A program made the translations under genes and the position numbers. A DNA stretch of 61,282 nt from a virus. Below are positions 1 to 61,282 of the stretch, one piece after another (within the stretch, counting starts at the first letter, position 1; every line of letters begins with the position of its first letter). The notes below the pieces were generated by a model. The model saw only the letters and a list, made by a program, of their open reading frames with translations. It made no database searches and was not told the origin of the DNA. The DNA is taken from positions 1-61,282 of the IMG/VR virus record IMGVR_UViG_3300037193_000488; one strand, given 5' to 3'.

Positions 1-141
1 CGGACCCACGCCTCAATGTCTTCAGGCCCCTAGGGCCAACGCTGCCACGGTCAGAAGCCGTCGTCAGTCCCGCCACGGGCTGCGAGGTCGGTCAGGCCGT
101 CCCGGAGCCGCTTGAACTCCTCCGACTCCAATGCACCATCC
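1..141. repeat. Terminal direct repeat, left copy
   Basis: These 141 bases are identical to the last 141 bases of the window, so the sequence closes into a circle of 61,141 bp. The terminase small subunit gene runs into this repeat, and the terminase large subunit starts just before the other copy, so closing the circle restores the normal TerS-TerL order. A repeat of exactly 141 bases is what some short-read assemblers leave when a circular graph is cut. I read it as an assembly overlap and not as a natural terminal repeat. A hairpin, GGCCC-CTA-GGGCC, lies at 25-37 in the TerS-TerL gap. Confidence 0.95.
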
Positions 142-650
142 TTGAGAACGTCACCAAGGATCACGTCCCATGGATCCTCCGCGCCGACCCGGACAACATC
201 AGGCACCTTGCCGGCTCCGCGTTGCAACAGGAGGTCCACGGCCTTGACCCGGGCCGAATCCTGCTCGGATGATTCGGCGATGTCTTGGAGGATCGCCGTT
301 GCCCTAGGCAGGAAGCCCTCGATGTTCGCTTGCATCGTGTTCAACAGGCGCTGACGAATCTGGGCATGGAGCTTCGCCGGTAGCGGCCGGATGCGCCCCT
401 TGAATTCCCCATCAATGTCCCGGCCACGGAACCTCGACAACTCATCCTCGTCAAGGTCCGCAACCGACAACTCGCCATCGAGCAACATCTGGTGCCGAGA
501 CTTCTGATTTGTAGCCCTTGGCCCCTTGTTTCGGAGCGATGCATTGCGCTTCTCTCGCCCACGATCCAATGCAGCCTGTTGTGCCGCGCTGGGCTTACTG
601 CCCTTAGGCCGTCCACGCTTACGAGGCTGATCCCCAGATGAGGCCGTCAT
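51..650 (-). CDS. Terminase small subunit (probable)
   Basis: A 199-aa protein immediately before the terminase large subunit once the circle is closed. It starts with a basic, disordered stretch (RKRGRPKGSK, an AT-hook-like core). A helical middle follows (about residues 85-150: QIRQRLL..., LPRATAILQDIAES, VKAVDLLLQRGAGKVPD), which resembles the helix-turn-helix and oligomerisation parts of phage TerS proteins. The family role is to bind the packaging signal and recruit TerL. The call rests mainly on position, size and the basic DNA-binding start; no single motif proves it. Confidence 0.65.
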   Translation of the reverse strand: MTASSGDQPRKRGRPKGSKPSAAQQAALDRGREKRNASLRNKGPRATNQKSRHQMLLDGELSVADLDEDELSRFRGRDIDGEFKGRIRPLPAKLHAQIRQRLLNTMQANIEGFLPRATAILQDIAESSEQDSARVKAVDLLLQRGAGKVPDVVRVGAEDPWDVILGDVLKDGALESEEFKRLRDGLTDLAARGGTDDGF

Positions 651-694
651 CTTTTGTGCTCACTCCACTCCGCTTGGGATGAACGTTTATGTGT

Positions 695-946
695 CTATGC
701 ATCCTTGGGCGGGTTGTACCCAGAACACGTCGCCTTGTGATACATCACCTGGTTGACCGCGTCCCGGATCACCGACCCATCCTCATCAACCGGCTGTTGC
801 CACTCGGCGTTGCACTCCGGGCAAGGAGACTCCCCATCCGCAATGACGTCATAGATGGCCAGCCGCTTGAGGTCCCGCTCGGGATCACGAGCAGCAGCAC
901 GCCGAGCCAACTCACGATCCCCAGCACTCAGCTTCTCATTCGGCAT
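695..946 (-). CDS. Small Cys-rich protein, possible zinc finger
   Basis: An 83-aa protein starting MPNEKLSAGD. Its ATG lies inside the end of the gene before it (11-base overlap), so it is probably translated by coupling. A CPEC motif in the middle and a later HKATC could together hold one zinc ion. The function is unknown. It lies 44 bases before the terminase small subunit, and many phages carry small zinc-finger proteins near the terminase. A longer reading that starts upstream is less likely because it would overlap the neighbour further without a ribosome site. Confidence 0.7.
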   Translation of the reverse strand: MPNEKLSAGDRELARRAAARDPERDLKRLAIYDVIADGESPCPECNAEWQQPVDEDGSVIRDAVNQVMYHKATCSGYNPPKDA

Positions 947-1304
947 TCGGGCCACCCACAAAGTCGGTCGCCGGAACACCAGCAACCGCGTCCTCGGCAT
1001 CCGCATCATCGACAGACAGACCCGTCACCGGGTCCACTCCATCCGAGACAACAACATGGGTCTCCGTCGTGACGCCGTCCTCGTCCACACTCACATCCAC
1101 GCGAGCCGAACTCTTGGAACGTTGCAACACTCCCAAGCGTTCCGCCGTCGTCAGATGCGCGAGATGGTCAACACCACGCCCCGACAACCCAACCGCCGAT
1201 ACGTTCGGCATCCCCTGCACCAGCCCGGGATCTCCTCCATACTCCGTGGACCCCAACTCATCCACAGGCACGGACCGCGCAAACTCAATCGGTCCAGTAC
1301 TCAT
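936..1304 (-). CDS. Hypothetical acidic protein
   Basis: A 122-aa acidic protein rich in Val, Asp and Gly. Its start (MSTGPIEFAR) overlaps the end of the previous gene by 20 bases. The second half (VDVSVDEDGVTTETHVVVSDG) could be beta strands followed by a flexible acidic tail. I recognise no family. Being sandwiched between coupled genes supports it as real. Confidence 0.7.
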   Translation of the reverse strand: MSTGPIEFARSVPVDELGSTEYGGDPGLVQGMPNVSAVGLSGRGVDHLAHLTTAERLGVLQRSKSSARVDVSVDEDGVTTETHVVVSDGVDPVTGLSVDDADAEDAVAGVPATDFVGGPNAE

Positions 1305-1683
1305 CGATAATGCTCCTTGCCTCGTCTACCGACACGCCGCCAATGTCGCCAATTGTAGGCCCGCAGCGCATTAGCACCTTGTGATGAAGCGGCTCAATGA
1401 ACCGGAGCATCCTCCCGCAGCACTCCAGGCAATGCTCATCCTCCCAGACGCAATTCCGCTCGATCACCCTCCAGTCGGTCGCCGCAAATCCCTGCAGCAC
1501 GATCCCGAACGATCCAACCCGAATACCACCCAGCGCTATCGGAGCCGAACCCGCATACTCACTAAGCTCACGAACAAGGCCCTCAAGATCAAACACCGCC
1601 ACCCGGTGCCGCGCACCGCAAATGTGCTGACACATTGATGCCACGGTAATCACCGGCCCAACCCAAGGCTCCACGACGGTCAT
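1285..1683 (-). CDS. Hypothetical protein with Cys cluster
   Basis: About 132 aa, starting MTVVEPWVGP. A GGAGGG ribosome site lies 10 bases before this ATG and 7 bases before an adjacent GTG, so the start is 1683 or 1686. The sequence contains MCQHICGARH and WEDEHCLECCGRM, enough Cys and His residues for metal binding. It is the first gene after a 246-base gap that carries two palindromes, so it probably heads the operon that runs through the terminase small subunit. Function unknown. Confidence 0.7.
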   Translation of the reverse strand: MTVVEPWVGPVITVASMCQHICGARHRVAVFDLEGLVRELSEYAGSAPIALGGIRVGSFGIVLQGFAATDWRVIERNCVWEDEHCLECCGRMLRFIEPLHHKVLMRCGPTIGDIGGVSVDEARSIIDEYWTD

Positions 1684-1929
1684 CACATGCAAACCCTCCA
1701 ATACCCCATAAAACCACACATCCCTCGCGTAGGCGGCCGCCCGCGTCCCAGATGGACCCCGAAACAAGCCCTCTCCCGGCAACCCTCGAATTTTGGCACA
1801 TTCCTACGCGCGTAAAGGACTGACCACTTTTTCGAGTTGCTAGCCGAACAGAGTTCTCGAAGACCATCCCGGACGCGGGCGCGCCTATACGCGTATCGCG
1901 CAAGGGAAACGCATTTGCTGCATATGTGG
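1684..1929. promoter_or_regulatory. Gene-free gap with two palindromic sites
   Basis: This gap separates two minus-strand operons. It contains TACGCGCGTA at 1805-1814 (TACGCGCGTAGG on the transcribed strand) and a related palindrome, ATACGCGTAT, at 1887-1896. The first motif recurs at 18661, 27738 and 33732. An operator or promoter-control role is inferred from position and symmetry. I cannot assign -35/-10 boxes with confidence. Confidence 0.5.
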
Positions 1930-2619
1930 TTATTCGTCGTTTTCGTTTGCAAACTCGCGGGCATTCTCCTTCATGTACGCGCTCACGAGTTCATCTGGCA
2001 ATTCGTAAAACGGGTACATAGCTGGTATATGCCAACGAAGCAGATCGAACGTGTTTTGCTGTTCCGGTGACAATTTACCAGCTGTATTCCGGATGCGAAC
2101 ACGCTGAGTCATGTCCCGCCAGCCACGCGACATCTCATTCATGCGGATGATCCGTACGGGCCTACGGCCCCACGGCGCATCAACGCCTTTCGGCGAGTTC
2201 CCGATGCCTGCGAACACGCGCCGGAGGATGGAAGGATGCTCGAAGTACACCCAATCACCATCCTCACCCCGCATACCCCACCCGTTTGGCGAGGCATGGA
2301 TGCCCATCTCCAGGTACTTCCGGCGCATCCCGAACATGTACCACTTCAGCCACTCCTCCAAGTCATTCTGGACTTGAACCGGCCCTTCCCAGGGAGTTCC
2401 CTTGCGGCCCTCCCAAAGCTGCGGGAGCCGGTGATACGGGTCATCAACGAAGTACCTGTTGTAATCCTCGCAACCCTCCGGAACGCACACTCCGTTGGGC
2501 AGACCGACGATCTCCAGATACCCCGGGTCGCCTTCCGCAGCGATACGGGTCAGCCAATCCCCGGCATTGAGCCCAACCGGAACGGCGATGAGAAAGTGAT
2601 ACTTGTGGGAAACGATCAT
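1930..2619 (-). CDS. Hypothetical protein, 229 aa
   Basis: A 229-aa protein rich in Trp, Arg and Tyr (for example WLKWYMFGMRRKYLEMG, SRGWRDMTQR). It starts MIVSHKYHFL, and the ATG overlaps the stop of the small gene before it as ATGA. It is soluble by composition, with no signal peptide or membrane segment. I recognise no family. The last gene of its operon before the 246-base gap. Confidence 0.75.
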   Translation of the reverse strand: MIVSHKYHFLIAVPVGLNAGDWLTRIAAEGDPGYLEIVGLPNGVCVPEGCEDYNRYFVDDPYHRLPQLWEGRKGTPWEGPVQVQNDLEEWLKWYMFGMRRKYLEMGIHASPNGWGMRGEDGDWVYFEHPSILRRVFAGIGNSPKGVDAPWGRRPVRIIRMNEMSRGWRDMTQRVRIRNTAGKLSPEQQNTFDLLRWHIPAMYPFYELPDELVSAYMKENAREFANENDE

Positions 2620-2765
2620 GCCTGCCTCACGATGGTGATGAATCGTACGGAGAGCTTCGGGTACTCCCTACGCCACGCCCGCACCGCGTGTTCGCAGTCC
2701 CGCGCCCGGGTGATCCAGTCGTATGTCGCGTTGCCCTCCATCCACACGATCTGCCAGCGCTTCAT
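2616..2765 (-). CDS. Small protein, 49 aa
   Basis: A 49-aa frame (MKRWQIVWMEGNATYDWI...) that fills the space between two genes exactly. It begins with an ATGA overlap on the gene before it and ends with an ATGA overlap on the gene after it. The alternation of basic and aromatic residues suggests a compact DNA- or protein-binding fold. The double overlap is the main evidence that it is translated. Confidence 0.7.
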   Translation of the reverse strand: MKRWQIVWMEGNATYDWITRARDCEHAVRAWRREYPKLSVRFITIVRQA

Positions 2766-3145
2766 GGGGTTTCTTCCTCGTCCATCAGCCGGTCAGCGAG
2801 GTCTTCCAGGTACGCCTTCTGCGGCTTCCAGTTCACGAAGTCGTCTGCGAGCGGCATCACGGTGTCGACATCGAACCACATGCCTGGTGCGTAGATCTTG
2901 ACATCCATGTCGGTGTCCCGATCCACGACGATGAGCGCTCCCGGAATGCCCTCGCGCCACTGGAGGTCATACAGCAGAATCCTCCACGTTTCCAGGGAAT
3001 GCCGCGTCTTGATAGCCCAGGAGAGTTCGTGCTCCAGAACCGCTTCCTGGACCAGCGTCAGCTTGCGCTCTCGCCTCCGCTTCGCAGCCTGCTCCTGCTC
3101 AGTCGGCGGCTCCTCGATGCGCCCGAACCTCGGCCCGTATGGCAT
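2762..3145 (-). CDS. Hypothetical protein, 127 aa
   Basis: Starts MPYGPRFGRI, where the ATG overlaps the stop of the preceding gene as TGATG. The N-terminal third is charged and helical (TEQEQAAKRRRERKLTLVQEAVLEHELSW). The rest looks like a mixed alpha/beta domain (GALIVVDRDTDMDVKIYAPG). No family is recognised. It is one link in a tightly coupled run of short genes between the resolvase and the 1.9-kb gap. Confidence 0.75.
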   Translation of the reverse strand: MPYGPRFGRIEEPPTEQEQAAKRRRERKLTLVQEAVLEHELSWAIKTRHSLETWRILLYDLQWREGIPGALIVVDRDTDMDVKIYAPGMWFDVDTVMPLADDFVNWKPQKAYLEDLADRLMDEEETP

Positions 3146-3522
3146 CAGACATCCACCACCTTCGCGCCGGTCGGATACTCGTACAGATGCCACACGTACT
3201 CTGGCAACGTACGGCGACCACGGTGATCCTCGCGCCACGAGATGCCCGAGTGGACGTGCTTGGCAGCCCTGGGGATCGTGGCATCTCCGGTGCCCCATGT
3301 CTGGAACACATGATCGATCGTCTGGTCTCGGTACTTGAGGTTGACCTCATACCAGAGGTAGAACCCACGATTGTTGACGTCCATGTACTCGACATGCAAC
3401 AGCCGCGCCCCGGTCGGTACCTGGATGGTCTCCGGTCGGGCCGACAGCGGCACAACGTACTTCCAGACCACCTTGTCCGGCGCGTTCTCAAACCGCTTGT
3501 CCACCACTACTGTGTCTGTCAC
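3145..3522 (-). CDS. Small beta-rich protein (DUF7352-like)
   Basis: A 125-aa protein, largely beta (VWKYVVPLSARPETIQVPTG, HVEYMDVNNRGFYLWYEV). It resembles a small family, common in phages, of conserved soluble proteins with the pattern W-K-Y-x-V/P...I-x-V-P-x-G-A; the name DUF7352 is from memory. The biochemical role is unknown. Overlaps of 1-4 bases with both neighbours indicate coupled translation. Confidence 0.75.
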   Translation of the reverse strand: MTDTVVVDKRFENAPDKVVWKYVVPLSARPETIQVPTGARLLHVEYMDVNNRGFYLWYEVNLKYRDQTIDHVFQTWGTGDATIPRAAKHVHSGISWREDHRGRRTLPEYVWHLYEYPTGAKVVDV

Positions 3523-3755
3523 TTCCGCTCCCTGAGATGTACTTCCACGACGTTGCCGGAGTGGGGCATGATTTGCATCTTGCCACCGTTACTGCGGATC
3601 TCGATGCCCTGCTCGCCCACCGTGACCTCGATCCAGTTGTGCGCGTCGTACATGTACCGCATGATGGAATCGACCGGGCATAGCTGCGGTTCGTCCTCGG
3701 GCAGGATGCTGTCCTTGTAGATGACGTCCAGGGACGCCTTGTCAGGCCTTGGCAT
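3519..3755 (-). CDS. Small hypothetical protein, 78 aa
   Basis: Starts MPRPDKASLD inside the end of the gene before it (14-base overlap). It is mixed beta, with GEQGIEIRSNGGKMQIM near the middle. The start region GAGCATGCCAAGGCC is almost the same as that of the phosphatase gene at 14266, see findings. Unknown function. Confidence 0.7.
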   Translation of the reverse strand: MPRPDKASLDVIYKDSILPEDEPQLCPVDSIMRYMYDAHNWIEVTVGEQGIEIRSNGGKMQIMPHSGNVVEVHLRERK

Positions 3756-4173
3756 GCTCTTTCTCCCACTCTGCAAAGGATTTGCCGTACTCCCGGAGCA
3801 CGAGACCACCTTGCATGACATGGCCCCGGACCTCCGGCGGCATGCCCCGGAACTCGTGCTCATTCGGCCGGTGCCAGAGCCACAACGGCTTCTCCCGCAG
3901 ATGTTCCGGGACGGGACCACGGCCGTTGTTGGGATAGCTCGCGCTGATCATCTCCGCTTCACAGTGATCGAACTTGCAACCGAGGAACATCGGAGTCACG
4001 CCGGAGTGAACATCGATGGTGATGATGATGTGCTGCGGACGGCGGCGGCAGATGTACGCGTTGTAGCTCGGCGGCTGTGGACGGTTCCGCATCCACTTCA
4101 CCACATCGGCCGGGAGCTTGATGCGAGGTTCATCACCCTCGCCTTCGTTGATTTCCACCAGTTTCTGTGTCAC
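3742..4173 (-). CDS. Hypothetical protein, 143 aa
   Basis: A 143-aa soluble protein with a mixed core (YNAYICRRRPQHIIITIDVHSG) and a basic/acidic helical end (EYGKSFAEWEKEHAKA). It overlaps the resolvase gene before it by 4 bases. No family is recognised. Because it is co-translated with a junction resolvase it may act in DNA processing, but only position supports that. Confidence 0.75.
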   Translation of the reverse strand: MTQKLVEINEGEGDEPRIKLPADVVKWMRNRPQPPSYNAYICRRRPQHIIITIDVHSGVTPMFLGCKFDHCEAEMISASYPNNGRGPVPEHLREKPLWLWHRPNEHEFRGMPPEVRGHVMQGGLVLREYGKSFAEWEKEHAKA

Positions 4174-4757
4174 AGGAGTTCACCCTTCAAGTTGAAGATA
4201 TGGGGCCACGCCCTCCCGCGTAGCTCCGGTTGCTGCCGGCAACGGTCCAAGAACAAACCAGCGTGCCGTACGCCGTCGCGTGCGTGATCCTTCCCGACCA
4301 CCCACCAAGGCTGGCCCAAGCTCTTGGCGCGCTTGAGCCGGTCATCGGTCCACTTCGACTTCGCCTGCTCGGGAGTCTGCTTGAACAGGGGTCGCCCGGA
4401 GCCGTACAGATGCCACTCCATGCAAGCGTTGATCCGTTCCGGCTCCAGGAATTCCTCACTACTGTTGAACTTCCGCGTGGTCCAGCGCTCCCCGACCACG
4501 GCGCAGTCAGCCCACATGTCGATCAACTCCGATAGCTGATCGCACTGCTCAGGACGCGGGCCGGTGATCTCTCCGGCCGCAAAGTGCTTCAACGTCTGCG
4601 GGATCGGCTTCGTGGCGCGAGGATGCGGAGCCTTGTCGATGCGTTTCCCCAACAGTGCATGAGGATCCACACACATCACGCTCCAGCCGGTGGTACCTCC
4701 CGGATCATAGGCCGTTACCACGGCCCACCCCGTTGTCTCCGACGTGTACCGCGTCAT
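4170..4757 (-). CDS. RuvC-like Holliday junction resolvase
   Basis: A 195-aa protein with the RNase H-like plan of phage RuvC proteins. It has DPGGTTGWSV near residue 18 (first acidic residue and the glycine loop), an internal VGERW (second acidic residue) and a C-terminal DHARDGVRHA (the D/H signature). These proteins cut branched DNA, and phages use them to clear junctions and forks before packaging. It sits in a run of coupled short genes downstream of the nucleotide-metabolism cluster. Full length for the family. Confidence 0.85.
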   Translation of the reverse strand: MTRYTSETTGWAVVTAYDPGGTTGWSVMCVDPHALLGKRIDKAPHPRATKPIPQTLKHFAAGEITGPRPEQCDQLSELIDMWADCAVVGERWTTRKFNSSEEFLEPERINACMEWHLYGSGRPLFKQTPEQAKSKWTDDRLKRAKSLGQPWWVVGKDHARDGVRHAGLFLDRCRQQPELRGRAWPHIFNLKGELL

Positions 4758-5041
4758 TCAGCAACCTCCACGTGCCGGGTAGTGATGTAGTTGTTGAAGT
4801 CCGGGTGGAAGTCCGGCTCACCATCCACCTTGTTGTGCCGCCATGTCTGGTTGTAGATCTCCTTGGCCCGCAACAGCGCATCCTCGCCGACCGGTACATG
4901 CTCCATCGGGCTGTACCCGCCGTTGTAGCTGAACTTGCGGCAGTTGCATGAGACAGAGATCTCGCCTTCCCAACGGCCGGTACTGATGACGATCTGATGC
5001 GGCAGCGACGGGTCGCGATCAGTTGTCCTGACAAACACCAT
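4754..5041 (-). CDS. Hypothetical Cys-containing protein, 95 aa
   Basis: Starts MVFVRTTDRD, overlapping the end of the preceding gene, and overlaps the resolvase start by 4 bases. It contains GEISVSCNCRKFSYNGG, a CxC hairpin seen in small SWIM-type or zinc-hairpin proteins, then HVPVGEDALLRAKEIYN. A SWIM-like zinc fold (CxC...CxH) is possible but I do not see the second half clearly. Confidence 0.65.
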   Translation of the reverse strand: MVFVRTTDRDPSLPHQIVISTGRWEGEISVSCNCRKFSYNGGYSPMEHVPVGEDALLRAKEIYNQTWRHNKVDGEPDFHPDFNNYITTRHVEVAE

Positions 5042-5258
5042 CCTTCTCAACCTTCCTGTCAATCCCCAGCATTTCCAGGAAGCGCAGGGAAGCTTCCGGG
5101 TCATACCCAACTAACTCGACGGCGGATAGCTGAGCGTCATGGACTTGTCCCGGCGTCAGCTTGATGATCGGTCCTACATCCATAATGCCTCCGATGTCTC
5201 CCCACTTACCGTCATCCTGGCGGTTGGAGGTCGTGTAAGGGTTACTGCTGAGACTCAT
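5019..5258 (-). CDS. Small hypothetical protein, 79 aa
   Basis: Starts MSLSSNPYTT inside the last 17 bases of the gene before it. The second half (TPGQVHDAQLSAVELVGYDPEASLRFLEMLGI) is helical. Unknown function. Kept because the coupling pattern and codon composition match its neighbours. Confidence 0.65.
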   Translation of the reverse strand: MSLSSNPYTTSNRQDDGKWGDIGGIMDVGPIIKLTPGQVHDAQLSAVELVGYDPEASLRFLEMLGIDRKVEKDGVCQDN

Positions 5259-5799
5259 GGCGCTTTCGCTTTCGCTTCGGGGTCGGTCGTCCCTTCTTGG
5301 CTTCCGCCCGTGGCGAGGTTGGCTGAGAGCCAACGAACCGCCCGAAGACCATGCTCCGGGTCATGTCATCGATCGGCAAGTGCCTCACGGCCGCCTTGGG
5401 CGTATGGGAGGGATCGCGCCGGATGAACTCCCGGGTCAGGGTCCGGCCGATCGGAGTGTCAAACCTCTCCACCCCTGCCGCGATGTGAACGAAGTCACCA
5501 GCCCGCTTGACCGGAGGCATTTGCAGCCTTAGGGCCGCAGCCTCCTCCTTCTCCACGAGAGTGGTGGGAACCGGCTTCCTCTCAGAACGGCTCACCCGGG
5601 TCGTAACCGGGCCGGGGTCCGTAGGCGGCTTGGTTGTCGGTGCCGGTCGTGCGATTGGGGTTGCCGGTCCGATCTTCCAATCGCTCTCGGCGAACGTCAG
5701 CAGATCCTCCACCCGCTTTCGCTTCTGCCACCAGCGCCGCTTCGGCTGCTTCTCCCGCTCCACCATCAGGACGAACAACACCATCAGTAGCCGCACCAC
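5242..5799 (-). CDS. Membrane-anchored basic protein, overlaps gene before it
   Basis: A 185-aa frame starting at a GTG after a near-perfect ribosome site (AAGGAGGAGG, about 3 bases away). It begins with a short hydrophobic stretch (RLLMVLFVLMV), then a highly basic patch (KQPKRRWWQKRKRVEDLL), a Pro/Thr-rich linker and a basic C-terminus. Its first 218 bases also belong, in another frame, to the gene at 5582-5965. Third codon positions are strongly G/C in this frame over the first part of the overlap, which supports real translation. The membrane location is inferred; the function is unknown. Confidence 0.65.
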   Translation of the reverse strand: MVRLLMVLFVLMVEREKQPKRRWWQKRKRVEDLLTFAESDWKIGPATPIARPAPTTKPPTDPGPVTTRVSRSERKPVPTTLVEKEEAAALRLQMPPVKRAGDFVHIAAGVERFDTPIGRTLTREFIRRDPSHTPKAAVRHLPIDDMTRSMVFGRFVGSQPTSPRAEAKKGRPTPKRKRKRHESQQ

Positions 5800-5965
5800 G
5801 TTCCTCCTCCTTCACCATAGTTTCGATCATGTCCAAACGCTCACGAATCATGCCAATGACGGTCTGCGGGGTCGCGCCGATCGCAACCACGCTCCGTACC
5901 ATCGTCATGAGAGTTTGGTGTAGCGCTTGCTGGATCTTCTCCAACAGCTTCGGGTCGATGTCCAT
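5582..5965 (-). CDS. Hypothetical helical protein with disordered tail
   Basis: A 127-aa protein starting MDIDPKLLEK. Two ATGs lie side by side after GTGGAGGA; the second gives the better spacing. The first 55 residues are helical (LLEKIQQALHQTLMTMVRSVV...TVIGMIRERLDMIETMVKEEE). The remainder is Gly/Ala/Asp-rich and probably disordered, and it is encoded over the start of the next gene in a different frame. The tail may be shaped by the overlapping frame. Confidence 0.6.
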   Translation of the reverse strand: MDIDPKLLEKIQQALHQTLMTMVRSVVAIGATPQTVIGMIRERLDMIETMVKEEERGAATDGVVRPDGGAGEAAEAALVAEAKAGGGSADVRRERLEDRTGNPNRTTGTDNQAAYGPRPGYDPGEPF

Positions 5966-6014
5966 CATTCCTCCACTAGGGGTGGGCCAACCGGAGCCGA
6001 CCCACCCGCAGTCG

Positions 6015-7043
6015 TCAGCCGATCCGGTGGTGAATCGGCTTGAATCGGCGGTTGTCTTCCTTCGCCCAGGGGAGGGTGCATTGGCCCTCAACCTTCTCCC
6101 AGCCCTGGAACTCACACACCTTCGTCTTCTCACAGGTGATCTTGACGTACGGCTCCAACCAGGGATGGGCATCGAGCAAGACGCGCCGACATTCCCGCAT
6201 CACGGCCGAGATCTCCCACTGGAACATGTGGCATGCGCGGTACGCGTAGACGTTGAGGAATTCGCGCACCGGGTACTCCAACATGATGAAGTTCGTGGTG
6301 CCCTCCGGGAGGATGAACCGGGCATCCTGGTAACTGATGTCGGCTTCACAGGCCGCGCGGTAGGCCGCATGGCTGGTCATGATGGCATCGATCCACTTCA
6401 GCCGAACATCCGGCTTCCTCCACACCGACTCCGGCATGCGCATCTCCGGGTGATCGCCCATGTAGGAAGCGCGTTGCGACTGTTGGTGGAACGCGGCGCG
6501 ACGGCTACGCACCAGTTGATGCGTACAAGTCCGCGATACACCAGCCACGGCGAAGACGATGGTCTGCGACTCCAGGGCCGTTTGGAGACCACCCTTCAGC
6601 ATCTCCTCCCAGTCCTTGTCCGGCTCCAACGGGTCCACGAAACCCCACACCGTAGTGCCACGCTTGTCGTGCTTGTGGCGCTTGTGCTGTTCGCATTCGT
6701 CGCTGGGGTCCTCGGTCAACGCCACACAGCCTTCCCAGGAGCCCATGATGTCGATGCCGATCGTTGCCCGCGTCGCAGCGGACAGGACGCGCCGGAAGTT
6801 CTCCTCATCGATGCCCTGCACCAGCACCGCTTCGACGTTGTCAGAGCCGACCTGGATGGTGTTGTTGTCATACGGCGAGATGTGATGCCCGTCGTTCTTC
6901 GAGTGCCGGTTGAAGGCGACGTCACGCGTCAGCACGTCGTGCTCCGCAACGTCCTCGTCCAACCGGCTAGCGGCCGGGATGTAGTGCCCATCTTCCTTCC
7001 CTCGATGGACAACCAGCCACTCGGGGATGAATACTTGGTTCAT
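6015..7043 (-). CDS. thyX: Divergent ThyX-type flavin-dependent thymidylate synthase
   Basis: A 342-aa protein. The ThyX signature RHRX7S appears as R179-S180-R181-X7-S189, so only the His is changed. Downstream, YQDARFILP matches the E-D-A-R...L-P part of the family, and FQWEI matches the conserved Q-x-E-I. The usual N-x-R in the region near residue 255 is not obvious. ThyX methylates dUMP using FAD and methylene-tetrahydrofolate. The extra N-terminal 130 residues and the altered motif leave open a modified pyrimidine product. The gene overlaps the MazG-like gene by 4 bases. Confidence 0.75.
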   Translation of the reverse strand: MNQVFIPEWLVVHRGKEDGHYIPAASRLDEDVAEHDVLTRDVAFNRHSKNDGHHISPYDNNTIQVGSDNVEAVLVQGIDEENFRRVLSAATRATIGIDIMGSWEGCVALTEDPSDECEQHKRHKHDKRGTTVWGFVDPLEPDKDWEEMLKGGLQTALESQTIVFAVAGVSRTCTHQLVRSRRAAFHQQSQRASYMGDHPEMRMPESVWRKPDVRLKWIDAIMTSHAAYRAACEADISYQDARFILPEGTTNFIMLEYPVREFLNVYAYRACHMFQWEISAVMRECRRVLLDAHPWLEPYVKITCEKTKVCEFQGWEKVEGQCTLPWAKEDNRRFKPIHHRIG

Positions 7044-7720
7044 GCGCGCTTGCCTCCGTGCTTGTTTGGACGGGTGGAGTTGTAGGCCTGCTTGAGCAGG
7101 ACCTCTTGCCCTAGGTCGATGCCGTACTCATCGGCCGCGTCACCGACCCGGATGACGATGTCTGCGAGTTCGGCCGGTACGCCTTCTGGCTTGAGGAACC
7201 CGGCATGCACCAGTTCCGTTGCGACATCCTCCGGTAGCTCGGTTGCGCCGACAAACCCGCCATCGCCGCGCCGGTCAAGGACACGCGCCCAACTCACCAC
7301 GTCGAAGCCCGCACGGAGATCCAAAAGCTGCTGCGGCTCCGGCCGGTACTTCGCCACCGAGTAGTACCGCTCCGACTCGTGGTGGTTGTCGCGCCACTCC
7401 TCCAGGGCTTCGCTGGCTTCGCTGTGGATGAGAGCGATGACCTCACCAAAGGACCTGTCCGCTTCCCACCAGCCCTTCTCATGGGCCGTCGCGTTGGAAC
7501 GGCGGCCGATCTCGCTGATGCCCGGGTCGCCCATCGCCTGCGAGGTCCAACCGGCCGACCAACCGGCGCTCCGTCCCGCTTCGAGCGCGTTGGCGAACCA
7601 TCCCAGAATGTGAGCGAACTCATTCGGCGTAACATCTCGGGATGATGTGGCTTTGAGGAATTCTTGAGTCCACTTCTGTGCGTTGGTTCCCATTTCCTCA
7701 AGCAGTTTGCCATCAGTCAT
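7040..7720 (-). CDS. MazG-like nucleotide pyrophosphohydrolase
   Basis: A 226-aa all-alpha protein. FGEVIALIHSEASEALEEWR gives the first acidic metal-binding helix (ExxxE type), and ELADIVIRVGDAADEYGIDL gives the second (ExxD). This is the MazG/dUTPase-like NTP-pyrophosphohydrolase plan. Such enzymes hydrolyse (d)NTPs to NMPs, and phage versions may drain host or non-canonical dNTPs or ppGpp. An insertion of about 50 residues (HHESERYYSVAKYRPEPQQ...) separates the two acidic helices. It is coupled directly to the ThyX gene, which fits a shared role in nucleotide pools. Confidence 0.8.
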   Translation of the reverse strand: MTDGKLLEEMGTNAQKWTQEFLKATSSRDVTPNEFAHILGWFANALEAGRSAGWSAGWTSQAMGDPGISEIGRRSNATAHEKGWWEADRSFGEVIALIHSEASEALEEWRDNHHESERYYSVAKYRPEPQQLLDLRAGFDVVSWARVLDRRGDGGFVGATELPEDVATELVHAGFLKPEGVPAELADIVIRVGDAADEYGIDLGQEVLLKQAYNSTRPNKHGGKRA

Positions 7721-7994
7721 TCTTGTTCTCCTGCTTCCTGTGCTTCTTGTTGATCTCTGCGGCCTTGTCGAGCGCTTCTTGCGCGACGGCTGGTGAGCCG
7801 TCCAGGACGCCTTCAGCGATGCCCGCCAACACCGACTCGTAGTGCATGTTGAGGTCAGTCAGGCGGTTGATGATCTTGACCTGGTTCTGGATCTGCTCCC
7901 GTCGCCGCGCGTCCAGTTCGTCGGCGTGCTCCAGGATCTCTTGTCTTGTGAGCTTTTTGGTCAACTTGTCCATCGGCCGTTTCTCCCGGGCCAT
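7713..7994 (-). CDS. Small coiled-coil protein
   Basis: A 93-aa helical protein starting MAREKRPMDK after AAGGAG at 8 bases. Heptad-like runs (TRQEILEHADELDARRREQIQNQVKIINRL) suggest a coiled coil. The end is basic (EINKKHRKQENKND). It overlaps the MazG-like gene by 8 bases. No family is recognised. Confidence 0.7.
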   Translation of the reverse strand: MAREKRPMDKLTKKLTRQEILEHADELDARRREQIQNQVKIINRLTDLNMHYESVLAGIAEGVLDGSPAVAQEALDKAAEINKKHRKQENKND

Positions 7995-8112
7995 GCCAGT
8001 AACTCCTTGCGTCTGTGTACCTTTTCGTGATGAAGACTCCGACTGCGAAGCCGAGCAGGGAGGAGCCAACCGCCACCACGCACCCGGCCAGAAGTATGAC
8101 ACCGTCGCTCAT
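7855..8112 (-). CDS. Small membrane protein, overlaps following gene
   Basis: An 85-aa frame starting MSDGVILLAG with one transmembrane segment (about residues 4-28, LLAGCVVAVGSSLLGFAVGV) and then KRYTDARSYW. It begins as ATGA on the end of the small zinc protein before it. Its last 140 bases overlap the start of the coiled-coil gene in another frame, so its C-terminal half is less certain. The membrane part looks genuine. Function unknown. Confidence 0.55.
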   Translation of the reverse strand: MSDGVILLAGCVVAVGSSLLGFAVGVFITKRYTDARSYWHGPGETADGQVDQKAHKTRDPGARRRTGRAATGADPEPGQDHQPPD

Positions 8113-8270
8113 CTCCACACCGCCCCACAGACGCAGAAGTGATCCCGTAGGATGCGCTTCTGTTGTGGGTGTTGGCCCGGTCGCGCATGTTGGTCGGTCA
8201 TGCAGCAACGATGGAGATGCCGCTTCGCGCCCCATGTATAGGCCGGACACCACCGGAAGCTATGACTCAT
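8109..8270 (-). CDS. Small Cys/His-rich (zinc-ribbon-like) protein, 53 aa
   Basis: A 53-aa frame (MSHSFRWCPAYTWGAK...). Its ATG lies within the last codons of the DNA polymerase gene, and its stop overlaps the next start as ATGA. It holds HLHRCC and, later, HFCVCGAVW, a spacing typical of very small metal-binding proteins. It exactly fills what would otherwise be an empty stretch, which supports it as real. Function unknown. Confidence 0.65.
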   Translation of the reverse strand: MSHSFRWCPAYTWGAKRHLHRCCMTDQHARPGQHPQQKRILRDHFCVCGAVWR

Positions 8271-11200
8271 CTTCGTCTTCCTCCTCCAACAACTCATCGG
8301 GGTCGATGCACCACGCGGCCTTGACGTGGATGCCTGTTCCGAAGCCTTTACGCTTCATGCCCTTCACAATCAGCACGTCGTGGTTCATGGTCATGTTCCA
8401 CAGGGCTTCCTCGAAGCGTGGGAAGTCGTACCGGCTGAACCGGACGTACACGAGTACATCCGTGTCATCGAAGCACTCAACCGTCATCTTCTTGGAGAGG
8501 TGTGGATCCTTGATTGCGGCCGTGACCTCAGCCATGCTCTTACCCGTACGTGCCCGCTCATCCTCAATGACGTCTTGCGGGTTGCGCTTCTGCGGGATGC
8601 CGATGTAGGTCACCGCGACATCACCAGCGTCCGTGGGGATTTCAGCACCCCGGTAGTTCGGCGTGGGCAGCGGGATCATCCGGCCCTTCATGTCCACATC
8701 CATCAACCGGCCGCTAGTGATCGCCTTCCGTACCCGCTCCAGCACGAGGTCAACGCGGTGGATCTGGAACGGGTCCTTGCTCGCAGCCCAGCTTGCATAC
8801 TTGGGCGCGGTCTTCTCGCCGATGCCCTTGACCCGGATGAGTTCGTTCCAGTTCTTGAACGGCCCGCGCTCCTCCCGGTCGGCAATGATGGTCTCGGCCA
8901 TCTTGATCCCCACGCCAGGGATCTGCGAGAAACCGGCTCGGATCTTGTCGCCGTCCGAGGACCATGTCACACCCGCCTTGTTGAGGTCGGGCGGAACGAT
9001 CTCCAACCCGTGCTTCATCGCGTCCCGCATGAGGATGTACTGTTGCTTCTCAAACTTCGCGAGACATGCTGCATAGAAAGCCTGGGGGTGATGGACTTTC
9101 AACCACATCTGCCAATAGGCCAGGGCCGAGTAGCTGACACAGTGCGACTGGTTGAAGGCGTACTGACCGGCCGTCACCAACCGCTTCCAGATCGTGTCGG
9201 CAAGGTTGCGGTCAACACCATACCGCTTCGCACCCTCCACGAACTCCTCGAAGCGCTTCTGGAACGCTCCAACACCCCGCTTGAGGGAGATGATGCGCCG
9301 GATCTCCTGGACATGTGTCCATGGCAACCCGCCCATCTCCTTGATGATTCGGAGGATCTGCTCCTGGTAGATGATCGTGTTGTAGGTATGGTGGGTGATC
9401 TCATCAATGAGCGGGTGTAGATGGTCAGGCTTCTTCCGGCCGTGCTTGATGTCGATGTAGTCGGACGTTGAGCCCGAGTGAAGCGGGCCGGGACGGGAGA
9501 GCGCGTTGATGTCACACAACTCCAGGAAGTTGTCCGGCTTCACATCCCCGTTGACGATCTTGGTTGCACCACCGCCGAACTGGAAGATGCCGGACACGTC
9601 ATTCCGACGGAACGCGTCCAAGACCTCCGGGTCGTCAAACGGTAGGTGGTACAAGTCATCCAGCGGCATCCCGATCTGCTTGATGGCACGGGCGATCATG
9701 CCCATGGTCGTGAGTCCGAGGAAGTCAGCCTTCATCATGTTGAGGTATTCGGCATCGTACTTGTCCACCGATACCACGCGCCGGACGTTCCCGTGCTTGT
9801 CAGCCCGCGTGTACATCGCGACGTTGTTGTTGATGGGTTCGTTCGCGATCACAAGACCGGCCGCATGCACAGACATCGACTTGTAGTTGCCTTCAAGCCG
9901 CAACGCGTATTCCATCTCCGGGTGCTTGTCAAAGACGGCTCGCGCGGCCGGGAACATGTCCACGGTGTCCTCAATCGAGGAGTCCAGACGGGAGTCACCA
10001 CCGGACCTCTCAATCATCAGGTCCTTGACCGGCTGGATCTCCCATGGTGGGATGTTGTGAGCACGCGCTACATCATCCATACTGTTCTTGCCACGGTACT
10101 TGGTGTAGGTACCAATGTTGGCCACCCGGTCTGCGCCATAGAGGTCAACGATGTGCTCGACAAGTTCGTGTCGCCGGTCATCATCGAAGTCCAGGTCAAC
10201 GTCCGGGAGGTCGGTGCGGTTGATGTCGATGAACCGCTCAAACAGCATGTTGGGGAATGGAATGGGATCGATCTCGGTGATGCGCAGGAGGTAGCAGACC
10301 AACGAAGCTGCGGCGGAACCACGGGCCGGGCCGACCGGCAACTCACGGTCCTTACACCAGCGCACCGCATCAGACAACATGAGGAAGTAGTCCACGAAAC
10401 CCTTGTCGATAATGAGTTCCATCTCATACTTCACACGTTCGTTGTACTTCTTGCGGTTGGCCCGCATGTGAGCGTTAGTCCGCCAGCGATACCGCCACCC
10501 ATCGCGCAGCCATTGCCAGATCAGTTCCTTGTTGTCCTTTACCCCACGAGGCAAGGGGAACTTCAACATCTCCATCTTCGGGAGTACAACGTTGCATCGC
10601 GCCGCGATCTCGGCCGTAGAGGCGAACGCTTGCGATGCTTGTGCCCGGGTCAGGCCGGTACCTTGGAGCCGTTCCATCACGATCTTGTCAGAGGACGGCG
10701 GGCACAGACGAATGTCATATTCCCAAGACGACTCCGTGGTGTCGACTGTACCACCGCCACGACCGGCCGTGTGGAGAATGACTTGCATCTTGTTGTCATC
10801 TGGCAACGGATAGTGGCAATCTGCGGTCGCGACGATCGGGATGTCCAGCTTGCGAGCCGCCTGCGCGAACCACGGGTTGAGGTTCCGCGTCCGCTCAAGC
10901 TCTGGAAACATCTGAGTCTCGACGTAGTACCGGTCACCAAAGATGCGCTTGTAACTCTTCATGACTGCAAGGGCTTCCCGCTCATCGCCCTTCTCCCGGC
11001 CCTTGCCTCCGAGCAGCGTACAGGAGAGATGCGAGTCTGCGCAGCCGGAGAGCGCGATGATTCCCTCAGAGTGCTCCTTGAGCCACTTGCCGTGGACGGT
11101 TGGCCACTGGTAAAAGCCTTCCGCCCACGACTTCGTGACGATCCTCATGAGGTTGCGGTATCCCTCCTGCGTCTCGGCTAGCAACGTCAAATGCCACTTA

Positions 11201-11442
11201 CGACGGTTGCCAAGCTCCCGCATGTTCTCCGGGGCGCAGTAAGCCTCCAACCCAAAGATGGGCTTGATGCCGACCGCATTTGCCTCCTTCTCCAGTTGAA
11301 CATGGGACGAGACGTTGCCGTGCTCGGTGAGAGCCTGTGCCGGCATCTCAAGCTCGGCTGCCCGAGCTACATGATCCTTGACCGGCCCGAAGCCGTCCAT
11401 GTAGCTGTAGGTGCTGTGGTGGTGGAGGGATACGTACTTCAT
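8260..11442 (-). CDS. dnaE: DNA polymerase III alpha subunit (DnaE type)
   Basis: A 1,060-aa replicative polymerase. The PHP domain starts at once (LHHHSTYSYMDG at 6-17, ALTEHGN near 40), and its histidines look intact, so it may keep metal-dependent proofreading. The C-family palm has GPARGSAAAS (371-380) and the catalytic triad in PDVDLDFDDDRR (413-424). A helix-hairpin-helix region (GVGIKMAETI, VKGIGEKTAP) and a C-terminal OB-like domain follow. It is slightly shorter than cellular DnaE, and no separate clamp or clamp loader is visible in the genome. It would extend DNA together with the primase/helicase encoded upstream. Confidence 0.95.
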   Translation of the reverse strand: MKYVSLHHHSTYSYMDGFGPVKDHVARAAELEMPAQALTEHGNVSSHVQLEKEANAVGIKPIFGLEAYCAPENMRELGNRRKWHLTLLAETQEGYRNLMRIVTKSWAEGFYQWPTVHGKWLKEHSEGIIALSGCADSHLSCTLLGGKGREKGDEREALAVMKSYKRIFGDRYYVETQMFPELERTRNLNPWFAQAARKLDIPIVATADCHYPLPDDNKMQVILHTAGRGGGTVDTTESSWEYDIRLCPPSSDKIVMERLQGTGLTRAQASQAFASTAEIAARCNVVLPKMEMLKFPLPRGVKDNKELIWQWLRDGWRYRWRTNAHMRANRKKYNERVKYEMELIIDKGFVDYFLMLSDAVRWCKDRELPVGPARGSAAASLVCYLLRITEIDPIPFPNMLFERFIDINRTDLPDVDLDFDDDRRHELVEHIVDLYGADRVANIGTYTKYRGKNSMDDVARAHNIPPWEIQPVKDLMIERSGGDSRLDSSIEDTVDMFPAARAVFDKHPEMEYALRLEGNYKSMSVHAAGLVIANEPINNNVAMYTRADKHGNVRRVVSVDKYDAEYLNMMKADFLGLTTMGMIARAIKQIGMPLDDLYHLPFDDPEVLDAFRRNDVSGIFQFGGGATKIVNGDVKPDNFLELCDINALSRPGPLHSGSTSDYIDIKHGRKKPDHLHPLIDEITHHTYNTIIYQEQILRIIKEMGGLPWTHVQEIRRIISLKRGVGAFQKRFEEFVEGAKRYGVDRNLADTIWKRLVTAGQYAFNQSHCVSYSALAYWQMWLKVHHPQAFYAACLAKFEKQQYILMRDAMKHGLEIVPPDLNKAGVTWSSDGDKIRAGFSQIPGVGIKMAETIIADREERGPFKNWNELIRVKGIGEKTAPKYASWAASKDPFQIHRVDLVLERVRKAITSGRLMDVDMKGRMIPLPTPNYRGAEIPTDAGDVAVTYIGIPQKRNPQDVIEDERARTGKSMAEVTAAIKDPHLSKKMTVECFDDTDVLVYVRFSRYDFPRFEEALWNMTMNHDVLIVKGMKRKGFGTGIHVKAAWCIDPDELLEEEDEDES

Positions 11443-11443
11443 G

Positions 11444-11623
11444 TCAGCCCTTCTTGATCCTCAGACCACGAAGCTCATTGCGGAAGCTGATGACTCCGTC
11501 AACGAGCACGAGACGTTCACGCGGTACCTCATCACGCCGGAGACCATCCGCAAAGTCGAGAAGGTCACCAACGGTGAGGAACTTGTTGCCACCCTTGGGG
11601 TGTTGGATGTACTCGCGTTCCAC
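11444..11623 (-). CDS. Small hypothetical protein, 59 aa
   Basis: A frame from a GTG that begins 3 bases after the previous stop and ends one base before the polymerase ATG (stop 11444-11446, ATG 11440-11442). The protein (EREYIQHPKGGNKFLTVGDL...) contains KFLTVGDLLDFADGLRRDEV, a helical core, and a basic end (ELRGLRIKKG). The tight fit between two genes and G/C-rich third positions support it. Unknown function. Confidence 0.7.
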   Translation of the reverse strand: MEREYIQHPKGGNKFLTVGDLLDFADGLRRDEVPRERLVLVDGVISFRNELRGLRIKKG

Positions 11624-11625
11624 GG

Positions 11626-11925
11626 CTACTCCGGTAGCTTCATCATCTCATCGTCCAACGCCGCCAACATCGCGCCGTAGTTGATGAGATCATCCATGGA
11701 CTCCTTGTGACCGGTCTTCCAGTTCGCCGAGTACCGCGTGAGCTTCACGATGATGAGCTCAAGCAAATGCCAGCGGGTGTGGTCTTCCTCGGTCACGAGA
11801 TGCACACCATTCGGGAACAAGGCTTCGGTCACCTTGCCCACGATCAGGTATGCATCCTGGTAGACGGCGTTGCGGTCCTCGAAGACCGATGCTGCCTCGC
11901 GCAGCTTGCCGGGGATGTCAGCCAC
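11626..11925 (-). CDS. DUF6378-like phage protein
   Basis: A 99-aa protein beginning at GTG (VADIPGKLREA), overlapping the preceding stop by 8 bases. The pattern AASVFEDRNAVYQDAY...HLLELIIVKLTRYSANWKTGHKESMDDLINYGAMLAAL matches a small phage family in which RxxxYG/D, K-x-x-R and H-x-D-S-x-x-D-x-x-N/G-Y-A are conserved. The family is widespread in phages. Its role is unknown, although the fold resembles MazG-like helical bundles. Confidence 0.75.
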   Translation of the reverse strand: MADIPGKLREAASVFEDRNAVYQDAYLIVGKVTEALFPNGVHLVTEEDHTRWHLLELIIVKLTRYSANWKTGHKESMDDLINYGAMLAALDDEMMKLPE

Positions 11926-12421
11926 GGTCCAGCCGCTCGATGATCTTGAAGAACAGGCCGAGACGGTTGTAGGTGTCATAGATCGTGTAGCGGTAGTGGC
12001 GGTTGTGCTCGGCCTGGAACGGGTTGGAATGCGTCTGAGTCACCAGCTGCTGGATGATCGGCGCATCGACCCGAGGCACATCCGCCTTGCCGACGAAGTG
12101 CGAGCCGATGTGGCACATACGGCCACCCGGCACAGCGGCCTTGTCGAGGTAGTTCGGACCGGAAAGGTAGCGGAGGATCTCCACCTCATGCTCCAGCGCG
12201 TAGTTGAACTGGAGCTTGGCGATGTTGGTGACGTCCTCGCCGAAGCCGCGCACGAAGCCCTTGGCCGTGACGGTGTCTTCGATCCAATCGCCCTTGTCCA
12301 ACTTGAGGAACTGCTTGATGAACTTCTCGTCATCATCCGACCGGGCACAGAACGCCAACTGATCGATGGTGATGTTGCCGGCCAGCGGGGCCAGGTAGTC
12401 CAGGGATCGTAATTCGTTCAC
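11918..12421 (-). CDS. Conserved-looking protein of unknown function, 167 aa
   Basis: A 167-aa soluble protein. It has a central stretch RMCHIGSHFVGKADVPRVD followed by NRHYRYTIYDTYNRLGLFF, with His, Asp and Tyr positions that look like a binding or active site. I do not recognise the family. It sits between the short-chain dehydrogenase and the DUF6378-like gene and is coupled to the latter, so it may act on the same small molecule as the redox enzymes. Confidence 0.7.
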   Translation of the reverse strand: MNELRSLDYLAPLAGNITIDQLAFCARSDDDEKFIKQFLKLDKGDWIEDTVTAKGFVRGFGEDVTNIAKLQFNYALEHEVEILRYLSGPNYLDKAAVPGGRMCHIGSHFVGKADVPRVDAPIIQQLVTQTHSNPFQAEHNRHYRYTIYDTYNRLGLFFKIIERLDRG

Positions 12422-12422
12422 T

Positions 12423-13193
12423 TCACTTACCTCCGGTGATCTCGATGTTGGAGCCGGTCAGATACTCCGGCCCGAGCAGGGTGTGCAAGATGAGGTCGGC
12501 AACCTCCCATTTCGTGCCGCGTCGGCCGATGGGGATCTGCTGCCGTTCGTAATCCAGCTGCTGTTCGCGCGTCCAGCCGCGCTGCCGCATGACCTCCCGG
12601 TCGATGACATCAGTCATGGGAGTGTCATCCATGATCCCGGGCGAGACGGCGTTGACGCGGACGAACGGCGATAGCTCCCGGGCAGCAACCCGTACGGCTT
12701 GGACGAGAGCGGCCTTGCTGGCGCAGTACGTGATCGATCGGCGCATCGGTACCCGAGCCGCATCCGAAGCCACAGCAACCACGTTCGTACGGGCCTGTGG
12801 CCGGACGTTGAGAGCACCACCGCCCGGGTAGTACACCTGGGCAATGGCCCGCATGAGACGGATGAAGCCCATGACGTTGACGTTGAACGTCTGGTACATG
12901 TTGACTTCGTCCACATCCACGATCGCATCGAGGATGTTGATTCCCGCGCAGTAGACGATGTCCACGCCGGTATCCGGCGATGTCTTGCGGACCGTGCTCA
13001 GGAACTGGACCAGCTTCTCCTGGTTGCCTACGTCCACCGAGGTGTCCGTGGTGATGATCTGCTTGTAGTCCAGTTCCTCGCTAGCGGTCTGGGCGACGGC
13101 TATGCCGAGATTGTTGCCCATGGCCCCAATCACCCAGAGTGGCCGCTTGAGTTCCGGCTCCACGCTCGGACGCTCCTCCAAGTTACCGGCCAT
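12423..13193 (-). CDS. Short-chain dehydrogenase/reductase
   Basis: A 256-aa classical SDR. The cofactor loop GAMGNNLG (23-30), YCAGIN (81-86, NAG-like), the catalytic Ser in VASDAA (143) and Y156-CAS-K160 are all present, with VNAVSPG after the active site. So it should bind NAD(P)H and reduce or oxidise an alcohol/carbonyl. The substrate cannot be read from sequence. Phage-encoded SDRs are uncommon; here it is coupled with an FAD oxidoreductase, a phosphatase and unknown proteins. Confidence 0.85.
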   Translation of the reverse strand: MAGNLEERPSVEPELKRPLWVIGAMGNNLGIAVAQTASEELDYKQIITTDTSVDVGNQEKLVQFLSTVRKTSPDTGVDIVYCAGINILDAIVDVDEVNMYQTFNVNVMGFIRLMRAIAQVYYPGGGALNVRPQARTNVVAVASDAARVPMRRSITYCASKAALVQAVRVAARELSPFVRVNAVSPGIMDDTPMTDVIDREVMRQRGWTREQQLDYERQQIPIGRRGTKWEVADLILHTLLGPEYLTGSNIEITGGK

Positions 13194-13653
13194 CCTTGTT
13201 TCCCTCCCTGATCAGATCAATTGCCAACAGTGCATGGCCGATGAGCGACATGAGCGTCTGCTCGACTTCGCCGACCGTGACCGACTGCGGGTTGCGCCGG
13301 TCCCAGATCATCCGCTTGAGCTTGGCGGTGTCGTGGTAGATCTCGGAGAACTGTCCTTGCGCACCCAGGGCCTGATCGGTGTCCTGGTACTGCTGTTGCA
13401 TCCGCAGGAACTCCCGTAGCGATTCGGCGGCAGGACCCCGCAGGATGTTCAACGTTCGTTCGCGGACGGGGATGTTCACCACGACATGGACCGTTGGAAC
13501 GTATGCATCGATGTCGTTGGCGTAGTCCGGTCCTTCCCGATCCGGCTTCGCCTTGGTCTGCTCCGCCACCGACCCCGGCCGCCAGGCGTTGATGGGGTCC
13601 GAGTTGCCCGGGTCGATGTGCCCACGGTCGTTGAGGTCAGGATCTCTTGCCAC
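13183..13653 (-). CDS. Hypothetical protein, 156 aa
   Basis: A 156-aa protein with a disordered start (MARDPDLNDRGHIDPGNS...) and a helical second half (ESLREFLRMQQQYQDTDQAL..., EVEQTLMSLIGHALLAIDLI). It overlaps the SDR start by 11 bases and the phosphatase end by 17, so it is part of the same transcript. No family recognised. Confidence 0.75.
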   Translation of the reverse strand: MARDPDLNDRGHIDPGNSDPINAWRPGSVAEQTKAKPDREGPDYANDIDAYVPTVHVVVNIPVRERTLNILRGPAAESLREFLRMQQQYQDTDQALGAQGQFSEIYHDTAKLKRMIWDRRNPQSVTVGEVEQTLMSLIGHALLAIDLIREGNKDGR

Positions 13654-14266
13654 GGTAGTTCTCCAACTCCTGCTCGATGATGTCGGGTAGTTGCTTGAGG
13701 TGGGTGATGATGTGATCGGTCTTGAAGTACCAGCCTTCGGTGTAGGGCTGTTGCCTCAGCACGGTACGCATGCCAAGGTTGATCGCCTGATCCAGCATCG
13801 GCGGAAGGTCATCGACCACGAGCAGGGCTCGATTGCCAACAGCCTTGTGCAAATCCCGATACTTGTGATCGCCGAACAGCAGGCCGTCATACTGGATGTT
13901 GTTCCTTCGTAGCCAATGGCGCGTATCAGGATCGATGTTGTCCAGCCGGAGGTAGGGCCGGGTCGTACAGATCCAGACCTGGCAACCGAGCTTCCGGGTC
14001 AACGCTGCGGCCTCAGCCGCTCCGTCGTATACCGGCATCGAGCGCTTGAGCCCTCCCTGGCGGAATGCCAACTTGCACTCACGATACGTCGCCTTGCTGA
14101 TGTGGAGGTACTTGTACAACGGCACCCCGTTGGTAACGGCGTACGGGTCGGGAAGCTGCTTCCCCAACCACTGCTCGGCGAAGCGGATGAAGTGTCCGTG
14201 GTAATCCCCCAGCGTTCCGTCGATGTCCAGGGCTACAACAGGCGCATCATGCCTTGGCCTTGGCAT
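13637..14266 (-). CDS. HAD-family phosphatase / 5'(3')-deoxyribonucleotidase-like
   Basis: A 209-aa HAD protein. Motif I is ALDIDGTLG (D14 and D16), motif II is in WICTTRPYL, and the C-terminal acidic motif is LLVVDDLP. The compact cap and YDGAAEAAALTRKLG resemble deoxynucleotidases that dephosphorylate dNMPs. The start at MPRPRHDA is supported by AAGGAGG nine bases upstream, and the gene overlaps the oxidoreductase by 20 bases. With MazG-like and ThyX enzymes elsewhere, a role in clearing unwanted nucleotides is reasonable; sugar-phosphate or polynucleotide 3'-phosphate are alternatives. Confidence 0.75.
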   Translation of the reverse strand: MPRPRHDAPVVALDIDGTLGDYHGHFIRFAEQWLGKQLPDPYAVTNGVPLYKYLHISKATYRECKLAFRQGGLKRSMPVYDGAAEAAALTRKLGCQVWICTTRPYLRLDNIDPDTRHWLRRNNIQYDGLLFGDHKYRDLHKAVGNRALLVVDDLPPMLDQAINLGMRTVLRQQPYTEGWYFKTDHIITHLKQLPDIIEQELENYRGKRS

Positions 14267-15065
14267 GCTCCAGAACCTCCTTGTATGCATGATGAGTCAA
14301 GTAGCCCTTCTGCCACTTGCCATACCGGCCGACATGGAGAACACCCGGCCAGCAATCACAATTCGTCTTCAGCGGCTTCGTGACGGCTGCCACGGACGGG
14401 ATCGGCGGCCGGATCTCCTCCGGCCACTCAATCGTCTTATGCCCATAGATGTTGGAGATCCTGTACCAGCTGGGGTTCTCCTTGCCGTTACAGATGACCG
14501 TGAACGGGTCACAGTCAAACCGGTCAAGGAAGATCCCCTGATCCGGAGCCTCACCCGCAGCCCAGATCGAAGTGCTGTTGAATTGGTGGCCTTCTGCGCA
14601 CAGGGCCGGACGCGGGATCGTGTTGATGATCAGGTCATACCGGCCATAGTGCGTCCGGCCCTCGGTCAGCATCCGCATCCCGGCCGGATCCATTTGGATC
14701 GGGATGACCATGGACTCGAAGTCCTCCCACAGCGCGTCGTACGTCTGCCGGATATCCCATGCATAGTGGGCTTCATCCAGTTCCTCTGCCGACACCGTAC
14801 CATCCCACATCGGCCCGTACACCTTGCGCCGGTACTCGTCCGGCTCACCCCGCAGCAGGTATTGAATTACCCGGCTCGCATTCGGCCATCGAGTGTCGGT
14901 GTAGCTCGGGATCGGTTCGTGGAGGTACTGCGCGCCGTACAGCGACGACTTGCCGTTGTTGGAGAAGATGTCGATGTTGCAACCGAACGGATTCCCTTGA
15001 GCCTCCACAACCGCTGCTGCGGACATCAAGCCAGCCGGTCCGCTACCGAGGATCGCAACCCTCAT
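14247..15065 (-). CDS. FAD/NAD(P)-binding oxidoreductase
   Basis: A 272-aa protein that opens with a Rossmann dinucleotide motif, AILGSGPAGLMSAAA (GxGxxG at 7-12), and ends with IWAAGEAP and HVGRYGKWQKGYLTHHAYKE. It is short compared with cellular monooxygenases and amine oxidases and lacks an obvious long substrate domain. Similar proteins occur in actinobacteriophages, without a known substrate as far as I recall. It is coupled (ATGA) to the gene before it and to the phosphatase after it. Confidence 0.75.
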   Translation of the reverse strand: MRVAILGSGPAGLMSAAAVVEAQGNPFGCNIDIFSNNGKSSLYGAQYLHEPIPSYTDTRWPNASRVIQYLLRGEPDEYRRKVYGPMWDGTVSAEELDEAHYAWDIRQTYDALWEDFESMVIPIQMDPAGMRMLTEGRTHYGRYDLIINTIPRPALCAEGHQFNSTSIWAAGEAPDQGIFLDRFDCDPFTVICNGKENPSWYRISNIYGHKTIEWPEEIRPPIPSVAAVTKPLKTNCDCWPGVLHVGRYGKWQKGYLTHHAYKEVLEHAKAKA

Positions 15066-15361
15066 TCGTCTTCGCCTTCCATGTATTGTGGACGTAGGTG
15101 TTCGTGGTCATACTGACCGGGCAGGGCGATCTCGTGGAGACGTTCGTGCCATGTCCGGTACAACGGCACCCAAGCGTGACGAGTGCTCGGAGGGAACAAC
15201 ACCTTCTCGCCGTCGTGCTTGGTGTCTTGCCGATGCCGTTTGTCGAGATGCCTCAGGAATGTGTCATCATCCATGTCCTCGGCATGCGGCACCGTAACGA
15301 TCTCATCCGGCTGGAAGCGCACACTATTGCCAGACGTAGATGATGCTTGCCCGCTTGCCAT
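15062..15361 (-). CDS. Hypothetical protein, 99 aa
   Basis: Starts MASGQASSTS, overlapping the end of the previous gene by 38 bases. The middle is His- and Asp-rich (ADEMDDDTFLRHLDKRHRQD type composition) and the end WHERLHEIALPGQYDHEHLRP could bind metal. Function unknown. The start is uncertain: the ribosome site is weak and an earlier ATG exists at 15406. Confidence 0.6.
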   Translation of the reverse strand: MASGQASSTSGNSVRFQPDEIVTVPHAEDMDDDTFLRHLDKRHRQDTKHDGEKVLFPPSTRHAWVPLYRTWHERLHEIALPGQYDHEHLRPQYMEGEDE

Positions 15362-15518
15362 CCTTGGTCTCCGTCTGCTGACGGGCAACGTGAGCTTCTT
15401 CGGCATCGTGCTTGTCCTTCCCGCAAGTCACGTCGGCTTCGGTGTGACGGCCGACCATGATGGTCGCCGTAGCATCACACTCATTCTCCTCCGGGAACAT
15501 CGCATCAGTATCCGGCAT
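15324..15518 (-). CDS. Small hypothetical protein, 64 aa
   Basis: A 64-aa acidic protein (MPDTDAMFPE..., ECDATATIMVGRHTEADVTC). It overlaps the end of the primase/helicase by 14 bases and the next gene by 38. DATATIMVGRHTEADVTCG looks like the helix-strand core of small phage proteins of unknown role. Confidence 0.6.
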   Translation of the reverse strand: MPDTDAMFPEENECDATATIMVGRHTEADVTCGKDKHDAEEAHVARQQTETKDGKRASIIYVWQ

Positions 15519-18348
15519 CTTCCAACTCCCTCAGTACTTCGGTCATCGCTGGCTCGAAGCGAACGGCACCGCGCGCTTCACGGCTGATCATTCTCCACTC
15601 CGTAAGGGATCTCATCACCAAGTTGGCCTCATCCTTTGTGAGCGCTGCCTGCTCCTCGAAGTCACGGGACCGGAACGTCTCCGCGCCAATGGCTCGGATC
15701 GCGGCGAGGACATGCGGCTCCGACTTGAGGAACTTTCGCACCTTTCCCTTGGAGTCTTGGGCTTCTTGTCGCGTCACCAGTACGCGCCGGGAGCTACGCA
15801 TGTAGCCCATAGCTTCCGATGAGTACACCGAGTCCAGGAACTCGACGGCACTGTCAACATGCATCTTCCTTACCCAGATCTTGTCGCCGTTCTTCGAGCA
15901 GGAGAACGTCCGTGCTGCCATGGCGACAGCGAGTCGGGCGATCTTGACCCTGATGTTCTCCACCTGTACTAGTGGAGGATCAGAGACGTAGCGGGAGCCC
16001 ATGTTGATCGCCGCATCGTACACGGCCTGCTCCGTACCACGGCCCCAGATCACTTGTTCCTTCTTCCGGCTCCACGCCCACATGATGAGGTTGTGGCAGG
16101 CATCCGACGTATAGCGATGCCGAACCGGCTTGTGCTCGGTGGAGTTGATGACATCCGCATCGACTTCGTTGTTTGCAACAGCCATGGCGAAGTCGAGACG
16201 GGCAATGTCCTCCGGGTTGTGGATGAGTTTCTTGATTGCCCGCAGTGCCGACCCCGGCAGGTCCGCGATACGCGTTCCATCGGCCGGGTTGGACAGCCAG
16301 ATGATCCTTGTACGGGCGCTGGTCTCGTCCTGGACGATCTTGCTGATGACGGCCTTGCCCTCCGAACGAACCGAGGACATGTCTCCGAGGATGTTGCGTT
16401 CCTTGACGGCCATAAGGCCAGACATCTCGTCTAACACCACGAGTCGCCGGTCATTGAGCGGGAGGACTCCCCAAGTCACCATCCAGCCGGACCGCGCGCC
16501 GGGTATGTTCTGCGCGCCGCCCACGAGACCGGCAAATGAGGCACCTTCACAGGACTTGATGACTCCGGCCCCGTAGTGGCTCCTCAGATGGGTTACGGCT
16601 TCGCTCTTGCCCGTACGGGTGTCACCGATGATCAACGCCTCTAGCCAGCCCTTCCGAACCGGCTTGTTGTCGAAGTCGAATTGCGTCACCGAGTGCCACA
16701 CCATGTCATAGGCGACATGCATGAGAGGTCTTCCGTAGATGTGCGTAACGTTGGACGCCATATCACGGGCGATCTCCATGCACTTCTGTAATGGTGTCTG
16801 TCCCTCCTTCACCTGGAAGCGCTTCAGTTGCTGCATGATCCGAGGAGTCATCTTGAACTCCTCCAGGTCCGTGTTCACCGTAGTCAGAGACCAGCCCATA
16901 AACGTACCACGTTGTGTCTGTGATTCTGCCACTTGCTTTCCGACGATCTTGACCGTCTGGTTGATGGGAGTGGAGTACGTACCAACGTTGAAGACCCGGC
17001 GCTGAATCGGAGTCTCGGTGTCCTCGCTGCGGTAGTCAAGCGACGGCGTGACCACAAGCTCCTCGATGTTGTAGGACTGGGTCACATCGAAGTCCACGAA
17101 CTTCTTGCACATTGCACCGGTGAGGTCGCCGTACAACTCCTTCACTCGCGTGTCACCGATGTTGACGAACTTCAACAGCTGCTCATCGTCGGGCTCAACC
17201 GTCTTCGTGATCTTCCCGTCATTCACCATCAACGGGCAAAGGTTGCATACGGCTCCGGCATTCATGCCACAGGTCGCCGTGATCGACTTCGGCGCGATGA
17301 ATGCGGGAGTCTGCTTGCCGACAATCATCACCGTAAGCTCCAACGGCTCAGCATAGTTGACGTTCTGCGACTCCTCGACGGTGACCGGCCGTCCGAACGT
17401 CGGCACCTCATGCTTCTCCTCCGGCACCCACAGCGGCATCGCCTCATCATGAAGCTGCCACAGGTCATCTGCGGTCCGGCCGTGCGTGACGAAGAAGTCG
17501 GTGATGTCCTCGCCGTCGCCCTCGTTGAACAACCTGATCCGGTAGCAAGCAGCAGCCACGTTCTTCATGTACTGTGTGGCTTTCATTGCACCGGCATCGC
17601 CCTGCTTGTCGTCGTCATACGCGAAGTACACGACCTTGCCCTTGAAGTACCGGGCCCACTCCGGCTTGAACACCGAAGCTCCGGACGTACCGGTGACGGC
17701 CGGAAAGCCATGCTGCATGGCAACTAGGCGATCCCACTCACCCTCCGTGTACATGACCTCATCGTGCTCGGCAAGCACCTCCAGTCCGTAGATCCGGCCG
17801 GAGCCGTGACCCGGACCCCAGCTGATCATCTTGTCCTTGTGGCTCCGAGCACGCGGGTTGTACCGGCGAACGTTGACAAGCTCGCCATCCTCATCATAGA
17901 TGGGGATCGTGAACCGCTGGCCATCCCAACCCACGAGGTACTTGCGCATGGTCTCGTCGGTCAGCCCGCGATCCTCGCTCACGTACTTGTGAGCGCGAGT
18001 CGAGCCCATCAAGGTCTTGTGCCAGAACTCCACCTGTTCCGCAGTAGGAAGTGGCTTCTTCTTGTCGATGGGTACGACATTGGAGTTGTCACCACGCACC
18101 TTCCGCGCCGCAGGGGATGCCATTCCCCGCTGCTCTCTCATCGCCCGGTACAGCGACCGGATTGTGCCTCCATGACCTCGTGACTGGCAATGCCAAACGC
18201 CAGCCTCGAAGTTCAGACTAGCACTCGGAGATTTACTGGTCTCCGGGTCCTCGTCAAGCGGACAGAATGCTCTCCACTCTCCGTCGGACGATGGCTTGCC
18301 AACAAGGAAACGTTCAAATGCACGAACGTACTTGTCAGCGTTTCTCAT
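15505..18348 (-). CDS. Primase/helicase: Toprim primase fused to MCM-like AAA+ helicase
   Basis: A 947-aa multidomain replication protein. The N-terminus is a degenerate CHC2-type zinc finger (C29-P-L-D32, C54...H59). A Toprim core follows, with MYTEGEWDRL (E202) and YFAYDDDKQGD (245-247). Residues about 330-480 form an OB-like part with a Cys cluster (CGMNAGAVCNLC). The motor has Walker A GDTRTGKS (575-582), Walker B RLVVLDEM (near 636-641) and a sensor Asn in IIWLSNPADG. The OB-plus-zinc arrangement before the AAA+ core, and the GDxxxxKS form, recall MCM helicases instead of DnaB. It is coupled (ATGA) to a separate zinc-finger gene. Confidence 0.85.
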   Translation of the reverse strand: MRNADKYVRAFERFLVGKPSSDGEWRAFCPLDEDPETSKSPSASLNFEAGVWHCQSRGHGGTIRSLYRAMREQRGMASPAARKVRGDNSNVVPIDKKKPLPTAEQVEFWHKTLMGSTRAHKYVSEDRGLTDETMRKYLVGWDGQRFTIPIYDEDGELVNVRRYNPRARSHKDKMISWGPGHGSGRIYGLEVLAEHDEVMYTEGEWDRLVAMQHGFPAVTGTSGASVFKPEWARYFKGKVVYFAYDDDKQGDAGAMKATQYMKNVAAACYRIRLFNEGDGEDITDFFVTHGRTADDLWQLHDEAMPLWVPEEKHEVPTFGRPVTVEESQNVNYAEPLELTVMIVGKQTPAFIAPKSITATCGMNAGAVCNLCPLMVNDGKITKTVEPDDEQLLKFVNIGDTRVKELYGDLTGAMCKKFVDFDVTQSYNIEELVVTPSLDYRSEDTETPIQRRVFNVGTYSTPINQTVKIVGKQVAESQTQRGTFMGWSLTTVNTDLEEFKMTPRIMQQLKRFQVKEGQTPLQKCMEIARDMASNVTHIYGRPLMHVAYDMVWHSVTQFDFDNKPVRKGWLEALIIGDTRTGKSEAVTHLRSHYGAGVIKSCEGASFAGLVGGAQNIPGARSGWMVTWGVLPLNDRRLVVLDEMSGLMAVKERNILGDMSSVRSEGKAVISKIVQDETSARTRIIWLSNPADGTRIADLPGSALRAIKKLIHNPEDIARLDFAMAVANNEVDADVINSTEHKPVRHRYTSDACHNLIMWAWSRKKEQVIWGRGTEQAVYDAAINMGSRYVSDPPLVQVENIRVKIARLAVAMAARTFSCSKNGDKIWVRKMHVDSAVEFLDSVYSSEAMGYMRSSRRVLVTRQEAQDSKGKVRKFLKSEPHVLAAIRAIGAETFRSRDFEEQAALTKDEANLVMRSLTEWRMISREARGAVRFEPAMTEVLRELEDAGY

Positions 18349-18620
18349 GTATGCATCCTTGTCAAGACGTTAGTCAGACTGATGGCGCGCTTGCCCTCGT
18401 GACACGAGGGATCTGCCAAACAGACCAGGACTCCGGACTGGAAGTTGAACAAGGCTGTCGGCCGGTTGTCACCCGGGAATGGATGCATCGGGCACCAGCC
18501 GTGCCAATTACCTTCCTGGTCCGTTCCGTCTTCGGCAATGATGTAGTTGCCCCACAATTCCTCCTGATACTTGCTAGGCATATGCAATGGGTCTACGTTC
18601 AAACCCTGGAATTTGCTCAT
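18345..18620 (-). CDS. Stand-alone primase-type zinc-finger protein
   Basis: A 91-aa protein with WCPMHP (C43, H46) and VCLADPSCH (C67, C73, H74), separated by ALFNFQSGV. This is the CHC2 zinc-binding pattern of DnaG-type primases, which recognises template DNA. It matches the degenerate copy at the start of the adjacent primase/helicase (SASLNFEAGVWHC). Its stop overlaps the next start as ATGA, so both are probably made in similar amounts. It likely supplies or supplements the zinc finger in priming. First gene after an operator-bearing gap. Confidence 0.8.
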   Translation of the reverse strand: MSKFQGLNVDPLHMPSKYQEELWGNYIIAEDGTDQEGNWHGWCPMHPFPGDNRPTALFNFQSGVLVCLADPSCHEGKRAISLTNVLTRMHT

Positions 18621-18660
18621 TAAACACCCCCAATCACAAATCGGTCGGGAGTCGCTATGT

Positions 18661-18670
18661 TACGCGCGTA
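18661..18670. promoter_or_regulatory. Palindromic candidate operator TACGCGCGTA
   Basis: TACGCGCGTA (TACGCGCGTAGG on the plus strand) 41 bases upstream of the zinc-finger/primase operon start. One of four copies of this motif in the genome. The position between a hairpin at 18680-18717 and the first gene suggests control of the replication operon. Confidence 0.5.
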
Positions 18671-18679
18671 GGGATGAAC

Positions 18680-18717
18680 GGAAGGGGCCGCAGGCTACTA
18701 AACCCACGACCCCTTCC
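18680..18717. terminator. Hairpin downstream of the SSB-like gene
   Basis: An 8-bp perfect stem (GGAAGGGG at 18680-18687 with CCCCTTCC at 18710-18717) that extends inward with G-T pairs. It lies 76 bases after the stop of the SSB-like gene. There is no T-run, as is common for actinobacterial terminators, so a terminator role is inferred. Confidence 0.45.
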
Positions 18718-18793
18718 TTGCCTAGTCCATCGGCGCGGCTAGCCGGTTGGTTACGGTTCTGCATCGGCTCCCGGCACTAGGCAGCTTGCGAGA

Positions 18794-19834
18794 TCAGAAC
18801 GGCGGTTCGTCGTCACCCTCGTCATCGGAGAGTTCCTGCTGGACCACGAGGTCGATGACCTTGTCCTTCGCCTTGATCTTGTTGAGGACGGCGACCTTGG
18901 CCCCGTTGTCCTTGGCCCGCTTCTTCAGCGCGCCGATCGTCAGGCCGGAGAGTTCCTCACGCAGCTCCTCCTCAGCCGCGTCGTCATCCTCCAGTTCCTC
19001 GTCCTCGTCTTCCTCCAACTCCTCGTCTTCCTCCTCGTCGGCCAGGAGTTCCTGTTCCACGATGAGGTCGATGAGAGCGGGCTTCTTCAGGCCGGTGGTC
19101 TTGGCATCGGCATCGTTGGTCTTGACGCGCTTCCGGAGGTCGGGCAGGCTGAGGTCTTCGAGTTCGGCGCGCAGTTCAGCCTCCGCGTCATCCTCGTCCT
19201 CCTCGTCTTCCTCATCCTCCAGTTCTTCGTCCTCCTCCAACTCCTCGATGTCCTCGTCCAGTTCCTCGTCCTCCTCCAGGATCTCCTCATCATCCTCGAT
19301 GTCCTCGGAGGAGTCCATGTCGGAGTCGAGCGGCAGCCAGCGCCGGATCTCCGTGCGGGCTTCGTAGCCACCCGATGCACGACCCATACCGACCGTGGCC
19401 CGAGCCAGAACCTTCTTGGTACCGGCGAAGTTGACCTTGCCGATGGCGGTGATCTGCGCCGGGTCCAGCTTGGTCTCCGGGACCATCTTGGTGCGCTGCT
19501 GGAAGTCAGCCCACGACGCGCCGAACGACTTGAGGAACTGCTTGAGGAAGGAGGCACCCTGCTCGGTGACGTTCTGCTGAGTCCAGAACGCGTAGCCGTT
19601 GTAGCCCTTCTTCTCCTTGTCGGTCTCGAAGATCTCGGCCGTGATCTTGATCATGTCATCGTCGTTCTTGTTCTTCACGACAGTGAGCTTCTTGATCCAG
19701 ACGCGGAAGACACCCTTGGGCTCGCCGCCCATCTTCTCCACGATCTCCTCGTTGCTGAGGAAGTCGGGCAGGTCTTCCGGCTCCTTCGAGGGAACGCCCC
19801 ACTTGGCCGTGACGACCTTCGTTCTTGCCACCAT
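18794..19834 (-). CDS. SSB-like protein with two SAP/Rho-N-like domains and acidic tip
   Basis: A 346-aa protein. Residues 1-170 form a beta-rich domain (FRVWIKKLTVV, KITAEIFETDKEKKGYNGYAFW) like phage DUF669/OB single-stranded-DNA-binding proteins. An extremely acidic linker follows (172-218), then a helical unit at about 219-265, a second acidic linker, and a second copy at about 288-336. Both copies have LSLPDLRKR / LTIGALKKR and ALIDLIVEQEL / KVIDLVVQQEL and look like SAP, HeH or Rho-N folds. The end, DDEGDDEPPF, mirrors the protein-recruiting acidic tip of bacterial SSB. It is encoded next to the Sak4-like ATPase. Confidence 0.75.
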   Translation of the reverse strand: MVARTKVVTAKWGVPSKEPEDLPDFLSNEEIVEKMGGEPKGVFRVWIKKLTVVKNKNDDDMIKITAEIFETDKEKKGYNGYAFWTQQNVTEQGASFLKQFLKSFGASWADFQQRTKMVPETKLDPAQITAIGKVNFAGTKKVLARATVGMGRASGGYEARTEIRRWLPLDSDMDSSEDIEDDEEILEEDEELDEDIEELEEDEELEDEEDEEDEDDAEAELRAELEDLSLPDLRKRVKTNDADAKTTGLKKPALIDLIVEQELLADEEEDEELEEDEDEELEDDDAAEEELREELSGLTIGALKKRAKDNGAKVAVLNKIKAKDKVIDLVVQQELSDDEGDDEPPF

Positions 19835-19853
19835 TCGTGTGGTTCCTTCCTGG

Positions 19854-20723
19854 TTAAGCGCTCACGCGCTTGCGGGCAGCCGTCTTGCGAGCGGCTGTGG
19901 TTCGCTTCGTCGCCCCGGCACGTGCTGCGGGACGGGAAGCCGTCTTCTTGGCTGCGGCGGATGGGCGGCCGGTCTCCGTGTCTTTGATGCGTTGCACCAG
20001 TTCCACGATGTCCGGGTTGTCAACCGTCCGGCCGAGCACGTTGTAGCGATCCTTGGCGAAGATGGGAGGAGACTCGTTGCACGTCAGGACGCGCTTGAAA
20101 CCCGTCACCACTTCGTTGTTGACCTTGCGCTTGACCTTCTTCAGCGCGAGATGGGATACCACATCCATCTGCGCGCAAGCCCAGGCGGAGATCTGGTAAT
20201 CCTTACCCTCGATCAGCGGCAGGATGATGTCCTCGCCCTCCGGGTCTTCGCGCACCATCTCCTGCGCCGTCCAGAGGATGTTGACCGGGAGTTCGTTGAA
20301 GTCGGTGATCATCTGCTTCATGGCAAGTTGCCACTTGAAGTGGTCACCCTGGGCCGGGATGTGCTCGTCCCGTTGCGGGTTCGCGGCCACCACCATCCGC
20401 ATGATCCACCTGATGCACTTGTACTGCATCTCGGTCACCGTGTCAATCACGACCCAGTCAAACGGGTGGTCGTTGTTCGCCAACCACTCATAGGCCTGGA
20501 CAAGATCCTCCCAGCGCCGGATCAACCACACCTTCGCCTTCGAGCCCTGCCGCTTGGCAGAGATGGTGCCTTGTTCATTGGCGAGGATCAGCACCTTGCC
20601 GGGTAGCTTCCCGGCGATGACCGTCTTGCCTGCACCGGAATGCCCATAGAGCAACCAGTTGATGGACTCCGTGTAGTCCATGAGATCGATGATCTCAGGC
20701 GGTAGTCCACGAGTGCCTACCAT
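19854..20723 (-). CDS. Sak4-like RecA-fold recombination ATPase with H1-like tail
   Basis: A 289-aa ATPase. Walker A is GHSGAGKT (27-34) and Walker B is FDWVVIDTV (about 88-96). The short core without RecA N- or C-terminal domains fits the Sak4 group of phage single-strand annealing/recombination proteins, which work with SSB. The last 40 residues are a Lys/Ala/Arg-rich tail (AAAKKTASRPAARAGATKR...) like histone H1, likely to bind DNA. The ATG overlaps the previous stop as TGATG; the ORF also has a GTG just upstream. Confidence 0.8.
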   Translation of the reverse strand: MVGTRGLPPEIIDLMDYTESINWLLYGHSGAGKTVIAGKLPGKVLILANEQGTISAKRQGSKAKVWLIRRWEDLVQAYEWLANNDHPFDWVVIDTVTEMQYKCIRWIMRMVVAANPQRDEHIPAQGDHFKWQLAMKQMITDFNELPVNILWTAQEMVREDPEGEDIILPLIEGKDYQISAWACAQMDVVSHLALKKVKRKVNNEVVTGFKRVLTCNESPPIFAKDRYNVLGRTVDNPDIVELVQRIKDTETGRPSAAAKKTASRPAARAGATKRTTAARKTAARKRVSA

Positions 20724-20905
20724 CACGCCTCCTTCCCGTACTCATCGAACTCTTGCATGGACACGATCCTCGCCTCAACCTCATCAAGACGAGAGTCGAT
20801 GTACTCGAAGTCGGCACGGCCGATCCGGTTCATAGCGTGCTGTCTCCTGGTTCTGCGACGCAGAGCCTGTACCTCTGCCAGGCCCGCGTCTTTCAGCGGC
20901 CTCAT
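20723..20905 (-). CDS. Small helical protein, 60 aa
   Basis: A 60-aa charged helical protein (MRPLKDAGLAEVQALRRRTR...) coupled by 4-base overlap to the RecB-like nuclease before it and by TGATG to the ATPase after it. The position inside the recombination operon suggests an accessory role. No family recognised. Confidence 0.7.
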   Translation of the reverse strand: MRPLKDAGLAEVQALRRRTRRQHAMNRIGRADFEYIDSRLDEVEARIVSMQEFDEYGKEA

Positions 20906-22017
20906 GCCACCTTCCTGTGGTCCGCATACGGGTCCGCGACAACGTACACCGAGTCACGGAACTGCTCCCAGTCGGCTTGCTGCTGGTACAACTCACACAT
21001 CTCGAAGAAGGAGCAGTCCCAAGAGCAATCGTTAGTGGGGTTCTTGGTCACGGGCAGGAGACCGTTGCGAACGGCGTTCATGTGCAACGCGTCGTTCTTG
21101 ATGCCCTGGATCTCGGTGGTGCGTTCCCTCGGAGTCCGCTTCACGAACTCACGCAGGAACAACGGCGACGGCTGGACCTTGGAGATGTCACCATAGACAT
21201 CGATGCCACGTTCCTCTGCAACCTTGGCCAGGTCTTCGATCTTGAGCCGGGACAGCCGGAACTCATCCTTGCGATCCTTCATGAGTTGGGCGACGTACTG
21301 CGCTTTGGTCGGCTTGTTGGTGACGTAGCCATCCTTGTTGCGCGTCTTCCCGTCCGGCATCGACTTGCGGAGGAAGTTGTACATGATCCCGGCGATGTTC
21401 TGGTTGCCCTTCAAAACCCCACGCTTCTTGAGGATCGTGTATGCAATCGCCCAATACGCTCCGGCCTGCGGGTCCAGGGAGAGGTGCTTGGTCTGGATCG
21501 CCTTTGCCGTCTTGTTCTCCAGGAGCTTGATCTTGTTGCGGTCGTTCTTGTCGATGAAGACACCATCAAAGGTGCCGTCATATTCGATCTTGGTTCCGTC
21601 ATCCAGAGGGATCATCACCTGGAAAGGCATCTCCGACTGGATGAAGTCAAGCTTGGCGTCGTACTCGCCCCACTGCTTCTCATGCCCCAGCAGCATGGCG
21701 ATGCCAAGCTCACGCGACTCGATGAACTTGTCGCCCAGGTCCTCAACCTTCTGGTACATCCCGTCGCCGGACCCGTTGTCACACCAGTCCTCCCAGACCT
21801 CCACGAAGTCCTTGTTTCGCTTGAGTCCTGGTGCATAGTAGTGAGCAAGGGCCTCATGAATGCCCGAACCGAACCACAGTGCATGGCTTGGGTCCTTCGT
21901 CACCAGACCATCGAGAATGGTCCACTTCCAACGCAACACGCAACGGTGGAAGTGCTTCCGCTCGCTAGTCCGGACATGAACCACAGCGGGCTCAGGCTTC
22001 TTGGTCCTCGTGGCCAT
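20902..22017 (-). CDS. RecB/Cas4-like PD-(D/E)XK exonuclease
   Basis: A 371-aa nuclease. HFHRCVLRWKW near the start holds one Cys, FGSGIHEALAHYY is the conserved His helix, EYDGTFDGVFI then KIKLLENKTAKAIQ forms the PD-(D/E)XK centre, and QAGAYWAIAY is the downstream QxxxY motif. A C-terminal CSWDCSFFEMC completes a probable iron-sulfur Cys set, as in AddB/Cas4. Such phage proteins resect DNA ends for Sak4-type annealing. The start MATRTKKPEP has AAGGAGG seven bases upstream. Full length. Confidence 0.85.
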   Translation of the reverse strand: MATRTKKPEPAVVHVRTSERKHFHRCVLRWKWTILDGLVTKDPSHALWFGSGIHEALAHYYAPGLKRNKDFVEVWEDWCDNGSGDGMYQKVEDLGDKFIESRELGIAMLLGHEKQWGEYDAKLDFIQSEMPFQVMIPLDDGTKIEYDGTFDGVFIDKNDRNKIKLLENKTAKAIQTKHLSLDPQAGAYWAIAYTILKKRGVLKGNQNIAGIMYNFLRKSMPDGKTRNKDGYVTNKPTKAQYVAQLMKDRKDEFRLSRLKIEDLAKVAEERGIDVYGDISKVQPSPLFLREFVKRTPRERTTEIQGIKNDALHMNAVRNGLLPVTKNPTNDCSWDCSFFEMCELYQQQADWEQFRDSVYVVADPYADHRKVA

Positions 22018-22050
22018 CCCAACCTCCTTCCAGTTAGCTTGGGACGGGTG

Positions 22051-22092
22051 CACCCCGCTCCTGCCCCAGGAGGGTGAGACAGGAACGGGGTG
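22051..22092. terminator. Strong hairpin between the tailed protein and RecB-like genes
   Basis: CACCCCG (22051-22057) pairs with CGGGGTG (22086-22092), and inner TCCTG/CAGGA adds five more pairs. It begins just after the stop of the gene at 22105, in the gap before the RecB-like start. Placement suggests a terminator or attenuator. No T-run. Confidence 0.5.
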
Positions 22093-22104
22093 TTGCCGGC
22101 AGGA

Positions 22105-22581
22105 TCAGAACGCTTCCTGCGCGGCCGGACGGCGACGGGCAGCCGTCTTCTTGGCCGTGGTCTTCTTGGCGGCCGCCTTCTTCGCCGGGGCGGAAGCCGT
22201 TGCAGCGCTGGACTTCTTGGCCACCCGCTTGCGGGGCGTGGTCTCCTCGTCCTCGCGTTCGGCGTCACGCTCCGCTCGCCGCGCCGCGCGGGCCTGTCGC
22301 TCCTCCTCGGCCGCAGCCCGCTTCTTCTCGTTGTACTCCCGGTTGACGTCGGAGACCTGGAAGTCCTTGTAGTGGGTCATGACGAACATGGCCTGCTCCG
22401 GGTCCACCTCGAAGTCGTGCTCCTCGGCCGCCCACTCTGCGAACAGTTCGTACTTGCCCATGTCCGGCGTACGCCCACGGCGGGTGGTCTCCTCCGTGGT
22501 CTCCGGCTCCGGCGCGGCTGCCCGCTTCGCTGTCGTCTTCTTCGCTGCGGTCTTCTTCGCCGCAGTCTTCCGTGCCACCAT
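22105..22581 (-). CDS. Histone-H1-like tailed protein A
   Basis: A 158-aa protein with Lys/Ala-rich tails at both ends (KTAAKKTAAKKTTAKR at the start, KKAAAKKTTAKKTAARRR near the end), a folded centre and the end AAQEAF. The middle has DPEQAMFVMTHYKDFQVSDVN, close to the centre of the protein at 31843-32454, so the two are probably paralogues. H1-like tails bind and condense DNA in actinobacteria (as in HupB/Lsr2 relatives). Start MVARKTAAKK chosen because the longer frame has no ribosome site. Confidence 0.65.
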   Translation of the reverse strand: MVARKTAAKKTAAKKTTAKRAAAPEPETTEETTRRGRTPDMGKYELFAEWAAEEHDFEVDPEQAMFVMTHYKDFQVSDVNREYNEKKRAAAEEERQARAARRAERDAEREDEETTPRKRVAKKSSAATASAPAKKAAAKKTTAKKTAARRRPAAQEAF

Positions 22582-22643
22582 GGCGGTGACTCCTTCCTGT
22601 GGGTGTGAGATGAAACTACTGCCGACTTGCTGAAACGCAAACT

Positions 22644-22958
22644 TCAAACTTTGTTACGGGTTTGGGTTTTTGGTGAATAATCAGGCTTCACCCAATCCGA
22701 CGGGTACCCCATCCAAGGTCCGTCATACCCGCGTTGGTGGTTGGTAGTCGGCCGACCGACATGCCAATGCCTGTGGGCAATTTCACCAACGTGGTAGTCC
22801 GGACCCCAGCGACAGGGGTATGGCGCGCGCTTCCGCTTCCCGTCGTCATGGAAGGTGTTGATGCGCCATGCATGCAACCACGCTTGCCATCTCCAGCGGT
22901 GAACCCGCTTCCCTTTGTGCTCCCGTGTCCATCGATAGCTCGGGCTGCGACGGCCCAT
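22644..22958 (-). CDS. Hypothetical basic, Trp/His-rich protein
   Basis: A 104-aa protein starting MGRRSPSYRW, where its ATG overlaps the previous stop (TGATG). It is unusually rich in Trp, His and Arg (HRWRWQAWLHAWR, AHRHWHVGRP) with no membrane segment. A nucleic-acid-binding role is possible but unsupported by a family match. Confidence 0.65.
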   Translation of the reverse strand: MGRRSPSYRWTREHKGKRVHRWRWQAWLHAWRINTFHDDGKRKRAPYPCRWGPDYHVGEIAHRHWHVGRPTTNHQRGYDGPWMGYPSDWVKPDYSPKTQTRNKV

Positions 22959-23473
22959 CAGAGTGCGCTGATCGTGATCCGAGTCCATCGACTCGTGAAT
23001 GGCGGACCGGACATGTTCGTGTTGCCGCATTCGACCGGCCGCGTTGCCATGCCCTCCAGGGCAGCCTTGCACAACAGGGTCTGGTTGCGGTTGCCGACCC
23101 GGATGACGACGATGAGTTGCGCGACGGCCGGAGCATCTTCGAGGTTCGTGATGCTTGCCTCCAAGTCGTACCGTCCGTTGGCATCTGAGGTGATGTACCA
23201 ACCGGTCGTGAGCCGGAATCCCTTCCAGAATGCCTCATCCCCTACGGGCTGGCCCTGTACCACGGAGAGGATGATCTCCGGGACAGCCGCGCCCGCTTCG
23301 GCGACCGGAGGACGTACCAGCGCCGATCCGGGTACGTCGTACTTCTGCGGCGGCCAGAGCAGCACGGCGAGCAGGATACCGGCCGTGACGATGACCGGGA
23401 ACAGCAGGAAGTGATGACGCCGTCGCTCCGGCTCAACCACCACTCCGTCATCGGGATCAATCAGTTTTGTCAT
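22958..23473 (-). CDS. Membrane-anchored protein with extracytoplasmic beta domain
   Basis: A 171-aa protein starting MTKLIDPDDG. A basic patch (ERRRHH) precedes one transmembrane segment (FLLFPVIVTAGILLAVLLW, about 20-40). The rest is beta-rich (GRYDLEASITNLEDAP, VAQLIVVIRVGNR) and contains two Cys that could form a disulfide outside the cell. Topology is inferred from the basic patch. It follows the exported proteins and may act with them at the host surface. Confidence 0.7.
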   Translation of the reverse strand: MTKLIDPDDGVVVEPERRRHHFLLFPVIVTAGILLAVLLWPPQKYDVPGSALVRPPVAEAGAAVPEIILSVVQGQPVGDEAFWKGFRLTTGWYITSDANGRYDLEASITNLEDAPAVAQLIVVIRVGNRNQTLLCKAALEGMATRPVECGNTNMSGPPFTSRWTRITISAL

Positions 23474-23729
23474 GTTCCTCAAGCTTTCTCGTGGGGCGCT
23501 GCCGGAACAGCGCTTGGCTGATTCGTGATGGCGGTTCATCTTTGTTGACCGGCCGGAGGACGATGCGGCGTACGTCGGGACGTTGCCCGCGCCGAACTCC
23601 ACGAGGAAGACGGCGCGGGCCGATGCCCGTGATGTTCTTGATGTACGGCTTGGATAGACGATGTTGGATGAGGAGCGTTCCTGCCACCCCTACAATGCAT
23701 CCGATGAACAAACCCATCACGAGCATCAT
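23457..23729 (-). CDS. Small membrane protein
   Basis: A 90-aa protein with an N-terminal transmembrane segment (LVMGLFIGCIVGVAGTLLI) and then a basic cytoplasmic-type tail (RRLPRGVRRGQRPDVRR). It overlaps the following gene by 17 bases. Function unknown. Confidence 0.7.
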   Translation of the reverse strand: MMLVMGLFIGCIVGVAGTLLIQHRLSKPYIKNITGIGPRRLPRGVRRGQRPDVRRIVLRPVNKDEPPSRISQALFRQRPTRKLEEHDKTD

Positions 23730-23738
23730 CCGATATTC

Positions 23739-24470
23739 CTAGCTGTTCGCGTCGACAGTCGCCATGAGCGTGGCGACGTAGAAGTTGCAACCGATGTCGG
23801 TGCCGTTGACGGCCAGCGACTTGTAGTGCACACCATCGGCGAGGTACGTACCTTCGGCATCAACGCCGCGCCCATGCGCTGCGGTCAGGGCCGAGACGAA
23901 GTCGGCAACCTTGCCGTCCGGAATCTGGGCCCGGATGTAGCCGTTGACCTGGCCGGAGTTCCTGATGTCCGACAGGAGCCACGCCGAACGGCCAACGTAC
24001 GTGTCACCCCAGAGCGTGTCCGATCCTCCGGCCGTCGCCAGCGACTTGGCGCGGGTGATCTGCGTCGGGACGGCGTACGGGTTGAACACATCGTTGGTGC
24101 CGACCAGGAACATGGTCTTGTTGGGCTTGTAGGTCAGCGTTTGGTACCAGTCCAGCGAGCCGTCGATGTTCTGGCCTGCATGGGCCCTGATGGCAACGCC
24201 CAGACCTCGCGATGCAAACGCGGAACGGATCGGACCGGCGCAACGGTAGACGATGGAGTCACCGACGATGCCCCAGTCCAGCGACGGGGATGCCCATCCG
24301 GAGTCCTGGATGACGGAAGTGGTCGGGCCACCCCAACATCCTGATCCGTAGTCGGTGCAAGCGGTGACGGCCGACGCAACGCGGTCGCCGGAGGATTGCG
24401 CGGATGCCGGAGAGGCAACCGCCAGGACAACAGCGGCGATGGCCAGGAGTGGCCCGAGGAGCTTCTTCAT
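23739..24470 (-). CDS. Exported SGNH/GDSL-type hydrolase
   Basis: A 243-aa preprotein. A signal peptide (MKKLLGPLLA..., cleavage after ASPASA at residue 24) is followed by an SGNH core: GIVGDSI with the Ser at 72, FLVGTNDV with Asn at 126, and ADGVHYK with Asp212 and His215. The Ser-Gly-Asn-His set is present, although the block II Gly is not certain. These enzymes deacylate lipids, polysaccharides or cell-wall glycans. Export by the phage suggests action on the host surface or on biofilm. Start has GAGAGGG upstream and a 12-bp hairpin precedes it. Confidence 0.8.
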   Translation of the reverse strand: MKKLLGPLLAIAAVVLAVASPASAQSSGDRVASAVTACTDYGSGCWGGPTTSVIQDSGWASPSLDWGIVGDSIVYRCAGPIRSAFASRGLGVAIRAHAGQNIDGSLDWYQTLTYKPNKTMFLVGTNDVFNPYAVPTQITRAKSLATAGGSDTLWGDTYVGRSAWLLSDIRNSGQVNGYIRAQIPDGKVADFVSALTAAHGRGVDAEGTYLADGVHYKSLAVNGTDIGCNFYVATLMATVDANS

Positions 24471-24490
24471 GTTCCCTCTCAAGGATGGGT

Positions 24491-24524
24491 GTGGCCCGCT
24501 CTCCGGGACATGAGAGCGGGCCAC
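24491..24524. terminator. Perfect 12-bp hairpin between exported-protein genes
   Basis: GTGGCCCGCTCT (24491-24502) pairs perfectly with AGAGCGGGCCAC (24513-24524) around a 10-base loop. It lies 19 bases after one stop and 21 bases before the SGNH start. It could lower transcription into the SGNH gene or protect the mRNA end. Confidence 0.6.
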
Positions 24525-24542
24525 GAGTTGGTTGTTGCTAGA

Positions 24543-25190
24543 TCAGCAGACCGTACCGGCCGGTTGGCAGTACATGCCGGAGTAGATCTCCGCCACCCGC
24601 TGGCCGGAGTACACATCCGGCAGCGGAACGTTCGACAACGACCACGCCGTGTTGTTCATGACGCGGCTGTTGTACCCGGTGGAGTTCAACACCTTCAGGC
24701 CGAGCAGGTAGCCGATGGACTCCGAGACCATGTGGTCCCGGTACGTCTGGTTGTAGACACAGTTCTGGTAGTTCCGGTTGATGTACATGCCGGGACTGTT
24801 CGTCCAGCGGGCGAAGCCGTTCAGGCCTTCGGTCTGCTGGTTCGTAGCCGCCAGGCAACCGCCGTCCGTCGCGCCGGAGTACGTACCGATCACCATGCGT
24901 CGCGACGGCGTGTAGCCATCCGCCGCGCAGTCCGTGGAGTAGTCCAGCTTGAGTACGCCGTTGCTCCGGAGGTTCCACTGCTGGGCGATGTACGCCAGCC
25001 GGTAGTACGTCTGCTGCGAGATGTCGTCCGGGATGCCCGATCCCGGCTCCACACAGACGCTGGGAGTCCAGAACTTGTACCCGTTGATGTCGGCGGGCTG
25101 TTCCACGGCCTGTGCCGGAGTCGCGACGGCGAGCAGACCGGCGACCATCGCGACGAACGCCACGACGGCGCTCACGAACTTACGCTTCAT
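24543..25190 (-). CDS. Exported matrixin-like protein lacking the zinc site
   Basis: A 215-aa preprotein with signal peptide ending ATPAQA at residue 28. The mature part looks like a snapalysin/matrixin fold: SESIGYLLGLKV aligns with the metzincin helix HELGHALGLGH, NSRVMN resembles the Met-turn, and PDVYSGQRVAEIYSG resembles the C-terminal helix. The His and Glu of the zinc site are Glu, Ser and Tyr here, so it should not cleave peptides. Several Cys suggest disulfides. The fold call is inference; the signal peptide is clear. Confidence 0.6.
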   Translation of the reverse strand: MKRKFVSAVVAFVAMVAGLLAVATPAQAVEQPADINGYKFWTPSVCVEPGSGIPDDISQQTYYRLAYIAQQWNLRSNGVLKLDYSTDCAADGYTPSRRMVIGTYSGATDGGCLAATNQQTEGLNGFARWTNSPGMYINRNYQNCVYNQTYRDHMVSESIGYLLGLKVLNSTGYNSRVMNNTAWSLSNVPLPDVYSGQRVAEIYSGMYCQPAGTVC

Positions 25191-25300
25191 GCATGTTCCT
25201 TCCCATAAGGGATTGATGTTTGAATGCGGGGTACCCTCCCGCTCCCAGGCTACGGATGCCTACCGCTCTGCCGAGCCCTGGCCCACCGTTGTTGCTTGTA

Positions 25301-25963
25301 TCAGCCGATCTTGGCGCAGATGACGTGCGGCCGAACCACGGTCGCCGCCGTGCCCTCGTTGTAGCCCTCGACCAGCCAGCCGTTCGGGACGAACGACCCG
25401 GCCTTGTCGCCGTCGATGGCGTTGTAGGTCAGCTTGTACGTGTCGCCATCCTTGGCGATCTGGACCGGCGAGGAGGTCACCACGCGGATCTTGGAGTCAT
25501 CCGCGTCGTTGTCGCCGAAGCCACCACCGAGAGCGACCTTGCCCGGGGCGCACATCACCCACGAGGACTGGCGCTTGTCGTTCGCCGACCACAGCTGCGT
25601 GGACTGCGCGCCCTGTGAACCGCCGTCGATGTTCTGGAGGTTGTTGTCCTCATCCGTACGGCCCGGGTAAGGACCATCCGACTCGACGCCGTTGACCCGG
25701 CCGGTGGTGTCGTTCAGCTTGGCCCGCGTGGCGGTGTTGAGCCGATCCTCGGAGACCGATCCCGGCGCGAGCTTCTTGTACCCGGGCAGGGAGTTGTCCA
25801 CGACCTGACCGGCCGCGACCGAACGCGCGCAGAGCGGGTACATCAGATTCTTGCAGTCCGGCTTGACAGCCGCGTTGGAGACGGCGATCACGCCGACCAC
25901 TCCGAGTACCGCCACGACGAAGGCTGCCACCAGGCGACCGGCCGTGCTCTTGATGAACTTCAT
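25301..25963 (-). CDS. Exported protein of unknown function
   Basis: A 220-aa protein with an N-terminal hydrophobic segment (LVAAFVVAVLGVVGVIAVSNA) that is a signal peptide or anchor. The mature part begins CKNLMYPLCARSV and has a Gly-rich beta region (GKVALGGGFGDNDADDSKI) and WLVEGYNEG. The composition resembles actinobacterial surface proteins. Its mRNA leader holds a 7-bp hairpin and GGAAGGAAG. First gene of the exported trio. Confidence 0.7.
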   Translation of the reverse strand: MKFIKSTAGRLVAAFVVAVLGVVGVIAVSNAAVKPDCKNLMYPLCARSVAAGQVVDNSLPGYKKLAPGSVSEDRLNTATRAKLNDTTGRVNGVESDGPYPGRTDEDNNLQNIDGGSQGAQSTQLWSANDKRQSSWVMCAPGKVALGGGFGDNDADDSKIRVVTSSPVQIAKDGDTYKLTYNAIDGDKAGSFVPNGWLVEGYNEGTAATVVRPHVICAKIG

Positions 25964-25983
25964 GTTTGCTTCCTTCCTGAAGC

Positions 25984-26035
25984 GTGTGGACTATCCACAC
26001 AGCGCCAACTACGTCCGAGGATCACCCAGACGTAG
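25984..26035. promoter_or_regulatory. Two perfect hairpins upstream of the exported-protein genes
   Basis: GTGTGGA-CTA-TCCACAC (25984-26000) and CTACGTC/GACGTAG (26009-26015 with 26029-26035) lie in the 136-base gap between the SNF2-type helicase and the first exported protein. The first is compact enough to be an operator or an RNA hairpin in the leader; the second may be a terminator for the helicase gene. Confidence 0.5.
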
Positions 26036-26099
26036 ATGACGCTCTGCAGGTTGTCCAGACCCGCAACCGATCCTGACATCCCCAAACAGAACCGGTGAG

Positions 26100-28040
26100 C
26101 TACACGATGTCGACACCGAACTGCGCGGAGGCAAACTCTAGCCCTCGCCGCTTGTCGAGCATCACAAAGTTGTTTTCTGCCTTTGCGAAGTTGTGCTCTG
26201 CAATCATCTCCTCGATGGTGTCTTCGGCCCGGACGTACCAGACATGGACCTGGTGCTTGACGTTGGATGCGCGGTGGGCCCGATCCTCCACCTGTAGTTG
26301 GTCGTCTGGGATCCAGGTCTCATCCATGATGACAACATCGTCGGCCGCATCCAACGTGATCGATACACCACCGGCCATGGTGTTGATGAAGAAGACCCGG
26401 ACGTTGTCCGACTTCTGGAACTCCTGGACCATCTGGGCCCGCTTCGCTTCGCTGACCTCGCCGGTAAGCACGAAGCACTGAATGCCACGCGCCACAAGCT
26501 CGCTGGCCCAGAGATTGATGTTCTTGGTGAACTGGGAGGCGATGACCACCTTGTGAACCTCATCGCTCAGATCACCACGCTGGGCCGATCCTTGCTTGGC
26601 CTCGATGCCGCGCTCCTCCAGGAACTCCAACAGCCAATCGAACTTCCCGGACGGCAGGCGCGGCGTGAACTCGCCCTTGACCAACTCGCCGTAGCACGAG
26701 GCGAACTGCTTGAGCCGGGTGAACTCTGCCAGAACGCCAAGGGCCGTGAGGGTTCCACCCTTGAGCTCAACCTCGGCATCCTTCATGATCGCCTGGTATG
26801 CCTTGGCCTGCTTGGGATCCATCGGGACCTTGACCTGGTGGTAGATCTTCTCCGGAGGCATCCAGTCCGGGTTGATCTTCCTGATCTCGGCCTTGGTCCT
26901 CCGGAGGCAGAGCGCATCGAGTGAACGCATCAGCGACTCCTCGCGCTCCGGGATCAGGTCACCGATCTCTCGTGCATACCCGTTGTCGGTGACGACGAAG
27001 TACCGCTCAACCCAGTTCCATTTGCTGGTGTAGACCTTCGGCCGGAGCCAGTTGAGCGTTCCCCACAGGTTGTGCTTCTTGCCCTTGTAGGGTGTGCCGG
27101 TCAGCGCGTATCGCAACCCATCCTCAACGGTCCGGAGCGCGACGAAGCCGCGCCCGACTTGTGAAGCCTTCTTGCCACGGGTGTTGATCAGCCACTTGTG
27201 CGTCTCGTCGGCAACGAGTGCATCCCACTCCCGCTTGAAGATCTGCGGCAGGCGCGGCTCGATGGAGCCCTTGTGCTTGTCCGCATACTCACACCAGTCA
27301 TACGTCCCGTCGCAACCGGCTTCGCTGCCGGCACGGGTACAGGTGCGGGTTGACTTGATACGGACCAACTCCGCGTTCCCCAACAGGAAGTGGATTCTGC
27401 CATCATCGGGCAGCGCGTCGTACTCCTCCAGACGTTGCAACGTCTTCGCCGGAGTAAGCCCAGAGATCACCGTCACGGTGTAGCCCTGCTTGAAACCCTC
27501 CAGCCATTTGTGGACTTCCTCTCGCCAGACTGCGGTCACGGAGGTCTTCGGCGCGAGCACCAACACCCGTCCGCCATCCGGAAGGTTCTCCACCAGCGCT
27601 GCAAGAGTCTGAATGGTCTTACCCATTCCCGGTTCGTCTGCAATCAGGGCCTGTCTCGCGTACGCGAGGAAGCGCGCGCCCGGGACCTGGTACGGTTTAC
27701 CCCTCAAGCCCCAAAGCATTTTCGGGGCCAGTTGTCGTACGCGCGTAGGAGGCACAACACTTTTCTCGTCATAGGAGACCCCTGCTGCCCGGAGCATGTT
27801 CGTAGCCGCGCGCTCGCGCGAGACCTCATTTGCAGCCCAAGACCAAAGCTCAGGGCCAATCTCCAATTGGTCGCCGAATTCCTCCCGCATCATCCGGCAG
27901 ATTTCGAGATCGCATGCATACGTCCACGACTTCGAGGTCTTTGACCAGCGCGCTCCGGGTAGCGACTTGCACCGGTCCTTGTACTCAAACGGCGACCGTA
28001 GATGGATGCGGTTGCCGATCTTCTCTGCAACGACCTTCAC
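26100..28040 (-). CDS. SNF2-family DNA translocase/helicase
   Basis: A 646-aa protein starting at GTG after AAGGAGGG. The N-terminus (KSLPGARWSKTSKSWTYACD) resembles the HARP-like module of SMARCAL1-type annealing helicases. The motor has DEPGMGKT (135-142), LVLAPKTSVTAVW, VADETHKW (DExH-like box), YALTGTP, and the second RecA lobe with VIASQFTKNI, NTMAGGVSITLDAADDV and QVEDRAHR. A Cys insert (RTCTRAGSEAGCDGTYDWC) may bind zinc. In phages such proteins remodel forks or strip proteins from DNA. Confidence 0.85.
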   Translation of the reverse strand: MKVVAEKIGNRIHLRSPFEYKDRCKSLPGARWSKTSKSWTYACDLEICRMMREEFGDQLEIGPELWSWAANEVSRERAATNMLRAAGVSYDEKSVVPPTRVRQLAPKMLWGLRGKPYQVPGARFLAYARQALIADEPGMGKTIQTLAALVENLPDGGRVLVLAPKTSVTAVWREEVHKWLEGFKQGYTVTVISGLTPAKTLQRLEEYDALPDDGRIHFLLGNAELVRIKSTRTCTRAGSEAGCDGTYDWCEYADKHKGSIEPRLPQIFKREWDALVADETHKWLINTRGKKASQVGRGFVALRTVEDGLRYALTGTPYKGKKHNLWGTLNWLRPKVYTSKWNWVERYFVVTDNGYAREIGDLIPEREESLMRSLDALCLRRTKAEIRKINPDWMPPEKIYHQVKVPMDPKQAKAYQAIMKDAEVELKGGTLTALGVLAEFTRLKQFASCYGELVKGEFTPRLPSGKFDWLLEFLEERGIEAKQGSAQRGDLSDEVHKVVIASQFTKNINLWASELVARGIQCFVLTGEVSEAKRAQMVQEFQKSDNVRVFFINTMAGGVSITLDAADDVVIMDETWIPDDQLQVEDRAHRASNVKHQVHVWYVRAEDTIEEMIAEHNFAKAENNFVMLDKRRGLEFASAQFGVDIV

Positions 28041-28070
28041 CGGTCGCCCTCCTTTGGCTTCTCCTGGGTT

Positions 28071-28156
28071 GAGGTACGGAGACAGGGAAGACCCCATCCC
28101 CGTACCTCCTCATGGCTCCTGGCCAGCGCTAGCCATGCCGGAGACATTGCTCCGGC
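28071..28156. other. Three tandem hairpins after the 28157-29104 gene
   Basis: Immediately after the stop of the 28157 gene: GCCGGAG/CTCCGGC (28137-28143 with 28150-28156), CATGGCT/AGCCATG (28111-28117 with 28131-28137) and GAGGTACGG/CCGTACCTC (28071-28079 with 28100-28108). All stems are perfect. Together they occupy almost the entire gap. A compound terminator, an RNA processing site or a structured RNA are possible. Confidence 0.6.
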
Positions 28157-29104
28157 CTACGGCCTGACGCGCAGCATGCTCTCGATGGCAACGGTGCGCT
28201 CCGCGCCGTAGATCTCGCCGTCTTTCGACATCTCCGACTCCGGGAAGGAGACGCAACGGCGCTGGTTCGGCTCCCGGCCGGTCACCCCGAAGCGGATCAT
28301 GCGGGCCTTCGACGGAACGCGGGCCGAGACCACCTTGGCCATCATGTTGTTCCGCCAGTACAACGTCTGGCCCTTGATCGCATCGAGGATGATCAGGTCA
28401 TCGTCATCCTTCGAGAAGGGAAGTGAGGCGATGTTCAATGGAATAACCTCACCATTGATTTCATCCCCATTTGATTCCGCGTTTGCAGATTCCTCCTGAT
28501 CGATGCCTTTCGGCTTCGGCTTTCGGCCGAACCGCTTCGGCCGCGCCGGGATGGGTCGCTGACCTTCAGGGAGAGAGACCTGACGACGCCAAGTGCCCGA
28601 GTTATGCATAGGCACCGACCTTCCGGGCACCTTGAAACGAATCTCATCATTCCAGAGAATGCCGTTTTCCCGGTACGCCAGAACGCAGATCTCATCACCC
28701 TTAGAAGCGATGACCGTTAGGCCGCGCCGATCGTTCGTCGTGACCTGTACGGACCAGCCGTGCTCCTTCGCGATGTCGGCGTGCTCCCGGGCCTTCCGGG
28801 TCGTACGCTCATCCGCCACCGGCCAGTTGTCGCTCTCGGTGACCTGCGCCGTGACGTTGCGGGCCTTTGGCCCCTTCTTTGCAACGCCGTTGGTGATGCG
28901 CGCCGCCTTCTTCGCCTTCAGGATCTCGTCCCGCGCCAGGGTGAAGGTCTCACACTTGGAGCAGTCCTTGTAGCCCTCCAAGACATGCTCGGGCTTGAGA
29001 GAACGCTGACCCTTCCACGCGTCAGCGTTCCGCTTCACGATCGGGCACGGCGAGTCCTTCTGGACTACATGCGCCGTGCCCGCCTTGGTTGCAAGGTACC
29101 TCAT
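28157..29104 (-). CDS. Hypothetical protein with N-terminal Cys/His pairs, 315 aa
   Basis: Begins MRYLATKAGTAHVVQKDSPCPI. AHVV, CPI and DCSKC together look like a small zinc finger of the kind found at the start of several phage proteins. A basic linker (KAKKAARITNGVAKKGPKARN) and two beta-rich regions (WSVQVTTNDRRGLTVIASKG, GQTLYWRNNMMAKVVSARV) follow. I do not recognise the whole protein. It ends just before the triple-hairpin gap. Confidence 0.7.
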   Translation of the reverse strand: MRYLATKAGTAHVVQKDSPCPIVKRNADAWKGQRSLKPEHVLEGYKDCSKCETFTLARDEILKAKKAARITNGVAKKGPKARNVTAQVTESDNWPVADERTTRKAREHADIAKEHGWSVQVTTNDRRGLTVIASKGDEICVLAYRENGILWNDEIRFKVPGRSVPMHNSGTWRRQVSLPEGQRPIPARPKRFGRKPKPKGIDQEESANAESNGDEINGEVIPLNIASLPFSKDDDDLIILDAIKGQTLYWRNNMMAKVVSARVPSKARMIRFGVTGREPNQRRCVSFPESEMSKDGEIYGAERTVAIESMLRVRP

Positions 29105-29105
29105 G

Positions 29106-29741
29106 TCACCATCCCATCTTGCTACGGCACTTTGGGCCGATCCCGTACTTGAGCGACTCCTCGTTGGTCAACGGCGAGGAACAGACACCGCATGTCTCCG
29201 ACTTCAACCCGAAGTCGATGGAGGCTTGGCGCGGGTTCTTCTGGATGGTCTCCAGGACCGTGTTACGCGCCGCGCCGCGTAGCGACTGTTTGCGGTAGTC
29301 ACCAGGGGAGCCGATCAGCATGTCAACGAACAGGACCTTGCGACCGTGCTTGACCTGGTAGAACTTCCAGCCGTCGATGAACTCCAACGCGTACCGGCCG
29401 TTGGGGATGTCCTTGTACTCCTGTTTGACGCCATTGGCCCCTACTTGCCGGCTGGTGTCCTTCCTCGGAGCCTTGTGCAGGGAGTCGATGAGGTTTGAGA
29501 CAACCCGTCGCTCCATGCCGCGCAGATCCTCCTCGCAGAAGCCGTCCGGCCAGACGCGCGTCTCCAGGAGGTCCATCGCGTACTTGACCTGCCGGTCGGA
29601 CGGCGGGTTGATCGTCGTGGTTGTCCCGGACAGGTTGTCCATGACTTCCGCTTCGGATCGTTGCGGAGCACCAGCGCAAGACCGGTACTCCGCGATGGTC
29701 TCGTGATGGCCCTTGCAAGAGCCACAAACTGCGCTCAACAT
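29106..29741 (-). CDS. Zinc-ribbon protein (DUF6011-like C-terminus)
   Basis: A 211-aa protein with Cys motifs at both ends: CGSCKGHH...CAG at the start and CGVCSSPLTNEESLKYGIGPKC at the end. The C-terminal motif (CxxCxxxLtdp.S...GiGp.C) is typical of a small phage and actinobacterial zinc-binding family (DUF6011, named from memory). The middle (YALEFIDGWKFYQVKHGRKVLFV) is beta-rich. It may bind nucleic acid. It ends one base after the start of the next gene region and is coupled. Confidence 0.75.
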   Translation of the reverse strand: MLSAVCGSCKGHHETIAEYRSCAGAPQRSEAEVMDNLSGTTTTINPPSDRQVKYAMDLLETRVWPDGFCEEDLRGMERRVVSNLIDSLHKAPRKDTSRQVGANGVKQEYKDIPNGRYALEFIDGWKFYQVKHGRKVLFVDMLIGSPGDYRKQSLRGAARNTVLETIQKNPRQASIDFGLKSETCGVCSSPLTNEESLKYGIGPKCRSKMGW

Positions 29742-29950
29742 CAGAGTTCATCTCCTCGGATGAGGTGTGCTGCAAGGATGGCCTGGAATCGCCGGTTCAT
29801 CCGCTCGGCTTCCTCCTTGGCCCGCTGTTCCCGAAGCTCGCGCCGCTCCTTGTCCTGTCGCTGAGCCTCCAGGCCGATGCGCTTCTGCTCCTCCAGGAAT
29901 CGCTCGCGCTTCGCCAGAGCTTCGGCCCGCTTCTGCTTCTTCGTCGCCAT
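29741..29950 (-). CDS. Small charged coiled-coil protein
   Basis: A 69-aa, almost entirely charged helical protein (ALAKRERFLEEQKRIG, QDKERRELREQRAKEEAER). It is coupled to both neighbours by one-base overlaps. Unknown function; may oligomerise. Confidence 0.7.
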   Translation of the reverse strand: MATKKQKRAEALAKRERFLEEQKRIGLEAQRQDKERRELREQRAKEEAERMNRRFQAILAAHLIRGDEL

Positions 29951-30999
29951 CAGAGTTCCTTCCGGGTCTGGTTCTGTACGCCTTCGGTACGGGAGAGGTC
30001 AACCTGGTCCGCCGACTTGCGGCCGTTCCGCGCGCCGTCGTTGTCCCGGAGCTTCGCCTGCTCCCGGTCCATCCTGGCCCAGTAACGGTCCGACCAGCGC
30101 GCCTGGCGTCGAGCCTCAGCCTCCTGCTCCGCGTCGTACTTGCGACGCTCGGCCGGGGTCAAGCTCTCCAACCAGCGAAGGTGTTCTTCCCGCTTCGCCT
30201 TCTCCTGGGCTTCGCGCGCCGCGCGTTCCGCCGCGATGCGCTGCGGGTCAAGGTGGGGGAACACCTCATAGAACAAGGCATCTACCTCGATGCCCAGATC
30301 CTTGACGGCGACCAGCGCGCCCGCTTCGCTCGCCATCGAGTCGCGCTCCTCCATGAGTTCCTGGATCCTGATGCAGATCCGGGTACGGAACGCTTCGGCG
30401 AACGACTCCTTGTAGGCGAAGTTCCGCTGGGTCATCCGGCGCGGCTCCTCGCCGATCGACAAGGCGTATCGCCGGTAACCGTCCCGGAGCTTCTTGATGT
30501 TCCAGTTGCACCCCTTGGCCTTGGCGATGTCCTCGACATCGGTCCACGGCGTACCGGAGCGGTGGAAGTTGTACGCGTTCTGTTCCGGCGACAGGCGGTT
30601 GTCCCACTCGGGGTTGATCGTCCGGGAGAAGTGGAGGTACACGTTCAACCACTTCATCTTGACGTACTCAACATCCTCATAGAACCCGACCAGCGTCACG
30701 TCGCCGTCGTAATGGAACGCGGAGCGGACCCGGTGGAGGTTGGCGATCATCATGAGAACCGTCCGGAACTTCTCCCAGTGGGGAGCGTTTGCATCGGCCG
30801 CGTGGAACCGCTCGGCAACCGGCTTCCGCCGCTCCTCCTTCGAGAGCGACGCCATGAGCATCGCTTCATCGATGGAGTGTTTCATCATGAGTTCGTCGGC
30901 TTTGTCCAGGAACAGCTGGCGCTCCTTCTCGGTGACGCCTTCCGCGTTCGCCTTGTCGAGCAACTTCTGGACGCGGGACAGAATCTTCTCTTCAGCCAC
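29950..30999 (-). CDS. DUF2786-domain protein
   Basis: A 349-aa protein. Residues 1-45 (ILSRVQKLLDKANAEGVTEKERQLF, DKADELMMKHSID) match the DUF2786 signature seen in phage and bacterial proteins of unknown function. The rest is helical with a long charged coiled coil (EERDSMASEAGAL..., ERAAREAQEKAKREEHLRWL). Other DUF2786 proteins are often linked to DNA processing or antirestriction-type regions, but evidence is thin. Confidence 0.75.
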   Translation of the reverse strand: MAEEKILSRVQKLLDKANAEGVTEKERQLFLDKADELMMKHSIDEAMLMASLSKEERRKPVAERFHAADANAPHWEKFRTVLMMIANLHRVRSAFHYDGDVTLVGFYEDVEYVKMKWLNVYLHFSRTINPEWDNRLSPEQNAYNFHRSGTPWTDVEDIAKAKGCNWNIKKLRDGYRRYALSIGEEPRRMTQRNFAYKESFAEAFRTRICIRIQELMEERDSMASEAGALVAVKDLGIEVDALFYEVFPHLDPQRIAAERAAREAQEKAKREEHLRWLESLTPAERRKYDAEQEAEARRQARWSDRYWARMDREQAKLRDNDGARNGRKSADQVDLSRTEGVQNQTRKEL

Positions 31000-31063
31000 A
31001 GCGGGCTCCTTCGGTAGCGGGCGACAGCGCGCCCTGTTGGGTTGGCCGAACTAGCCAGGAAAA

Positions 31064-31106
31064 CCACCCCTGGGGGCGCGGGGTGGCAATCCTGATCGTT
31101 CGATCA
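31064..31106. terminator. Two hairpins between 31104 and 30999 genes
   Basis: CCACCCC/GGGGTGG (31064-31070 with 31080-31086) and TGATCG-TT-CGATCA (31093-31106). The stop codon of the gene at 31104 lies inside the second palindrome. The first is a reasonable terminator before the DUF2786 gene. No T-run. Confidence 0.5.
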
Positions 31107-31412
31107 GACATTGAACAGCGACAACTGTTCCTCGGTGACTCCGGGCGCGTCCGGGAGAACCTTCTTGATCTCCGCTTGGATCCGTTCCGGAACATCGCTC
31201 ATCCGGAGAGACAGTGTCCAGTGGATCCCGTCGTCATCGATCGCCGAAGCGGTGATCGGGTGAGACAGGTTCTTCGATTCGGATACGGGCCAGAACAGCC
31301 GCGTCACCGTCATGTAGCCGTCCCGGGTATGGGCCGGGAGGACGAACCGGTCCGGGTCCTCCAACGGGACGGTGATGGTTGCAACCTGCTCGATTTCAAG
31401 AATGACCTTCAT
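31104..31412 (-). CDS. Hypothetical beta-rich protein, 102 aa
   Basis: Starts MKVILEIEQVA with ATGA overlap on the previous stop. Alternating beta pattern (VATITVPLEDPDRFVL, YMTVTRLFWPVSES, IHWTLSLRM). Ends VTEEQLSLFNV. No family recognised. Confidence 0.7.
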   Translation of the reverse strand: MKVILEIEQVATITVPLEDPDRFVLPAHTRDGYMTVTRLFWPVSESKNLSHPITASAIDDDGIHWTLSLRMSDVPERIQAEIKKVLPDAPGVTEEQLSLFNV

Positions 31413-31831
31413 TTGGTGGGTTTCCAGTTCCCGCATTCGGAGGACTTGAGGAAGACCTTCACCCGGCTCGGCCGCTCCACCTTGATGTTGGCGGTGAAGT
31501 AGTTACCGGACTTGATGACCTTCGTCTCACCCTCCTGGTTGATGGTGTAGAGGGACCACCGGCAATTACCCCGGTCGGTCGTGTCGATGTAGGTGGCCTT
31601 GTAGCCCTGGTTGAATCGGAGCTTCCCGTTACCCTCCTGACCGCAGAACTTGGTGTTACCGGAGCAGGCCCTGTTGTCCGCTCCGACGAACATGGTTACG
31701 CCGTCGCTGGCGTAAGCGGCCTTGGTAGCCTTCCCGTTACCAGGACCGCTGCAATCCTCGGCCGCTCCCATCGTTACGACCACGACGGCGGCGAGCATCA
31801 GGCCGTACCGGAGGCTGTTGAAGTAGCGCAT
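31409..31831 (-). CDS. Exported or anchored Cys-rich protein
   Basis: A 140-aa protein with an N-terminal hydrophobic segment (YGLMLAAVVVVTMGAAEDC) and four further Cys in the mature part (CSGN, CGQEG, CRWSL, CGNWK), which fits a disulfide-bonded beta domain outside the membrane. It is not a perfect lipobox. Coupled to the next gene by ATGA. Confidence 0.7.
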   Translation of the reverse strand: MRYFNSLRYGLMLAAVVVVTMGAAEDCSGPGNGKATKAAYASDGVTMFVGADNRACSGNTKFCGQEGNGKLRFNQGYKATYIDTTDRGNCRWSLYTINQEGETKVIKSGNYFTANIKVERPSRVKVFLKSSECGNWKPTK

Positions 31832-31842
31832 GCCCTTCCCTC

Positions 31843-32454
31843 TCAGAACGCTTCGGCGGCCGGAGCGGGCTTCGTGACCCGGGCCTTACGAGCCGGAGCC
31901 TTCTTCGCCGTGGCCGTAGTGGTCTTCCTGGCGGTCGCCGTCGCCTTCTTGGCCGGAGCCTTGGCCGGGGCCTTCTTGGCCGCCGGAGCCGCCTTCTTGG
32001 CGACCTCGATTTGCAGGCCGTCCATGATCTCCCGAGCCTCCTGGTGGGCGAGCTTCATGTGTTCGGAGCGCTTCTCCACGATGGCCTCCGCCAACGGGAC
32101 GTACCCGGACCGGGACTTGTTGGTCTGGGACTTCTGGAAGTGAGGGAACATCGCGAGGACAGCCTGGACATGCTTCGGGCTGATCGGCTCCTCCAAGTTG
32201 GTACGCCGGTTGATCTCCTTGGCGAGGATGACATGCTGTTCGCTGGGGTCCTTCTCGTCCAAGTAGGTCCAGTCGCGCTCCTCGAAGGTCTGGGCCTTCT
32301 TCGGCTTGTCGTTCATCGCCGGTCCGGCCGGAACCATCTCGGAGACCTCCTTGGCCTGCTTCCGGACGTGGGCCGGAGCGGTGGTCTTCTTCGCCGTCCG
32401 CTTCGCCGGGGTCTTCGACGCGGCCTTGCGGGTACGGGTAGCGGTGTTCGTCAT
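31843..32454 (-). CDS. Histone-H1-like tailed protein B
   Basis: A 203-aa protein with KTPAKRTAKKTTAPAHVRKQ at the start, a folded centre and a long Lys/Ala/Pro tail (AAKKAPAKAPAKKATATARK...) that ends PAAEAF. The centre ISPKHVQAVLAMFPHFQKSQTN lines up with VDPEQAMFVMTHYKDFQVSDVN of the protein at 22105, so these look like duplicates. A DNA-binding or nucleoid-remodelling role is inferred. Confidence 0.65.
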   Translation of the reverse strand: MTNTATRTRKAASKTPAKRTAKKTTAPAHVRKQAKEVSEMVPAGPAMNDKPKKAQTFEERDWTYLDEKDPSEQHVILAKEINRRTNLEEPISPKHVQAVLAMFPHFQKSQTNKSRSGYVPLAEAIVEKRSEHMKLAHQEAREIMDGLQIEVAKKAAPAAKKAPAKAPAKKATATARKTTTATAKKAPARKARVTKPAPAAEAF

Positions 32455-32508
32455 GATCTTGCCTTCCTGTTTTGACGGTCATCGTCAGGACGGGTCCTTT
32501 ACCCGCCG

Positions 32509-32531
32509 ACTAGGAGCCAATGGCCCCTAGT
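32509..32531. terminator. Hairpin ACTAGG-A-GCC-AAT-GGC-C-CCTAGT
   Basis: A nine-pair stem with one central mismatch pair, between the stop at 32545 and the H1-like gene start. Placement suggests a terminator or processing site. Confidence 0.5.
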
Positions 32532-32544
32532 TTCGACCTAGGTG

Positions 32545-32874
32545 TCAGTGGTTGTAGGCCTGTTCCGGGTCGTACGCCGGAACGTCCTCCAGGAACAGGA
32601 ACGGGTTGAGCCGGATCCATTCGGCCACGACCTTACCCCGCTCGATGACGTTGTTCCAGTCGTTCTTCGTCCAGCCCTCGTTGTCGGGGTGTTCATGAAG
32701 ACTCTCGATGTGGAATTGGCAGTAGGGGATGGGATCGCCCTCTACGTCGTACAGAGTGCATGTTGCTTCGAGGTCGCAACCCTGTTCGGAGCATTCCAAC
32801 TCCGTCTGGTGTTTGAGAGCGAGATAGCGGAAGTCGCCGGACGCGTACTCGGTAATGAACTGGATGGCGCGCAT
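32545..32874 (-). CDS. Hypothetical protein with Cys/His set, 109 aa
   Basis: Starts MRAIQFITEY after GAAGGAGAA. CSEQGCDLEATC and PYCQFHIESLHEH give a C-x4-C-x5-C...C-x2-H set that could bind zinc. The rest is helical with NDWNNVIERGKVVAEWI. Unknown function. Confidence 0.7.
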   Translation of the reverse strand: MRAIQFITEYASGDFRYLALKHQTELECSEQGCDLEATCTLYDVEGDPIPYCQFHIESLHEHPDNEGWTKNDWNNVIERGKVVAEWIRLNPFLFLEDVPAYDPEQAYNH

Positions 32875-32891
32875 GATGTTCTCCTTCTCCT

Positions 32892-33146
32892 TCAGCGGAT
32901 CGTGTGGGCCGGGACGTTGTGGTTGTTGATCTCTCCGCAAGGGCAAGTCCATGACACGGTAGCCGCGCCGAACTTCGCTCCCTTGATGCCATCCTTGGAG
33001 TTCCACTCGGGCATGTTCTCCGGACGGCCGGGGTCAACCAGCTTCGCGATCCGGACCGATTGAACGTCGATGACGTCTCCGAAGGTCCGGCTAACCCGAA
33101 CCCATTTCGAGCAACCGGAACACTTGGTGTTGAAGTTGAAGGACAT
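32892..33146 (-). CDS. Zinc-ribbon protein, 84 aa
   Basis: Starts MSFNFNTKCSG. Two CxxC pairs (CSGCSKW at the start, CPCGEINNH at the end) form a zinc ribbon around a beta core. It is the first gene after the long gene-free region and so probably the first product of the early transcript. Small zinc-ribbon proteins expressed first often bind host transcription factors; this is inference. Confidence 0.7.
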   Translation of the reverse strand: MSFNFNTKCSGCSKWVRVSRTFGDVIDVQSVRIAKLVDPGRPENMPEWNSKDGIKGAKFGAATVSWTCPCGEINNHNVPAHTIR

Positions 33147-33206
33147 GTTGTTTCTCCATCTATCCATGGGAGACAGCGCTCCCTAGCGCGAACCATTCGC
33201 GCCTCG

Positions 33207-33268
33207 TGCATCCGCCCGACTTGAACGGGCCAGGAGCCAGCGGGTTACCGCCCGCTCTCCGGGATGCT
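33207..33268 (-). ncRNA. tRNA-like fold lacking a D-arm
   Basis: On the minus strand, 62 bases fold into three stems. Acceptor-like AGCATCC (33268-33262) pairs with GGATGCA (33213-33207) in six of seven positions. A canonical T-arm, GCCCG-TTCAAGT-CGGGC, occupies 33230-33214. Between them is a long hairpin (GGAG-AGCGGG...CCCGCT..CTCC, 33260-33233). There is no D-arm and no CCA. It may be a decayed tRNA or a tRNA mimic. Confidence 0.4.
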
Positions 33269-33269
33269 T

Positions 33270-33298
33270 GATCGAACCAACTCCGCTTCGGTTCGATC
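33270..33298. repeat. Perfect 9-bp inverted repeat
   Basis: GATCGAACC (33270-33278) and GGTTCGATC (33290-33298) around an 11-base loop, directly next to the tRNA-like fold. The arms contain the T-loop-like GTTCGAT. Confidence 0.7.
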
Positions 33299-33728
33299 GG
33301 TACACCTTGTTGAGTTATCAGGATGGCTTCGGTACTCGTCCGCTCGCCAGAGAGGCAGAATTGCGGCCGGAGCGTTAAGGACCGATCGGTCCCGCTCCTT
33401 CGAGAGTCCGGCTGATCGCCGTCCATCGATGGTTTCCGTTCCTTCGGAAGGGGAGTTGTCTTTGAACCCGACTTCGGTTCCTCATGCTCAGCGTGTCGCC
33501 CGGTCGCTCGGTTGCCCATGGCCCGATTGCGCGTCCGGCGAAGCGACCTCTCAAGTCATGCAGGCTTCGCCCTTCCGGTTTCCCGGAGTTCCCGGCGACT
33601 TCGGATGGTCTAGCCGCTACCCGGTGGCTACCTGAGTCCATGGACTCCGTATCTCCGCTCCGGACGGAACCGCGATCGTCGCGAGGTAGGACGGTCAGCG
33701 CCGTCCCGGTGTTGCGAGGTACATCCTT

Positions 33729-33744
33729 CCCTACGCGCGTAGGG
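33729..33744. promoter_or_regulatory. 16-bp perfect palindrome, candidate operator
   Basis: CCCTACGCGCGTAGGG is the most symmetrical of four copies of TACGCGCGTAGG. It lies beside the AT-richer patch of the control region, a likely place for the early promoter. Binding of a regulator is inferred from symmetry and repetition. Confidence 0.55.
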
Positions 33745-33924
33745 AGCGCAAAACCAATACCCACGAGTAACTGATTTCGTAATCAAACCGTTACCCAAGA
33801 CTACGGAGAGTTATGCACCTATGTGTGACTCACCCGAGCATGGTAACTGCAAGTAACGGAGCAGCGTCCGCTATTCGTGCAATTTGGTCGTGCAACGTCC
33901 GCTATGCGAACGGCCCGAAATGCA

Positions 33925-34356
33925 TCACTCCATGGCGTCGTACCGCTCCCGAGCCTCCTTCCGGACCGCGTCAACGTCCGGCGCATGCGGGCTGCGGATC
34001 AGAGCAATGGCCGTCGCGAGACCAAGCGCCAAGCCCTTCTCCGCAGCCTTGTCTTCACCAGAAAGCCCACCCTCCATGAGGTTTACCATGCACTGGTCCA
34101 ATCCCTCCCAGAGGTGACCGCTGATCGACCGGCCCGCGTTCGGATGCATAGATCTCAACAGGGCAAGGGAAATCGCCTCACCGTCATGCCTCGTGAGGTA
34201 GTGCTGGAGTAGCTTGCCGTCACGCTCGATGTCGAGCCGGACCTCTGCCCAGCGCGGGATGCCTCCGGCGACATGATCCGCATCCGTCAGCGCAACACAC
34301 TCGATGTTGTCGACGGTTCCGAGTTGGATGAGCAGTTGCAAATCTGTTACGGTCAT
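33925..34356 (-). CDS. Hypothetical protein, 143 aa
   Basis: A 143-aa protein, starting MTVTDLQLLI with a 4-base overlap on the previous gene. N-terminal beta (VDNIECVALTDADHVAG) and a helical C-terminus (AAEKGLALGLATAIALIRSP). No family recognised. It ends where the long control region begins. Confidence 0.7.
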   Translation of the reverse strand: MTVTDLQLLIQLGTVDNIECVALTDADHVAGGIPRWAEVRLDIERDGKLLQHYLTRHDGEAISLALLRSMHPNAGRSISGHLWEGLDQCMVNLMEGGLSGEDKAAEKGLALGLATAIALIRSPHAPDVDAVRKEARERYDAME

Positions 34357-34604
34357 GAGATCTCCTTGAAGTGGTCTCGAAGTAGCGGGCGAACGCTCTG
34401 TTGCGTAACACCCATGAATGCAGCAAGAACGCGCTCATACGCATCTCGTCGGCCGATGAGCTCACGACGGCGCGGGTTGCGCAGCGAATGCTTGTCGTTG
34501 AGCTCATCATCGGCCTTGTGCCATTGCAAAAGCACATCATACAAGGCATTTGCGGCCGACTGCGGGTCAAGCGTCAGCCGGATGCGATCGATGACGTTGG
34601 GCAT
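34353..34604 (-). CDS. Small helical protein, 83 aa
   Basis: An 83-aa helical protein (MPNVIDRIRL..., ANALYDVLLQWHKADDEL) with a basic end. First gene after the 13-bp terminator, after AGGAGGACAG. GVTQQSVRPLLRDHFKEI could be a helix-turn-helix-like end, but I cannot confirm. A regulator would fit its position. Confidence 0.65.
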   Translation of the reverse strand: MPNVIDRIRLTLDPQSAANALYDVLLQWHKADDELNDKHSLRNPRRRELIGRRDAYERVLAAFMGVTQQSVRPLLRDHFKEIS

Positions 34605-34636
34605 CCTGTCCTCCTGTCTGTGCCACAGCGGGCGCG

Positions 34637-34700
34637 GTCCGGAGACTATACCGGACGCATTGCGGCACCCAGCGTCAGGAAGGAAACCGCTGGGTGCCGC
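34637..34700. terminator. Perfect 13-bp hairpin ending the lysis operon, plus a second hairpin
   Basis: GCGGCACCCAGCG (34662-34674) pairs perfectly with CGCTGGGTGCCGC (34688-34700) around a 13-base loop, 22 bases after the holin-candidate stop. A second stem, GTCCGG/CCGGAC (34637-34642 with 34651-34656), follows; on the minus strand its loop contains TATAGT, which may be a -10 element for the next gene. The strongest terminator-like structure in the genome. Confidence 0.7.
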
Positions 34701-34721
34701 ATGTACTACAAGGGTACGTTG

Positions 34722-35150
34722 CTACGCGACGGGTGGCCGCGTATCTTCTTGCGGGACAGGCTTGACGTACACAGGCTCACCTTCCTGGAGGTCGGTCTGC
34801 GACGCTGCGGCCGGTCCGGCGACGGTGTCACCCGGATGCGCGACGTACCCGAGATGACGTCCACCACTGGTCGTTGACTCCGTCTTGGTCTGTGCGGTGT
34901 AGGCCTGCACGATGCCACCAGGGATGGCGGTTCCGGCGCTCGCACCAGTATTGGGGTTGATGGCCCCAAAGCCGAGAGCCTTCACGACGGTGATGGCGGT
35001 GGTGATCAGGATCGGTGCCCAGAACCTCCACTCGTCCAGGGAGTCGGTGCTGAAACCCTCCGCACTGAACACGCCGACCAGGACGGCGATGAAGGTTGCA
35101 ACCACACGTTCGGCCGCATCCTTCCAGAACGCTTTCGACCAGATCCTCAT
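34722..35150 (-). CDS. Holin candidate (membrane protein after the amidase)
   Basis: A 142-aa protein starting MRIWSKAFWK. WKDAAERVVATFIAVLVGVF is the opening of a common phage holin family, followed by WRFWAPILITTAITVVKALG as a second membrane segment and a hydrophilic tail. Two membrane segments and position right after the amidase (4-base overlap) support holin. Holins make the membrane lesions that release the amidase. Confidence 0.75.
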   Translation of the reverse strand: MRIWSKAFWKDAAERVVATFIAVLVGVFSAEGFSTDSLDEWRFWAPILITTAITVVKALGFGAINPNTGASAGTAIPGGIVQAYTAQTKTESTTSGGRHLGYVAHPGDTVAGPAAASQTDLQEGEPVYVKPVPQEDTRPPVA

Positions 35151-35944
35151 GACGGGTTCTGCTCTCGCGCTTCGGCTTCGACCTCGGTCTGGATCCGCAG
35201 GAACTCGTCCTGGAGTCGTGACTCCACCGCCGCAGCGGTCTTCTCGTCCACCTCGTTGATCTCGTTGAGGATCGCCTTGGTCGCCGTCGACAGAACCTGA
35301 CGGGTGTAGTTGTTGTTGGCCACCGCGTAGCGCTGGCACTCGCCGGTGATGAAGTCCTTGTCGGCTTGGGTGAGTGGCATGTCCTCATCCTTCGGTTGTG
35401 TTGGAATTGTGGGAATACTGGTGCCGGCATCGAACTTGCCGGCATCGACGGCCCGGATGGCCCGCTCGCCCGGACATGACGTTCCGGCCGGACGTACGCG
35501 GCTGTGGGTGGTTGGTCGGTCCGGGGCGCGGCGGAACCGGCGACAGAAGTCAGCCTGCGCCGCCTTGACGGCGCGTTGCATCGCCGCTGAGGGTTCCTCG
35601 CCGGGTCCGAGGATCAGCAGGAACGCGCCATACTTCGAGTTGACCGTTGCGTCGCCATTCGCGCCGGTACGGATGTTGATGCCGCGCAAGGTCCAGATCC
35701 GACCAGCCTGGTCGAATCCCATCCCGTATGCGATGTCGGACCAACCACGCACATCCATGTGGTAGTTCTGCCAACCGCGCAGGGCCGAAGCGACACGGGC
35801 GAAGCCCGCATCACCAGTGGCATTGATCGGCTTGGCCATACCGGGCCAGTGGATCGCGTTGCCGATCACCAGGTCTGGGTTGAGCAACCGGCTTCCCTCG
35901 GGAGCCCTTGCCCGCCATGCAGACCTGGGAAGGTACTCAACCAT
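35147..35944 (-). CDS. Endolysin: N-acetylmuramoyl-L-alanine amidase
   Basis: A 265-aa Amidase_2/PGRP-type enzyme. The zinc ligands are H32 (AIHWPG), H147 (THSRV) and C157 (GTSCPGE), spaced like T7 lysozyme. WSDIAYGMGF carries the conserved Tyr. It cuts the amide between muramic acid and L-Ala of the peptidoglycan stem. The C-terminal 90 residues are helical (FITGECQRYAVANNNYTRQVL..., VEAEAREQN) and may bind the wall or multimerise. No signal peptide, so it depends on a holin. Start MVEYLPRSAW overlaps the previous stop. Confidence 0.9.
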   Translation of the reverse strand: MVEYLPRSAWRARAPEGSRLLNPDLVIGNAIHWPGMAKPINATGDAGFARVASALRGWQNYHMDVRGWSDIAYGMGFDQAGRIWTLRGINIRTGANGDATVNSKYGAFLLILGPGEEPSAAMQRAVKAAQADFCRRFRRAPDRPTTHSRVRPAGTSCPGERAIRAVDAGKFDAGTSIPTIPTQPKDEDMPLTQADKDFITGECQRYAVANNNYTRQVLSTATKAILNEINEVDEKTAAAVESRLQDEFLRIQTEVEAEAREQNPS

Positions 35945-36087
35945 CAGTCCTCCTCCTGGTACCACGGCTCATCGCCGGTGTCATTGACTCCGGCATCGCC
36001 TTCCTCGTTGGGCATCTCGCCATCGACGGGAAGCTGGGTGCCGTCCGCGATGCTGTCGTCGGTTGGTTCGGGTACTGGTTCGCTCAT
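35944..36087 (-). CDS. Small acidic protein, 47 aa
   Basis: A 47-aa acidic, Pro/Glu/Asp-rich protein (MSEPVPEPTDDS...) in the lysis cassette. Coupled at both ends (4-base overlap before, 1-base overlap after). Disordered; function unknown. Confidence 0.6.
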   Translation of the reverse strand: MSEPVPEPTDDSIADGTQLPVDGEMPNEEGDAGVNDTGDEPWYQEED

Positions 36088-36848
36088 GGCTGCTCCACTA
36101 GTTGACAGCTTGTTGTTGTTGCCGGATCGATAACGGTACAACGGTACGTCTGGGGATCCATTTGCGCCGGAGGGTTGGCTGGGATGACGAATGTGAAGGT
36201 GAACGGGAAGGCGTCCTGGCCAGCTGGCCCGGTCGCTCCTGGCTCACCCTTGTCTCCCTTGGCCCCGGTTGCGCCCGTCTCCCCGGTGTCTCCCTTCTCG
36301 CCCTGATCGCCAGTGTCTCCCTTCTCCCCGGGGTCACCTTTCTCTCCTGTATCACCCTTGGGTCCTTGCAGGCCTTGTGGCCCGCGTGGACCAACCGGAC
36401 CGATAGGCCCGATGGGGCCAGTGGCCCCTATTGCACCAGGAGGTCCAATGCAACGGTTGGCCTGGAGGAGACATGGCGGTGAAGCTCCGGGATCGCCCTT
36501 ATCGCCTTTATCACCTTTGTCGCCCTTGGCCCCTTTCTCACCAGGATCTCCCGGTTCACCCTTGGGACCTTTCTCAACAATCTCCTTGGCCTCAACACAG
36601 TTGAGTCCCTGTTGCCTTGCGGCGGTGGGATTCTTCTTGCATGCCTCGTTGACTTGCTCGGCGAGACTCTTGGCCTGGCCTTGGGCTTCGACCCGTCCGG
36701 CCTGCTCCGCAGTCTTCGCATCTTCCTGGCCGCTGCCGTAGAGTGCCAACGCTACAACAACCACGACCGCAATCAGCAGGCAGGCTGCGACGATCATCCA
36801 CAATATCTTGATGGATCTGCGGCCAGGAGGTCGCGCGTGCTCCGTCAT
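36084..36848 (-). CDS. Membrane-anchored collagen-like protein
   Basis: A 254-aa protein. A basic N-terminus (RPPGRRSIK) and one transmembrane segment (about 17-38) are followed by a helical Cys-bearing part and two Gly-X-Y tracts (about residues 95-122 and 137-211; for example GDKGDKGDKGDPG, GPIGPIGPVGPRGPQG), then a beta-rich C-terminal domain. Gly-X-Y tracts form trimeric collagen helices; the C-terminal domain may set the trimer register. Topology suggests the collagen part faces outward. It lies among lysis genes, so it could be a spanin-like or surface protein. Start overlaps the previous stop (TGATG). Confidence 0.85.
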   Translation of the reverse strand: MTEHARPPGRRSIKILWMIVAACLLIAVVVVVALALYGSGQEDAKTAEQAGRVEAQGQAKSLAEQVNEACKKNPTAARQQGLNCVEAKEIVEKGPKGEPGDPGEKGAKGDKGDKGDKGDPGASPPCLLQANRCIGPPGAIGATGPIGPIGPVGPRGPQGLQGPKGDTGEKGDPGEKGDTGDQGEKGDTGETGATGAKGDKGEPGATGPAGQDAFPFTFTFVIPANPPAQMDPQTYRCTVIDPATTTSCQLVEQP

Positions 36849-37138
36849 CACGTCTCCTTCCTTGCATATGCGACCGGGTTGTCGATCCTCTCCTGATAGT
36901 CGTTCAACTCATCCCGTACGTCGGGCGGCTCGGGTATGTCCGCACGACCCATGATGATGAGGAGGCTGTAGATGGTTCGGACGGCCCACAACCAAGCATC
37001 CCGGTAGGCCCGTAGTTCAAGCACATCGGCCGTGGCAACCTCGCGCCGCTCCCGGCGCAGAGCGACCAACCCAGTGAAGATCGCGCCCACCAGAGCAGAC
37101 AGCGCTGCCACCAAACCAACGATGCTCTCGCTACTCAA
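36848..37138 (-). CDS. Membrane protein, 96 aa
   Basis: Starts at TTG (LSSESIVGLVAALSALVGAIFT) overlapping the previous stop by 8 bases. One transmembrane segment, then a basic helix (ALRRERREVATADVLELRAYRDAW) and an amphipathic helix (AVRTIYSLLIIMG). This topology is typical of small phage holin-like or antiholin proteins. A second holin candidate. Confidence 0.65.
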   Translation of the reverse strand: MSSESIVGLVAALSALVGAIFTGLVALRRERREVATADVLELRAYRDAWLWAVRTIYSLLIIMGRADIPEPPDVRDELNDYQERIDNPVAYARKET

Positions 37139-37574
37139 CTTGGTGCCTTCCTTCCCGGTGACGGCTGACCTCATCGCCGAGATAGATGGCACAAGCTGCA
37201 TGCAGCAAGGCTTGACTCATGTACGTTCCGGCCGTTGCCCAGGACTGCCCAAAGAAGATGGCCGAGATGGTGACAGACATGCCAAACATGCCATAAGACC
37301 ACATCCCGAACAGATGCCCCAGAACCCCAGCGTTGAGTAACCTCTTGTCTGCATGGGCTATTACCATCATGACCCCGGAGATCAGCAAGATGATCCCCCA
37401 AGTGTGGTAGCTCCAGAAAGCTTCGATCGCGCCGGATGAAATGCTCCCGGTTCGTGGCGGTCGCTCGATGAATGCGGATGCACGAGAGAACGTTGCGGCA
37501 CAAAGGACTCCGGACCAGAACCGACCGGAGCCGAACAGCGTACGTACCCGCTTCAAGACGATGATGGCCGCCAT
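37131..37574 (-). CDS. Multispanning membrane protein
   Basis: A 147-aa protein starting MAAIIVLKRV with four likely hydrophobic segments (WSGVLCAATF, HTWGIILLISGVMMVIA, HLFGMWSYGMFGMSVTISAIF, YMSQALLHAACAIYLG). Holin-like or membrane-remodelling. In the lysis cassette, downstream of a coiled-coil gene. Confidence 0.65.
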   Translation of the reverse strand: MAAIIVLKRVRTLFGSGRFWSGVLCAATFSRASAFIERPPRTGSISSGAIEAFWSYHTWGIILLISGVMMVIAHADKRLLNAGVLGHLFGMWSYGMFGMSVTISAIFFGQSWATAGTYMSQALLHAACAIYLGDEVSRHREGRHQVE

Positions 37575-37587
37575 GAGGACAACCGGC

Positions 37588-37815
37588 CTACCCGGATGCC
37601 CGGCTGTCTGAGGCATCGATGCCCTCGCTGAGTGCCTTGCCGTTCGCTTCGGGTGTGGATCCGCCACTGTAGCCACGAATACGCTCCATCAGCGCCTCGT
37701 TGACCGCAGTCAGTTCGGCGACTTGCTGTTGTAGTTGGGCGATTGAGGTGAGATACTGATTTGTCAGCAACTCATTGACTCTCGCCTTGGACACTTGAAT
37801 GCCTTGCTCCGCCAT
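37588..37815 (-). CDS. Small coiled-coil protein
   Basis: A 75-aa protein with a clear coiled coil (SIAQLQQQVAELTAVNEALMERI) and a Ser/Gly-rich tail. Similar small proteins are found between tail fibre genes and lysis genes and may be tail or lysis chaperones. Unknown. Confidence 0.65.
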   Translation of the reverse strand: MAEQGIQVSKARVNELLTNQYLTSIAQLQQQVAELTAVNEALMERIRGYSGGSTPEANGKALSEGIDASDSRASG

Positions 37816-37830
37816 TGAATGCCTTCCTGA

Positions 37831-38364
37831 TCACTCCACGAACGTGATGCCCGATTCTACGGTCTGAGGGGTGGACGCGGGCGAGGGATCGCGCGGAGCC
37901 GTCCGCTGATCTACGGGCATCACCGAAATGAATTCATCGGCCAGCCGCTCCTCTTGTAGCTTTGCAAAGGAAGCCGCACGCATCGCATTCACATCCCTGA
38001 TGGCAATCCATGTGCCGGACACGCTCTCCGGGTCATCCTCATCGATGGTGACGGCCGACAGGAGTTCATCCCGGTCGCAGTGCCACTCGATGCGTTCGGG
38101 GCCCATGGCTACAATTCGCTGGAACTCCTCCTCATAGTCGCCCTCCCAATGCGGCATGTCCACATCGTCATAGAACGCATCGAGCAACAGCGCCGTCAGC
38201 GAAGCTCCGGCCGGGAAGCCGTAGTTGGACAGGTACGTCTCCAAGATGCCAAAGGCGAGGATGTACCGGATGTCTGCGGACGGGTCATCGGGCATGAACT
38301 CATCCGATTCAACCGTCAGCAAGACGCCAATGGCTTGCTTCTCAAACCCCAGAATTCTTAGCAT
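37831..38364 (-). CDS. Hypothetical protein after the tail hub, 177 aa
   Basis: A 177-aa acidic protein (ESDEFMPDDPSADIRYILAFG..., DYEEEFQRIVAMGPERIEWH). No membrane segment. Its stop region follows the tail hub gene by a few bases; a tail-associated or assembly role is suggested by position only. Confidence 0.7.
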   Translation of the reverse strand: MLRILGFEKQAIGVLLTVESDEFMPDDPSADIRYILAFGILETYLSNYGFPAGASLTALLLDAFYDDVDMPHWEGDYEEEFQRIVAMGPERIEWHCDRDELLSAVTIDEDDPESVSGTWIAIRDVNAMRAASFAKLQEERLADEFISVMPVDQRTAPRDPSPASTPQTVESGITFVE

Positions 38365-38372
38365 CTCCGCTC

Positions 38373-41300
38373 CTAGACATCCACTCGCACGAACATGAAG
38401 TTGGCGAACATCGTCACGCTGGGGTTGGTAGCCCAGGTGGTGTTCGGGTAGAAGCCGACCGTTGTGGATGTTCCGGTTTCACCAGTAGGCATGGCAAAGA
38501 ACTTGTCGGCCGCGTTGCGTTGCGGAGTGAACATCAACATCCACTGCGTCCCGGAGGGTGGCGCGGACGGCTTCCCGAACACCGCAGCAAGAGTCTGGTT
38601 CGTGCCTTGTGCCGGGATGCCACAGTTCAACTTGCCACCGGAGAACATTCGATGGCCTTCGGTGCTGTAGGCGAGTTTGCCATACAGCGCCACCTCGCTG
38701 GCCACCTTGGTCATACCATAGACCCCGACCCCAGACTGGACCTCGCCGGTGCTCTTGTTGATAGCGCCCATAACCGTTGAGGTATCCCAAAGGATCATCG
38801 CATTGGAGATGTTGGTGGCGGCGTTGTCCGGTGCGTTGACCCCGATGAACGGGAAGTCATTGAGGACGTTGTCCGATGCGTTTATGTAGGCGAACTGCTC
38901 ACCAACGGCCGGGTAGAACCGGATCTCCGGCAGGTACGTCGTGGACGGGTTGACCTCGATGCGCTTGCCGGTGAAGCCGGACTTGATGGTTCCACGGAAC
39001 GTTGCATCACCGGTACGGAAGTCGACATCAACCGTCAGGTTGTCATCGGCATCATATGCAAAGAACCCCAACGGGTCAATGAGTCCTCGGCTGCCCGCAT
39101 ACTCCGTCGTTCCAACACCACCCCGGACCTCCCAGTCATCAATGGCGATGTCTCCGGCCGTCAGATCGATGGCCTGGATGTAGAAACGGAGCTTGGTCCA
39201 GCGCTCATCAACGATGGTGAATCGGTAACCGTACTTCAACCACTCAGCGAACGTGGCATAGTTGATGCCGTCCGATTGGACCGTGCCATCTTTATGGGTG
39301 ACCTCGACACCCAACCGGATCGCAGCCTCTGGGTTCGGAGTGAACTGCCCGTTGCGCGCGTAGATGCCGACGTAATACGACTCACCGAGTTGGGTGTACA
39401 TCCAATCGGTCATGTACATCCGGCCGCCACCCTCGTTGGGCGAGGACAGAGCCTGGAGGTAGTAGCCGTTGCGGTCGATGAATCCCGTTGTAAAGAACCA
39501 GAATGATGGCTTCTCGGCCCACTCGGTGGTCTTCCGTCGCAGCCGCCAATCCGGGTCGTTGAAGCTCGGGTCCACCACGAGGTTCTGCGTTTGGCCGATG
39601 TTGATCTTCTGTGAGGTGATCGCTCCGGCCGCGATGGCCTGTGCCGTAACGGAGCCGACCGCAAGGTTGTTGGCGGTGATGGAACCGGCCGTGATGTCCG
39701 GGCCTTTCACACCCTCCAGCGGATCGGAGTTCTGCGCAGACGCGCCGGAACGGTTGCCCGAACGGTCCACGGCAACCAGCTTGAAGTAAGCCGTCTCACC
39801 GATGTCATAGCCGTAGGCCGTGATGAACAATTGCCCTGCATGATCCAACGTACCATGGAAATCCGAGTTGGGATCACCAGGAGTGAAGCCGCTGACCGGC
39901 GAAGACCAGACCTCAACGTTGCGGAAGTCCGGAGGCATCTCCAATCCATTGGAGTCCAAGCCGTCCCATTCAACGATGAACTGCCGGAGGATCGAAGCCG
40001 TCAACGGCAAGGATGGAGTTGGCGGAGGGATCGTGTCAAAGCCGAGATCCAGCACGTACGGCGACGGCTGGTTGCCCGACCACCACCCAACCTTGTCGAT
40101 CGCCCGGACATAGAACAACAGCTGGCGGCCGGGATCCAATGGAGAGATGGCAATACTGGTCTCAAGTCCATCGGTGTCGCGCCACTGCCACGGGACGTCA
40201 TCATCCAGGTCCGCGTACTTCCACGCCGCCCGGTAGTGGTCGAGATCGGTGACCGGCGTACCGTCTGTGTTGGTGACCGGCGGTGCCCAGGAGAACGTCG
40301 CGAGCACTTGTGTGTTGCCGTTGCCGTCGATGTACTGGATTGCAGATCCACCCACACCGGTTGGAGGATTCGGCACACTCGGATCGCCCGCTTGCGGATC
40401 GGGCGAGGTCTGCGAGGAGCCGGTGATAGTCGCGCCGCCGATGATGCCATCGACCTTCTTCACCAGCCGTAGCTCATTCTCGATGAACTTGTCATTGAGC
40501 ACCAAGGTGCCCTTGAGCACTCCTGCATCCCTCTTGAGGACGATCTGCTTGACGCGGAAGCTCTGGGCCGGGGTGTCGGCGTGCTGGACGCGTACCCAAT
40601 CGCTGACTAGGTAGTCCCGGATTGGCAGGAATGGCCGCTCCTGTGTGAGGACAAGGTCGTATGTACGCTGGATGCGCGGGCCATCCCCGGCAGACAGGGC
40701 CACATCTCCGAACACGGAGAGGGTGCCAACGTCTTTGGTGCCGCCTTGGCTGATGCCGGACTCCTCGCGCCAGTACAGGGTGCGGGTGGTCGGGTTGGAG
40801 CGGGTGACGGTGACGTTGTCATCACCGAGCATCATCACATCCGACACGAGGTTGTCCGCCGACGATTGCTGCGGCGCGTCCGTAACATCCTCGCCAACGA
40901 CCAGGAGAGACGGGGTGACCTTGCCGAACGTATCCGGTACATATGCACGGATCTCGTTGCCTACAAGGTGAATCTCCAGCACGCCCTTGTCCACGAGGTT
41001 GGCAACAACATCGTTGTACTTCGCCGTGGGCAGGTACTCGATGGAGCCGATGGGACCGGGCCATGCACGACCGGCCGAATCGTTCGTGGCGTTGAACGTC
41101 CAGGTGAACTGATCCCAATAACCCACATCTCGCTGCTGTGCCTGGAAGAACAGATCATTGAGGATGTACCCAACGGTCTTGGATGAGTACAGGTACCGGC
41201 GATCATTCCAGACGATCGTGTGCTCCAACCGGTCCCACAGGAGGTGCTTGCCGGTGAAGGACTTGACCTGAGCCTTCGTGCCTTCGTTCCAGTTCTGGCC

Positions 41301-41603
41301 CCGTACCAGCCAACGGCCGTCCTGGACCGCTGCTCCGTTGATCGTGAGTTCCAGGATGGACAAGTCACCGAGAAGCTCAGCGCCGACTGATGTATTGGCA
41401 ACGTTGACGCTGATCGCGGACGGCCCGGAGTCCTCGAAGCTGACCGACTCGATCATCGCTTCGGGCAGCGGGCTGACATCTCCATCCTTCGAGATCACCC
41501 GCAAGCCGAACGTCGGCAGGATCTTCGGGGTGATGATCGGCTGCCCACCGTTGTAGTTGATGGCCGAATTGTAGCCAATGGCCTCATTGTAGTTCGTCGT
41601 CAT
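38373..41603 (-). CDS. Tail hub / tip protein with FN3 and carbohydrate-binding-like regions
   Basis: A 1,076-aa virion protein after the Dit and a fibre gene. The N-terminal 390 residues (FGLRVISKDGDVSPLPEAM..., GWLVRGQNW) resemble the Tal/gpJ-type tail hub of siphoviruses. Fibronectin-III-like stretches occur near 420-620 (ATFSWAPPVTNTDG, LLFYVRAIDKVGWWSG, YFKLVAVDRSGNRSG). A SITANNLAVGSVTAQAIAAG repeat precedes a jelly-roll carbohydrate-binding-like part (SYYVGIYARNG, IAIDDWEVRGG). The C-terminus probably binds the receptor. Confidence 0.8.
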   Translation of the reverse strand: MTTNYNEAIGYNSAINYNGGQPIITPKILPTFGLRVISKDGDVSPLPEAMIESVSFEDSGPSAISVNVANTSVGAELLGDLSILELTINGAAVQDGRWLVRGQNWNEGTKAQVKSFTGKHLLWDRLEHTIVWNDRRYLYSSKTVGYILNDLFFQAQQRDVGYWDQFTWTFNATNDSAGRAWPGPIGSIEYLPTAKYNDVVANLVDKGVLEIHLVGNEIRAYVPDTFGKVTPSLLVVGEDVTDAPQQSSADNLVSDVMMLGDDNVTVTRSNPTTRTLYWREESGISQGGTKDVGTLSVFGDVALSAGDGPRIQRTYDLVLTQERPFLPIRDYLVSDWVRVQHADTPAQSFRVKQIVLKRDAGVLKGTLVLNDKFIENELRLVKKVDGIIGGATITGSSQTSPDPQAGDPSVPNPPTGVGGSAIQYIDGNGNTQVLATFSWAPPVTNTDGTPVTDLDHYRAAWKYADLDDDVPWQWRDTDGLETSIAISPLDPGRQLLFYVRAIDKVGWWSGNQPSPYVLDLGFDTIPPPTPSLPLTASILRQFIVEWDGLDSNGLEMPPDFRNVEVWSSPVSGFTPGDPNSDFHGTLDHAGQLFITAYGYDIGETAYFKLVAVDRSGNRSGASAQNSDPLEGVKGPDITAGSITANNLAVGSVTAQAIAAGAITSQKINIGQTQNLVVDPSFNDPDWRLRRKTTEWAEKPSFWFFTTGFIDRNGYYLQALSSPNEGGGRMYMTDWMYTQLGESYYVGIYARNGQFTPNPEAAIRLGVEVTHKDGTVQSDGINYATFAEWLKYGYRFTIVDERWTKLRFYIQAIDLTAGDIAIDDWEVRGGVGTTEYAGSRGLIDPLGFFAYDADDNLTVDVDFRTGDATFRGTIKSGFTGKRIEVNPSTTYLPEIRFYPAVGEQFAYINASDNVLNDFPFIGVNAPDNAATNISNAMILWDTSTVMGAINKSTGEVQSGVGVYGMTKVASEVALYGKLAYSTEGHRMFSGGKLNCGIPAQGTNQTLAAVFGKPSAPPSGTQWMLMFTPQRNAADKFFAMPTGETGTSTTVGFYPNTTWATNPSVTMFANFMFVRVDV

Positions 41604-42703
41604 CAGTGCATCATCTCCACGGTGACTTCACGGCTGAACAAATTGCCGGTTCCACTCGAAGCGATGATGAACAGGGTGCGGACGTGGTAGGTGTTGCCTG
41701 GTGTCAATCCCGTCTGGTGGATCACTCGGCTGGCGAGCATACGAACACCAGAGTTACCACCAATTGCGGCGCAATCCTCCGTCGCTGCACCACGGATCAG
41801 GGTACCGGAGCCGATCACGTTGCCGGTCCGGATGTCACCGCCGAAGTACACGAACGCGGTACCGGCCGACGAACCAATCGCCGAAGCGCCATGCAGAGTG
41901 TAGGTAATCCGGACCTTGCCGGACTGCGGCGCAACGAAGACTTGCGAGAGACCCGGCGCGCCGGCAGCAAACGTGGTCGTGGAGGTCGTGAGGTCGGTGT
42001 CCTCGCGCGCAGTCAGCAACGGCTCGGAGATCTCTCCCGGTCCGCCGATCTGGTTCCAGGTACTGTTGTCAGAACGCCATGCATACAAGGTGAACGGTGT
42101 CAGCACGGTCACCAACATGCCGTTCACGCGCTCGCCAACCGGGATCGCGTTCATGCCCGCAACATCCGCAACGACCCGGCTGTTGGCGTTCGCCGTCACC
42201 GTGGACGGGATGCGAGCCGCGTTGAACACGCCGGTTGTGATCTTCGAGGCATCCAGGCTCGGGATGCGAGCGGCGTCAAACGCACCGCTGGTGACCTTGG
42301 ACGCGTCAAGGCTCGGAATGCGCGCCGCAGCGAACGAACCAGTGGTGATCTTTCCCGCATCCAGGTTGGGGATTCGACCAGCGTTGAGGGTGCCCGTGGT
42401 CATCTTCCCGGCATCGACGTTCTGGACCAGCATCGAGCTAGCGTCCAGCGTCGCAATGCCGTTCGCCGTGCCCTCGTCGGCCGAGAGCGAACGCGCGGCC
42501 AGGGCCGTGTCGATCGCGTTGAGCCGGTCCTTCACCGAGAGCGCGGAGCCCTTGGGATTGGTGCCTAGCTCCGTCTCGATGGCATTGATAGCATCGTTGA
42601 CGTTTGTGTGGAGCGAAGCGTGGACAACCCCAGCGGTGTTGAGGTTATCACCCGCAGTCGGGTCGACAAAGTTGTCGATTGCGGCAGGGTATCCGGTCGC
42701 CAT
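41603..42703 (-). CDS. Tail fibre-like protein with four 18-residue repeats
   Basis: A 366-aa protein. Residues about 97-168 are four tandem 18-residue units of the form DAxKxTxGxxxAxRIPxL, a trimeric beta-helix type fibre shaft. The N-terminus attaches to the tail, and the C-terminal 190 residues form a beta-rich head (VTANANSRVV..., SGKVRITYTLHG). Start is the ATG 5 bases after AAGGAG; a GTG immediately upstream is less likely. Receptor-binding or fibre-stabilising role inferred. Confidence 0.75.
   Translation of the reverse strand: MATGYPAAIDNFVDPTAGDNLNTAGVVHASLHTNVNDAINAIETELGTNPKGSALSVKDRLNAIDTALAARSLSADEGTANGIATLDASSMLVQNVDAGKMTTGTLNAGRIPNLDAGKITTGSFAAARIPSLDASKVTSGAFDAARIPSLDASKITTGVFNAARIPSTVTANANSRVVADVAGMNAIPVGERVNGMLVTVLTPFTLYAWRSDNSTWNQIGGPGEISEPLLTAREDTDLTTSTTTFAAGAPGLSQVFVAPQSGKVRITYTLHGASAIGSSAGTAFVYFGGDIRTGNVIGSGTLIRGAATEDCAAIGGNSGVRMLASRVIHQTGLTPGNTYHVRTLFIIASSGTGNLFSREVTVEMMH
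42200..42415 (-). repeat. Four tandem 54-bp units in the fibre gene
   Basis: Four in-frame 54-bp units encode DAGKMTTGTLNAGRIPNL and three variants. The DNA has diverged while the amino-acid pattern is kept, which suggests old duplication under selection. Confidence 0.8.
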
Positions 42704-42712
42704 CACATCTCC

Positions 42713-43591
42713 TTACAGGTACTTGAGCTTGCCACGAAGCCGGAGCCGGGTATTGGCACCGAACCCTGAGCCTTCAATGCGGATCTGCGGGCCGAGCGGA
42801 TCGGCCGTCACGCCGAAGATCGATGGTGCATGCGATCCGGCGAACTCGGTGTTGTCGTACTGGTCCGTTCCGTCGTTGGTGAAGGCGATTGCCGAACCAG
42901 TCTTCGAGGTCCAGTTGGTCGTATCAACCACCCATTGCAGGCCATTGCCGACAACGCCGTTTAGCTTTGCATAGTGGCCGGTTCGGTTGTCGATGACCTT
43001 CGGGTTGGTCGCCGGTCCATCAAGCACCACCCACATGTCCCGCATCGGCGCGGTGGCCAGGGCGAACTCATCCACATCATGATCGGTGTTGGCGAGGAGA
43101 CCGATCCCTGTGTCAAAGTTGCTGTCGGCAAGGTCCTGCCAGAAGCCGTCCATGATCTTGAGCTCAACCGACATACGCGCCGTGTACGGGAAGTTGGCGA
43201 GCATCGCCGGGTCGATCACCGCACCAACGGTGCATAGTGCCTGGCGGATGTGGGCTCCGGCGACATCAAGCTGCTCCCGTACGTCCAGCAGACGGTGCCG
43301 CACTCCGAAGATGCGCCGGAGCTTGTCGAGGTTCTGCCGGTACTTGAGATAGCTGTCGGCCGGTACAACGCCGTCCTCGTCGGTGCCATTCACCCACATT
43401 GACAAGACGATCCGGCCGGGACCAGACTTCTTGTTGGGCACGAAGATGTCTCCATCACGCATGCCCGTGGTGATGTCCTCGCCCTGGATCGTCGGTCCAA
43501 GGTCCCGTCCATCCTTCGTCTCGATGTTGTAGGCCAAGGTGTCCAACCGGACTCCGTCAACGGTCACCGGGTAGGCACTCGTGTTCACCAT
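42713..43591 (-). CDS. Distal tail (Dit-like) protein
   Basis: A 292-aa protein immediately after the tape measure gene. The N-terminus (TVDGVRLDTLAYNIETKDGRD) and FVPNKKSGPGRIVLSMWV fit the beta-barrel of Dit/phage-tail N-terminal proteins that close the tail tube and carry the hub. The ATG overlaps the tape measure stop (TGATG). Length and position agree. Confidence 0.75.
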   Translation of the reverse strand: MVNTSAYPVTVDGVRLDTLAYNIETKDGRDLGPTIQGEDITTGMRDGDIFVPNKKSGPGRIVLSMWVNGTDEDGVVPADSYLKYRQNLDKLRRIFGVRHRLLDVREQLDVAGAHIRQALCTVGAVIDPAMLANFPYTARMSVELKIMDGFWQDLADSNFDTGIGLLANTDHDVDEFALATAPMRDMWVVLDGPATNPKVIDNRTGHYAKLNGVVGNGLQWVVDTTNWTSKTGSAIAFTNDGTDQYDNTEFAGSHAPSIFGVTADPLGPQIRIEGSGFGANTRLRLRGKLKYL

Positions 43592-46221
43592 CACAGAACT
43601 CCCAACAGAGCCATGCGAGTCGCCTGCTCGCTCAGTTCCTCGGCAGCAGGCTTGCCGACCGGGTTGTAGACATCGAGGTTGATGACGGTGGACTTGCCCG
43701 GGGTGACCGCAGCGCCGTTGTTCACCACAGCTGCGGCGCGGGCGAGTCCGGTTGCGGGCATGACCTCCGACACCGAACGCGCGGTGATCGTGTTGGGGAT
43801 CATCCCAGTAGTGTTGGAAAGCAAGGCAAGCGCGCGGTTGATGCCCTTGTCGAGTTCATCAACAAAGCCCTCCATGATCCATCGACCGGCCGGACGGAGG
43901 AGCTTCTTGTCACGCTGCTCCGGGCCCTTCACCTTCGGGATCTTGTCCGTCAAAGCCTTGAGCTTCGAGGTCACACTATTGATGAGGGATTCGATGCCTC
44001 GCAGCAGACCCTGGATGATGTCCCGGCCCGCGTTGTAAAGCCAGGAGCCCGCTCCGGCGAAGATGCCCCGGATGCGATCCACAACGGTCTTGACCTTGTT
44101 GTACACCGCATCGATCTTCGGGCCAACCGCATTGACGACGGCCTGCCAGGCTCGGGCCGTGTGGTCGCGTACGGAGTTCCATGCGCTGATGATCGCGTTG
44201 CGGATCGTCGCAGCGACCTGGTTGACCTTGTTGTTGGCGGTGTTGATGGGGCCGATGATCTTGTCGCGCACCCAGTTCCAGGCCGACGTGGTTGCGCTCT
44301 TGATGGCATTCCACGCTGTAGTAGTGGCAGAACTGATAGCACCCCAGACCTTCGAGATCACCGACTTGGCCAGGTTGACCTTGGCGGTGATGTCCTCAAC
44401 GATCGCCTTCCAGATCGCTCCGAAGAACTTCTGGATGGCCTTCATGATCGAGTTGATGATGAAGTTCCAGGCGGCCAGCCCGAGGTTGATGACGGCCTTG
44501 ATGAGCTCAAAGGCAGCGGTGATCACGCCGCCGAAGATGCCCCAGAACGTCTTCCACCAAGACATCAATGTATCAAGAGCAGCGGTGATGATCGTTCGCC
44601 AGATATTCACATAGGTGTTGAAGATCGCGGCGATGACTCCGACCACGGTGTTGACGATGTTGACGATGCCATCCCAGATGGACTTGAAGAAGTTCCCCAC
44701 GGCCTGGAGCCCAGACACGATCCCATTCCATACGGCCTGGAGCCCTGGCCATACGGTCTGGGTGAAGAAGTTCACGACGGCTTCGACCGCTGTCTTGATC
44801 GCGTTCCACACGCCGAGCACAATGTTGCGGAAGGTCTCCGAGTGCTTCCAGGCGTAGATGATTCCGGCGACCAACAGCGCGATGGCCGCGATGATAAGGG
44901 CTATCGGCCCCAAAGTTGCGGCCCAGGTCGTGGCCATGACGGCCCGCAACACCTTCGCGACCTCGATGATCGTTTGCACGGCCTTGACGACTTTGACCGT
45001 GGCTGCGACGAATAGCAGCACCGCGCCGACAACGGCGACGAAGGCAACAATGGCCTTCTGGGTTCCGGCCGGTAGCGAGAGAAATGCATTTGCCACACGG
45101 GCCATGAAGTCTACGGCTTGCCGGAGATAGGGCAGGAAGACCTGGCCGATGACGATACCCGTGGTTTCCAAGCTGCCCTTGAACGCTTCCAGGGAGCCCT
45201 TGAAGTTGTCCATGCGGGTCTTGGCTACGTCGGCCGCCTTGACCTTGTCCATGGAGGCAGCCATCTCGTTGAATCCGGCCGCGCCCTCCTGGGTGAAGAT
45301 CGCGGCAGCACGGATCGCGTCCGAGCCAAAGATGGTCTCCAGCGCTTGCTGCTTCTGTGCGGCCGTCGCGCCCTTCAAGGAGTTCTGGAGAAGACCAGCA
45401 ATCTCGGCAAAGGACTTGAGGTTGCCCTGTGCATCGTAGAATGCGTTCGCGCCGGACTCCGTCAACAGACCAAGCTCTTGCATAGCGGTAGCTTGAGCTT
45501 CGGTGGTCGGCTGAAGGTTGCTCAGCATCGTCTTCAACGACGTACCGGCATCGGAGCCCTTGATGCCCGCGTTACCCATAAGGGCAATGGCGGCCGCCGT
45601 GTCATCGAACGACGCACCAGCGAGGTTGGCGACCGCACCAACCTGCGAGAGCGACATCCCGAACTCACCAACATCAATGGCAGAAGCGTTCGCGGCACCG
45701 GCGATGAGGTCTGCGACTCGCGGCATGTCCTCGGCCGAGAGACGGAACTGGTTCATCGCGTTGGATGCGATCGAAGCCGCTTCCGGGAGGGAAACCTCAC
45801 CGGCTGCGGCCAAGGCGACGGTGGCATCAGCAGCACCGTTCATCACATCAGGTACGGATACACCAGCCTTGACCAATTCCTCGATCGCCGATGCCGCATC
45901 GGTCGCGCTGAATGCCGTGTCCTTGCCAAGTTGCAAAGCCTTCTTGGACAACTGGTCCATCTCGGTGGCGCTCGCGCCGGACACAGCTTGCACGGCCGAC
46001 ATACGCTGCTCGAAGTTCGCGGCAGCGTTGACCGCTACGCCGATGCCAGCCGCGATGGCAGCACCGGCAACACCTGAGGTATTACCGACCTTGTCAAGTG
46101 CCTCAGAAGCCGACATGCTCCGCTTCTGGAGGTCTTGTACATCCTTGTTGGCCTCATCCACACCCTTGCCGTTGTAGGATGTGGTGATGACACCCTCGGC
46201 CGTCCCCAGGTTGTAGGCCAT
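43591..46221 (-). CDS. Tape measure protein
   Basis: An 876-aa protein. It begins with a TP901-type tape-measure domain (LGTAEGVITTSYNGKG..., AAIAAGIGVAVNAAANFEQR). Hydrophobic segments lie at about 390-460 (IVAFVAVVGAVLLFVAATVK, TLGPIALIIAAIALLVAGII), and the C-terminal half is Trp- and Ala-rich. It sets tail length and takes part in DNA ejection. An implied tail length near 130 nm follows from about 1.5 angstrom per residue, a general rule. Confidence 0.9.
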   Translation of the reverse strand: MAYNLGTAEGVITTSYNGKGVDEANKDVQDLQKRSMSASEALDKVGNTSGVAGAAIAAGIGVAVNAAANFEQRMSAVQAVSGASATEMDQLSKKALQLGKDTAFSATDAASAIEELVKAGVSVPDVMNGAADATVALAAAGEVSLPEAASIASNAMNQFRLSAEDMPRVADLIAGAANASAIDVGEFGMSLSQVGAVANLAGASFDDTAAAIALMGNAGIKGSDAGTSLKTMLSNLQPTTEAQATAMQELGLLTESGANAFYDAQGNLKSFAEIAGLLQNSLKGATAAQKQQALETIFGSDAIRAAAIFTQEGAAGFNEMAASMDKVKAADVAKTRMDNFKGSLEAFKGSLETTGIVIGQVFLPYLRQAVDFMARVANAFLSLPAGTQKAIVAFVAVVGAVLLFVAATVKVVKAVQTIIEVAKVLRAVMATTWAATLGPIALIIAAIALLVAGIIYAWKHSETFRNIVLGVWNAIKTAVEAVVNFFTQTVWPGLQAVWNGIVSGLQAVGNFFKSIWDGIVNIVNTVVGVIAAIFNTYVNIWRTIITAALDTLMSWWKTFWGIFGGVITAAFELIKAVINLGLAAWNFIINSIMKAIQKFFGAIWKAIVEDITAKVNLAKSVISKVWGAISSATTTAWNAIKSATTSAWNWVRDKIIGPINTANNKVNQVAATIRNAIISAWNSVRDHTARAWQAVVNAVGPKIDAVYNKVKTVVDRIRGIFAGAGSWLYNAGRDIIQGLLRGIESLINSVTSKLKALTDKIPKVKGPEQRDKKLLRPAGRWIMEGFVDELDKGINRALALLSNTTGMIPNTITARSVSEVMPATGLARAAAVVNNGAAVTPGKSTVINLDVYNPVGKPAAEELSEQATRMALLGVL

Positions 46222-46532
46222 CAGTCAACGCCTCCTTGGACCGTTACGTCATGCACAACGTCGGACTTCTCACGGCTCGCCATGGGAGACTTGAAGCGGC
46301 GCGGAATGTCCAGCCACTTCTCCATGATGCGCTCCCGTTTCTTGTTGATTTCCTTGTCATTCTTGCCCGTCACCGCATCCAGCGCGGCTTCGAGCGCAGA
46401 ACCAAAGCGGGCCACGGCGTTGTCCACGCAGTACGCGGTCCAGGGATCACTTACGCCGAGAAGATCGCTTGCCCTTACCTGATACGTTTTTGCGGTTTGA
46501 TAGACCTGCCACATTGCTGCCGAATTCTTCAC
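46221..46532 (-). CDS. Tail assembly chaperone, frameshift extension
   Basis: An open frame of 103 codons that starts inside the upstream chaperone gene, in a different frame. Its protein (WQVYQTAKTYQVRASDLLGV, WTAYCVDNAVARFGSALEAA) is typical of the second half of gpG-GT fusions. It is most likely made as a fusion by programmed frameshifting and not from its own start. The offset is +1 (equal to -2). It ends at the tape measure start. Confidence 0.75.
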   Translation of the reverse strand: MKNSAAMWQVYQTAKTYQVRASDLLGVSDPWTAYCVDNAVARFGSALEAALDAVTGKNDKEINKKRERIMEKWLDIPRRFKSPMASREKSDVVHDVTVQGGVD

Positions 46533-47046
46533 GAAATCGCTTCACATCAGCGGTTCCGCCCATGGCGTACTGGAAGATGAAGTTCTTGTCATCCAGCGAG
46601 ACCTCGTCAACGTACAGGGTGTCCTCATCCCGCGCCCCTTCACGGAAGGGGTGGAAGTCTGGGTGTTGCTTGTCGTCGTGGCGCTTGTCGTCGGTGTCGA
46701 CGTACTCATCGCAGATCTTGCCACCAGCCATCTCATACTCACATTTGGGTGGCATCTCGACAATCGGCTCCACGACAACGTAGCAGACAACCTCATCGGT
46801 CATCTGCATGGCTTGGCGGAGCTTCTTGGGATCGTCGGTGATCTTTTGCAACGCGTCGGGTGGCAAGCCCTTCTTGGACCGGATGGCCTCTTGCACCATC
46901 GCCGACAGGGAATCCGGGATCAGGCCGGACGTGAGGAATGCCTCCGGCTGGAGGCGACGAACCAGGCAGACGTTCTCCGACGGGAGCGTCAACTCCACAT
47001 TGCCGGCTTCGCGCTTGCCCTTCCATTGCTTTGCTGAGGTTACCAT
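46447..47046 (-). CDS. Tail assembly chaperone
   Basis: A 199-aa protein between the major tail and tape measure genes, the fixed position for the first tail chaperone in siphoviruses. VELTLPSENVCLVRRLQPEAF at the start and acidic helical regions later fit the family. It coats the tape measure protein before tail tube assembly. It carries one CEYEMAGGKICDEY Cys pair. See the frameshift signal. Confidence 0.8.
   Translation of the reverse strand: MVTSAKQWKGKREAGNVELTLPSENVCLVRRLQPEAFLTSGLIPDSLSAMVQEAIRSKKGLPPDALQKITDDPKKLRQAMQMTDEVVCYVVVEPIVEMPPKCEYEMAGGKICDEYVDTDDKRHDDKQHPDFHPFREGARDEDTLYVDEVSLDDKNFIFQYAMGGTADVKRFREEFGSNVAGLSNRKNVSGKGKRSSRRK
46487..46491 (-). other. Run of five A: candidate frameshift site
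   Basis: On the coding strand CGC-AAA-AAC-G holds five adenines in the stretch where both chaperone frames are open. A +1 slip moves the Lys tRNA from AAA to AAA and continues with ACG in the downstream frame; a -2 slip would give the same frame. A second possible site is UUU-C (CGA-TTT-CGT) just upstream. Confidence 0.5.
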
Positions 47047-47089
47047 TCTGGCCTCCTGGGGCTCCGATGGGTTTTGTAGCCGTTGGCTA

Positions 47090-47647
47090 CTATGTGAAGG
47101 TGAGTGGTGCCGGGGTCTCGTTCATCACGAAGTCGTACAAGGTGTCTTCCTCGCCGGTCAGGGTCGCCGGGAGCGCCTGCCCGCTTGCCTGCGTGAGCCA
47201 GAACGCGCCATCCGCCATCTCACCGGACAGGGTGTCGCTGGCCCGAGCCTTGTACAGGATGCCGTGGAAGTCTCCGCCGTCATCGTTGATCGACCGGCCC
47301 TCGGCCTTGAAGTACGGGCGCGAGTCGGTGACCTTCTTCTTGTAGGTGGTGACGACGGACGGGGTGACACCGGTCGTGGTGAGCAGTCCGCCCGCCATGT
47401 TCTTGTAGACCGGCAGCGAAATGCCACCGTTCTCCATCTCCCAGTTCACCGAAGCACCCCGGCCCCGAATGGCGACAACCTTGTCGTCACCACGAAGCTC
47501 CTCGAACTCCTCGGCTTCCTCGAAGCTCAGCGTACGGGCGACCGGGTACTTGATCGCCGTGCCGAGTGTGGTTGCGGCCGCCGTGGTGTACGGCGTGATG
47601 CCGACTTCCCGAAGCCCATACGGCAGGGCCTCATCGTTTTCGGCCAT
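47090..47647 (-). CDS. Major tail protein
   Basis: A 185-aa beta-rich protein (REVGITPYTTAAATTLG, ASVNWEMENGGISLPVYKN, GILYKARASDTLSG). Its place directly before the chaperones and its size fit the tail tube subunit. Such proteins stack as hexamer rings around the tape measure. Confidence 0.8.
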   Translation of the reverse strand: MAENDEALPYGLREVGITPYTTAAATTLGTAIKYPVARTLSFEEAEEFEELRGDDKVVAIRGRGASVNWEMENGGISLPVYKNMAGGLLTTTGVTPSVVTTYKKKVTDSRPYFKAEGRSINDDGGDFHGILYKARASDTLSGEMADGAFWLTQASGQALPATLTGEEDTLYDFVMNETPAPLTFT

Positions 47648-47850
47648 TAGGCCACCCTCCTGTTTCTCTTGTTGATGTTTGGTGTGTCCTTGAAGCGCTT
47701 CGTCTCGACCAGCTTGCCGGTCGTGATGTCAAACCTATGAAGCACCACCACACCAGGCTTCTTGCCGCAGAATGCACTGCCACAAGAGACCTCGAAAAGC
47801 CCACCCTCGATGAGCCTTCCGTGCATCTTGCTACTACAGCGCAGTTCCAT
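47647..47850 (-). CDS. Small Cys-rich protein, 67 aa
   Basis: A 67-aa protein with CSSKMHGR and CGSAFCGKK, four Cys and one His that could bind zinc as a ribbon, then a basic end (FKDTPNINKRNRR). It lies between connector genes and the major tail gene. Unknown role. Confidence 0.65.
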   Translation of the reverse strand: MELRCSSKMHGRLIEGGLFEVSCGSAFCGKKPGVVVLHRFDITTGKLVETKRFKDTPNINKRNRRVA

Positions 47851-47861
47851 GGCTCCTCCGG

Positions 47862-48197
47862 TCAGACCTGGTGCTTGTTCTCCATGACCTGCCCGGAGTC
47901 GCCGTCCACGACCGTGTTGCCGGTGTCATCCACACCCTCCGTGGAGGTCTGCAACGGGTCGCCCGCGTCCGTCGTGGTCGTCTCGCCGGAGTCCGTCATG
48001 GGCTCCACCTTGAATGCCCCATCGGCCCTGAGGATTTCCTCCAGTTCCGGGGTCATGTCGACCTCCACGGCCCAGCGGTTCTCCGGCCCGAACACCAGGT
48101 CCTGCTCGATGCCCTTGACGCCGCGTTCGGCCAGCTGATCGGCCGGGAGGATGCGAACGTCGCTCGCGCCCTTGTACCGCACCTTCGTCATCGCCAT
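47862..48197 (-). CDS. Hypothetical head-tail region protein, 111 aa
   Basis: A 111-aa protein. N-terminal beta (VRYKGASDVRILPADQLAER) and a disordered acidic, Thr-rich tail. Small proteins with RYxGxxdvR...  and a similar position are common in actinobacteriophages as head-tail connector or minor capsid proteins. Function inferred only from place. Confidence 0.6.
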   Translation of the reverse strand: MAMTKVRYKGASDVRILPADQLAERGVKGIEQDLVFGPENRWAVEVDMTPELEEILRADGAFKVEPMTDSGETTTTDAGDPLQTSTEGVDDTGNTVVDGDSGQVMENKHQV

Positions 48198-48227
48198 TTG
48201 GTTGGCTCCTTCCTTGTGGTCGTAATC

Positions 48228-48641
48228 CTACGGAATCGGCTTGTAGGTGGTCAGGAAGTCGACATATGACACGTTCGTGCCGAAGTGGTCGTCATAACCA
48301 TCTGCAAACGTACCTTCCCAGACAGTCTCCAAGACCCGTATGCCTTCTCCATCCCCTACAAGCCAAATGGGGATCTCCTCCTTGAGCGCAGCCACCGCCG
48401 CATCGATCTTCGACATGGACCCCGGCTCATCGTGAACCCACGCATTCCAGCGCTGCTGCGACACAGACAGACGCGGGGCGAGTCCCGGATTGTCCGGCTG
48501 GAAGCGAATCACGATGAACGGCCGGACGGCCGACTTGCCAGGCTCGGCCTGACCCACAGCACCGGAGGAGTACACCTCTGCATCCGAAATGCCACTATTG
48601 GTGGCAATCACGGCTTGGTAGGCCCTCTTGCGCAGACTCAT
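48228..48641 (-). CDS. Tail terminator / minor tail protein
   Basis: A 137-aa protein. MSLRKRAYQAVIATNSGI, PFIVIRFQPDNPGL and SVSQQRWNAWVHDEPGSMS follow the Lambda gpU/HK97-type tail terminator pattern (a beta sheet and helical arm). It is coupled to the preceding gene (TGATG at the second of two ATGs). Tail terminators cap the tail tube and join it to the head. Confidence 0.65.
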   Translation of the reverse strand: MSLRKRAYQAVIATNSGISDAEVYSSGAVGQAEPGKSAVRPFIVIRFQPDNPGLAPRLSVSQQRWNAWVHDEPGSMSKIDAAVAALKEEIPIWLVGDGEGIRVLETVWEGTFADGYDDHFGTNVSYVDFLTTYKPIP

Positions 48642-49009
48642 CATCCCTCCGGTGACTTCGGATCGAAGACAGACTTGGCCAGGAGTGCGAAGAACTTCGG
48701 ACCCCACTTCGCAAGAGATGGGGTAATGATGGCGTACTTCCCAGACCAGCGAAGCTCCAGCCAGACTCCATACGGAACCGAATGGTACAACACGATTGCC
48801 ACCCGGTTGGTGGAAACCTCCACGCTGGTGAACAGGCCGTTGCGGGCGTTGCCAGTCTGGTCTTGCCACGGCGCGTTCTCCCGCATGTCGCTTTGGATCT
48901 GTGGGGCGACAAACCGCGCCGTCGCAACCATGCGATTCTTGGTACGCGCACCGAGTGTCTGGAGGTTCCCGGAGAGGTTGCCCTTCCACTCAATGCCAGC
49001 TTTAGCCAC
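48641..49009 (-). CDS. Head-tail connector, HK97 gp10-like
   Basis: A 122-aa protein starting at GTG (VAKAGIEWKGN) with an 8-base overlap on the previous gene. WKGNLSGNLQTLGARTKNRM, FVAPQIQSDMRENAPWQDQT and VPYGVWLELRW match the HK97-gp10/tail-completion pattern (helix, then DMR..APW.D.TGNAR.. and Y..WLE). Confidence 0.8.
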   Translation of the reverse strand: MAKAGIEWKGNLSGNLQTLGARTKNRMVATARFVAPQIQSDMRENAPWQDQTGNARNGLFTSVEVSTNRVAIVLYHSVPYGVWLELRWSGKYAIITPSLAKWGPKFFALLAKSVFDPKSPEG

Positions 49010-49367
49010 GATACAACACCTCAGCCCAGGTCTCATATCGCCGGTCCTCCTTGATGTACACGATCTCGTGCTTGGCACCATCCTTCATGTACCAATCACC
49101 AATCGCAACATCCGCATCCCATTCACCCAACAGCACGAAGTCCGGCTGGACCTCCTCGCCGTCGATGGTGCGACGGAAAACCCCAGTATTAGTGGGTTGG
49201 GTGATCTGCCGGAAGGTCTGCGCAGGAAGCGGGGTCGGGCCGGTACTTACCACACCACCAGCGCCATCGCTCTCCATAGCCGTCCGGACCAGCGCGATGC
49301 TTTGCGGGTAAACCCCAATAAACGCTGTGGTTTGCTTCCGCATCACCTCATTCTCGCTCAGTGGCAT
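49002..49367 (-). CDS. Head-tail stopper
   Basis: A 121-aa beta-rich protein (PQTFRQITQPT, DGEEVQPDFVLLGEWDADVA, GAKHEIVYIKEDRRYE). The beta barrel with VLLG..D and a final Y-E-T-x-A-E resembles head-completion/stopper proteins (SPP1 gp16-like). Closes the portal after packaging. Confidence 0.7.
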   Translation of the reverse strand: MPLSENEVMRKQTTAFIGVYPQSIALVRTAMESDGAGGVVSTGPTPLPAQTFRQITQPTNTGVFRRTIDGEEVQPDFVLLGEWDADVAIGDWYMKDGAKHEIVYIKEDRRYETWAEVLYRG

Positions 49368-49369
49368 GA

Positions 49370-49693
49370 CTACCTCCGAACGATCCGGCGCGTTGTCGAC
49401 GGGGTGACCGTCTCCACCGGGTTGTCGTCCGTGTCATCAAACTGCTTGGCGAGTGCAAGGGCGTTCTTGAACAGATCGGAGTTCTTCCGGGACGAACCGG
49501 CTTCGGTGATGTCCACCATCTCGCTGTACTCGGTGGACTTGCTGTACCAGAACGTAGCGGCAGCCGCACGAGGATCACCCTCCGTCGCCGTCAGCCACTC
49601 ATCGATCTGGGCATCGTTGTATGCATACGGTTCCGTGGCATCACCAATCATGCGACGGAGTTGCATCCGTACTTCCGGGCTGAACTCGGCCAT
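49370..49693 (-). CDS. Head-tail adaptor
   Basis: A 107-aa helical protein. LRRMIGDATEPYAYNDAQIDEWL, AAATFWYSKSTEYSEMVDITEAG and FKNALALAKQF match the alpha-helical HK97 gp6/SPP1 gp15-like adaptor family that sits under the portal. Position before stopper and gp10-like genes agrees. Confidence 0.8.
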   Translation of the reverse strand: MAEFSPEVRMQLRRMIGDATEPYAYNDAQIDEWLTATEGDPRAAAATFWYSKSTEYSEMVDITEAGSSRKNSDLFKNALALAKQFDDTDDNPVETVTPSTTRRIVRR

Positions 49694-49797
49694 CTCTCCT
49701 CCATGGCTCTCGTGGCCGCTAGGACGATCTGAAGCGTTGGGATGGGCTCGGACTTGGCCCTACATTCCTTCATGGCCAGGAGCCCACGCCGCTCCAT
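49648..49797 (-). CDS. Possible small protein, 49 aa
   Basis: A 49-codon frame (MERRGLLAMKEC...) between the adaptor gene and a strong hairpin, with mostly G/C third positions through the first 35 codons. Its last 46 bases overlap the adaptor start. GGGG precedes the ATG. Nothing is recognised; kept at moderate confidence. Confidence 0.4.
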   Translation of the reverse strand: MERRGLLAMKECRAKSEPIPTLQIVLAATRAMEERWPSSARKYGCNSVA

Positions 49798-49814
49798 CCC
49801 CGTACAAGGCGACT

Positions 49815-49849
49815 GCCCGGGCCACTAGCGGAGCGGAAGTGACCCGGGC
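49815..49849. terminator. 12-bp hairpin downstream of capsid genes
   Basis: GCCCGGGCCACT (49815-49826) with AGTGACCCGGGC (49838-49849), one wobble or mismatch pair. It follows the major capsid and SAP-domain genes and precedes the connectors, which would let capsid be made in excess of downstream proteins. Confidence 0.6.
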
Positions 49850-49876
49850 AATCGTCCTCAAGACGGGTGCAACGGA

Positions 49877-50236
49877 CTATCCGTTGTCCTCGTCTTCGTC
49901 CTCGTTGGCGTCATCCTCCTCCAGACGCGCGACCAGATCCGGCTTGTTGCCCGACTTCGGCAGGTCCCGGTTCCCCAGTTCCCACCGGAGTTGGTCTCCG
50001 GTCCAGTCGTTGTAGTCCTCGGGCGGCTCCTCACCGTTGAACGGGTCGGGGCCAGCGCCTGGGGTGAACCCGCCATCGGCGCGCGCCGGGTTGGTCTCCC
50101 CACCCGGAGGGTTTCCCGGCACCAGTTCCTGCCGGATGCCCTCGCCGTCTTCGTCCGGGATCTCATCGGCCCGGTTCCACGACCGCAGCCAGGCCTTGTC
50201 GTCTTCGGTCAGCGGATTGCTCAGCTCGCGTGGCAT
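49877..50236 (-). CDS. Head-associated protein with SAP/HeH-like C-terminus
   Basis: A 119-aa acidic protein starting MPRELSNPLT. About residues 77-107 (YNDWTGDQLRWELGNRDL, SGNKPDLVARLEE) fit the SAP/HeH two-helix fold, similar to the duplicated units in the SSB-like protein. Such proteins directly after the capsid gene are frequent in actinobacteriophages and are head-tail connectors or minor head proteins. Confidence 0.7.
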   Translation of the reverse strand: MPRELSNPLTEDDKAWLRSWNRADEIPDEDGEGIRQELVPGNPPGGETNPARADGGFTPGAGPDPFNGEEPPEDYNDWTGDQLRWELGNRDLPKSGNKPDLVARLEEDDANEDEDEDNG

Positions 50237-50249
50237 TTTGCAACCCTCC

Positions 50250-51377
50250 TTACGCGTAGACGGCCGGGGCCGTGTAGGTGGCCGACGCGGTGATCTGCAT
50301 GATCGCACCCGCACCACGCTTCCGGACACCGGTGCCGAAGCCACGGGTGTAGTAGGACTCGATCAGCGGGTAGTCGGGCTCACGGCCCTTCACCAGCTTG
50401 AGACCGCGCAGGGTCGCGATGGTGTCCTCACGGATGGCGATGGGGTTGTTGAGGGATTCCTCACCACCGGTGGCGAAGCACACCATGTACCCGGCCGGGA
50501 TGTACTCGTCCTGCACGATGAGAACGTCGGCGTACGAACCGATGACGTTCAGACCGTTGAGCGAGTTCGGCGGCTGCTGGCCGGACACAATCTGCATGTT
50601 GACCGGCATGAGGAACGGCGACGTACCGGAGGACGGCACGAAGTCGTACAGCGATCCGGCCGGACCACCGTTGAGTTCGCTGCGGATCAGCCGGATGACG
50701 TCGCCCTGGGCCTTGTTGACCATGACGACAACGCGGTAGCCGTTGGCGACCGTGTAGCCGTGCTCACCGACCAAGTTGATGAGCGCGTTGAGGTCCGCGA
50801 TGCCATCGGCGTCGTTGGAGAACGTCGCCGCACCGGATGTGACGTAGTGGTTGTGGGAATCCGGGAAGACCGTGGTGCCGTAGTTCGGCGGCTTGTCACC
50901 GACCTGACCCGCATAGAACGGGTAGACGGTGTGACCTTCCTCGGCCGTACGGCGATCGTTGCGGAACAGGGTTCGCATGACCTCCGTGAACACCAGCCGG
51001 TTGTCGGCTTCGAGCGCCATGTTGGTGTACGCGTTGACCTGGGAAGCCGGGGCCTTGGCCAGGAACTTCCAGGTGAACCGTCCGGCGAGGTCATACCAGC
51101 CGAAGTCGTAACCAACCGTGGTCGGCTTGACTCCCGGCCGGATGCCCACCGGGACACCGTACTCCGTTGCAGGCTCGAAGTCGCCGATTTCGCCGGAGTC
51201 GTACATCTGCTCCGTGAGCAGAGTCGTACGCCAGGTCAGGAACGACACCAGAGGATCACGCTTGGCGTTCCACATCGCGAGAGCGGCCTGGTAGTCGTCC
51301 CACAGCTGGTTGAGGTTCGTGCCGTCGCTGGTCTGGGTGACGAGAATGTCACCAGCAGCATGGAATCCGCGTGCCAT
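50250..51377 (-). CDS. Major capsid protein
   Basis: A 375-aa protein in the correct place (after scaffold and decoration). It has a helical/beta N-arm, a beta-rich E-loop region (TTVGYDFGWYDLAGRFTWKFL), long alpha helices (NMALEADNRLVFTEVMRTLF, LNALINLVGEHG) and a C-terminal beta sheet (AIREDTIATLRGLKLVKG), as in the HK97 fold. No cleavable delta domain is visible; a separate scaffold protein exists. Downstream hairpin noted. Confidence 0.9.
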   Translation of the reverse strand: MARGFHAAGDILVTQTSDGTNLNQLWDDYQAALAMWNAKRDPLVSFLTWRTTLLTEQMYDSGEIGDFEPATEYGVPVGIRPGVKPTTVGYDFGWYDLAGRFTWKFLAKAPASQVNAYTNMALEADNRLVFTEVMRTLFRNDRRTAEEGHTVYPFYAGQVGDKPPNYGTTVFPDSHNHYVTSGAATFSNDADGIADLNALINLVGEHGYTVANGYRVVVMVNKAQGDVIRLIRSELNGGPAGSLYDFVPSSGTSPFLMPVNMQIVSGQQPPNSLNGLNVIGSYADVLIVQDEYIPAGYMVCFATGGEESLNNPIAIREDTIATLRGLKLVKGREPDYPLIESYYTRGFGTGVRKRGAGAIMQITASATYTAPAVYA

Positions 51378-51382
51378 TCAGA

Positions 51383-51760
51383 TCACCGCCCCAGCCGTAC
51401 GACGAGACGCCACGCCTGGACGAACCAGCCGAGCGACTTCCCGGTGGCGACGTTGCTGACGATTCCAGCAGCACCCGCCTTGACCTCCACGCCCGCAGCG
51501 AAGCCGGTGACACCGGACGCAGCGTCCAGGATGTCCACGATTTCACCATCGGTCATGACATCCACAGGCTTGCCCTGCGGGATCATCGACGACAGGCAGA
51601 TCACTCCGCGCGCAGCGGTTCCGTCAACGCTCTTGATGACGTTTCCGGAGCCGTTGATGTCAACGGCGTAGATCTTGCCCACGTCGGCTGCGACCGGCTG
51701 AAACCCCAGCGGAGCACGGAAGCTCCCGCCATGGGGTTCGACCTTGTCGAACCGTGCCAT
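51383..51760 (-). CDS. Capsid decoration-like protein
   Basis: A 125-aa Gly/Ala/Val-rich beta protein (VGKIYAVDINGSGNVIKSVD, GVICLSSMIPQGKPVDVMTD, GVEVKAGAAGIVSNVATG) like DUF2190/DUF7302-type decoration proteins that sit between scaffold and capsid genes. Stabilises the expanded capsid; inferred from location. Confidence 0.7.
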   Translation of the reverse strand: MARFDKVEPHGGSFRAPLGFQPVAADVGKIYAVDINGSGNVIKSVDGTAARGVICLSSMIPQGKPVDVMTDGEIVDILDAASGVTGFAAGVEVKAGAAGIVSNVATGKSLGWFVQAWRLVVRLGR

Positions 51761-51792
51761 GTTGCAATCTCCTTGAGTTGGTGGGTTTCGGG

Positions 51793-52470
51793 CTACCGTC
51801 GCCCGAGCGCAGGCAGCGAGGACACGATGCGATCCTTGCGAACCTCATCATCAGCCTTCTTCCGACCGGCACCACTCGCCGGTTGACCAGAAGCCGGGAC
51901 CTGCTCCTCCTCGTCCTCCTCGGAGTCGTCCTGGGATTTCACCAGGAACGGCTTGTCCTTGGAGAGTTTCTCCAACGCCTTGGCCAACTCCTTGGAGTCA
52001 ACCTCACCCTTGTCGTTCACCGCATCGGCCAGGTAGCCCTTGCTGTTGGCGATCTCCAGGGCGACTTCGCTGTCGGCCCAGGTGATGGTGTTGGCGCTGA
52101 GGAAGGCGTTGGCCAGCCGGAGCTTGTTGACCTCGGTCACCAGCGTGTCCCGCTCGGCGGTGATGGTCTGCAAGTCCTTGACGGCCTTGTCCTTCTCGGA
52201 CAGGTCCTTGTCCTTGAGTTGCTGCAACTCCTGCTCGGCGGCCGTGCGCTTCTGATCGGCTTGGGAAAGCTGGGCTTTCAACCGATCGAACTCCGCACGA
52301 CTGACGGTGTTGTTGCTGTCGGTGTTCTGGTCCTGGTTCGGCGCGCTGTCCGATCCGTTGTTGGGCTGTCCACCGTTGCCCGTGCCCTGCGCGCTGTCAG
52401 TGCCGGTGCCGTTCGTACCCTGCGGCGCTCCGTCCGCTCCGGGCACGCCCTCCTGTCCGCTCTGTGACAT
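51793..52470 (-). CDS. Scaffolding protein
   Basis: A 225-aa protein starting MSQSGQEGVP. Disordered Gly/Asn/Gln-rich start, central coiled coil (RAEFDRLKAQLSQADQKRTA, AEQELQQLKDKDLSEKDK) and basic end (GAGRKKADDEVRKDR). This layout and its place before the capsid gene are typical for phage scaffolds, which leave the capsid on maturation. Another function is unlikely. Confidence 0.85.
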   Translation of the reverse strand: MSQSGQEGVPGADGAPQGTNGTGTDSAQGTGNGGQPNNGSDSAPNQDQNTDSNNTVSRAEFDRLKAQLSQADQKRTAAEQELQQLKDKDLSEKDKAVKDLQTITAERDTLVTEVNKLRLANAFLSANTITWADSEVALEIANSKGYLADAVNDKGEVDSKELAKALEKLSKDKPFLVKSQDDSEEDEEEQVPASGQPASGAGRKKADDEVRKDRIVSSLPALGRR

Positions 52471-52518
52471 GAGGTGTACTCCTTTCCGCTCCGTTTGGGT
52501 CAAGATCCTACTGGAGCG

Positions 52519-52860
52519 TCAGGCAAGCTTCTCGGAAACAACCACCCTGCAATAGTTCTTGGGAGGGAACGTCTGCGGCCGACCACCCGGCCAGATTGCC
52601 CGAGCCTCCACGTCCATGCTCCCGAGTTCATCGGTCTGCGGCGCGGACCAGGTGTGCGTTACCACACCCGACTGGGCATTTGCACCAGGGGTGAACGTTC
52701 CCTGTTCATCGAACACCAGAGTCCCGTTGCGGCTCCCGATCACCCGCCATGTCTCCACCCCGGAGAGGTCGCCGGAAGATCCACTCACATCGATCTCCAA
52801 CGGTGGCTCCAGATCCCCTTGCTTGATGAAGAAAACATCATCTTCGTCAATGACACTCAT
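52519..52860 (-). CDS. BppU-N-like virion protein
   Basis: A 113-aa beta protein. FFIKQGDLEPPLEIDVSG, DLSGVETWRVIG and VTHTWSAPQTDELGSMDVEA resemble the N-terminal domain of baseplate upper proteins (BppU) and related Ig-like virion modules. Usually such domains attach fibres; here it is coupled to the repeat-rich 527-aa gene. A capsid-fibre base is a plausible role. Confidence 0.6.
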   Translation of the reverse strand: MSVIDEDDVFFIKQGDLEPPLEIDVSGSSGDLSGVETWRVIGSRNGTLVFDEQGTFTPGANAQSGVVTHTWSAPQTDELGSMDVEARAIWPGGRPQTFPPKNYCRVVVSEKLA

Positions 52861-54440
52861 TGTGGTGTTGCCTCCGCTTTGTTTGGACGAACGTCTCCGG
52901 ATGACTTGGTTCGAACATTTGCGGTCCCCAGGTTGGCACGCAACGATGATGTCGGGTCTTCAACGGGTTGGTAGTTCGGCAACCCACCGCCGCCCATAAC
53001 ATCGCCGTCAAGGCTAGCTGCGAGGTGCGGCAGGATCGCGGTGAGTGTGCCCTCCGGAGAGCTTGTTGTTCCTGACAAAAGTGCTGTAATCATGGGGAGA
53101 TCGGTGACGAATGCACCAGGAGAGGTAGCGCCAGCCGACAAGGCGGCCGTGATCGCTGGAAGATCGGCATCAAATGCTCCGGGTGTACTCACCTCCCCGT
53201 TTGCATTCGCCTGTAGAAGTGGCAGGATGATGTCGATCGAGTTCGACGGAGTCTCAGATGTACCGTCAAGGCTGAGGAACATGGCCGGCAAAGACACGGC
53301 CACATCACCAATGGACGAAGCCTCAGCATCTGCGTCCAGGGTCGGCAGGGGTAGCGTCGCATTTGCCATCCCTGCAAGGGATATCTCTGCATCCACATCA
53401 AGAGAAATTGCCGGGAGTCGTCCATCCACCGTGGCCTGAACAGACGACATCCCGGCAACCGACGCAACCAGTGAGGGGAGTGCGACCGCCATCGCACCTT
53501 CGGCCCGAGCTTCCGCTACAAGGGCCGAACCGATTGCGCCTAGCTGGGCATTGACGGCAGCAGGGGTGGATGCCACGCCGACAAACCCAGCGCTCAACAA
53601 CGGCAAGGATGCGGCTACCGATCCCGGTGCCCTTGCCGAAACTACAGTATTAGTGGACATTCCTCCAGGCAATGCCACATTCGTCGTGCCGGAGTCCCGG
53701 GCCGTCACCGACAGACTACCCGTCATCCCTCCGGGAAGGCTTGCCGCAACCGCACCCGTTGCTCCTCCGCCACCCGCAGAAGGCGATTTGATGGAGATGG
53801 TTGCCGCTACGCCGTTGGCATGACTGGCAGGGTTGGTGGTGAATGTCTTGATTCCTGAGGGATTTGATGGTGAAGACATCGAGGCAGCGGTGAGCGCGTT
53901 CCACGTCGTGGGCTGGATGTCGATGTGCTCCGCCATACCAGACGGCGGGTTGTATGTCAGCGCCCCAGGGCCTTGCCCATCCAGCGCTGCGAAGCATATC
54001 AGCAGATCATCAGGGCCGAACGGGACGATGGACGGAGCCCCAACTGCCGCATTTGCAGCGATCACCGCCGGAGCGACCTCTTTGATGAGGTTTGCCAACG
54101 TTTGTGTGGTATCGAAGCCGATGATGCGCAGCACACCACCGGCCGGATCAGCATTGGCACCACCCGGGAACGTGTAGCTGGCCGGTTCGTTGTTGGCAAA
54201 CCTCGCACCCAATGCAAGATGGTAGCCATTGGCCCCGGCATCATAGTCGGAAGTGGAGAGCGTCAATCCACCACCGGCCGTGGTGAAGGAAGCCGGTACG
54301 TTGCTGTCGGCAAAAGTGTTCCAATCGCTGGAATTGACAGCGATCAACAAGTCACCATTGGCTGTGCCCGCTGGGCGAGCCACGGTGAAGTTGCCTCCTC
54401 CCGAAGCTCCCTGTGCGGCAGCAGCAACGCTGGCCACCAT
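52857..54440 (-). CDS. Repeat-rich virion protein (12 units of 21-22 residues)
   Basis: A 527-aa protein. Residues 1-225 form a Gly/Ala-rich jelly-roll-like domain (ASYTFPGGANADPAGGVLRI). From residue 235 to about 485 run twelve units of 21 or 22 residues beginning at LP or LG (for example LPAITAALSAGATSPGAFVTD). A Gly-rich and charged end follows. It lies in the head module, coupled to a BppU-like gene, so it may be a capsid-surface fibre. The regular period suggests a beta-solenoid. Confidence 0.7.
   Translation of the reverse strand: MVASVAAAAQGASGGGNFTVARPAGTANGDLLIAVNSSDWNTFADSNVPASFTTAGGGLTLSTSDYDAGANGYHLALGARFANNEPASYTFPGGANADPAGGVLRIIGFDTTQTLANLIKEVAPAVIAANAAVGAPSIVPFGPDDLLICFAALDGQGPGALTYNPPSGMAEHIDIQPTTWNALTAASMSSPSNPSGIKTFTTNPASHANGVAATISIKSPSAGGGGATGAVAASLPGGMTGSLSVTARDSGTTNVALPGGMSTNTVVSARAPGSVAASLPLLSAGFVGVASTPAAVNAQLGAIGSALVAEARAEGAMAVALPSLVASVAGMSSVQATVDGRLPAISLDVDAEISLAGMANATLPLPTLDADAEASSIGDVAVSLPAMFLSLDGTSETPSNSIDIILPLLQANANGEVSTPGAFDADLPAITAALSAGATSPGAFVTDLPMITALLSGTTSSPEGTLTAILPHLAASLDGDVMGGGGLPNYQPVEDPTSSLRANLGTANVRTKSSGDVRPNKAEATPQ
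52986..53738 (-). repeat. Region coding twelve 21-22-residue repeats
   Basis: Unit starts are spaced 22, 22, 21, 21, 21, 21, 21, 22, 21, 21 and 22 residues. The common pattern is L-P-x-phi-x-A-x-phi-x-G...P-G-x-phi-x-A. DNA copies are well diverged, so this is old and probably conserved. Confidence 0.75.
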
Positions 54441-54445
54441 CCCTA

Positions 54446-54859
54446 TTACCCAGCGGGCATGGTGCCGGTGCCGGACGTGATCGTCACGGTCAGGCCGACA
54501 CTAATGGTGGTGGTGTTGAGGTTGAGGTCCGCGCCGGAGGTCCCAACGCTGCCGTCGTACTTGGCGACGTTGTCGGAGTCGAGGAACCGGCACCAGGCAG
54601 CGGTACCGGCCGCTAGTCCGGTCGTGGACAGGTCCGGGTCTGCATCGAGATCCTTTGTACCGTTGACGGCTGCGGCCCAAGCCGGATCGGCCAGAGTGAA
54701 CTCGGCGAGCAGCACCTGGGCACCCACGGCGGTGTCCGGTCCGGCCGGACGTGATCCGCTGTAGACGCGGATCTTCCCAGGACCCGTACCGGCATCCACG
54801 GAGTCGAGCATGGCGTTGGCCCCAAGGCTACGCACAGCGTTGGCAAGTGTGAGCGTCAT
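54446..54859 (-). CDS. Beta-rich virion protein, 137 aa
   Basis: A 137-aa beta-rich protein (KIRVYSGSRPAGPDTAVGAQ, VLLAEFTLADPAW, LNTTTISVGLTVTITSGTG) that resembles a small family of phage structural proteins near capsid genes. Coupled closely with the repeat-rich gene. Probably part of the head or of a capsid fibre. Confidence 0.65.
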   Translation of the reverse strand: MTLTLANAVRSLGANAMLDSVDAGTGPGKIRVYSGSRPAGPDTAVGAQVLLAEFTLADPAWAAAVNGTKDLDADPDLSTTGLAAGTAAWCRFLDSDNVAKYDGSVGTSGADLNLNTTTISVGLTVTITSGTGTMPAG

Positions 54860-54868
54860 GGTTGGATC

Positions 54869-55270
54869 CTATTCCGTGCGGTCTTCATCGGCCCCGACAA
54901 CGATAAATGCAAGGACCGCTGGGTTTTCGACCATGAAGGCGAACAACGGTGCCTCCAGGCGGCTGACAATGAACTCCTCCGCGCCGTGCGAGTCGTGCGA
55001 GTGCTGTAGCATGTCACTCAAGATGTCACCGCCGGAGTTGGCATGGAGCGCATGCATGGCCTCGTGGAGCAAGGTCTCCCGTTTGTTGGTGGGATGCAAC
55101 TCCGGGTTGATCCAAATCCCCAGCAATATGTGGTTCGTCACGCCCCAGCAGGACTCTTGCCGGTCTTCGGCCGGACGGTTGACCCACTCATCAGCGGACC
55201 AGTGTATTTTGTAGCTCTTGGCCCCAATCTTGAGGCGCTTCGGGTACTTGATCCGCTTACCGTTTGCCAT
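54869..55270 (-). CDS. HExxH zinc metallopeptidase-like protein
   Basis: A 133-aa protein starting MANGKRIKYP. TLLHEAMHALHA gives H69-E70-x-x-H73, the gluzincin/ImmA-type zinc helix, and HGAEEFIV with E98 may be the third ligand. It lies between the MuF-like and virion genes. It could be a head-maturation protease, a virion-carried protease or a host-targeting enzyme. It is short for a full protease but similar to phage SprT/ImmA-like stand-alone domains. Confidence 0.75.
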   Translation of the reverse strand: MANGKRIKYPKRLKIGAKSYKIHWSADEWVNRPAEDRQESCWGVTNHILLGIWINPELHPTNKRETLLHEAMHALHANSGGDILSDMLQHSHDSHGAEEFIVSRLEAPLFAFMVENPAVLAFIVVGADEDRTE

Positions 55271-55283
55271 TTGCTCCACTTTC

Positions 55284-56153
55284 TCAGGCAACATCTGCCA
55301 TGTTGTCATACTTCCCGGCGTTGAGGTTGCGCAGGAAGGCTTCTTCGGAGATCGGAACCGTGGTTGTGAAGCACAGACACTGCGGGTGCGGCTTGCGAGG
55401 GACCTGGCCAACGGAGTATTCACCAGGTTCCCAGCCGCGTTGGTTGACTTTCGACGCCAAATCGTTGCAAATGTCTGGCTTCGGGTGGCTTCCGGACAGG
55501 TTCCACTTCATCCGGGCCACGAACGGGTCGTCTTGCGCCATGCGGATCGAGGTCTCATGGAAGGCGTTGTTGAGTTCCGTCCGTGCGAGACGCATCGCCG
55601 CATAGGAAAGACCACCCGGAGTGCGCGGATTGATGTAGGAGCGCACCATACGTGCAATCTCCGTGGCAGATCGGCCGGTGAGAAGACCCTGGTTGATGAT
55701 GTTCTCCACTGCGGTAACAGATCTCCGGCCGTTCCGGTACACCCGCTCACTCAAGGTGAAGCGATGATGCTTGCGGGAGATGTAGGAATCCAGCCCCGCT
55801 TGGGCTTGTGCAAGTAGCGACCGCGCGAAGTCTTGCGTCATCTTGACCCCGAGCCGCTTCATCAGGTCCTTGTCGAACGCTTGCTGGACCTTCGCGATGT
55901 CCTGCGCGCTACCGAGGATGCCGCGTTCAATGACATCCCCGGCATCGCGCCATACCGCCATCATTTCCCGCGTCAAACGGAGTTGTGACGCGCGAACTTG
56001 GTTGCCGATCCGGGCTGACTCGGACAGCCGCGCGATCTCGGAGTCCAGCGAACGAATAGCCGCCCGCAGAACCTTCCGCATTTCCACATCTACTGTGACT
56101 TGCCGGCGCAGGTATGCATCGAGCGGCGCACGGTCAAGCTTCGGATCGGCCAT
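55284..56153 (-). CDS. MuF-like head morphogenesis protein
   Basis: A 289-aa protein starting MADPKLDRAP. The N-terminus is helical, and the C-terminus has MRLARTELNNAFHETSIRM, WNLSGSHPKPDICNDLASK and PHPQCLCFTTTV, the Mu gpF minor-head signature (RTE...H..C..C). Such proteins are packaged in the head and may interact with the portal. Confidence 0.85.
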   Translation of the reverse strand: MADPKLDRAPLDAYLRRQVTVDVEMRKVLRAAIRSLDSEIARLSESARIGNQVRASQLRLTREMMAVWRDAGDVIERGILGSAQDIAKVQQAFDKDLMKRLGVKMTQDFARSLLAQAQAGLDSYISRKHHRFTLSERVYRNGRRSVTAVENIINQGLLTGRSATEIARMVRSYINPRTPGGLSYAAMRLARTELNNAFHETSIRMAQDDPFVARMKWNLSGSHPKPDICNDLASKVNQRGWEPGEYSVGQVPRKPHPQCLCFTTTVPISEEAFLRNLNAGKYDNMADVA

Positions 56154-56157
56154 GATC

Positions 56158-56505
56158 TCACATCCTCGTGAACAGATACCCGATGATGGACAACATCCCA
56201 ACCAGGCAAGTGAGGACCGCGTACACCACGATCTTGTCCCACTTGTCCACTCGGACCTTCTTGTGCCCCGGAGGCTTCATGCCCTTCTTCGCGATCAGCG
56301 AGTTGGGGTCAGGAGCCATGGGCCGGTTGGGTTCGTACGTTGAGGTGGTGATCGACATGCGGTGGATCTTGCCGCCACCCGGCCGCGTCATCGCCTCGAT
56401 GGCAGCGCGTTCGTACGCTGCCCGCTCCGCATCCACTTGCGTGATCGGCTCCCGTCGTGGACGGCCCCACGGCGTACTGGTGTCGATCGGTTCACGCTCA
56501 GTCAT
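56158..56505 (-). CDS. Small membrane protein in head module
   Basis: A 115-aa protein with a long hydrophilic start and one C-terminal transmembrane segment (IVVYAVLTCLVGMLSIIGYL). Tail-anchored. Such a protein among head genes is unusual; it could act at the membrane during infection. Coupled by 8-base overlap to the gene before it. Confidence 0.65.
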   Translation of the reverse strand: MTEREPIDTSTPWGRPRREPITQVDAERAAYERAAIEAMTRPGGGKIHRMSITTSTYEPNRPMAPDPNSLIAKKGMKPPGHKKVRVDKWDKIVVYAVLTCLVGMLSIIGYLFTRM

Positions 56506-56776
56506 TTGGCCCTCCGATCTTGGGCATGTTGTCGATGAACTTCGGCTTGAGGGTGATCGAGTCGCCCTGCTTCTCGGCGAGACGCCTCATGTGCTCCTCG
56601 GTGCCACGGTGGTACGTCTCCCAACGCAACGCGGCGATGAGGTTGCCGGTGCTCAGCATCTTGTGACCCTCGCAACCGAGCTTGCATTGCCCATGAAACC
56701 TGACATTCTGGTTCCAGTTGTTGAGGTCCGCATCCTTCTCCGCAGTAGCGGTGATCCAGATGTCTTCCTCACCCAT
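56498..56776 (-). CDS. Hypothetical protein with Cys pair, 92 aa
   Basis: Starts MGEEDIWITA. Contains FHGQCKLGCEGHKML, a C-x3-C-x2-H set, then a helical region. Overlaps both neighbours by 8 bases. Unknown function. Confidence 0.65.
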   Translation of the reverse strand: MGEEDIWITATAEKDADLNNWNQNVRFHGQCKLGCEGHKMLSTGNLIAALRWETYHRGTEEHMRRLAEKQGDSITLKPKFIDNMPKIGGPND

Positions 56777-57344
56777 TGTTGGGCTTCTCCCCATGGCCGA
56801 ACGGCCGGACCTGGAGCGCGCTCCCGTACTCCTCGGGCATCGCCCGGCCGGTCAGGATGTCGCGGACCTGCGACACGGCAACCATCGGGATGCCGGAAGT
56901 CCAGTATTTGTGGAGATGATCATGCAACGTCTGGTGCCGCTGCTGGATCTGCGGATCGGCAACCACGACCTCCGGCCGGGGTGAGCCGTCCGTCTTGAAG
57001 CCTCCTCGCCCTACTGCACGACGGACCGCAGCCGCTTCGTGCTCCCAGAATGCACGTTCGTCATCGGAGAACTCCTCCCACGTCTTCTGTGCATCTGATT
57101 GAGGCAGGCCCCGGCCATACAGGGCGAAGCGTTGGAACAACCACTGGGCCAGGGTGTCTTCGGCTTCACCACCGAGCGGCCATTTGGCCAACTCCTCATC
57201 GATCGCTGCCACGGCACCGAGCGGGGTGATGAACTCCCGGTCCTTGAGCGCGTTCCGGACGTGGGTGAGAGCGCTGCGGACGATCGCCCGTGTCTGCGCT
57301 CCCATCACGACGTTAACCTCAACGGTTTGTGGTGTTTCTGCCAC
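56769..57344 (-). CDS. Hypothetical head-module protein, 191 aa
   Basis: Begins at GTG (VAETPQTVEVN) after AAGGAA. Helical (TRAIVRSALTHVRNALKDRE, DTLAQWLFQRFALYG). HQTLHDHLHKYW could bind metal. No family recognised. Confidence 0.65.
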   Translation of the reverse strand: MAETPQTVEVNVVMGAQTRAIVRSALTHVRNALKDREFITPLGAVAAIDEELAKWPLGGEAEDTLAQWLFQRFALYGRGLPQSDAQKTWEEFSDDERAFWEHEAAAVRRAVGRGGFKTDGSPRPEVVVADPQIQQRHQTLHDHLHKYWTSGIPMVAVSQVRDILTGRAMPEEYGSALQVRPFGHGEKPNNG

Positions 57345-57369
57345 TTCGAGTTCCTTCCTGCTGCTCCGC

Positions 57370-57609
57370 TTACTCGAACAATTCTCGCCCATCAAGGCTG
57401 TGATGGACTACCTCACTCAACATACACATACATCCCGGCGTGTTGTGGACGAACAACCGCAACTTGTAGTCGGGTATGCATGGGCATGTCAAGGAGAGGA
57501 TGTCATGCTCAATCAGATCCTCATTCGGCCATGTAACGCTGAGCTTCTCCATAGCCTCACCCGGCGTCACGATGATGAAGACTTCGTTGGTCCAGGTGAG
57601 GTCGCTCAT
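57370..57609 (-). CDS. Small hypothetical protein, 79 aa
   Basis: A 79-aa protein (MSDLTWTNEV...) with beta pattern and CPCIPDYKLRLFVHN and CMCM. Coupled by one base to the basic protein before it. Unknown. Confidence 0.6.
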   Translation of the reverse strand: MSDLTWTNEVFIIVTPGEAMEKLSVTWPNEDLIEHDILSLTCPCIPDYKLRLFVHNTPGCMCMLSEVVHHSLDGRELFE

Positions 57610-57830
57610 CAGCCCTTCTTCCGCTTGCGTCGGCCCTTCTTGGTCTTCTTGAGACTCGGGTACTTCTTCAGCACCTTCGCCCGGATCGTGCTGTAGCTGC
57701 CCTCGGTGTCGGAGCGCGCCGCGTAGCTCAACGCGGCCTTGGCGCGCTTCTTGGTATCGATGGGGTATTTGCGTTTGCTCGGTAGGGCGAACGCGCTCTT
57801 GGGCAGCTTGTTGCGCTTTGAAGCCCTCAT
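57609..57830 (-). CDS. Small very basic protein (DUF6582-like)
   Basis: A 73-aa protein. LPKSAFALPSKRKYPIDTKK, RAKAALSYAARS resembles a short phage family (DUF6582-type, named from memory) and the end is extremely basic (KKTKKGRRKRKKG). It may be packaged or bind DNA. Coupled to a second basic peptide. Confidence 0.7.
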   Translation of the reverse strand: MRASKRNKLPKSAFALPSKRKYPIDTKKRAKAALSYAARSDTEGSYSTIRAKVLKKYPSLKKTKKGRRKRKKG

Positions 57831-57943
57831 GACTTCTTACGCTTACCGTTCGCGATCTTGCGGGCGATGCCCTTGGACAGGCCCTTCCTCGTCAGCGCTG
57901 CGGTCCGAGCCGCCTTCCGCTTCTTCTGGCGTTTTGTAGCCAT
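57827..57943 (-). CDS. Very small basic protein, 38 aa
   Basis: A 38-aa peptide (MATKRQKKRKAARTAALTRK...), about half Lys and Arg, fitting exactly between the portal stop and the next start (ATGA). It resembles ribosomal-protein-like or DNA-condensing peptides. It is too short for most gene finders but context and composition support it. Confidence 0.65.
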   Translation of the reverse strand: MATKRQKKRKAARTAALTRKGLSKGIARKIANGKRKKS

Positions 57944-57946
57944 TGG

Positions 57947-59452
57947 CTACACACCCTCCTCCACTTCACTTTCCGCTGCCATACGGGCAGCGAACGGGTC
58001 GATGGCAGCCGCCTTCTGAGCTTGCTCATCCAGAACGCGCTGGGCCATGTTGTTCGCGAAGTCATACCCACGAATACGGGCGATCTCGATGCGTCCCCAC
58101 TCGGCATCGGCGAGACCAGCCGCCACGATCTCCAGGACCTCCTTGACCTGAGCGGCCTTGTCATCCGGGATTGCATCGCCATAGCTCGGCTCCGCTAGGG
58201 CATCGGTCTGCGTCGCCTCATAGGCAGGCAGGAAGCCGGTGGTGATGTCGTAATACATCTGCCGCATCACGTCGGTCACAACCTGGTCCTTCTCGCCCAC
58301 CTTAGACAGCATAGGGCCCATCTGAAGCATCAGGGAGATGCCCGACTCTGCGACCGCAACGTCAACCTTCCCTGCGGCCACGTCGGGCGTGCCGGATGCC
58401 TCCTTGAGTTGCTCGATCAGGAACCGGACGTGATCGAGGACCGGCGACACCGAGCCGACTCCGGTCACCCGCTCGAAGCGCGAGCCCTTTGCATGCTCGA
58501 CAACGTTGCCCGGGCCCATGATCCACTCAGTGATGTTCCCCTGCTCATCGCGCGGCGGCCCGCCATCCGTTGCATACATGCCCAATCCCTCAAGGGCAAG
58601 CGCCAACTCCTCATCGGAGATCGCCTGGTTCACGGCGGCTGCGATCCGCTCGAAGCCACGAAGCTCCGAGGACCCGAACGGATCACCGGGAGTCTCGAAG
58701 TTGCGGATGTGGTACACCGGGATCGCTGTGATTTGTGGAGGAAGTTGTGCACGCTCCTTGATCACGGTCTTCGGGTTGACGGTGATGTCCTCCCACGACT
58801 TCGGATCGAACAACGCCACTTCGTTCCAGATGCTTGTGTCGCTGCCGTCGTTCTCCAACGGGTTGGCACCCTTGTAGTACGTCTGCCGCTTGATGTAGGT
58901 CTTGTTGTCCTGTGGGTCAACGTACTGCTCGGCGATGTAGACCCCGATCAGCTTGGACGGGTCGTCCGGGTGGTACACCGGGAAGTATGCACCAGGATCG
59001 ATTGTCTCGATGGTGATCCGGCGACCTTGGGGCTTCGCCGGGTTGCCGATCACGTGGAACAACCAGTCACCACGGATCAGCCCGAAGCGCTTGTTGGCAG
59101 CGAACTGAGACCAGAAGCGCTCTCTGCGGAACAGGGACGTCAGGGCGCGCGTCAGCGTCGCCTGTCCCTCCGGAGTGCCGACGTTCGGGTCCACCATGAA
59201 CCCGAACTCCTTTGCAACATAGCGATTCGTGGTGTCGATGATCGTCCGCGCCGTCGGCACGTAGATCGGATCGGCATCGGAGCCGCGCTGCTGCAAGACG
59301 AACGTCTCGGGCACGTTCCAGTAGATCTGCTCATAGATCTGGTAACTCAGGATGCGTTGGGCATCCATCTCCGTGAGCCATGTAGGCGGCGCGCCGAAGT
59401 ACGGGGCGACAGTGGAGTATGGAGTCACCAACTCGGCTGCCTGTACGGTCAT
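57947..59452 (-). CDS. Portal protein
   Basis: A 501-aa protein between the terminase and the MuF-like genes. DAQRILSYQIYEQIYWNVPE, ELRGFERIAAAVNQAISDEE and SGTPDVAAGKVDVAVAESGI match phage portal (SPP1 gp6/HK97-type) proteins: stem, wing and crown. Forms the dodecamer through which DNA enters and leaves. Confidence 0.9.
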   Translation of the reverse strand: MTVQAAELVTPYSTVAPYFGAPPTWLTEMDAQRILSYQIYEQIYWNVPETFVLQQRGSDADPIYVPTARTIIDTTNRYVAKEFGFMVDPNVGTPEGQATLTRALTSLFRRERFWSQFAANKRFGLIRGDWLFHVIGNPAKPQGRRITIETIDPGAYFPVYHPDDPSKLIGVYIAEQYVDPQDNKTYIKRQTYYKGANPLENDGSDTSIWNEVALFDPKSWEDITVNPKTVIKERAQLPPQITAIPVYHIRNFETPGDPFGSSELRGFERIAAAVNQAISDEELALALEGLGMYATDGGPPRDEQGNITEWIMGPGNVVEHAKGSRFERVTGVGSVSPVLDHVRFLIEQLKEASGTPDVAAGKVDVAVAESGISLMLQMGPMLSKVGEKDQVVTDVMRQMYYDITTGFLPAYEATQTDALAEPSYGDAIPDDKAAQVKEVLEIVAAGLADAEWGRIEIARIRGYDFANNMAQRVLDEQAQKAAAIDPFAARMAAESEVEEGV

Positions 59453-59491
59453 GGTGACCCTTCCTGTTGGTCGAGGTTCGTGCGGAGGATT

Positions 59492-59650
59492 CTAGTTCCA
59501 GAGCACGTAGTCGGACTGCTTGCGCTTCTTCTGGAGGAGTTTGGTGAATGCCCTTACTACGTTGATGATTGCATCAACGGCGGGCAAATCGGCCCTTGGA
59601 GACTCGGGTGGTACCGGCTTGGGCTTCTGGTTGTCCGTAGTATCCGGCAT
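59492..59650 (-). CDS. Possible small protein, 52 aa
   Basis: A 52-aa frame (MPDTTDNQKPKPVPPESPRA...) that overlaps the end of the terminase gene by 77 bases and fills the gap before the portal. A Pro-rich start, then INVVRAFTKLLQKKRKQ. GGACGG lies near the start. Moderate support. Confidence 0.5.
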   Translation of the reverse strand: MPDTTDNQKPKPVPPESPRADLPAVDAIINVVRAFTKLLQKKRKQSDYVLWN

Positions 59651-61100
59651 AGAACCGTCCTAACGCTTCGGGTGTATGGTCATCCTTCTTCATGGGAGCT
59701 TCCTGGTTGTTCTTGTCACGCCGCTCCTCACCCTTGGGATAGCGGTACTCGTTGAACTCCCGGATGCAATTGTCGCACTTGCGGTTGAACATCAGCTTCG
59801 GCTTGCGTTCCGGATCGCCCCATGCGAGGTGCTTGTTGCGGACCTTCAGGCCTTCCCGGATGTACCGGAGCCGGGTGTTCAATTCCCCACCCGTATGGCC
59901 AAATGATGCAACCTTGAGGTGCTTCTCCAAGGCCAACGTGTCCTCGGGACTCGCCGGGTCCGGGTAGAACCCGAGCAGCGAGGACGGCGCGAAGCCGAGC
60001 CGGTCAATGTCGCGTGCGGCGTCATCGATCGTCATGCCCGTCTCGTAATACTCATCGATCACATAGACGTTGTCAAACGGATCGATCTGGATCAGGAGCC
60101 ATACGAACGGGTTGGTGAAGCCGTAGTCCACCGCTGCGTACAGGGGCCAGTCGGGGTTGTACTCGAAGTCGCCAACATGGATCTCCTCATCGAAGTCCTT
60201 GAACACGCGGCCGACGAACTCCGAGAAGTCCGCGCCGATCTCCTGGTTGAACGTGGTCTCATCGAGATCCCTCACTAGAGATGCGATCTCGGAATCGATC
60301 TTGAGCCGCTTGACCATGGCCTGGAAGTTGAAGCCCTTGGGCCGTTCCTCCATCGCCGCCCGCAACGTTGCGATGCTTGCTTCGGTCGCGCCGTTCGGGT
60401 ACACGTACGGGTTCATCCATGACGGAATACGCCACGAAGCCCACTCCTCGTTGAAGGGGTCCTGGCCGTCCTGCCATAGCTCATAGAACCAGTTCTTGCC
60501 TTCCGGGGTGGAGGCGAAGATGGACCAGCCGTTGAAGTCTGCGAGTGTCGGCCGGACGTACTTGGACCAGACCGACTCCTTCATCTTCGCCGCTTCGGCC
60601 ATGATCGCGCCGTTGAGCCCTTCACCAACGAGACGTTCGGGGTGCTTCGCGCTCTTGCCAAGCACGAGGTATTTGCCACTAAACAAGGACAATTGCATGT
60701 CACCCGAGTGCGCATCATAGTAGGACCCCGGCTTGTCCATGGGTATGCCGAGCTTCTTGATGAGGTCCCAATGCTTGCGGAACTCCTTCTCGGAGTCGGT
60801 GTACTCCGGCCCGACGATCCAGAACTCACGCCGCTTGCCGGTCTCCTCCAACCACCCCTTGATGAGCTTCGTCTTCACCACTTCAGCATCGAGTTCGGCC
60901 GCGCCGATCTCCGACTTGCCGAGCCGTCTTCCTCCCGAGACCACCTTGTTTCGTGCGGAATGCATAAGCACGGCCGCTTGGGAGAGATGCGGCTTGAACC
61001 CGCCTGCCTTCCAGATCGGGTATGCAAGCGGACGTGCCTGTTTCAGCGCCCCGTACAGGGCCACCGGATCCACACGCCCAAGCTCGGCTGTCGTCGCCAC
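59574..61100 (-). CDS. Terminase large subunit
   Basis: A 508-aa packaging motor and nuclease. The ATPase has GGRRLGKS (56-63, Walker A) and GAIMAEAA (Walker B region), and the RNase H-like nuclease has LYAAVDYGFTNPF. It cuts concatemers and pumps DNA into the prohead. I chose the GTG at 61100 because AAGGAGAG lies about 10 bases upstream; longer frames from 61130 or 61217 lack a good ribosome site. Confidence 0.95.
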   Translation of the reverse strand: MATTAELGRVDPVALYGALKQARPLAYPIWKAGGFKPHLSQAAVLMHSARNKVVSGGRRLGKSEIGAAELDAEVVKTKLIKGWLEETGKRREFWIVGPEYTDSEKEFRKHWDLIKKLGIPMDKPGSYYDAHSGDMQLSLFSGKYLVLGKSAKHPERLVGEGLNGAIMAEAAKMKESVWSKYVRPTLADFNGWSIFASTPEGKNWFYELWQDGQDPFNEEWASWRIPSWMNPYVYPNGATEASIATLRAAMEERPKGFNFQAMVKRLKIDSEIASLVRDLDETTFNQEIGADFSEFVGRVFKDFDEEIHVGDFEYNPDWPLYAAVDYGFTNPFVWLLIQIDPFDNVYVIDEYYETGMTIDDAARDIDRLGFAPSSLLGFYPDPASPEDTLALEKHLKVASFGHTGGELNTRLRYIREGLKVRNKHLAWGDPERKPKLMFNRKCDNCIREFNEYRYPKGEERRDKNNQEAPMKKDDHTPEALGRFYAGYYGQPEAQAGTTRVSKGRFARR

Positions 61101-61141
61101 GAGGTTCCTCTCTCCTTGGATATGAAGCATGGGCCCTAGTA

Positions 61142-61282
61142 CGGACCCACGCCTCAATGTCTTCAGGCCCCTAGGGCCAACGCTGCCACGGTCAGAAGCC
61201 GTCGTCAGTCCCGCCACGGGCTGCGAGGTCGGTCAGGCCGTCCCGGAGCCGCTTGAACTCCTCCGACTCCAATGCACCATCC
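61142..61282. repeat. Terminal direct repeat, right copy
   Basis: Identical to positions 1-141. It contains the terminase small subunit end seen again, and the TerS-TerL junction. See the left copy. Confidence 0.95.

Follow-up and report, generated by a model that had tools for sequence, protein, structure and literature searches.

A divergent ThyX clade tied to a conserved gene cassette in tailed phages, a candidate source of modified pyrimidine nucleotides

The window, that is the whole stretch of DNA analysed, is a virus record from IMG/VR, 61,282 bases long. Besides other genes given in the table below, it encodes a primase-helicase, DnaE, Sak4, an exonuclease, an endolysin, tape measure, capsid and portal proteins and a terminase, and since replication, lysis, virion and terminase genes are all present, it represents a large part or the whole of a tailed-phage genome. 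A 947-aa protein (15505-18348, minus strand) combines Primase (Toprim) and MCM-like helicase domains. The gene at 4170-4757 (minus strand) is related to genes annotated as RuvC-like resolvases that lie downstream of ThyX in phages Onyinye and Dryad, and its relatives recur after ThyX at many loci. Searches with defence-system models gave no match. The original prediction addressed positions 6015-7720, a span that holds thyX and the MazG-like gene together.

Table. Genes of the thyX region, their positions in the window (strand in brackets) and the basis of assignment.
Feature	Position	Basis and remarks
Divergent ThyX-family enzyme, 342 aa	6015..7043 (-)	PF02511, E 3.9e-30
MazG-like pyrophosphohydrolase	7040..7720 (-)	phrog_3301, E 9.4e-34; not constant in the cassette
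DnaE-type DNA polymerase III alpha subunit	8260..11442 (-)	DNA match to annotated DnaE of Streptomyces, Microbacterium and Gordonia phages
phrog_4889-type domain, separate protein	11626..11979 (-)	phrog_4889, E 1.4e-20; start codon unsure
VOC (glyoxalase-fold) protein	11918..12421 (-)	methylmalonyl-CoA-epimerase-like predicted fold; relatives
SDR (short-chain dehydrogenase/reductase)	12423..13193 (-)	YCASK active-site motif; PF13561, E 3.3e-24
Small protein	13183..13653 (-)	overlaps neighbours on both sides; weak relatives Onyinye gp81 and Gibson gp53
HAD phosphatase	13637..14290 (-)	phrog_415, E 1.2e-19; 60% identity to Onyinye gp80
Rossmann flavoprotein	14247..15065 (-)	UDP-galactopyranose-mutase (UGM)-like predicted fold; phrog_8720, E 9e-87

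The thyX product matches Pfam Thy1 over residues 145-295 with 105.5 bits against a cut-off of 24.8, and an E value this low marks the reading frame as a genuine gene, not one open by chance. Its best PHROG is phrog_35637 'thymidylate synthase', and PDB ThyX chains match it as well. Relatives annotated as 'ThyX-like thymidylate synthase' occur in Mycobacterium phage Onyinye (56%) and in Streptomyces phages such as Gibson and Dryad (43-46%), more distant ones in phages of Luteibacter, Xanthomonas, Pseudomonas (Pbunavirus) and E. coli (Wifcevirus), and profile scans of IMG/VR yielded more than 100 others; no bacterial homologue was confirmed in genome contigs. As predicted, the enzyme is a divergent ThyX, its motif THQLVRSRRAAFHQQSQRA being RSRX7S in place of RHRX7S. 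Where the motif could be read in the relatives it was RSR, RTR or RNR, the sole exception in the set being a Nitratidesulfovibrio phage (locus L019) with RHR. The pattern of the scan that started from ThyX contained VR[ST]R and thus preselects this motif; the scan that started from the VOC gene, with no selection on the ThyX motif, again returned R[STN]R wherever the motif was readable. On the NCBIfam thyX equivalog model TIGR02170 (cut-off 87.9 bits) the window protein scores 81.3 bits and the 13 divergent proteins tested score 69-93 bits, ten of them, including that of the window, below the cut-off, whereas nine RHR-type canonical phage ThyX reach 133-196 bits. A maximum-likelihood tree separates the divergent from the canonical proteins with support of 98/87, long branches and midpoint rooting limiting statements on ancestry. 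Since no relatives of the RHR-type L019 protein were confirmed in viral contigs, named phages served as the canonical control.

Mapping of residues onto ThyX of T. maritima, whose numbering is used throughout, showed that the window protein has all residues of the dUMP site (R78, S88, R90, R147 and R174), and that His53, His79 and Tyr91 are replaced by Leu153, Ser180 and Ala192. The downstream N-x-R, correctly described beforehand as unclear, reads P258-V-R260: the Asn is gone (N163 to Pro) and the Arg is retained (R165). In T. maritima ThyX structures His53 forms a stack with the pteridine of folate or with the flavin and a hydrogen bond with Tyr91, mutation of which slows the oxidation of the flavin during methylation by a factor of about 1000 (PMC11940539); Ser88 and Tyr91 of ThyX were reported to be strictly conserved (PMC8316439). 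Among 128 distinct ThyX-like proteins in our alignment, many of them closely related and thus not independent of one another, Q75, R78, R90, R147 and R174 are invariant, R80 is present in 127 and position 88 is Ser or Thr in 119. His53, His79 and Tyr91 each occur in a single one of the 128, namely the RHR-type L019 protein, and His178 is missing from all of them, L019 included. This conservation indicates that the divergent clade has kept the nucleotide site and lost the folate and general-acid residues. Aeromonas phage Gekk3-15, which carries the cassette described below, retains RHR with Ile and Ala at positions 53 and 91, and in Microbacterium phage TinyMiny the motif is RQR and these two positions are Leu and Phe; as both still lack His53, the loss of this residue is the most constant mark of the clade, ahead of the change in RHR. 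Compared with canonical ThyX (PF02511/TIGR02170; T. maritima TM0449, M. tuberculosis ThyX, phage D29 gp48), the divergent enzyme thus shares the fold family, as judged by sequence, and the five invariant residues, but it differs by R[ST]R for RHR, the lack of His53 and Tyr91, a score below the equivalog cut-off and its place in a cassette.

The original prediction also noted about 130 extra residues fused in front of the core. The length is about right, but the extension holds no recognisable domain and is missing from the Wifcevirus/Pbunavirus branch, and we rejected a fused extra domain. A segment of about 70 residues at the N terminus, which includes DVAFNxHSxNDGxHxSP, is common to the actinophage-type relatives, a Cys/His-rich stretch of about 40 residues (approximately 101-142) is confined to the closest relatives of the window protein, and the Wifcevirus and Pbunavirus homologues begin at the core, lacking both parts. 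The extension is a clade-specific elaboration. At the C-terminal end, C304, C310 and C322 are conserved in 95 of the 128 relatives and could possibly form a metal site outside the known ThyX core.

The scan that started from ThyX gave 50 distinct loci at which both flanks of the gene reach 8 kb or more. DnaE was encoded at all 50, the flavoprotein at 49, the HAD phosphatase at 48, the SDR at 29, the phrog_4889 domain at 23, the VOC protein at 20 and the MazG-like protein at nine; the VOC gene was never found without the SDR gene (Fisher p 2e-7, kinship ignored). Starting from VOC, the divergent ThyX, SDR, phrog_4889 and DnaE were found at 29 of 29 loci (at least 5 kb per side, not dereplicated). 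All cassette families are present in the window. Two gene orders were observed: flavoprotein-ThyX-HAD/4889-SDR-VOC-DnaE in Wifcevirus-type phages, and flavoprotein-HAD-(SDR-VOC-4889)-DnaE-(MazG)-ThyX, the window having the second with every part (flavoprotein-HAD-SDR-VOC-4889-DnaE-MazG-ThyX). Within 10 kb per side, where the record allowed, no cassette gene was found near the canonical or near-canonical ThyX of nine phages; the flanks in HVTV-2, one of the nine, hold just a MazG-like gene, and the motif of another, S-CBS4, is poorly aligned (KHV).

The same ThyX clade and cassette families recur in Wifcevirus, Pbunavirus, Myosmarvirus, Carpasinavirus, Kylevirus, Krampusvirus, Onyinyevirus and BK-type Streptomyces phages. 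Wifcevirus, Myosmarvirus, Carpasinavirus, Kylevirus and Krampusvirus are among the groups with VOC-bearing isolates, and Bas101 has the cassette. Unlike the window, Pbunavirus R12, Onyinye and most BK-type loci lack SDR and VOC, and Wifcevirus-type loci differ from it in gene order. Annotation of these loci is piecemeal (thymidylate synthase, FabG, PNK, glyoxalase, oxidoreductase, hypothetical), and we found no published description of the cassette in the searchable literature. The cassette phage TinyMiny has an annotated glycosyltransferase gene, gp65 (locus L206, 14038-15114), in the interval from DnaE to the divergent ThyX; its product might transfer a sugar to a modified base, or have no connection with the cassette. 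In Onyinye (L011, 4064-7612) and TinyMiny (L206, 10314-13817) the DnaE annotation is split into two ORFs with a small gene between them, and two DnaE pieces were also seen in some IMG/VR relatives, possibly as the result of an intervening element.

The presence of a HAD phosphatase gene nearby had been correctly foreseen, and the prevalence of HAD among the loci makes it part of the cassette proper; the product is phosphatase-like, the Wifcevirus version matching the PNKP phosphatase domain. In Wifcevirus the phrog_4889 domain is fused behind the HAD domain, and the separate phrog_4889 protein of the window has 45-48% identity to the C-terminal domains of FoX7 and Bas101. The AlphaFold model of the flavoprotein (pLDDT 91.7) matched UGM 4dsg best (Z 15.5, rmsd 3.4, 255 of 272 residues), other GR2 flavoproteins giving Z of about 13; no sequence match to UGM was found. 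A profile alignment (96.3% probability, E 1.9e-9) shows it to be homologous to the Wifcevirus 'h2' family. The VOC model (pLDDT 91.8) matched the putative methylmalonyl-CoA epimerase 3gm5 (Z 12.3, rmsd 2.7, 130 residues), Pfam Glyoxalase_4 matched a VOC relative weakly (E 0.004), and the candidate metal ligands Q21, E79, E81 and H104 are invariant in 35 sequences, a fourth ligand position being variable. The models thus predict a UGM-like and a VOC fold, and a fold does not show function. The SDR keeps YxxxK; a role as pteridine or dihydrofolate reductase serving ThyX was considered and rejected, as the NCBIfam pteridine reductase score is far below its cut-off and the SDR matches are generic. 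The small protein has no Pfam match, and its similarity to Onyinye gp81 was found by blastp at E 2e-6.

A coupling of ThyX to MazG was part of the original prediction. The MazG-like gene does overlap the start of thyX by four bases (ATGA), and its product, which had no Pfam or NCBIfam match, also matches the MazG-type families phrog_5658 and phrog_9236. As a general link, however, the coupling was rejected, as nine of 50 loci have such a gene nearby. The phrog_4889 domain was tried as a MazG relative, and hhalign found nothing.

We further searched 20 phage genomes, 17 with the divergent and three with the canonical ThyX, for other genes of nucleotide metabolism. Each of the 20 has one Thy1 gene and none encodes ThyA (PF00303), all 17 divergent-ThyX genomes included, so that the idea of an additional thymidylate synthase encoded alongside was rejected; its absence is expected if the divergent ThyX still makes dTMP. 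Neither DHFR (PF00186) nor a dUTPase was found in a near-identical genome set of 20, and the phage dNMP kinase (PF21448) was absent from the cassette phages, its sole carrier being the canonical control Samora. A dCMP deaminase is encoded by all three canonical-ThyX actinophages versus two of the 17 divergent-ThyX genomes (Gibson and Yara). Among the window ORFs scanned we found no glycosyltransferase or other late DNA-modifying enzyme, and general libraries gave no annotation of a 5-hydroxymethyluracil DNA kinase or later enzyme. Dinoroseobacter phage vB_DshS-R5C (L214, 18282-20621), with a canonical RHR-type ThyX, has QueD- and QueC-like genes of the kind known from 7-deazaguanine modification.

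The suggestion that an unusual pyrimidine nucleotide is made here is partly supported by the sequence evidence, in a changed form: it is favoured by the loss of the folate/flavin site, the retention of the nucleotide site and the fixed accessory enzymes, the MazG part falls away, and the unit becomes the divergent ThyX clade together with a conserved set of biosynthetic genes next to the polymerase. We give about an even chance to the reading that a ThyX-derived flavoenzyme and the cassette make a C5-modified pyrimidine nucleotide, instead of or besides dTMP, for phage DNA. The enzyme, with its pyrimidine-nucleotide pocket intact and its folate/flavin pocket rebuilt, would work with the UGM-like flavoprotein and the HAD phosphatase, joined in many phages by the SDR, the VOC-fold protein and the phrog_4889 domain, the product would be inserted into phage DNA by the adjacent DnaE polymerase, and the modified DNA would probably confer resistance to host nucleases. 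FAD would still be used, the carbon donor would presumably not be methylene-tetrahydrofolate bound in the usual way, and the flavoprotein, SDR, VOC and HAD proteins may make or finish the donated group. In canonical ThyX a flavin-N5 carbinolamine alkylates C5 of dUMP, and free formaldehyde can be used (PMC8316439). As the formaldehyde is taken up in an adduct at flavin N5, the divergent enzyme could conceivably accept a different aldehyde-like donor; without the folate-stacking His and the Tyr acid, it could use a donor of its own or halt at a different product. The more specific idea, that the enzyme dispenses with canonical folate use and joins a cassette-made donor to C5 of the pyrimidine nucleotide, an undescribed route to modified DNA, we put forward tentatively and with more doubt than confidence.

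Phage pyrimidine modification is started by ThyA-type dUMP or dCMP hydroxymethylases in the SPO1-type hmdU and T4 hmC systems. The likeness lies in a thymidylate-synthase-like enzyme that would start the modification for accessory enzymes to complete; the difference is that the present route would use ThyX chemistry, in genomes lacking ThyA. A precedent for recruitment of a ThyX relative to an unusual C5-substituted pyrimidine nucleotide is PolB, the ThyX homologue of polyoxin biosynthesis, which acts on UMP; it belongs to a bacterial antibiotic pathway and is a distant sequence match to our protein (PDB 4p5a, E 1e-8). A ThyX-made modified phage base was not found in the searchable literature, which covers few subscription papers and preprints.

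Published phenotypes bear on the modified-nucleotide reading from both sides. Wifcevirus coliphages, which carry the cassette, show an as yet unexplained resistance to most of the restriction systems tried (PMC11990801). Against the reading, DNA of the Pbunavirus JG024 is cut by SacII (PMC3008698), although the site of this enzyme contains no T, and digestion of PB1-like phages was reported without comment (PMC4482731); in Pbunavirus R12 the divergent ThyX is present with no SDR or VOC nearby. Infection by vB_Eco4M-7 (PMC11074155) and by JG024 (PMC10913387) can be initiated with DNA synthesised outside the phage, which also counts against it and means that any modification is not needed for the start of infection. 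The absence of the PF21448 kinase weighs on the same side, and the cassette linkage could partly reflect shared descent of the replication region.

Such descent is central to the strongest alternative, a serious possibility that falls short of being probable, namely that the enzyme is a fast-evolving flavin-dependent thymidylate synthase that converts dUMP to dTMP with folate held otherwise, among ordinary genes of replication and nucleotide metabolism linked by descent. The clear PF02511 membership, the invariant nucleotide site, the single Thy1 gene without ThyA and the constant DnaE neighbourhood all suit it, but it leaves unexplained why His53, His79 and Tyr91 were lost together in a clade otherwise under strong selection, why ten of 13 proteins miss the TIGR02170 cut-off, why a constant flavoprotein and phosphatase set is never seen near canonical phage ThyX, and why dCMP deaminase occurs in all three canonical actinophages tested but in just two of the 17 divergent-ThyX genomes. 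The product might instead be a modified nucleotide or small molecule outside DNA, e.g. an analogue acting on host enzymes or signalling, as the folds of the UGM-like flavoprotein, SDR, VOC and HAD proteins suit small-molecule chemistry and late DNA-modifying enzymes were missing among the scanned window ORFs; we consider this unlikely in view of the constant position beside a DNA polymerase and the Wifcevirus restriction resistance. A catalytically dead nucleotide-binding scaffold or regulator, suggested by the loss of several active-site residues in the clade, is very improbable, because the invariant Q75 and arginines, with R80 and Ser/Thr88 nearly so, speak for an active pocket maintained by selection.

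ThyX is under study as a target for antibacterial agents, and phage therapy makes use of Pbunavirus and its relatives. A naturally occurring ThyX clade without the folate-stacking and general-acid residues would show how flavin chemistry is redirected. Cultured phages, among them Bas98-101, Onyinye, TinyMiny and JG024, allow immediate testing. If the cassette makes a modified base, it would be a candidate cause of the Wifcevirus restriction resistance and would provide a marker set to spot modified genomes. Should the reading of a new route to modified DNA hold, this route would account for the resistance of Wifcevirus and be widespread among phages of soil, freshwater and the sea, as well as among relatives of phages used in therapy.

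Follow-up and report, generated by a model that had tools for sequence, protein, structure and literature searches.

A probable large structured noncoding RNA between the lysis and early genes of an actinophage-like virus

In the excerpted text of PMC12286853, GOLLD and ROOL are presented as large structured phage RNAs whose role is unknown, GOLLD being found in phages and prophages. Here, we analysed a virus record of 61,282 bases (hereafter the window, meaning this whole stretch of DNA), which carries a gap of 778 bases at positions 33147-33924. From comparison of sequences, we conclude that this gap marks the late/early operon boundary of an actinophage-like virus and that a large structured noncoding RNA of at least about 520 nt, from an apparently undescribed and lineage-restricted family, is probably encoded on its minus strand. 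The likeness to GOLLD (RF02032) and to ROOL (RF03087, about 570 positions) is that of a large structured phage RNA. Unlike GOLLD, for which tRNA genes are frequent neighbours, the gap RNA is not located beside tRNA genes and ends in a tRNA-elbow-like fold, and in contrast to ROOL it comes without a tRNA island.

The gap sits between lysis genes and early genes, all of them on the minus strand. Read along this strand, the order runs from the terminase (61.2 kb) over portal, major head protein and tape measure to endolysin and holin (35 kb) and the gap, which is followed by genes for a helicase, an exonuclease, an AAA protein, a primase/helicase, DnaE and ThyX. The nearest named phages are distant, with 52% for the terminase in Gordonia phages, 45% for the tape measure in Microbacterium phages and 53% for DnaE in a Mycobacterium phage, and by inference the host is probably an actinobacterium. 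The original prediction had described a gene-free region that is the only long gap and lies between the late terminator and the first early gene. The gap is indeed the longest in the window, based on a greedy ORF cover, and it is non-coding, as third-position GC of the coding type is absent from every ORF inside it. The placement between late (lysis) and early genes also holds, whereas the late terminator is less well supported: a scan of 32000-35000 recognised no intrinsic terminator for the minus strand.

Relatives of the gene adjoining the gap (33925-34353) occur in two viral contigs, L001 and L002. A third relative came from R1, a covariance model of the 5' part. Of the 48 records searched with this model, 46 had been taken from a terminase scan returning 80 loci, and one real match emerged (G007:24808-24921; E-value in Table 1). 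G007 (L138) carries the same neighbour gene beside its gap, and the gaps at the corresponding place measure 709 b in L001, 803 b in L002 and 785 b in L138. The models of the 3' part (R2 or R3) were applied to the record of every one of the 80 terminase loci, most of which are short fragments, and 2 of the 80 matched at E < 1e-5. Of the 18 records with a length of 45 kb or more, these two, G001 and G007, are also the only ones whose terminase is about 80% identical to that of the window. G002, found via the neighbour gene, matches the 3' model too; four weaker matches to this model (E 0.14-0.90) were treated as chance. Within the records scanned, occurrences of the RNA are limited to the window and the three close relatives whose sequence spans this locus. 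The loop pattern CACACATA..TGCATAAC occurs at 44 loci, two of which are the known relatives, and 13 of the other 42, scored with R1, gave short chance-level matches only. Covariance-model runs on the named phages Ajin and Zany returned no copy of the RNA, and a search of named phages with the gap DNA and the proteins of two neighbouring genes yielded nothing useful. In the distant Microbacterium phage Ajin, a gap of ~0.5 kb precedes the primase gene (L051:18982-19477). The interval 34353-34604 (minus) codes for a protein of 83 aa with 83-85% identity in L001 and L002, compared with 66-68% for its neighbour; this protein has no PHROG or Pfam match.

A structured noncoding RNA was one of the options originally proposed, with covariation in relatives as the way to check it, and this option is strongly supported. 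In an unfitted MAFFT alignment of the 3' domain (window, L002, L138), pairing holds in 97.7% of 87 cells, and 13 of 29 pairs are compensatory; sliding the partners by 1-3 columns leaves at most one compensatory pair, and the observed values were reached in none of 500 shuffles. The covariance model built from the same three sequences recovers the fourth, L001, with E 1.9e-6. After addition of L001 in an alignment fitted to the model, the pairs of the 3' domain that change on both sides (Table 1) compare with at most one in the slid controls. A hand table of 12 helices across the region comprises 33 compensatory, 5 one-sided and 27 constant pairs out of 65; as these helices were picked by eye, they serve as description, and the tests are the unfitted alignment, the recovery of the fourth genome and the four-genome count of the 3' domain. 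P14 illustrates the pattern, with a loop that is kept and a stem that differs in every genome, and P16 behaves likewise (loop CGGUAA in three). A confirmed common structure of the four genomes was not found at about 33300-33463. Judged from the four sequences on which the RNA is based, compensatory base changes exceed the controls, as expected of a structured noncoding RNA, and demonstrate selection on the secondary structure in four phages.

Concerning the strand, the cells of the hand table are 229 Watson-Crick, 6 G-U and 0 A-C, and the minus strand is favoured because A-C cells are absent (a chance of about 1 in 64 for equivalent strands). It is also on the minus strand that the loops read as GNRA and T-loop-like. 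When the consensus fold was compared with column-shuffled alignments, the overall z was -5.7 for minus and -6.1 for plus. In the last 160 columns the values are -5.9 for minus and -4.7 for plus, whereas plus scores better in the first two stretches (-4.1 and -4.5 vs -1.8 and -1.4 for minus). For the 3' domain, the case for the minus strand is good; the z-scores of the consensus fold alone leave the choice unsettled, and the 5' third could lie on either strand.

Table 1. Elements mapped in and around the gap RNA (window coordinates; "." means no strand assigned).
Feature	Position	Strand	Evidence
Main body of structured RNA, palindrome side to end of tRNA-like domain, about 520 nt	33204..33725 (ends approximate)	-	Helices P6-P17 present in at least 3 of 4 genomes
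3' domain: hairpin P14 and tRNA-elbow-like fold P15-P17	33204..33305	-	17/29 pairs compensatory, 108/108 cells pair; R2 recovers L001
P14 hairpin: 9-bp stem, conserved 11-nt loop GAAGCGGAGUU or GCAGCGGAGUU	33270..33298	-	5/9 pairs change on both sides, 4 genomes
tRNA-elbow-like fold: P15 closing stem 33262-33267/33208-33213, P16 arm (loop CGGUAA), P17 T-arm (loop UUCAAGU)	33208..33267	-	
P10 hairpin	33464..33480	-	4/5 pairs compensatory, 4 genomes
P9a (GNRA tetraloop GAAA or GCAA) and P9b (4-bp stem, 12-nt loop)	33546..33587	-	Stems nearly invariant
P6 hairpin (loop CGCUGA or CGCUGU), P7 stem, P8 hairpin	33629..33706	-	Compensatory pairs: P6 5/6, P8 5/5, P7 1/5
5' dyad domain: stem P1 around hairpin P2, conserved loop CACACAUA	33790..33857	-	R1 match in G007, E 9.4e-14
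18-bp palindrome TCCCTACGCGCGTAGGGA, core invariant	33728..33745	.	Core 4x in window, corresponding places in relatives
Two ATAGCGGACG direct repeats, 31 bp apart	33865..33905	-	Twice in L002 as ATATCGGACG, once in L138, absent from L001

The elements differ in how their pairs vary (Table 1). The tetraloops of P9a read GAAA, GCAA, GCAA and GAAA in the four genomes, and P8 corresponds to the 14-bp palindrome GAGTCCATGGACTC. In the 5' dyad domain, a pseudoknot of GUUA..UGCA with UGCAUAAC is possible; P1 has one compensatory pair in three genomes and energy favours the plus strand here, and whether this domain is an RNA or a DNA element is not settled.

T-loops follow the consensus UUCRANN and dock with the GG of a second loop in the tRNA elbow. 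At the 3' end of the gap RNA, P15-P17 form a three-way fold, in which a 6-bp closing stem is stacked on a 5-bp stem next to the arm with the CGGUAA loop, and the loops of P16 and P17 presumably resemble the D- and T-loops of tRNA. A T-arm with a UUCRANN loop on an acceptor-like stem is present in the window (UUCAAGU), L002 (UUCAAGU) and L138 (UUCGAGU), while L001 has an 8-nt loop instead of the canonical T-loop and lacks the GGUA loop, its stems being kept where testable. The closing stem is followed by ACGA, ACGA, ACGG and ACGC in the four genomes. We rejected a tRNA or tmRNA, as neither ARAGORN nor Rfam models made a call at the 3' end, and CCA and an anticodon arm are lacking; the 3' end is tRNA-like, not a tRNA. 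With the tRNA-like domains of tmRNA and of lncRNA tails cut by RNase P, it shares the acceptor-like stem on a T-arm and a second arm with a GG loop, but differs from them in these same points. Directly behind the tRNA-like end of G007, there is a GC-rich hairpin ATTGGGGC..GCCCCAAT (L138:3485-3505). The hairpin at the same spot in the window (33187-33203) differs, so that a hairpin 3' of this end may be conserved without its sequence.

About 0.7 kb downstream, before the gene 31843-32454, lies a hammerhead-type sequence (32477-32538, minus). Type II hammerheads are recognised by a core in the order GAAA, NUH, CUGANGA with three stems. The order GAAA, stem, GUC or AUC, stem, CUGACGA with three stems was found in the window, L001 (6567-6629) and L002 (6720-6777), so that three of the four genomes have it at an equivalent position; in L138 the hammerhead is absent within the 5.5 kb read. 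The Rfam model RF02276 reports the L001 copy with 30.7 bits (E 1.9e-4), under its gathering score of 37, and leaves the copies in the window and in G002 unreported.

Taken together, the early transcript would start in the gap region, with the RNA as its first half-kilobase, and a control site including the TACGCGCGTA palindrome would govern RNA production, the product acting as RNA and not as message. We tentatively suggest that the tRNA-elbow-like 3' domain may be a handle for a host tRNA enzyme, with RNase P as first candidate, that frees the RNA from the early mRNA; a cut by RNase P in front of the tRNA-like end would be the simplest idea. Freed this way, the RNA would stand in kind beside GOLLD and ROOL. 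Somewhat more doubtful still is a new class of large phage RNA, which would combine a tRNA-elbow mimic, an RNase P cut before the elbow and a second cut downstream by the hammerhead. If this were true, three products would arise from one early transcript, namely the structured RNA in free form, a short message and the replication operon.

The same arrangement could be read as a long cis-acting leader, exerting attenuator, antitermination or riboswitch-like control over the early operon with no free RNA. We consider this unlikely, though it is a serious alternative: the RNA immediately precedes the early genes in the same orientation and includes a possible operator, but its size and its several independent domains exceed those of usual leaders, and the first early genes vary among the relatives (L138 is without two small genes) while the RNA is kept.

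In contrast to the RNA stems, CCCTACGCGCGTAGGG is invariant across the four genomes. Its core TACGCGCGTA occurs at 1805-1814, 18661-18670, 27738-27747 and 33732-33741, which makes four copies vs 0.035 expected from a third-order Markov model, and no shuffle reached this count. The copy at 18661 is located ~40 bp upstream of the start of the first ORF in the primase block. G001 has the core at the RNA, ~5.9 kb downstream (helicase gene) and before the primase block; G007 has it at the places of G001 and additionally ~1.5 kb upstream of the terminase, a position at which it is also found in G004, G005 and G011. Because the core occurs four times and at matching places in relatives, the palindrome, which is separate from the RNA, is probably a DNA operator or promoter site, as would be expected for a site bound by a phage regulator. 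The copy at 27738-27747 lies within the helicase ORF, and its sequence is unchanged in G001 and G007 even at third codon positions that are free to vary, a hint that the DNA itself has a role inside a gene. Of the early promoter cluster originally proposed, an early control region is likely, given the conserved sites near other gene blocks, but no promoter was identified: a sigma-70 promoter scan recognised none (0 found vs 0.7 expected). In genome contigs the 18-bp palindrome has two matches, neither of them with the RNA. The excerpted text of PMC3540006 gives the same 10 bp TACGCGCGTA as the centre of the protelomerase targets N15 telRL and PY54 pal, and this telomere-site centre also appears in an oligonucleotide in the excerpt of PMC12624138. 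A protelomerase target was nevertheless rejected for the phage palindrome, which shares the central 10 bp but has several copies per genome and different arms; a protelomerase domain (PF16684; ResT/TelK catalytic domain) was found in 0 of 5 records. That the whole region consists of DNA-level elements only, with protein-binding palindromes or dyads and RNA folds as by-product, is highly improbable. Such a reading would suit the 18-bp palindrome, which is invariant and recurs elsewhere, but the other helices show conserved loops and compensatory changes in their stems, whereas protein sites would show the reverse.

Perfect palindromes in the gap are located at 33379-33392, 33634-33647 and 33728-33745, and three of at least 14 bp compare with 0.07 expected (reached in 0 of 1000 shuffles). 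The predicted number of at least three was correct, whereas the lengths are 14, 14 and 18 bp and not 14-16 bp. Perfect hairpins, said to be several of 6-9 bp, do exist as 7-bp ones, but without clear excess (2 vs 0.5 expected, fraction 0.12). Both the direct repeats CGTCCGCTAT (33865-33874 and 33896-33905, 31 bp start to start) and the AT-richer patch (GC 0.49 at 33727-33857 vs 0.606 for the window) were confirmed; as a genome-wide motif, ATAKCGGACG was rejected, with 8 matches at one mismatch allowed vs 6.8 expected. By folding energy, the region described as highly structured is ordinary for this phage (-324 vs a mean of -322), as 18 of 38 other 778-b windows fold as well. Single-sequence folding z-scores are moderate with -2.7, -1.7 and -4.6 on minus for the window, L001 and L002, and -3.9, -1.0 and -2.8 on plus. 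Folding energy alone would not have made the case for a structured RNA. The AT-richer patch, the repeats 31 bp apart and the long non-coding stretch would be compatible with the replication origin that had been suggested; yet GC skew makes no turn near 33 kb, the repeats are absent in L001 and the strong signal is RNA-type covariation, so that an origin finds no support and is very improbable.

Hardly more plausible is a diverged GOLLD or ROOL RNA, although the excerpt of PMC12286853 places these in a similar size range of large structured phage RNAs. With E values up to 10 allowed, the RF02032 covariance model found nothing in the window, and it is not among the Rfam matches in L001, L002 and L138; no Rfam family matched at the gap, the gaps of the relatives gave neither GOLLD nor ROOL, and tRNA genes number 0 in the window and 0 in five loci of relatives. 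Under the same E limit, the RF03087 model had no match in the window and none in 14 control genomes either, a comparison without positive control. GOLLD and ROOL are further characterised by a homo-oligomeric nanocage. An overlooked protein gene is practically negligible: the gap holds chance ORFs of 119-129 aa, but these have no third-position GC bias, and the conserved frame that would have spoken against the original prediction was looked for in the relatives and not found, where the frames are closed and short matches fall in various frames on either strand.

The preferred reading is thus a large structured noncoding RNA that apparently represents an undescribed family, as the literature, at partial coverage, returned no description of it. 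A partner of the Ro/Y-RNA type was considered as well and rejected, as a Pfam scan of 30 proteins showed no TROVE domain. Few large structured phage RNAs have been described, with roles that are open, and to these the gap RNA adds covariation in four genomes. Its tRNA-elbow-like end points to a possible host partner, with a candidate ribozyme and a probable multi-copy control site close by. In kind, the gap RNA is like GOLLD and ROOL, and it is filed under neither because there is no model match and no tRNA island.
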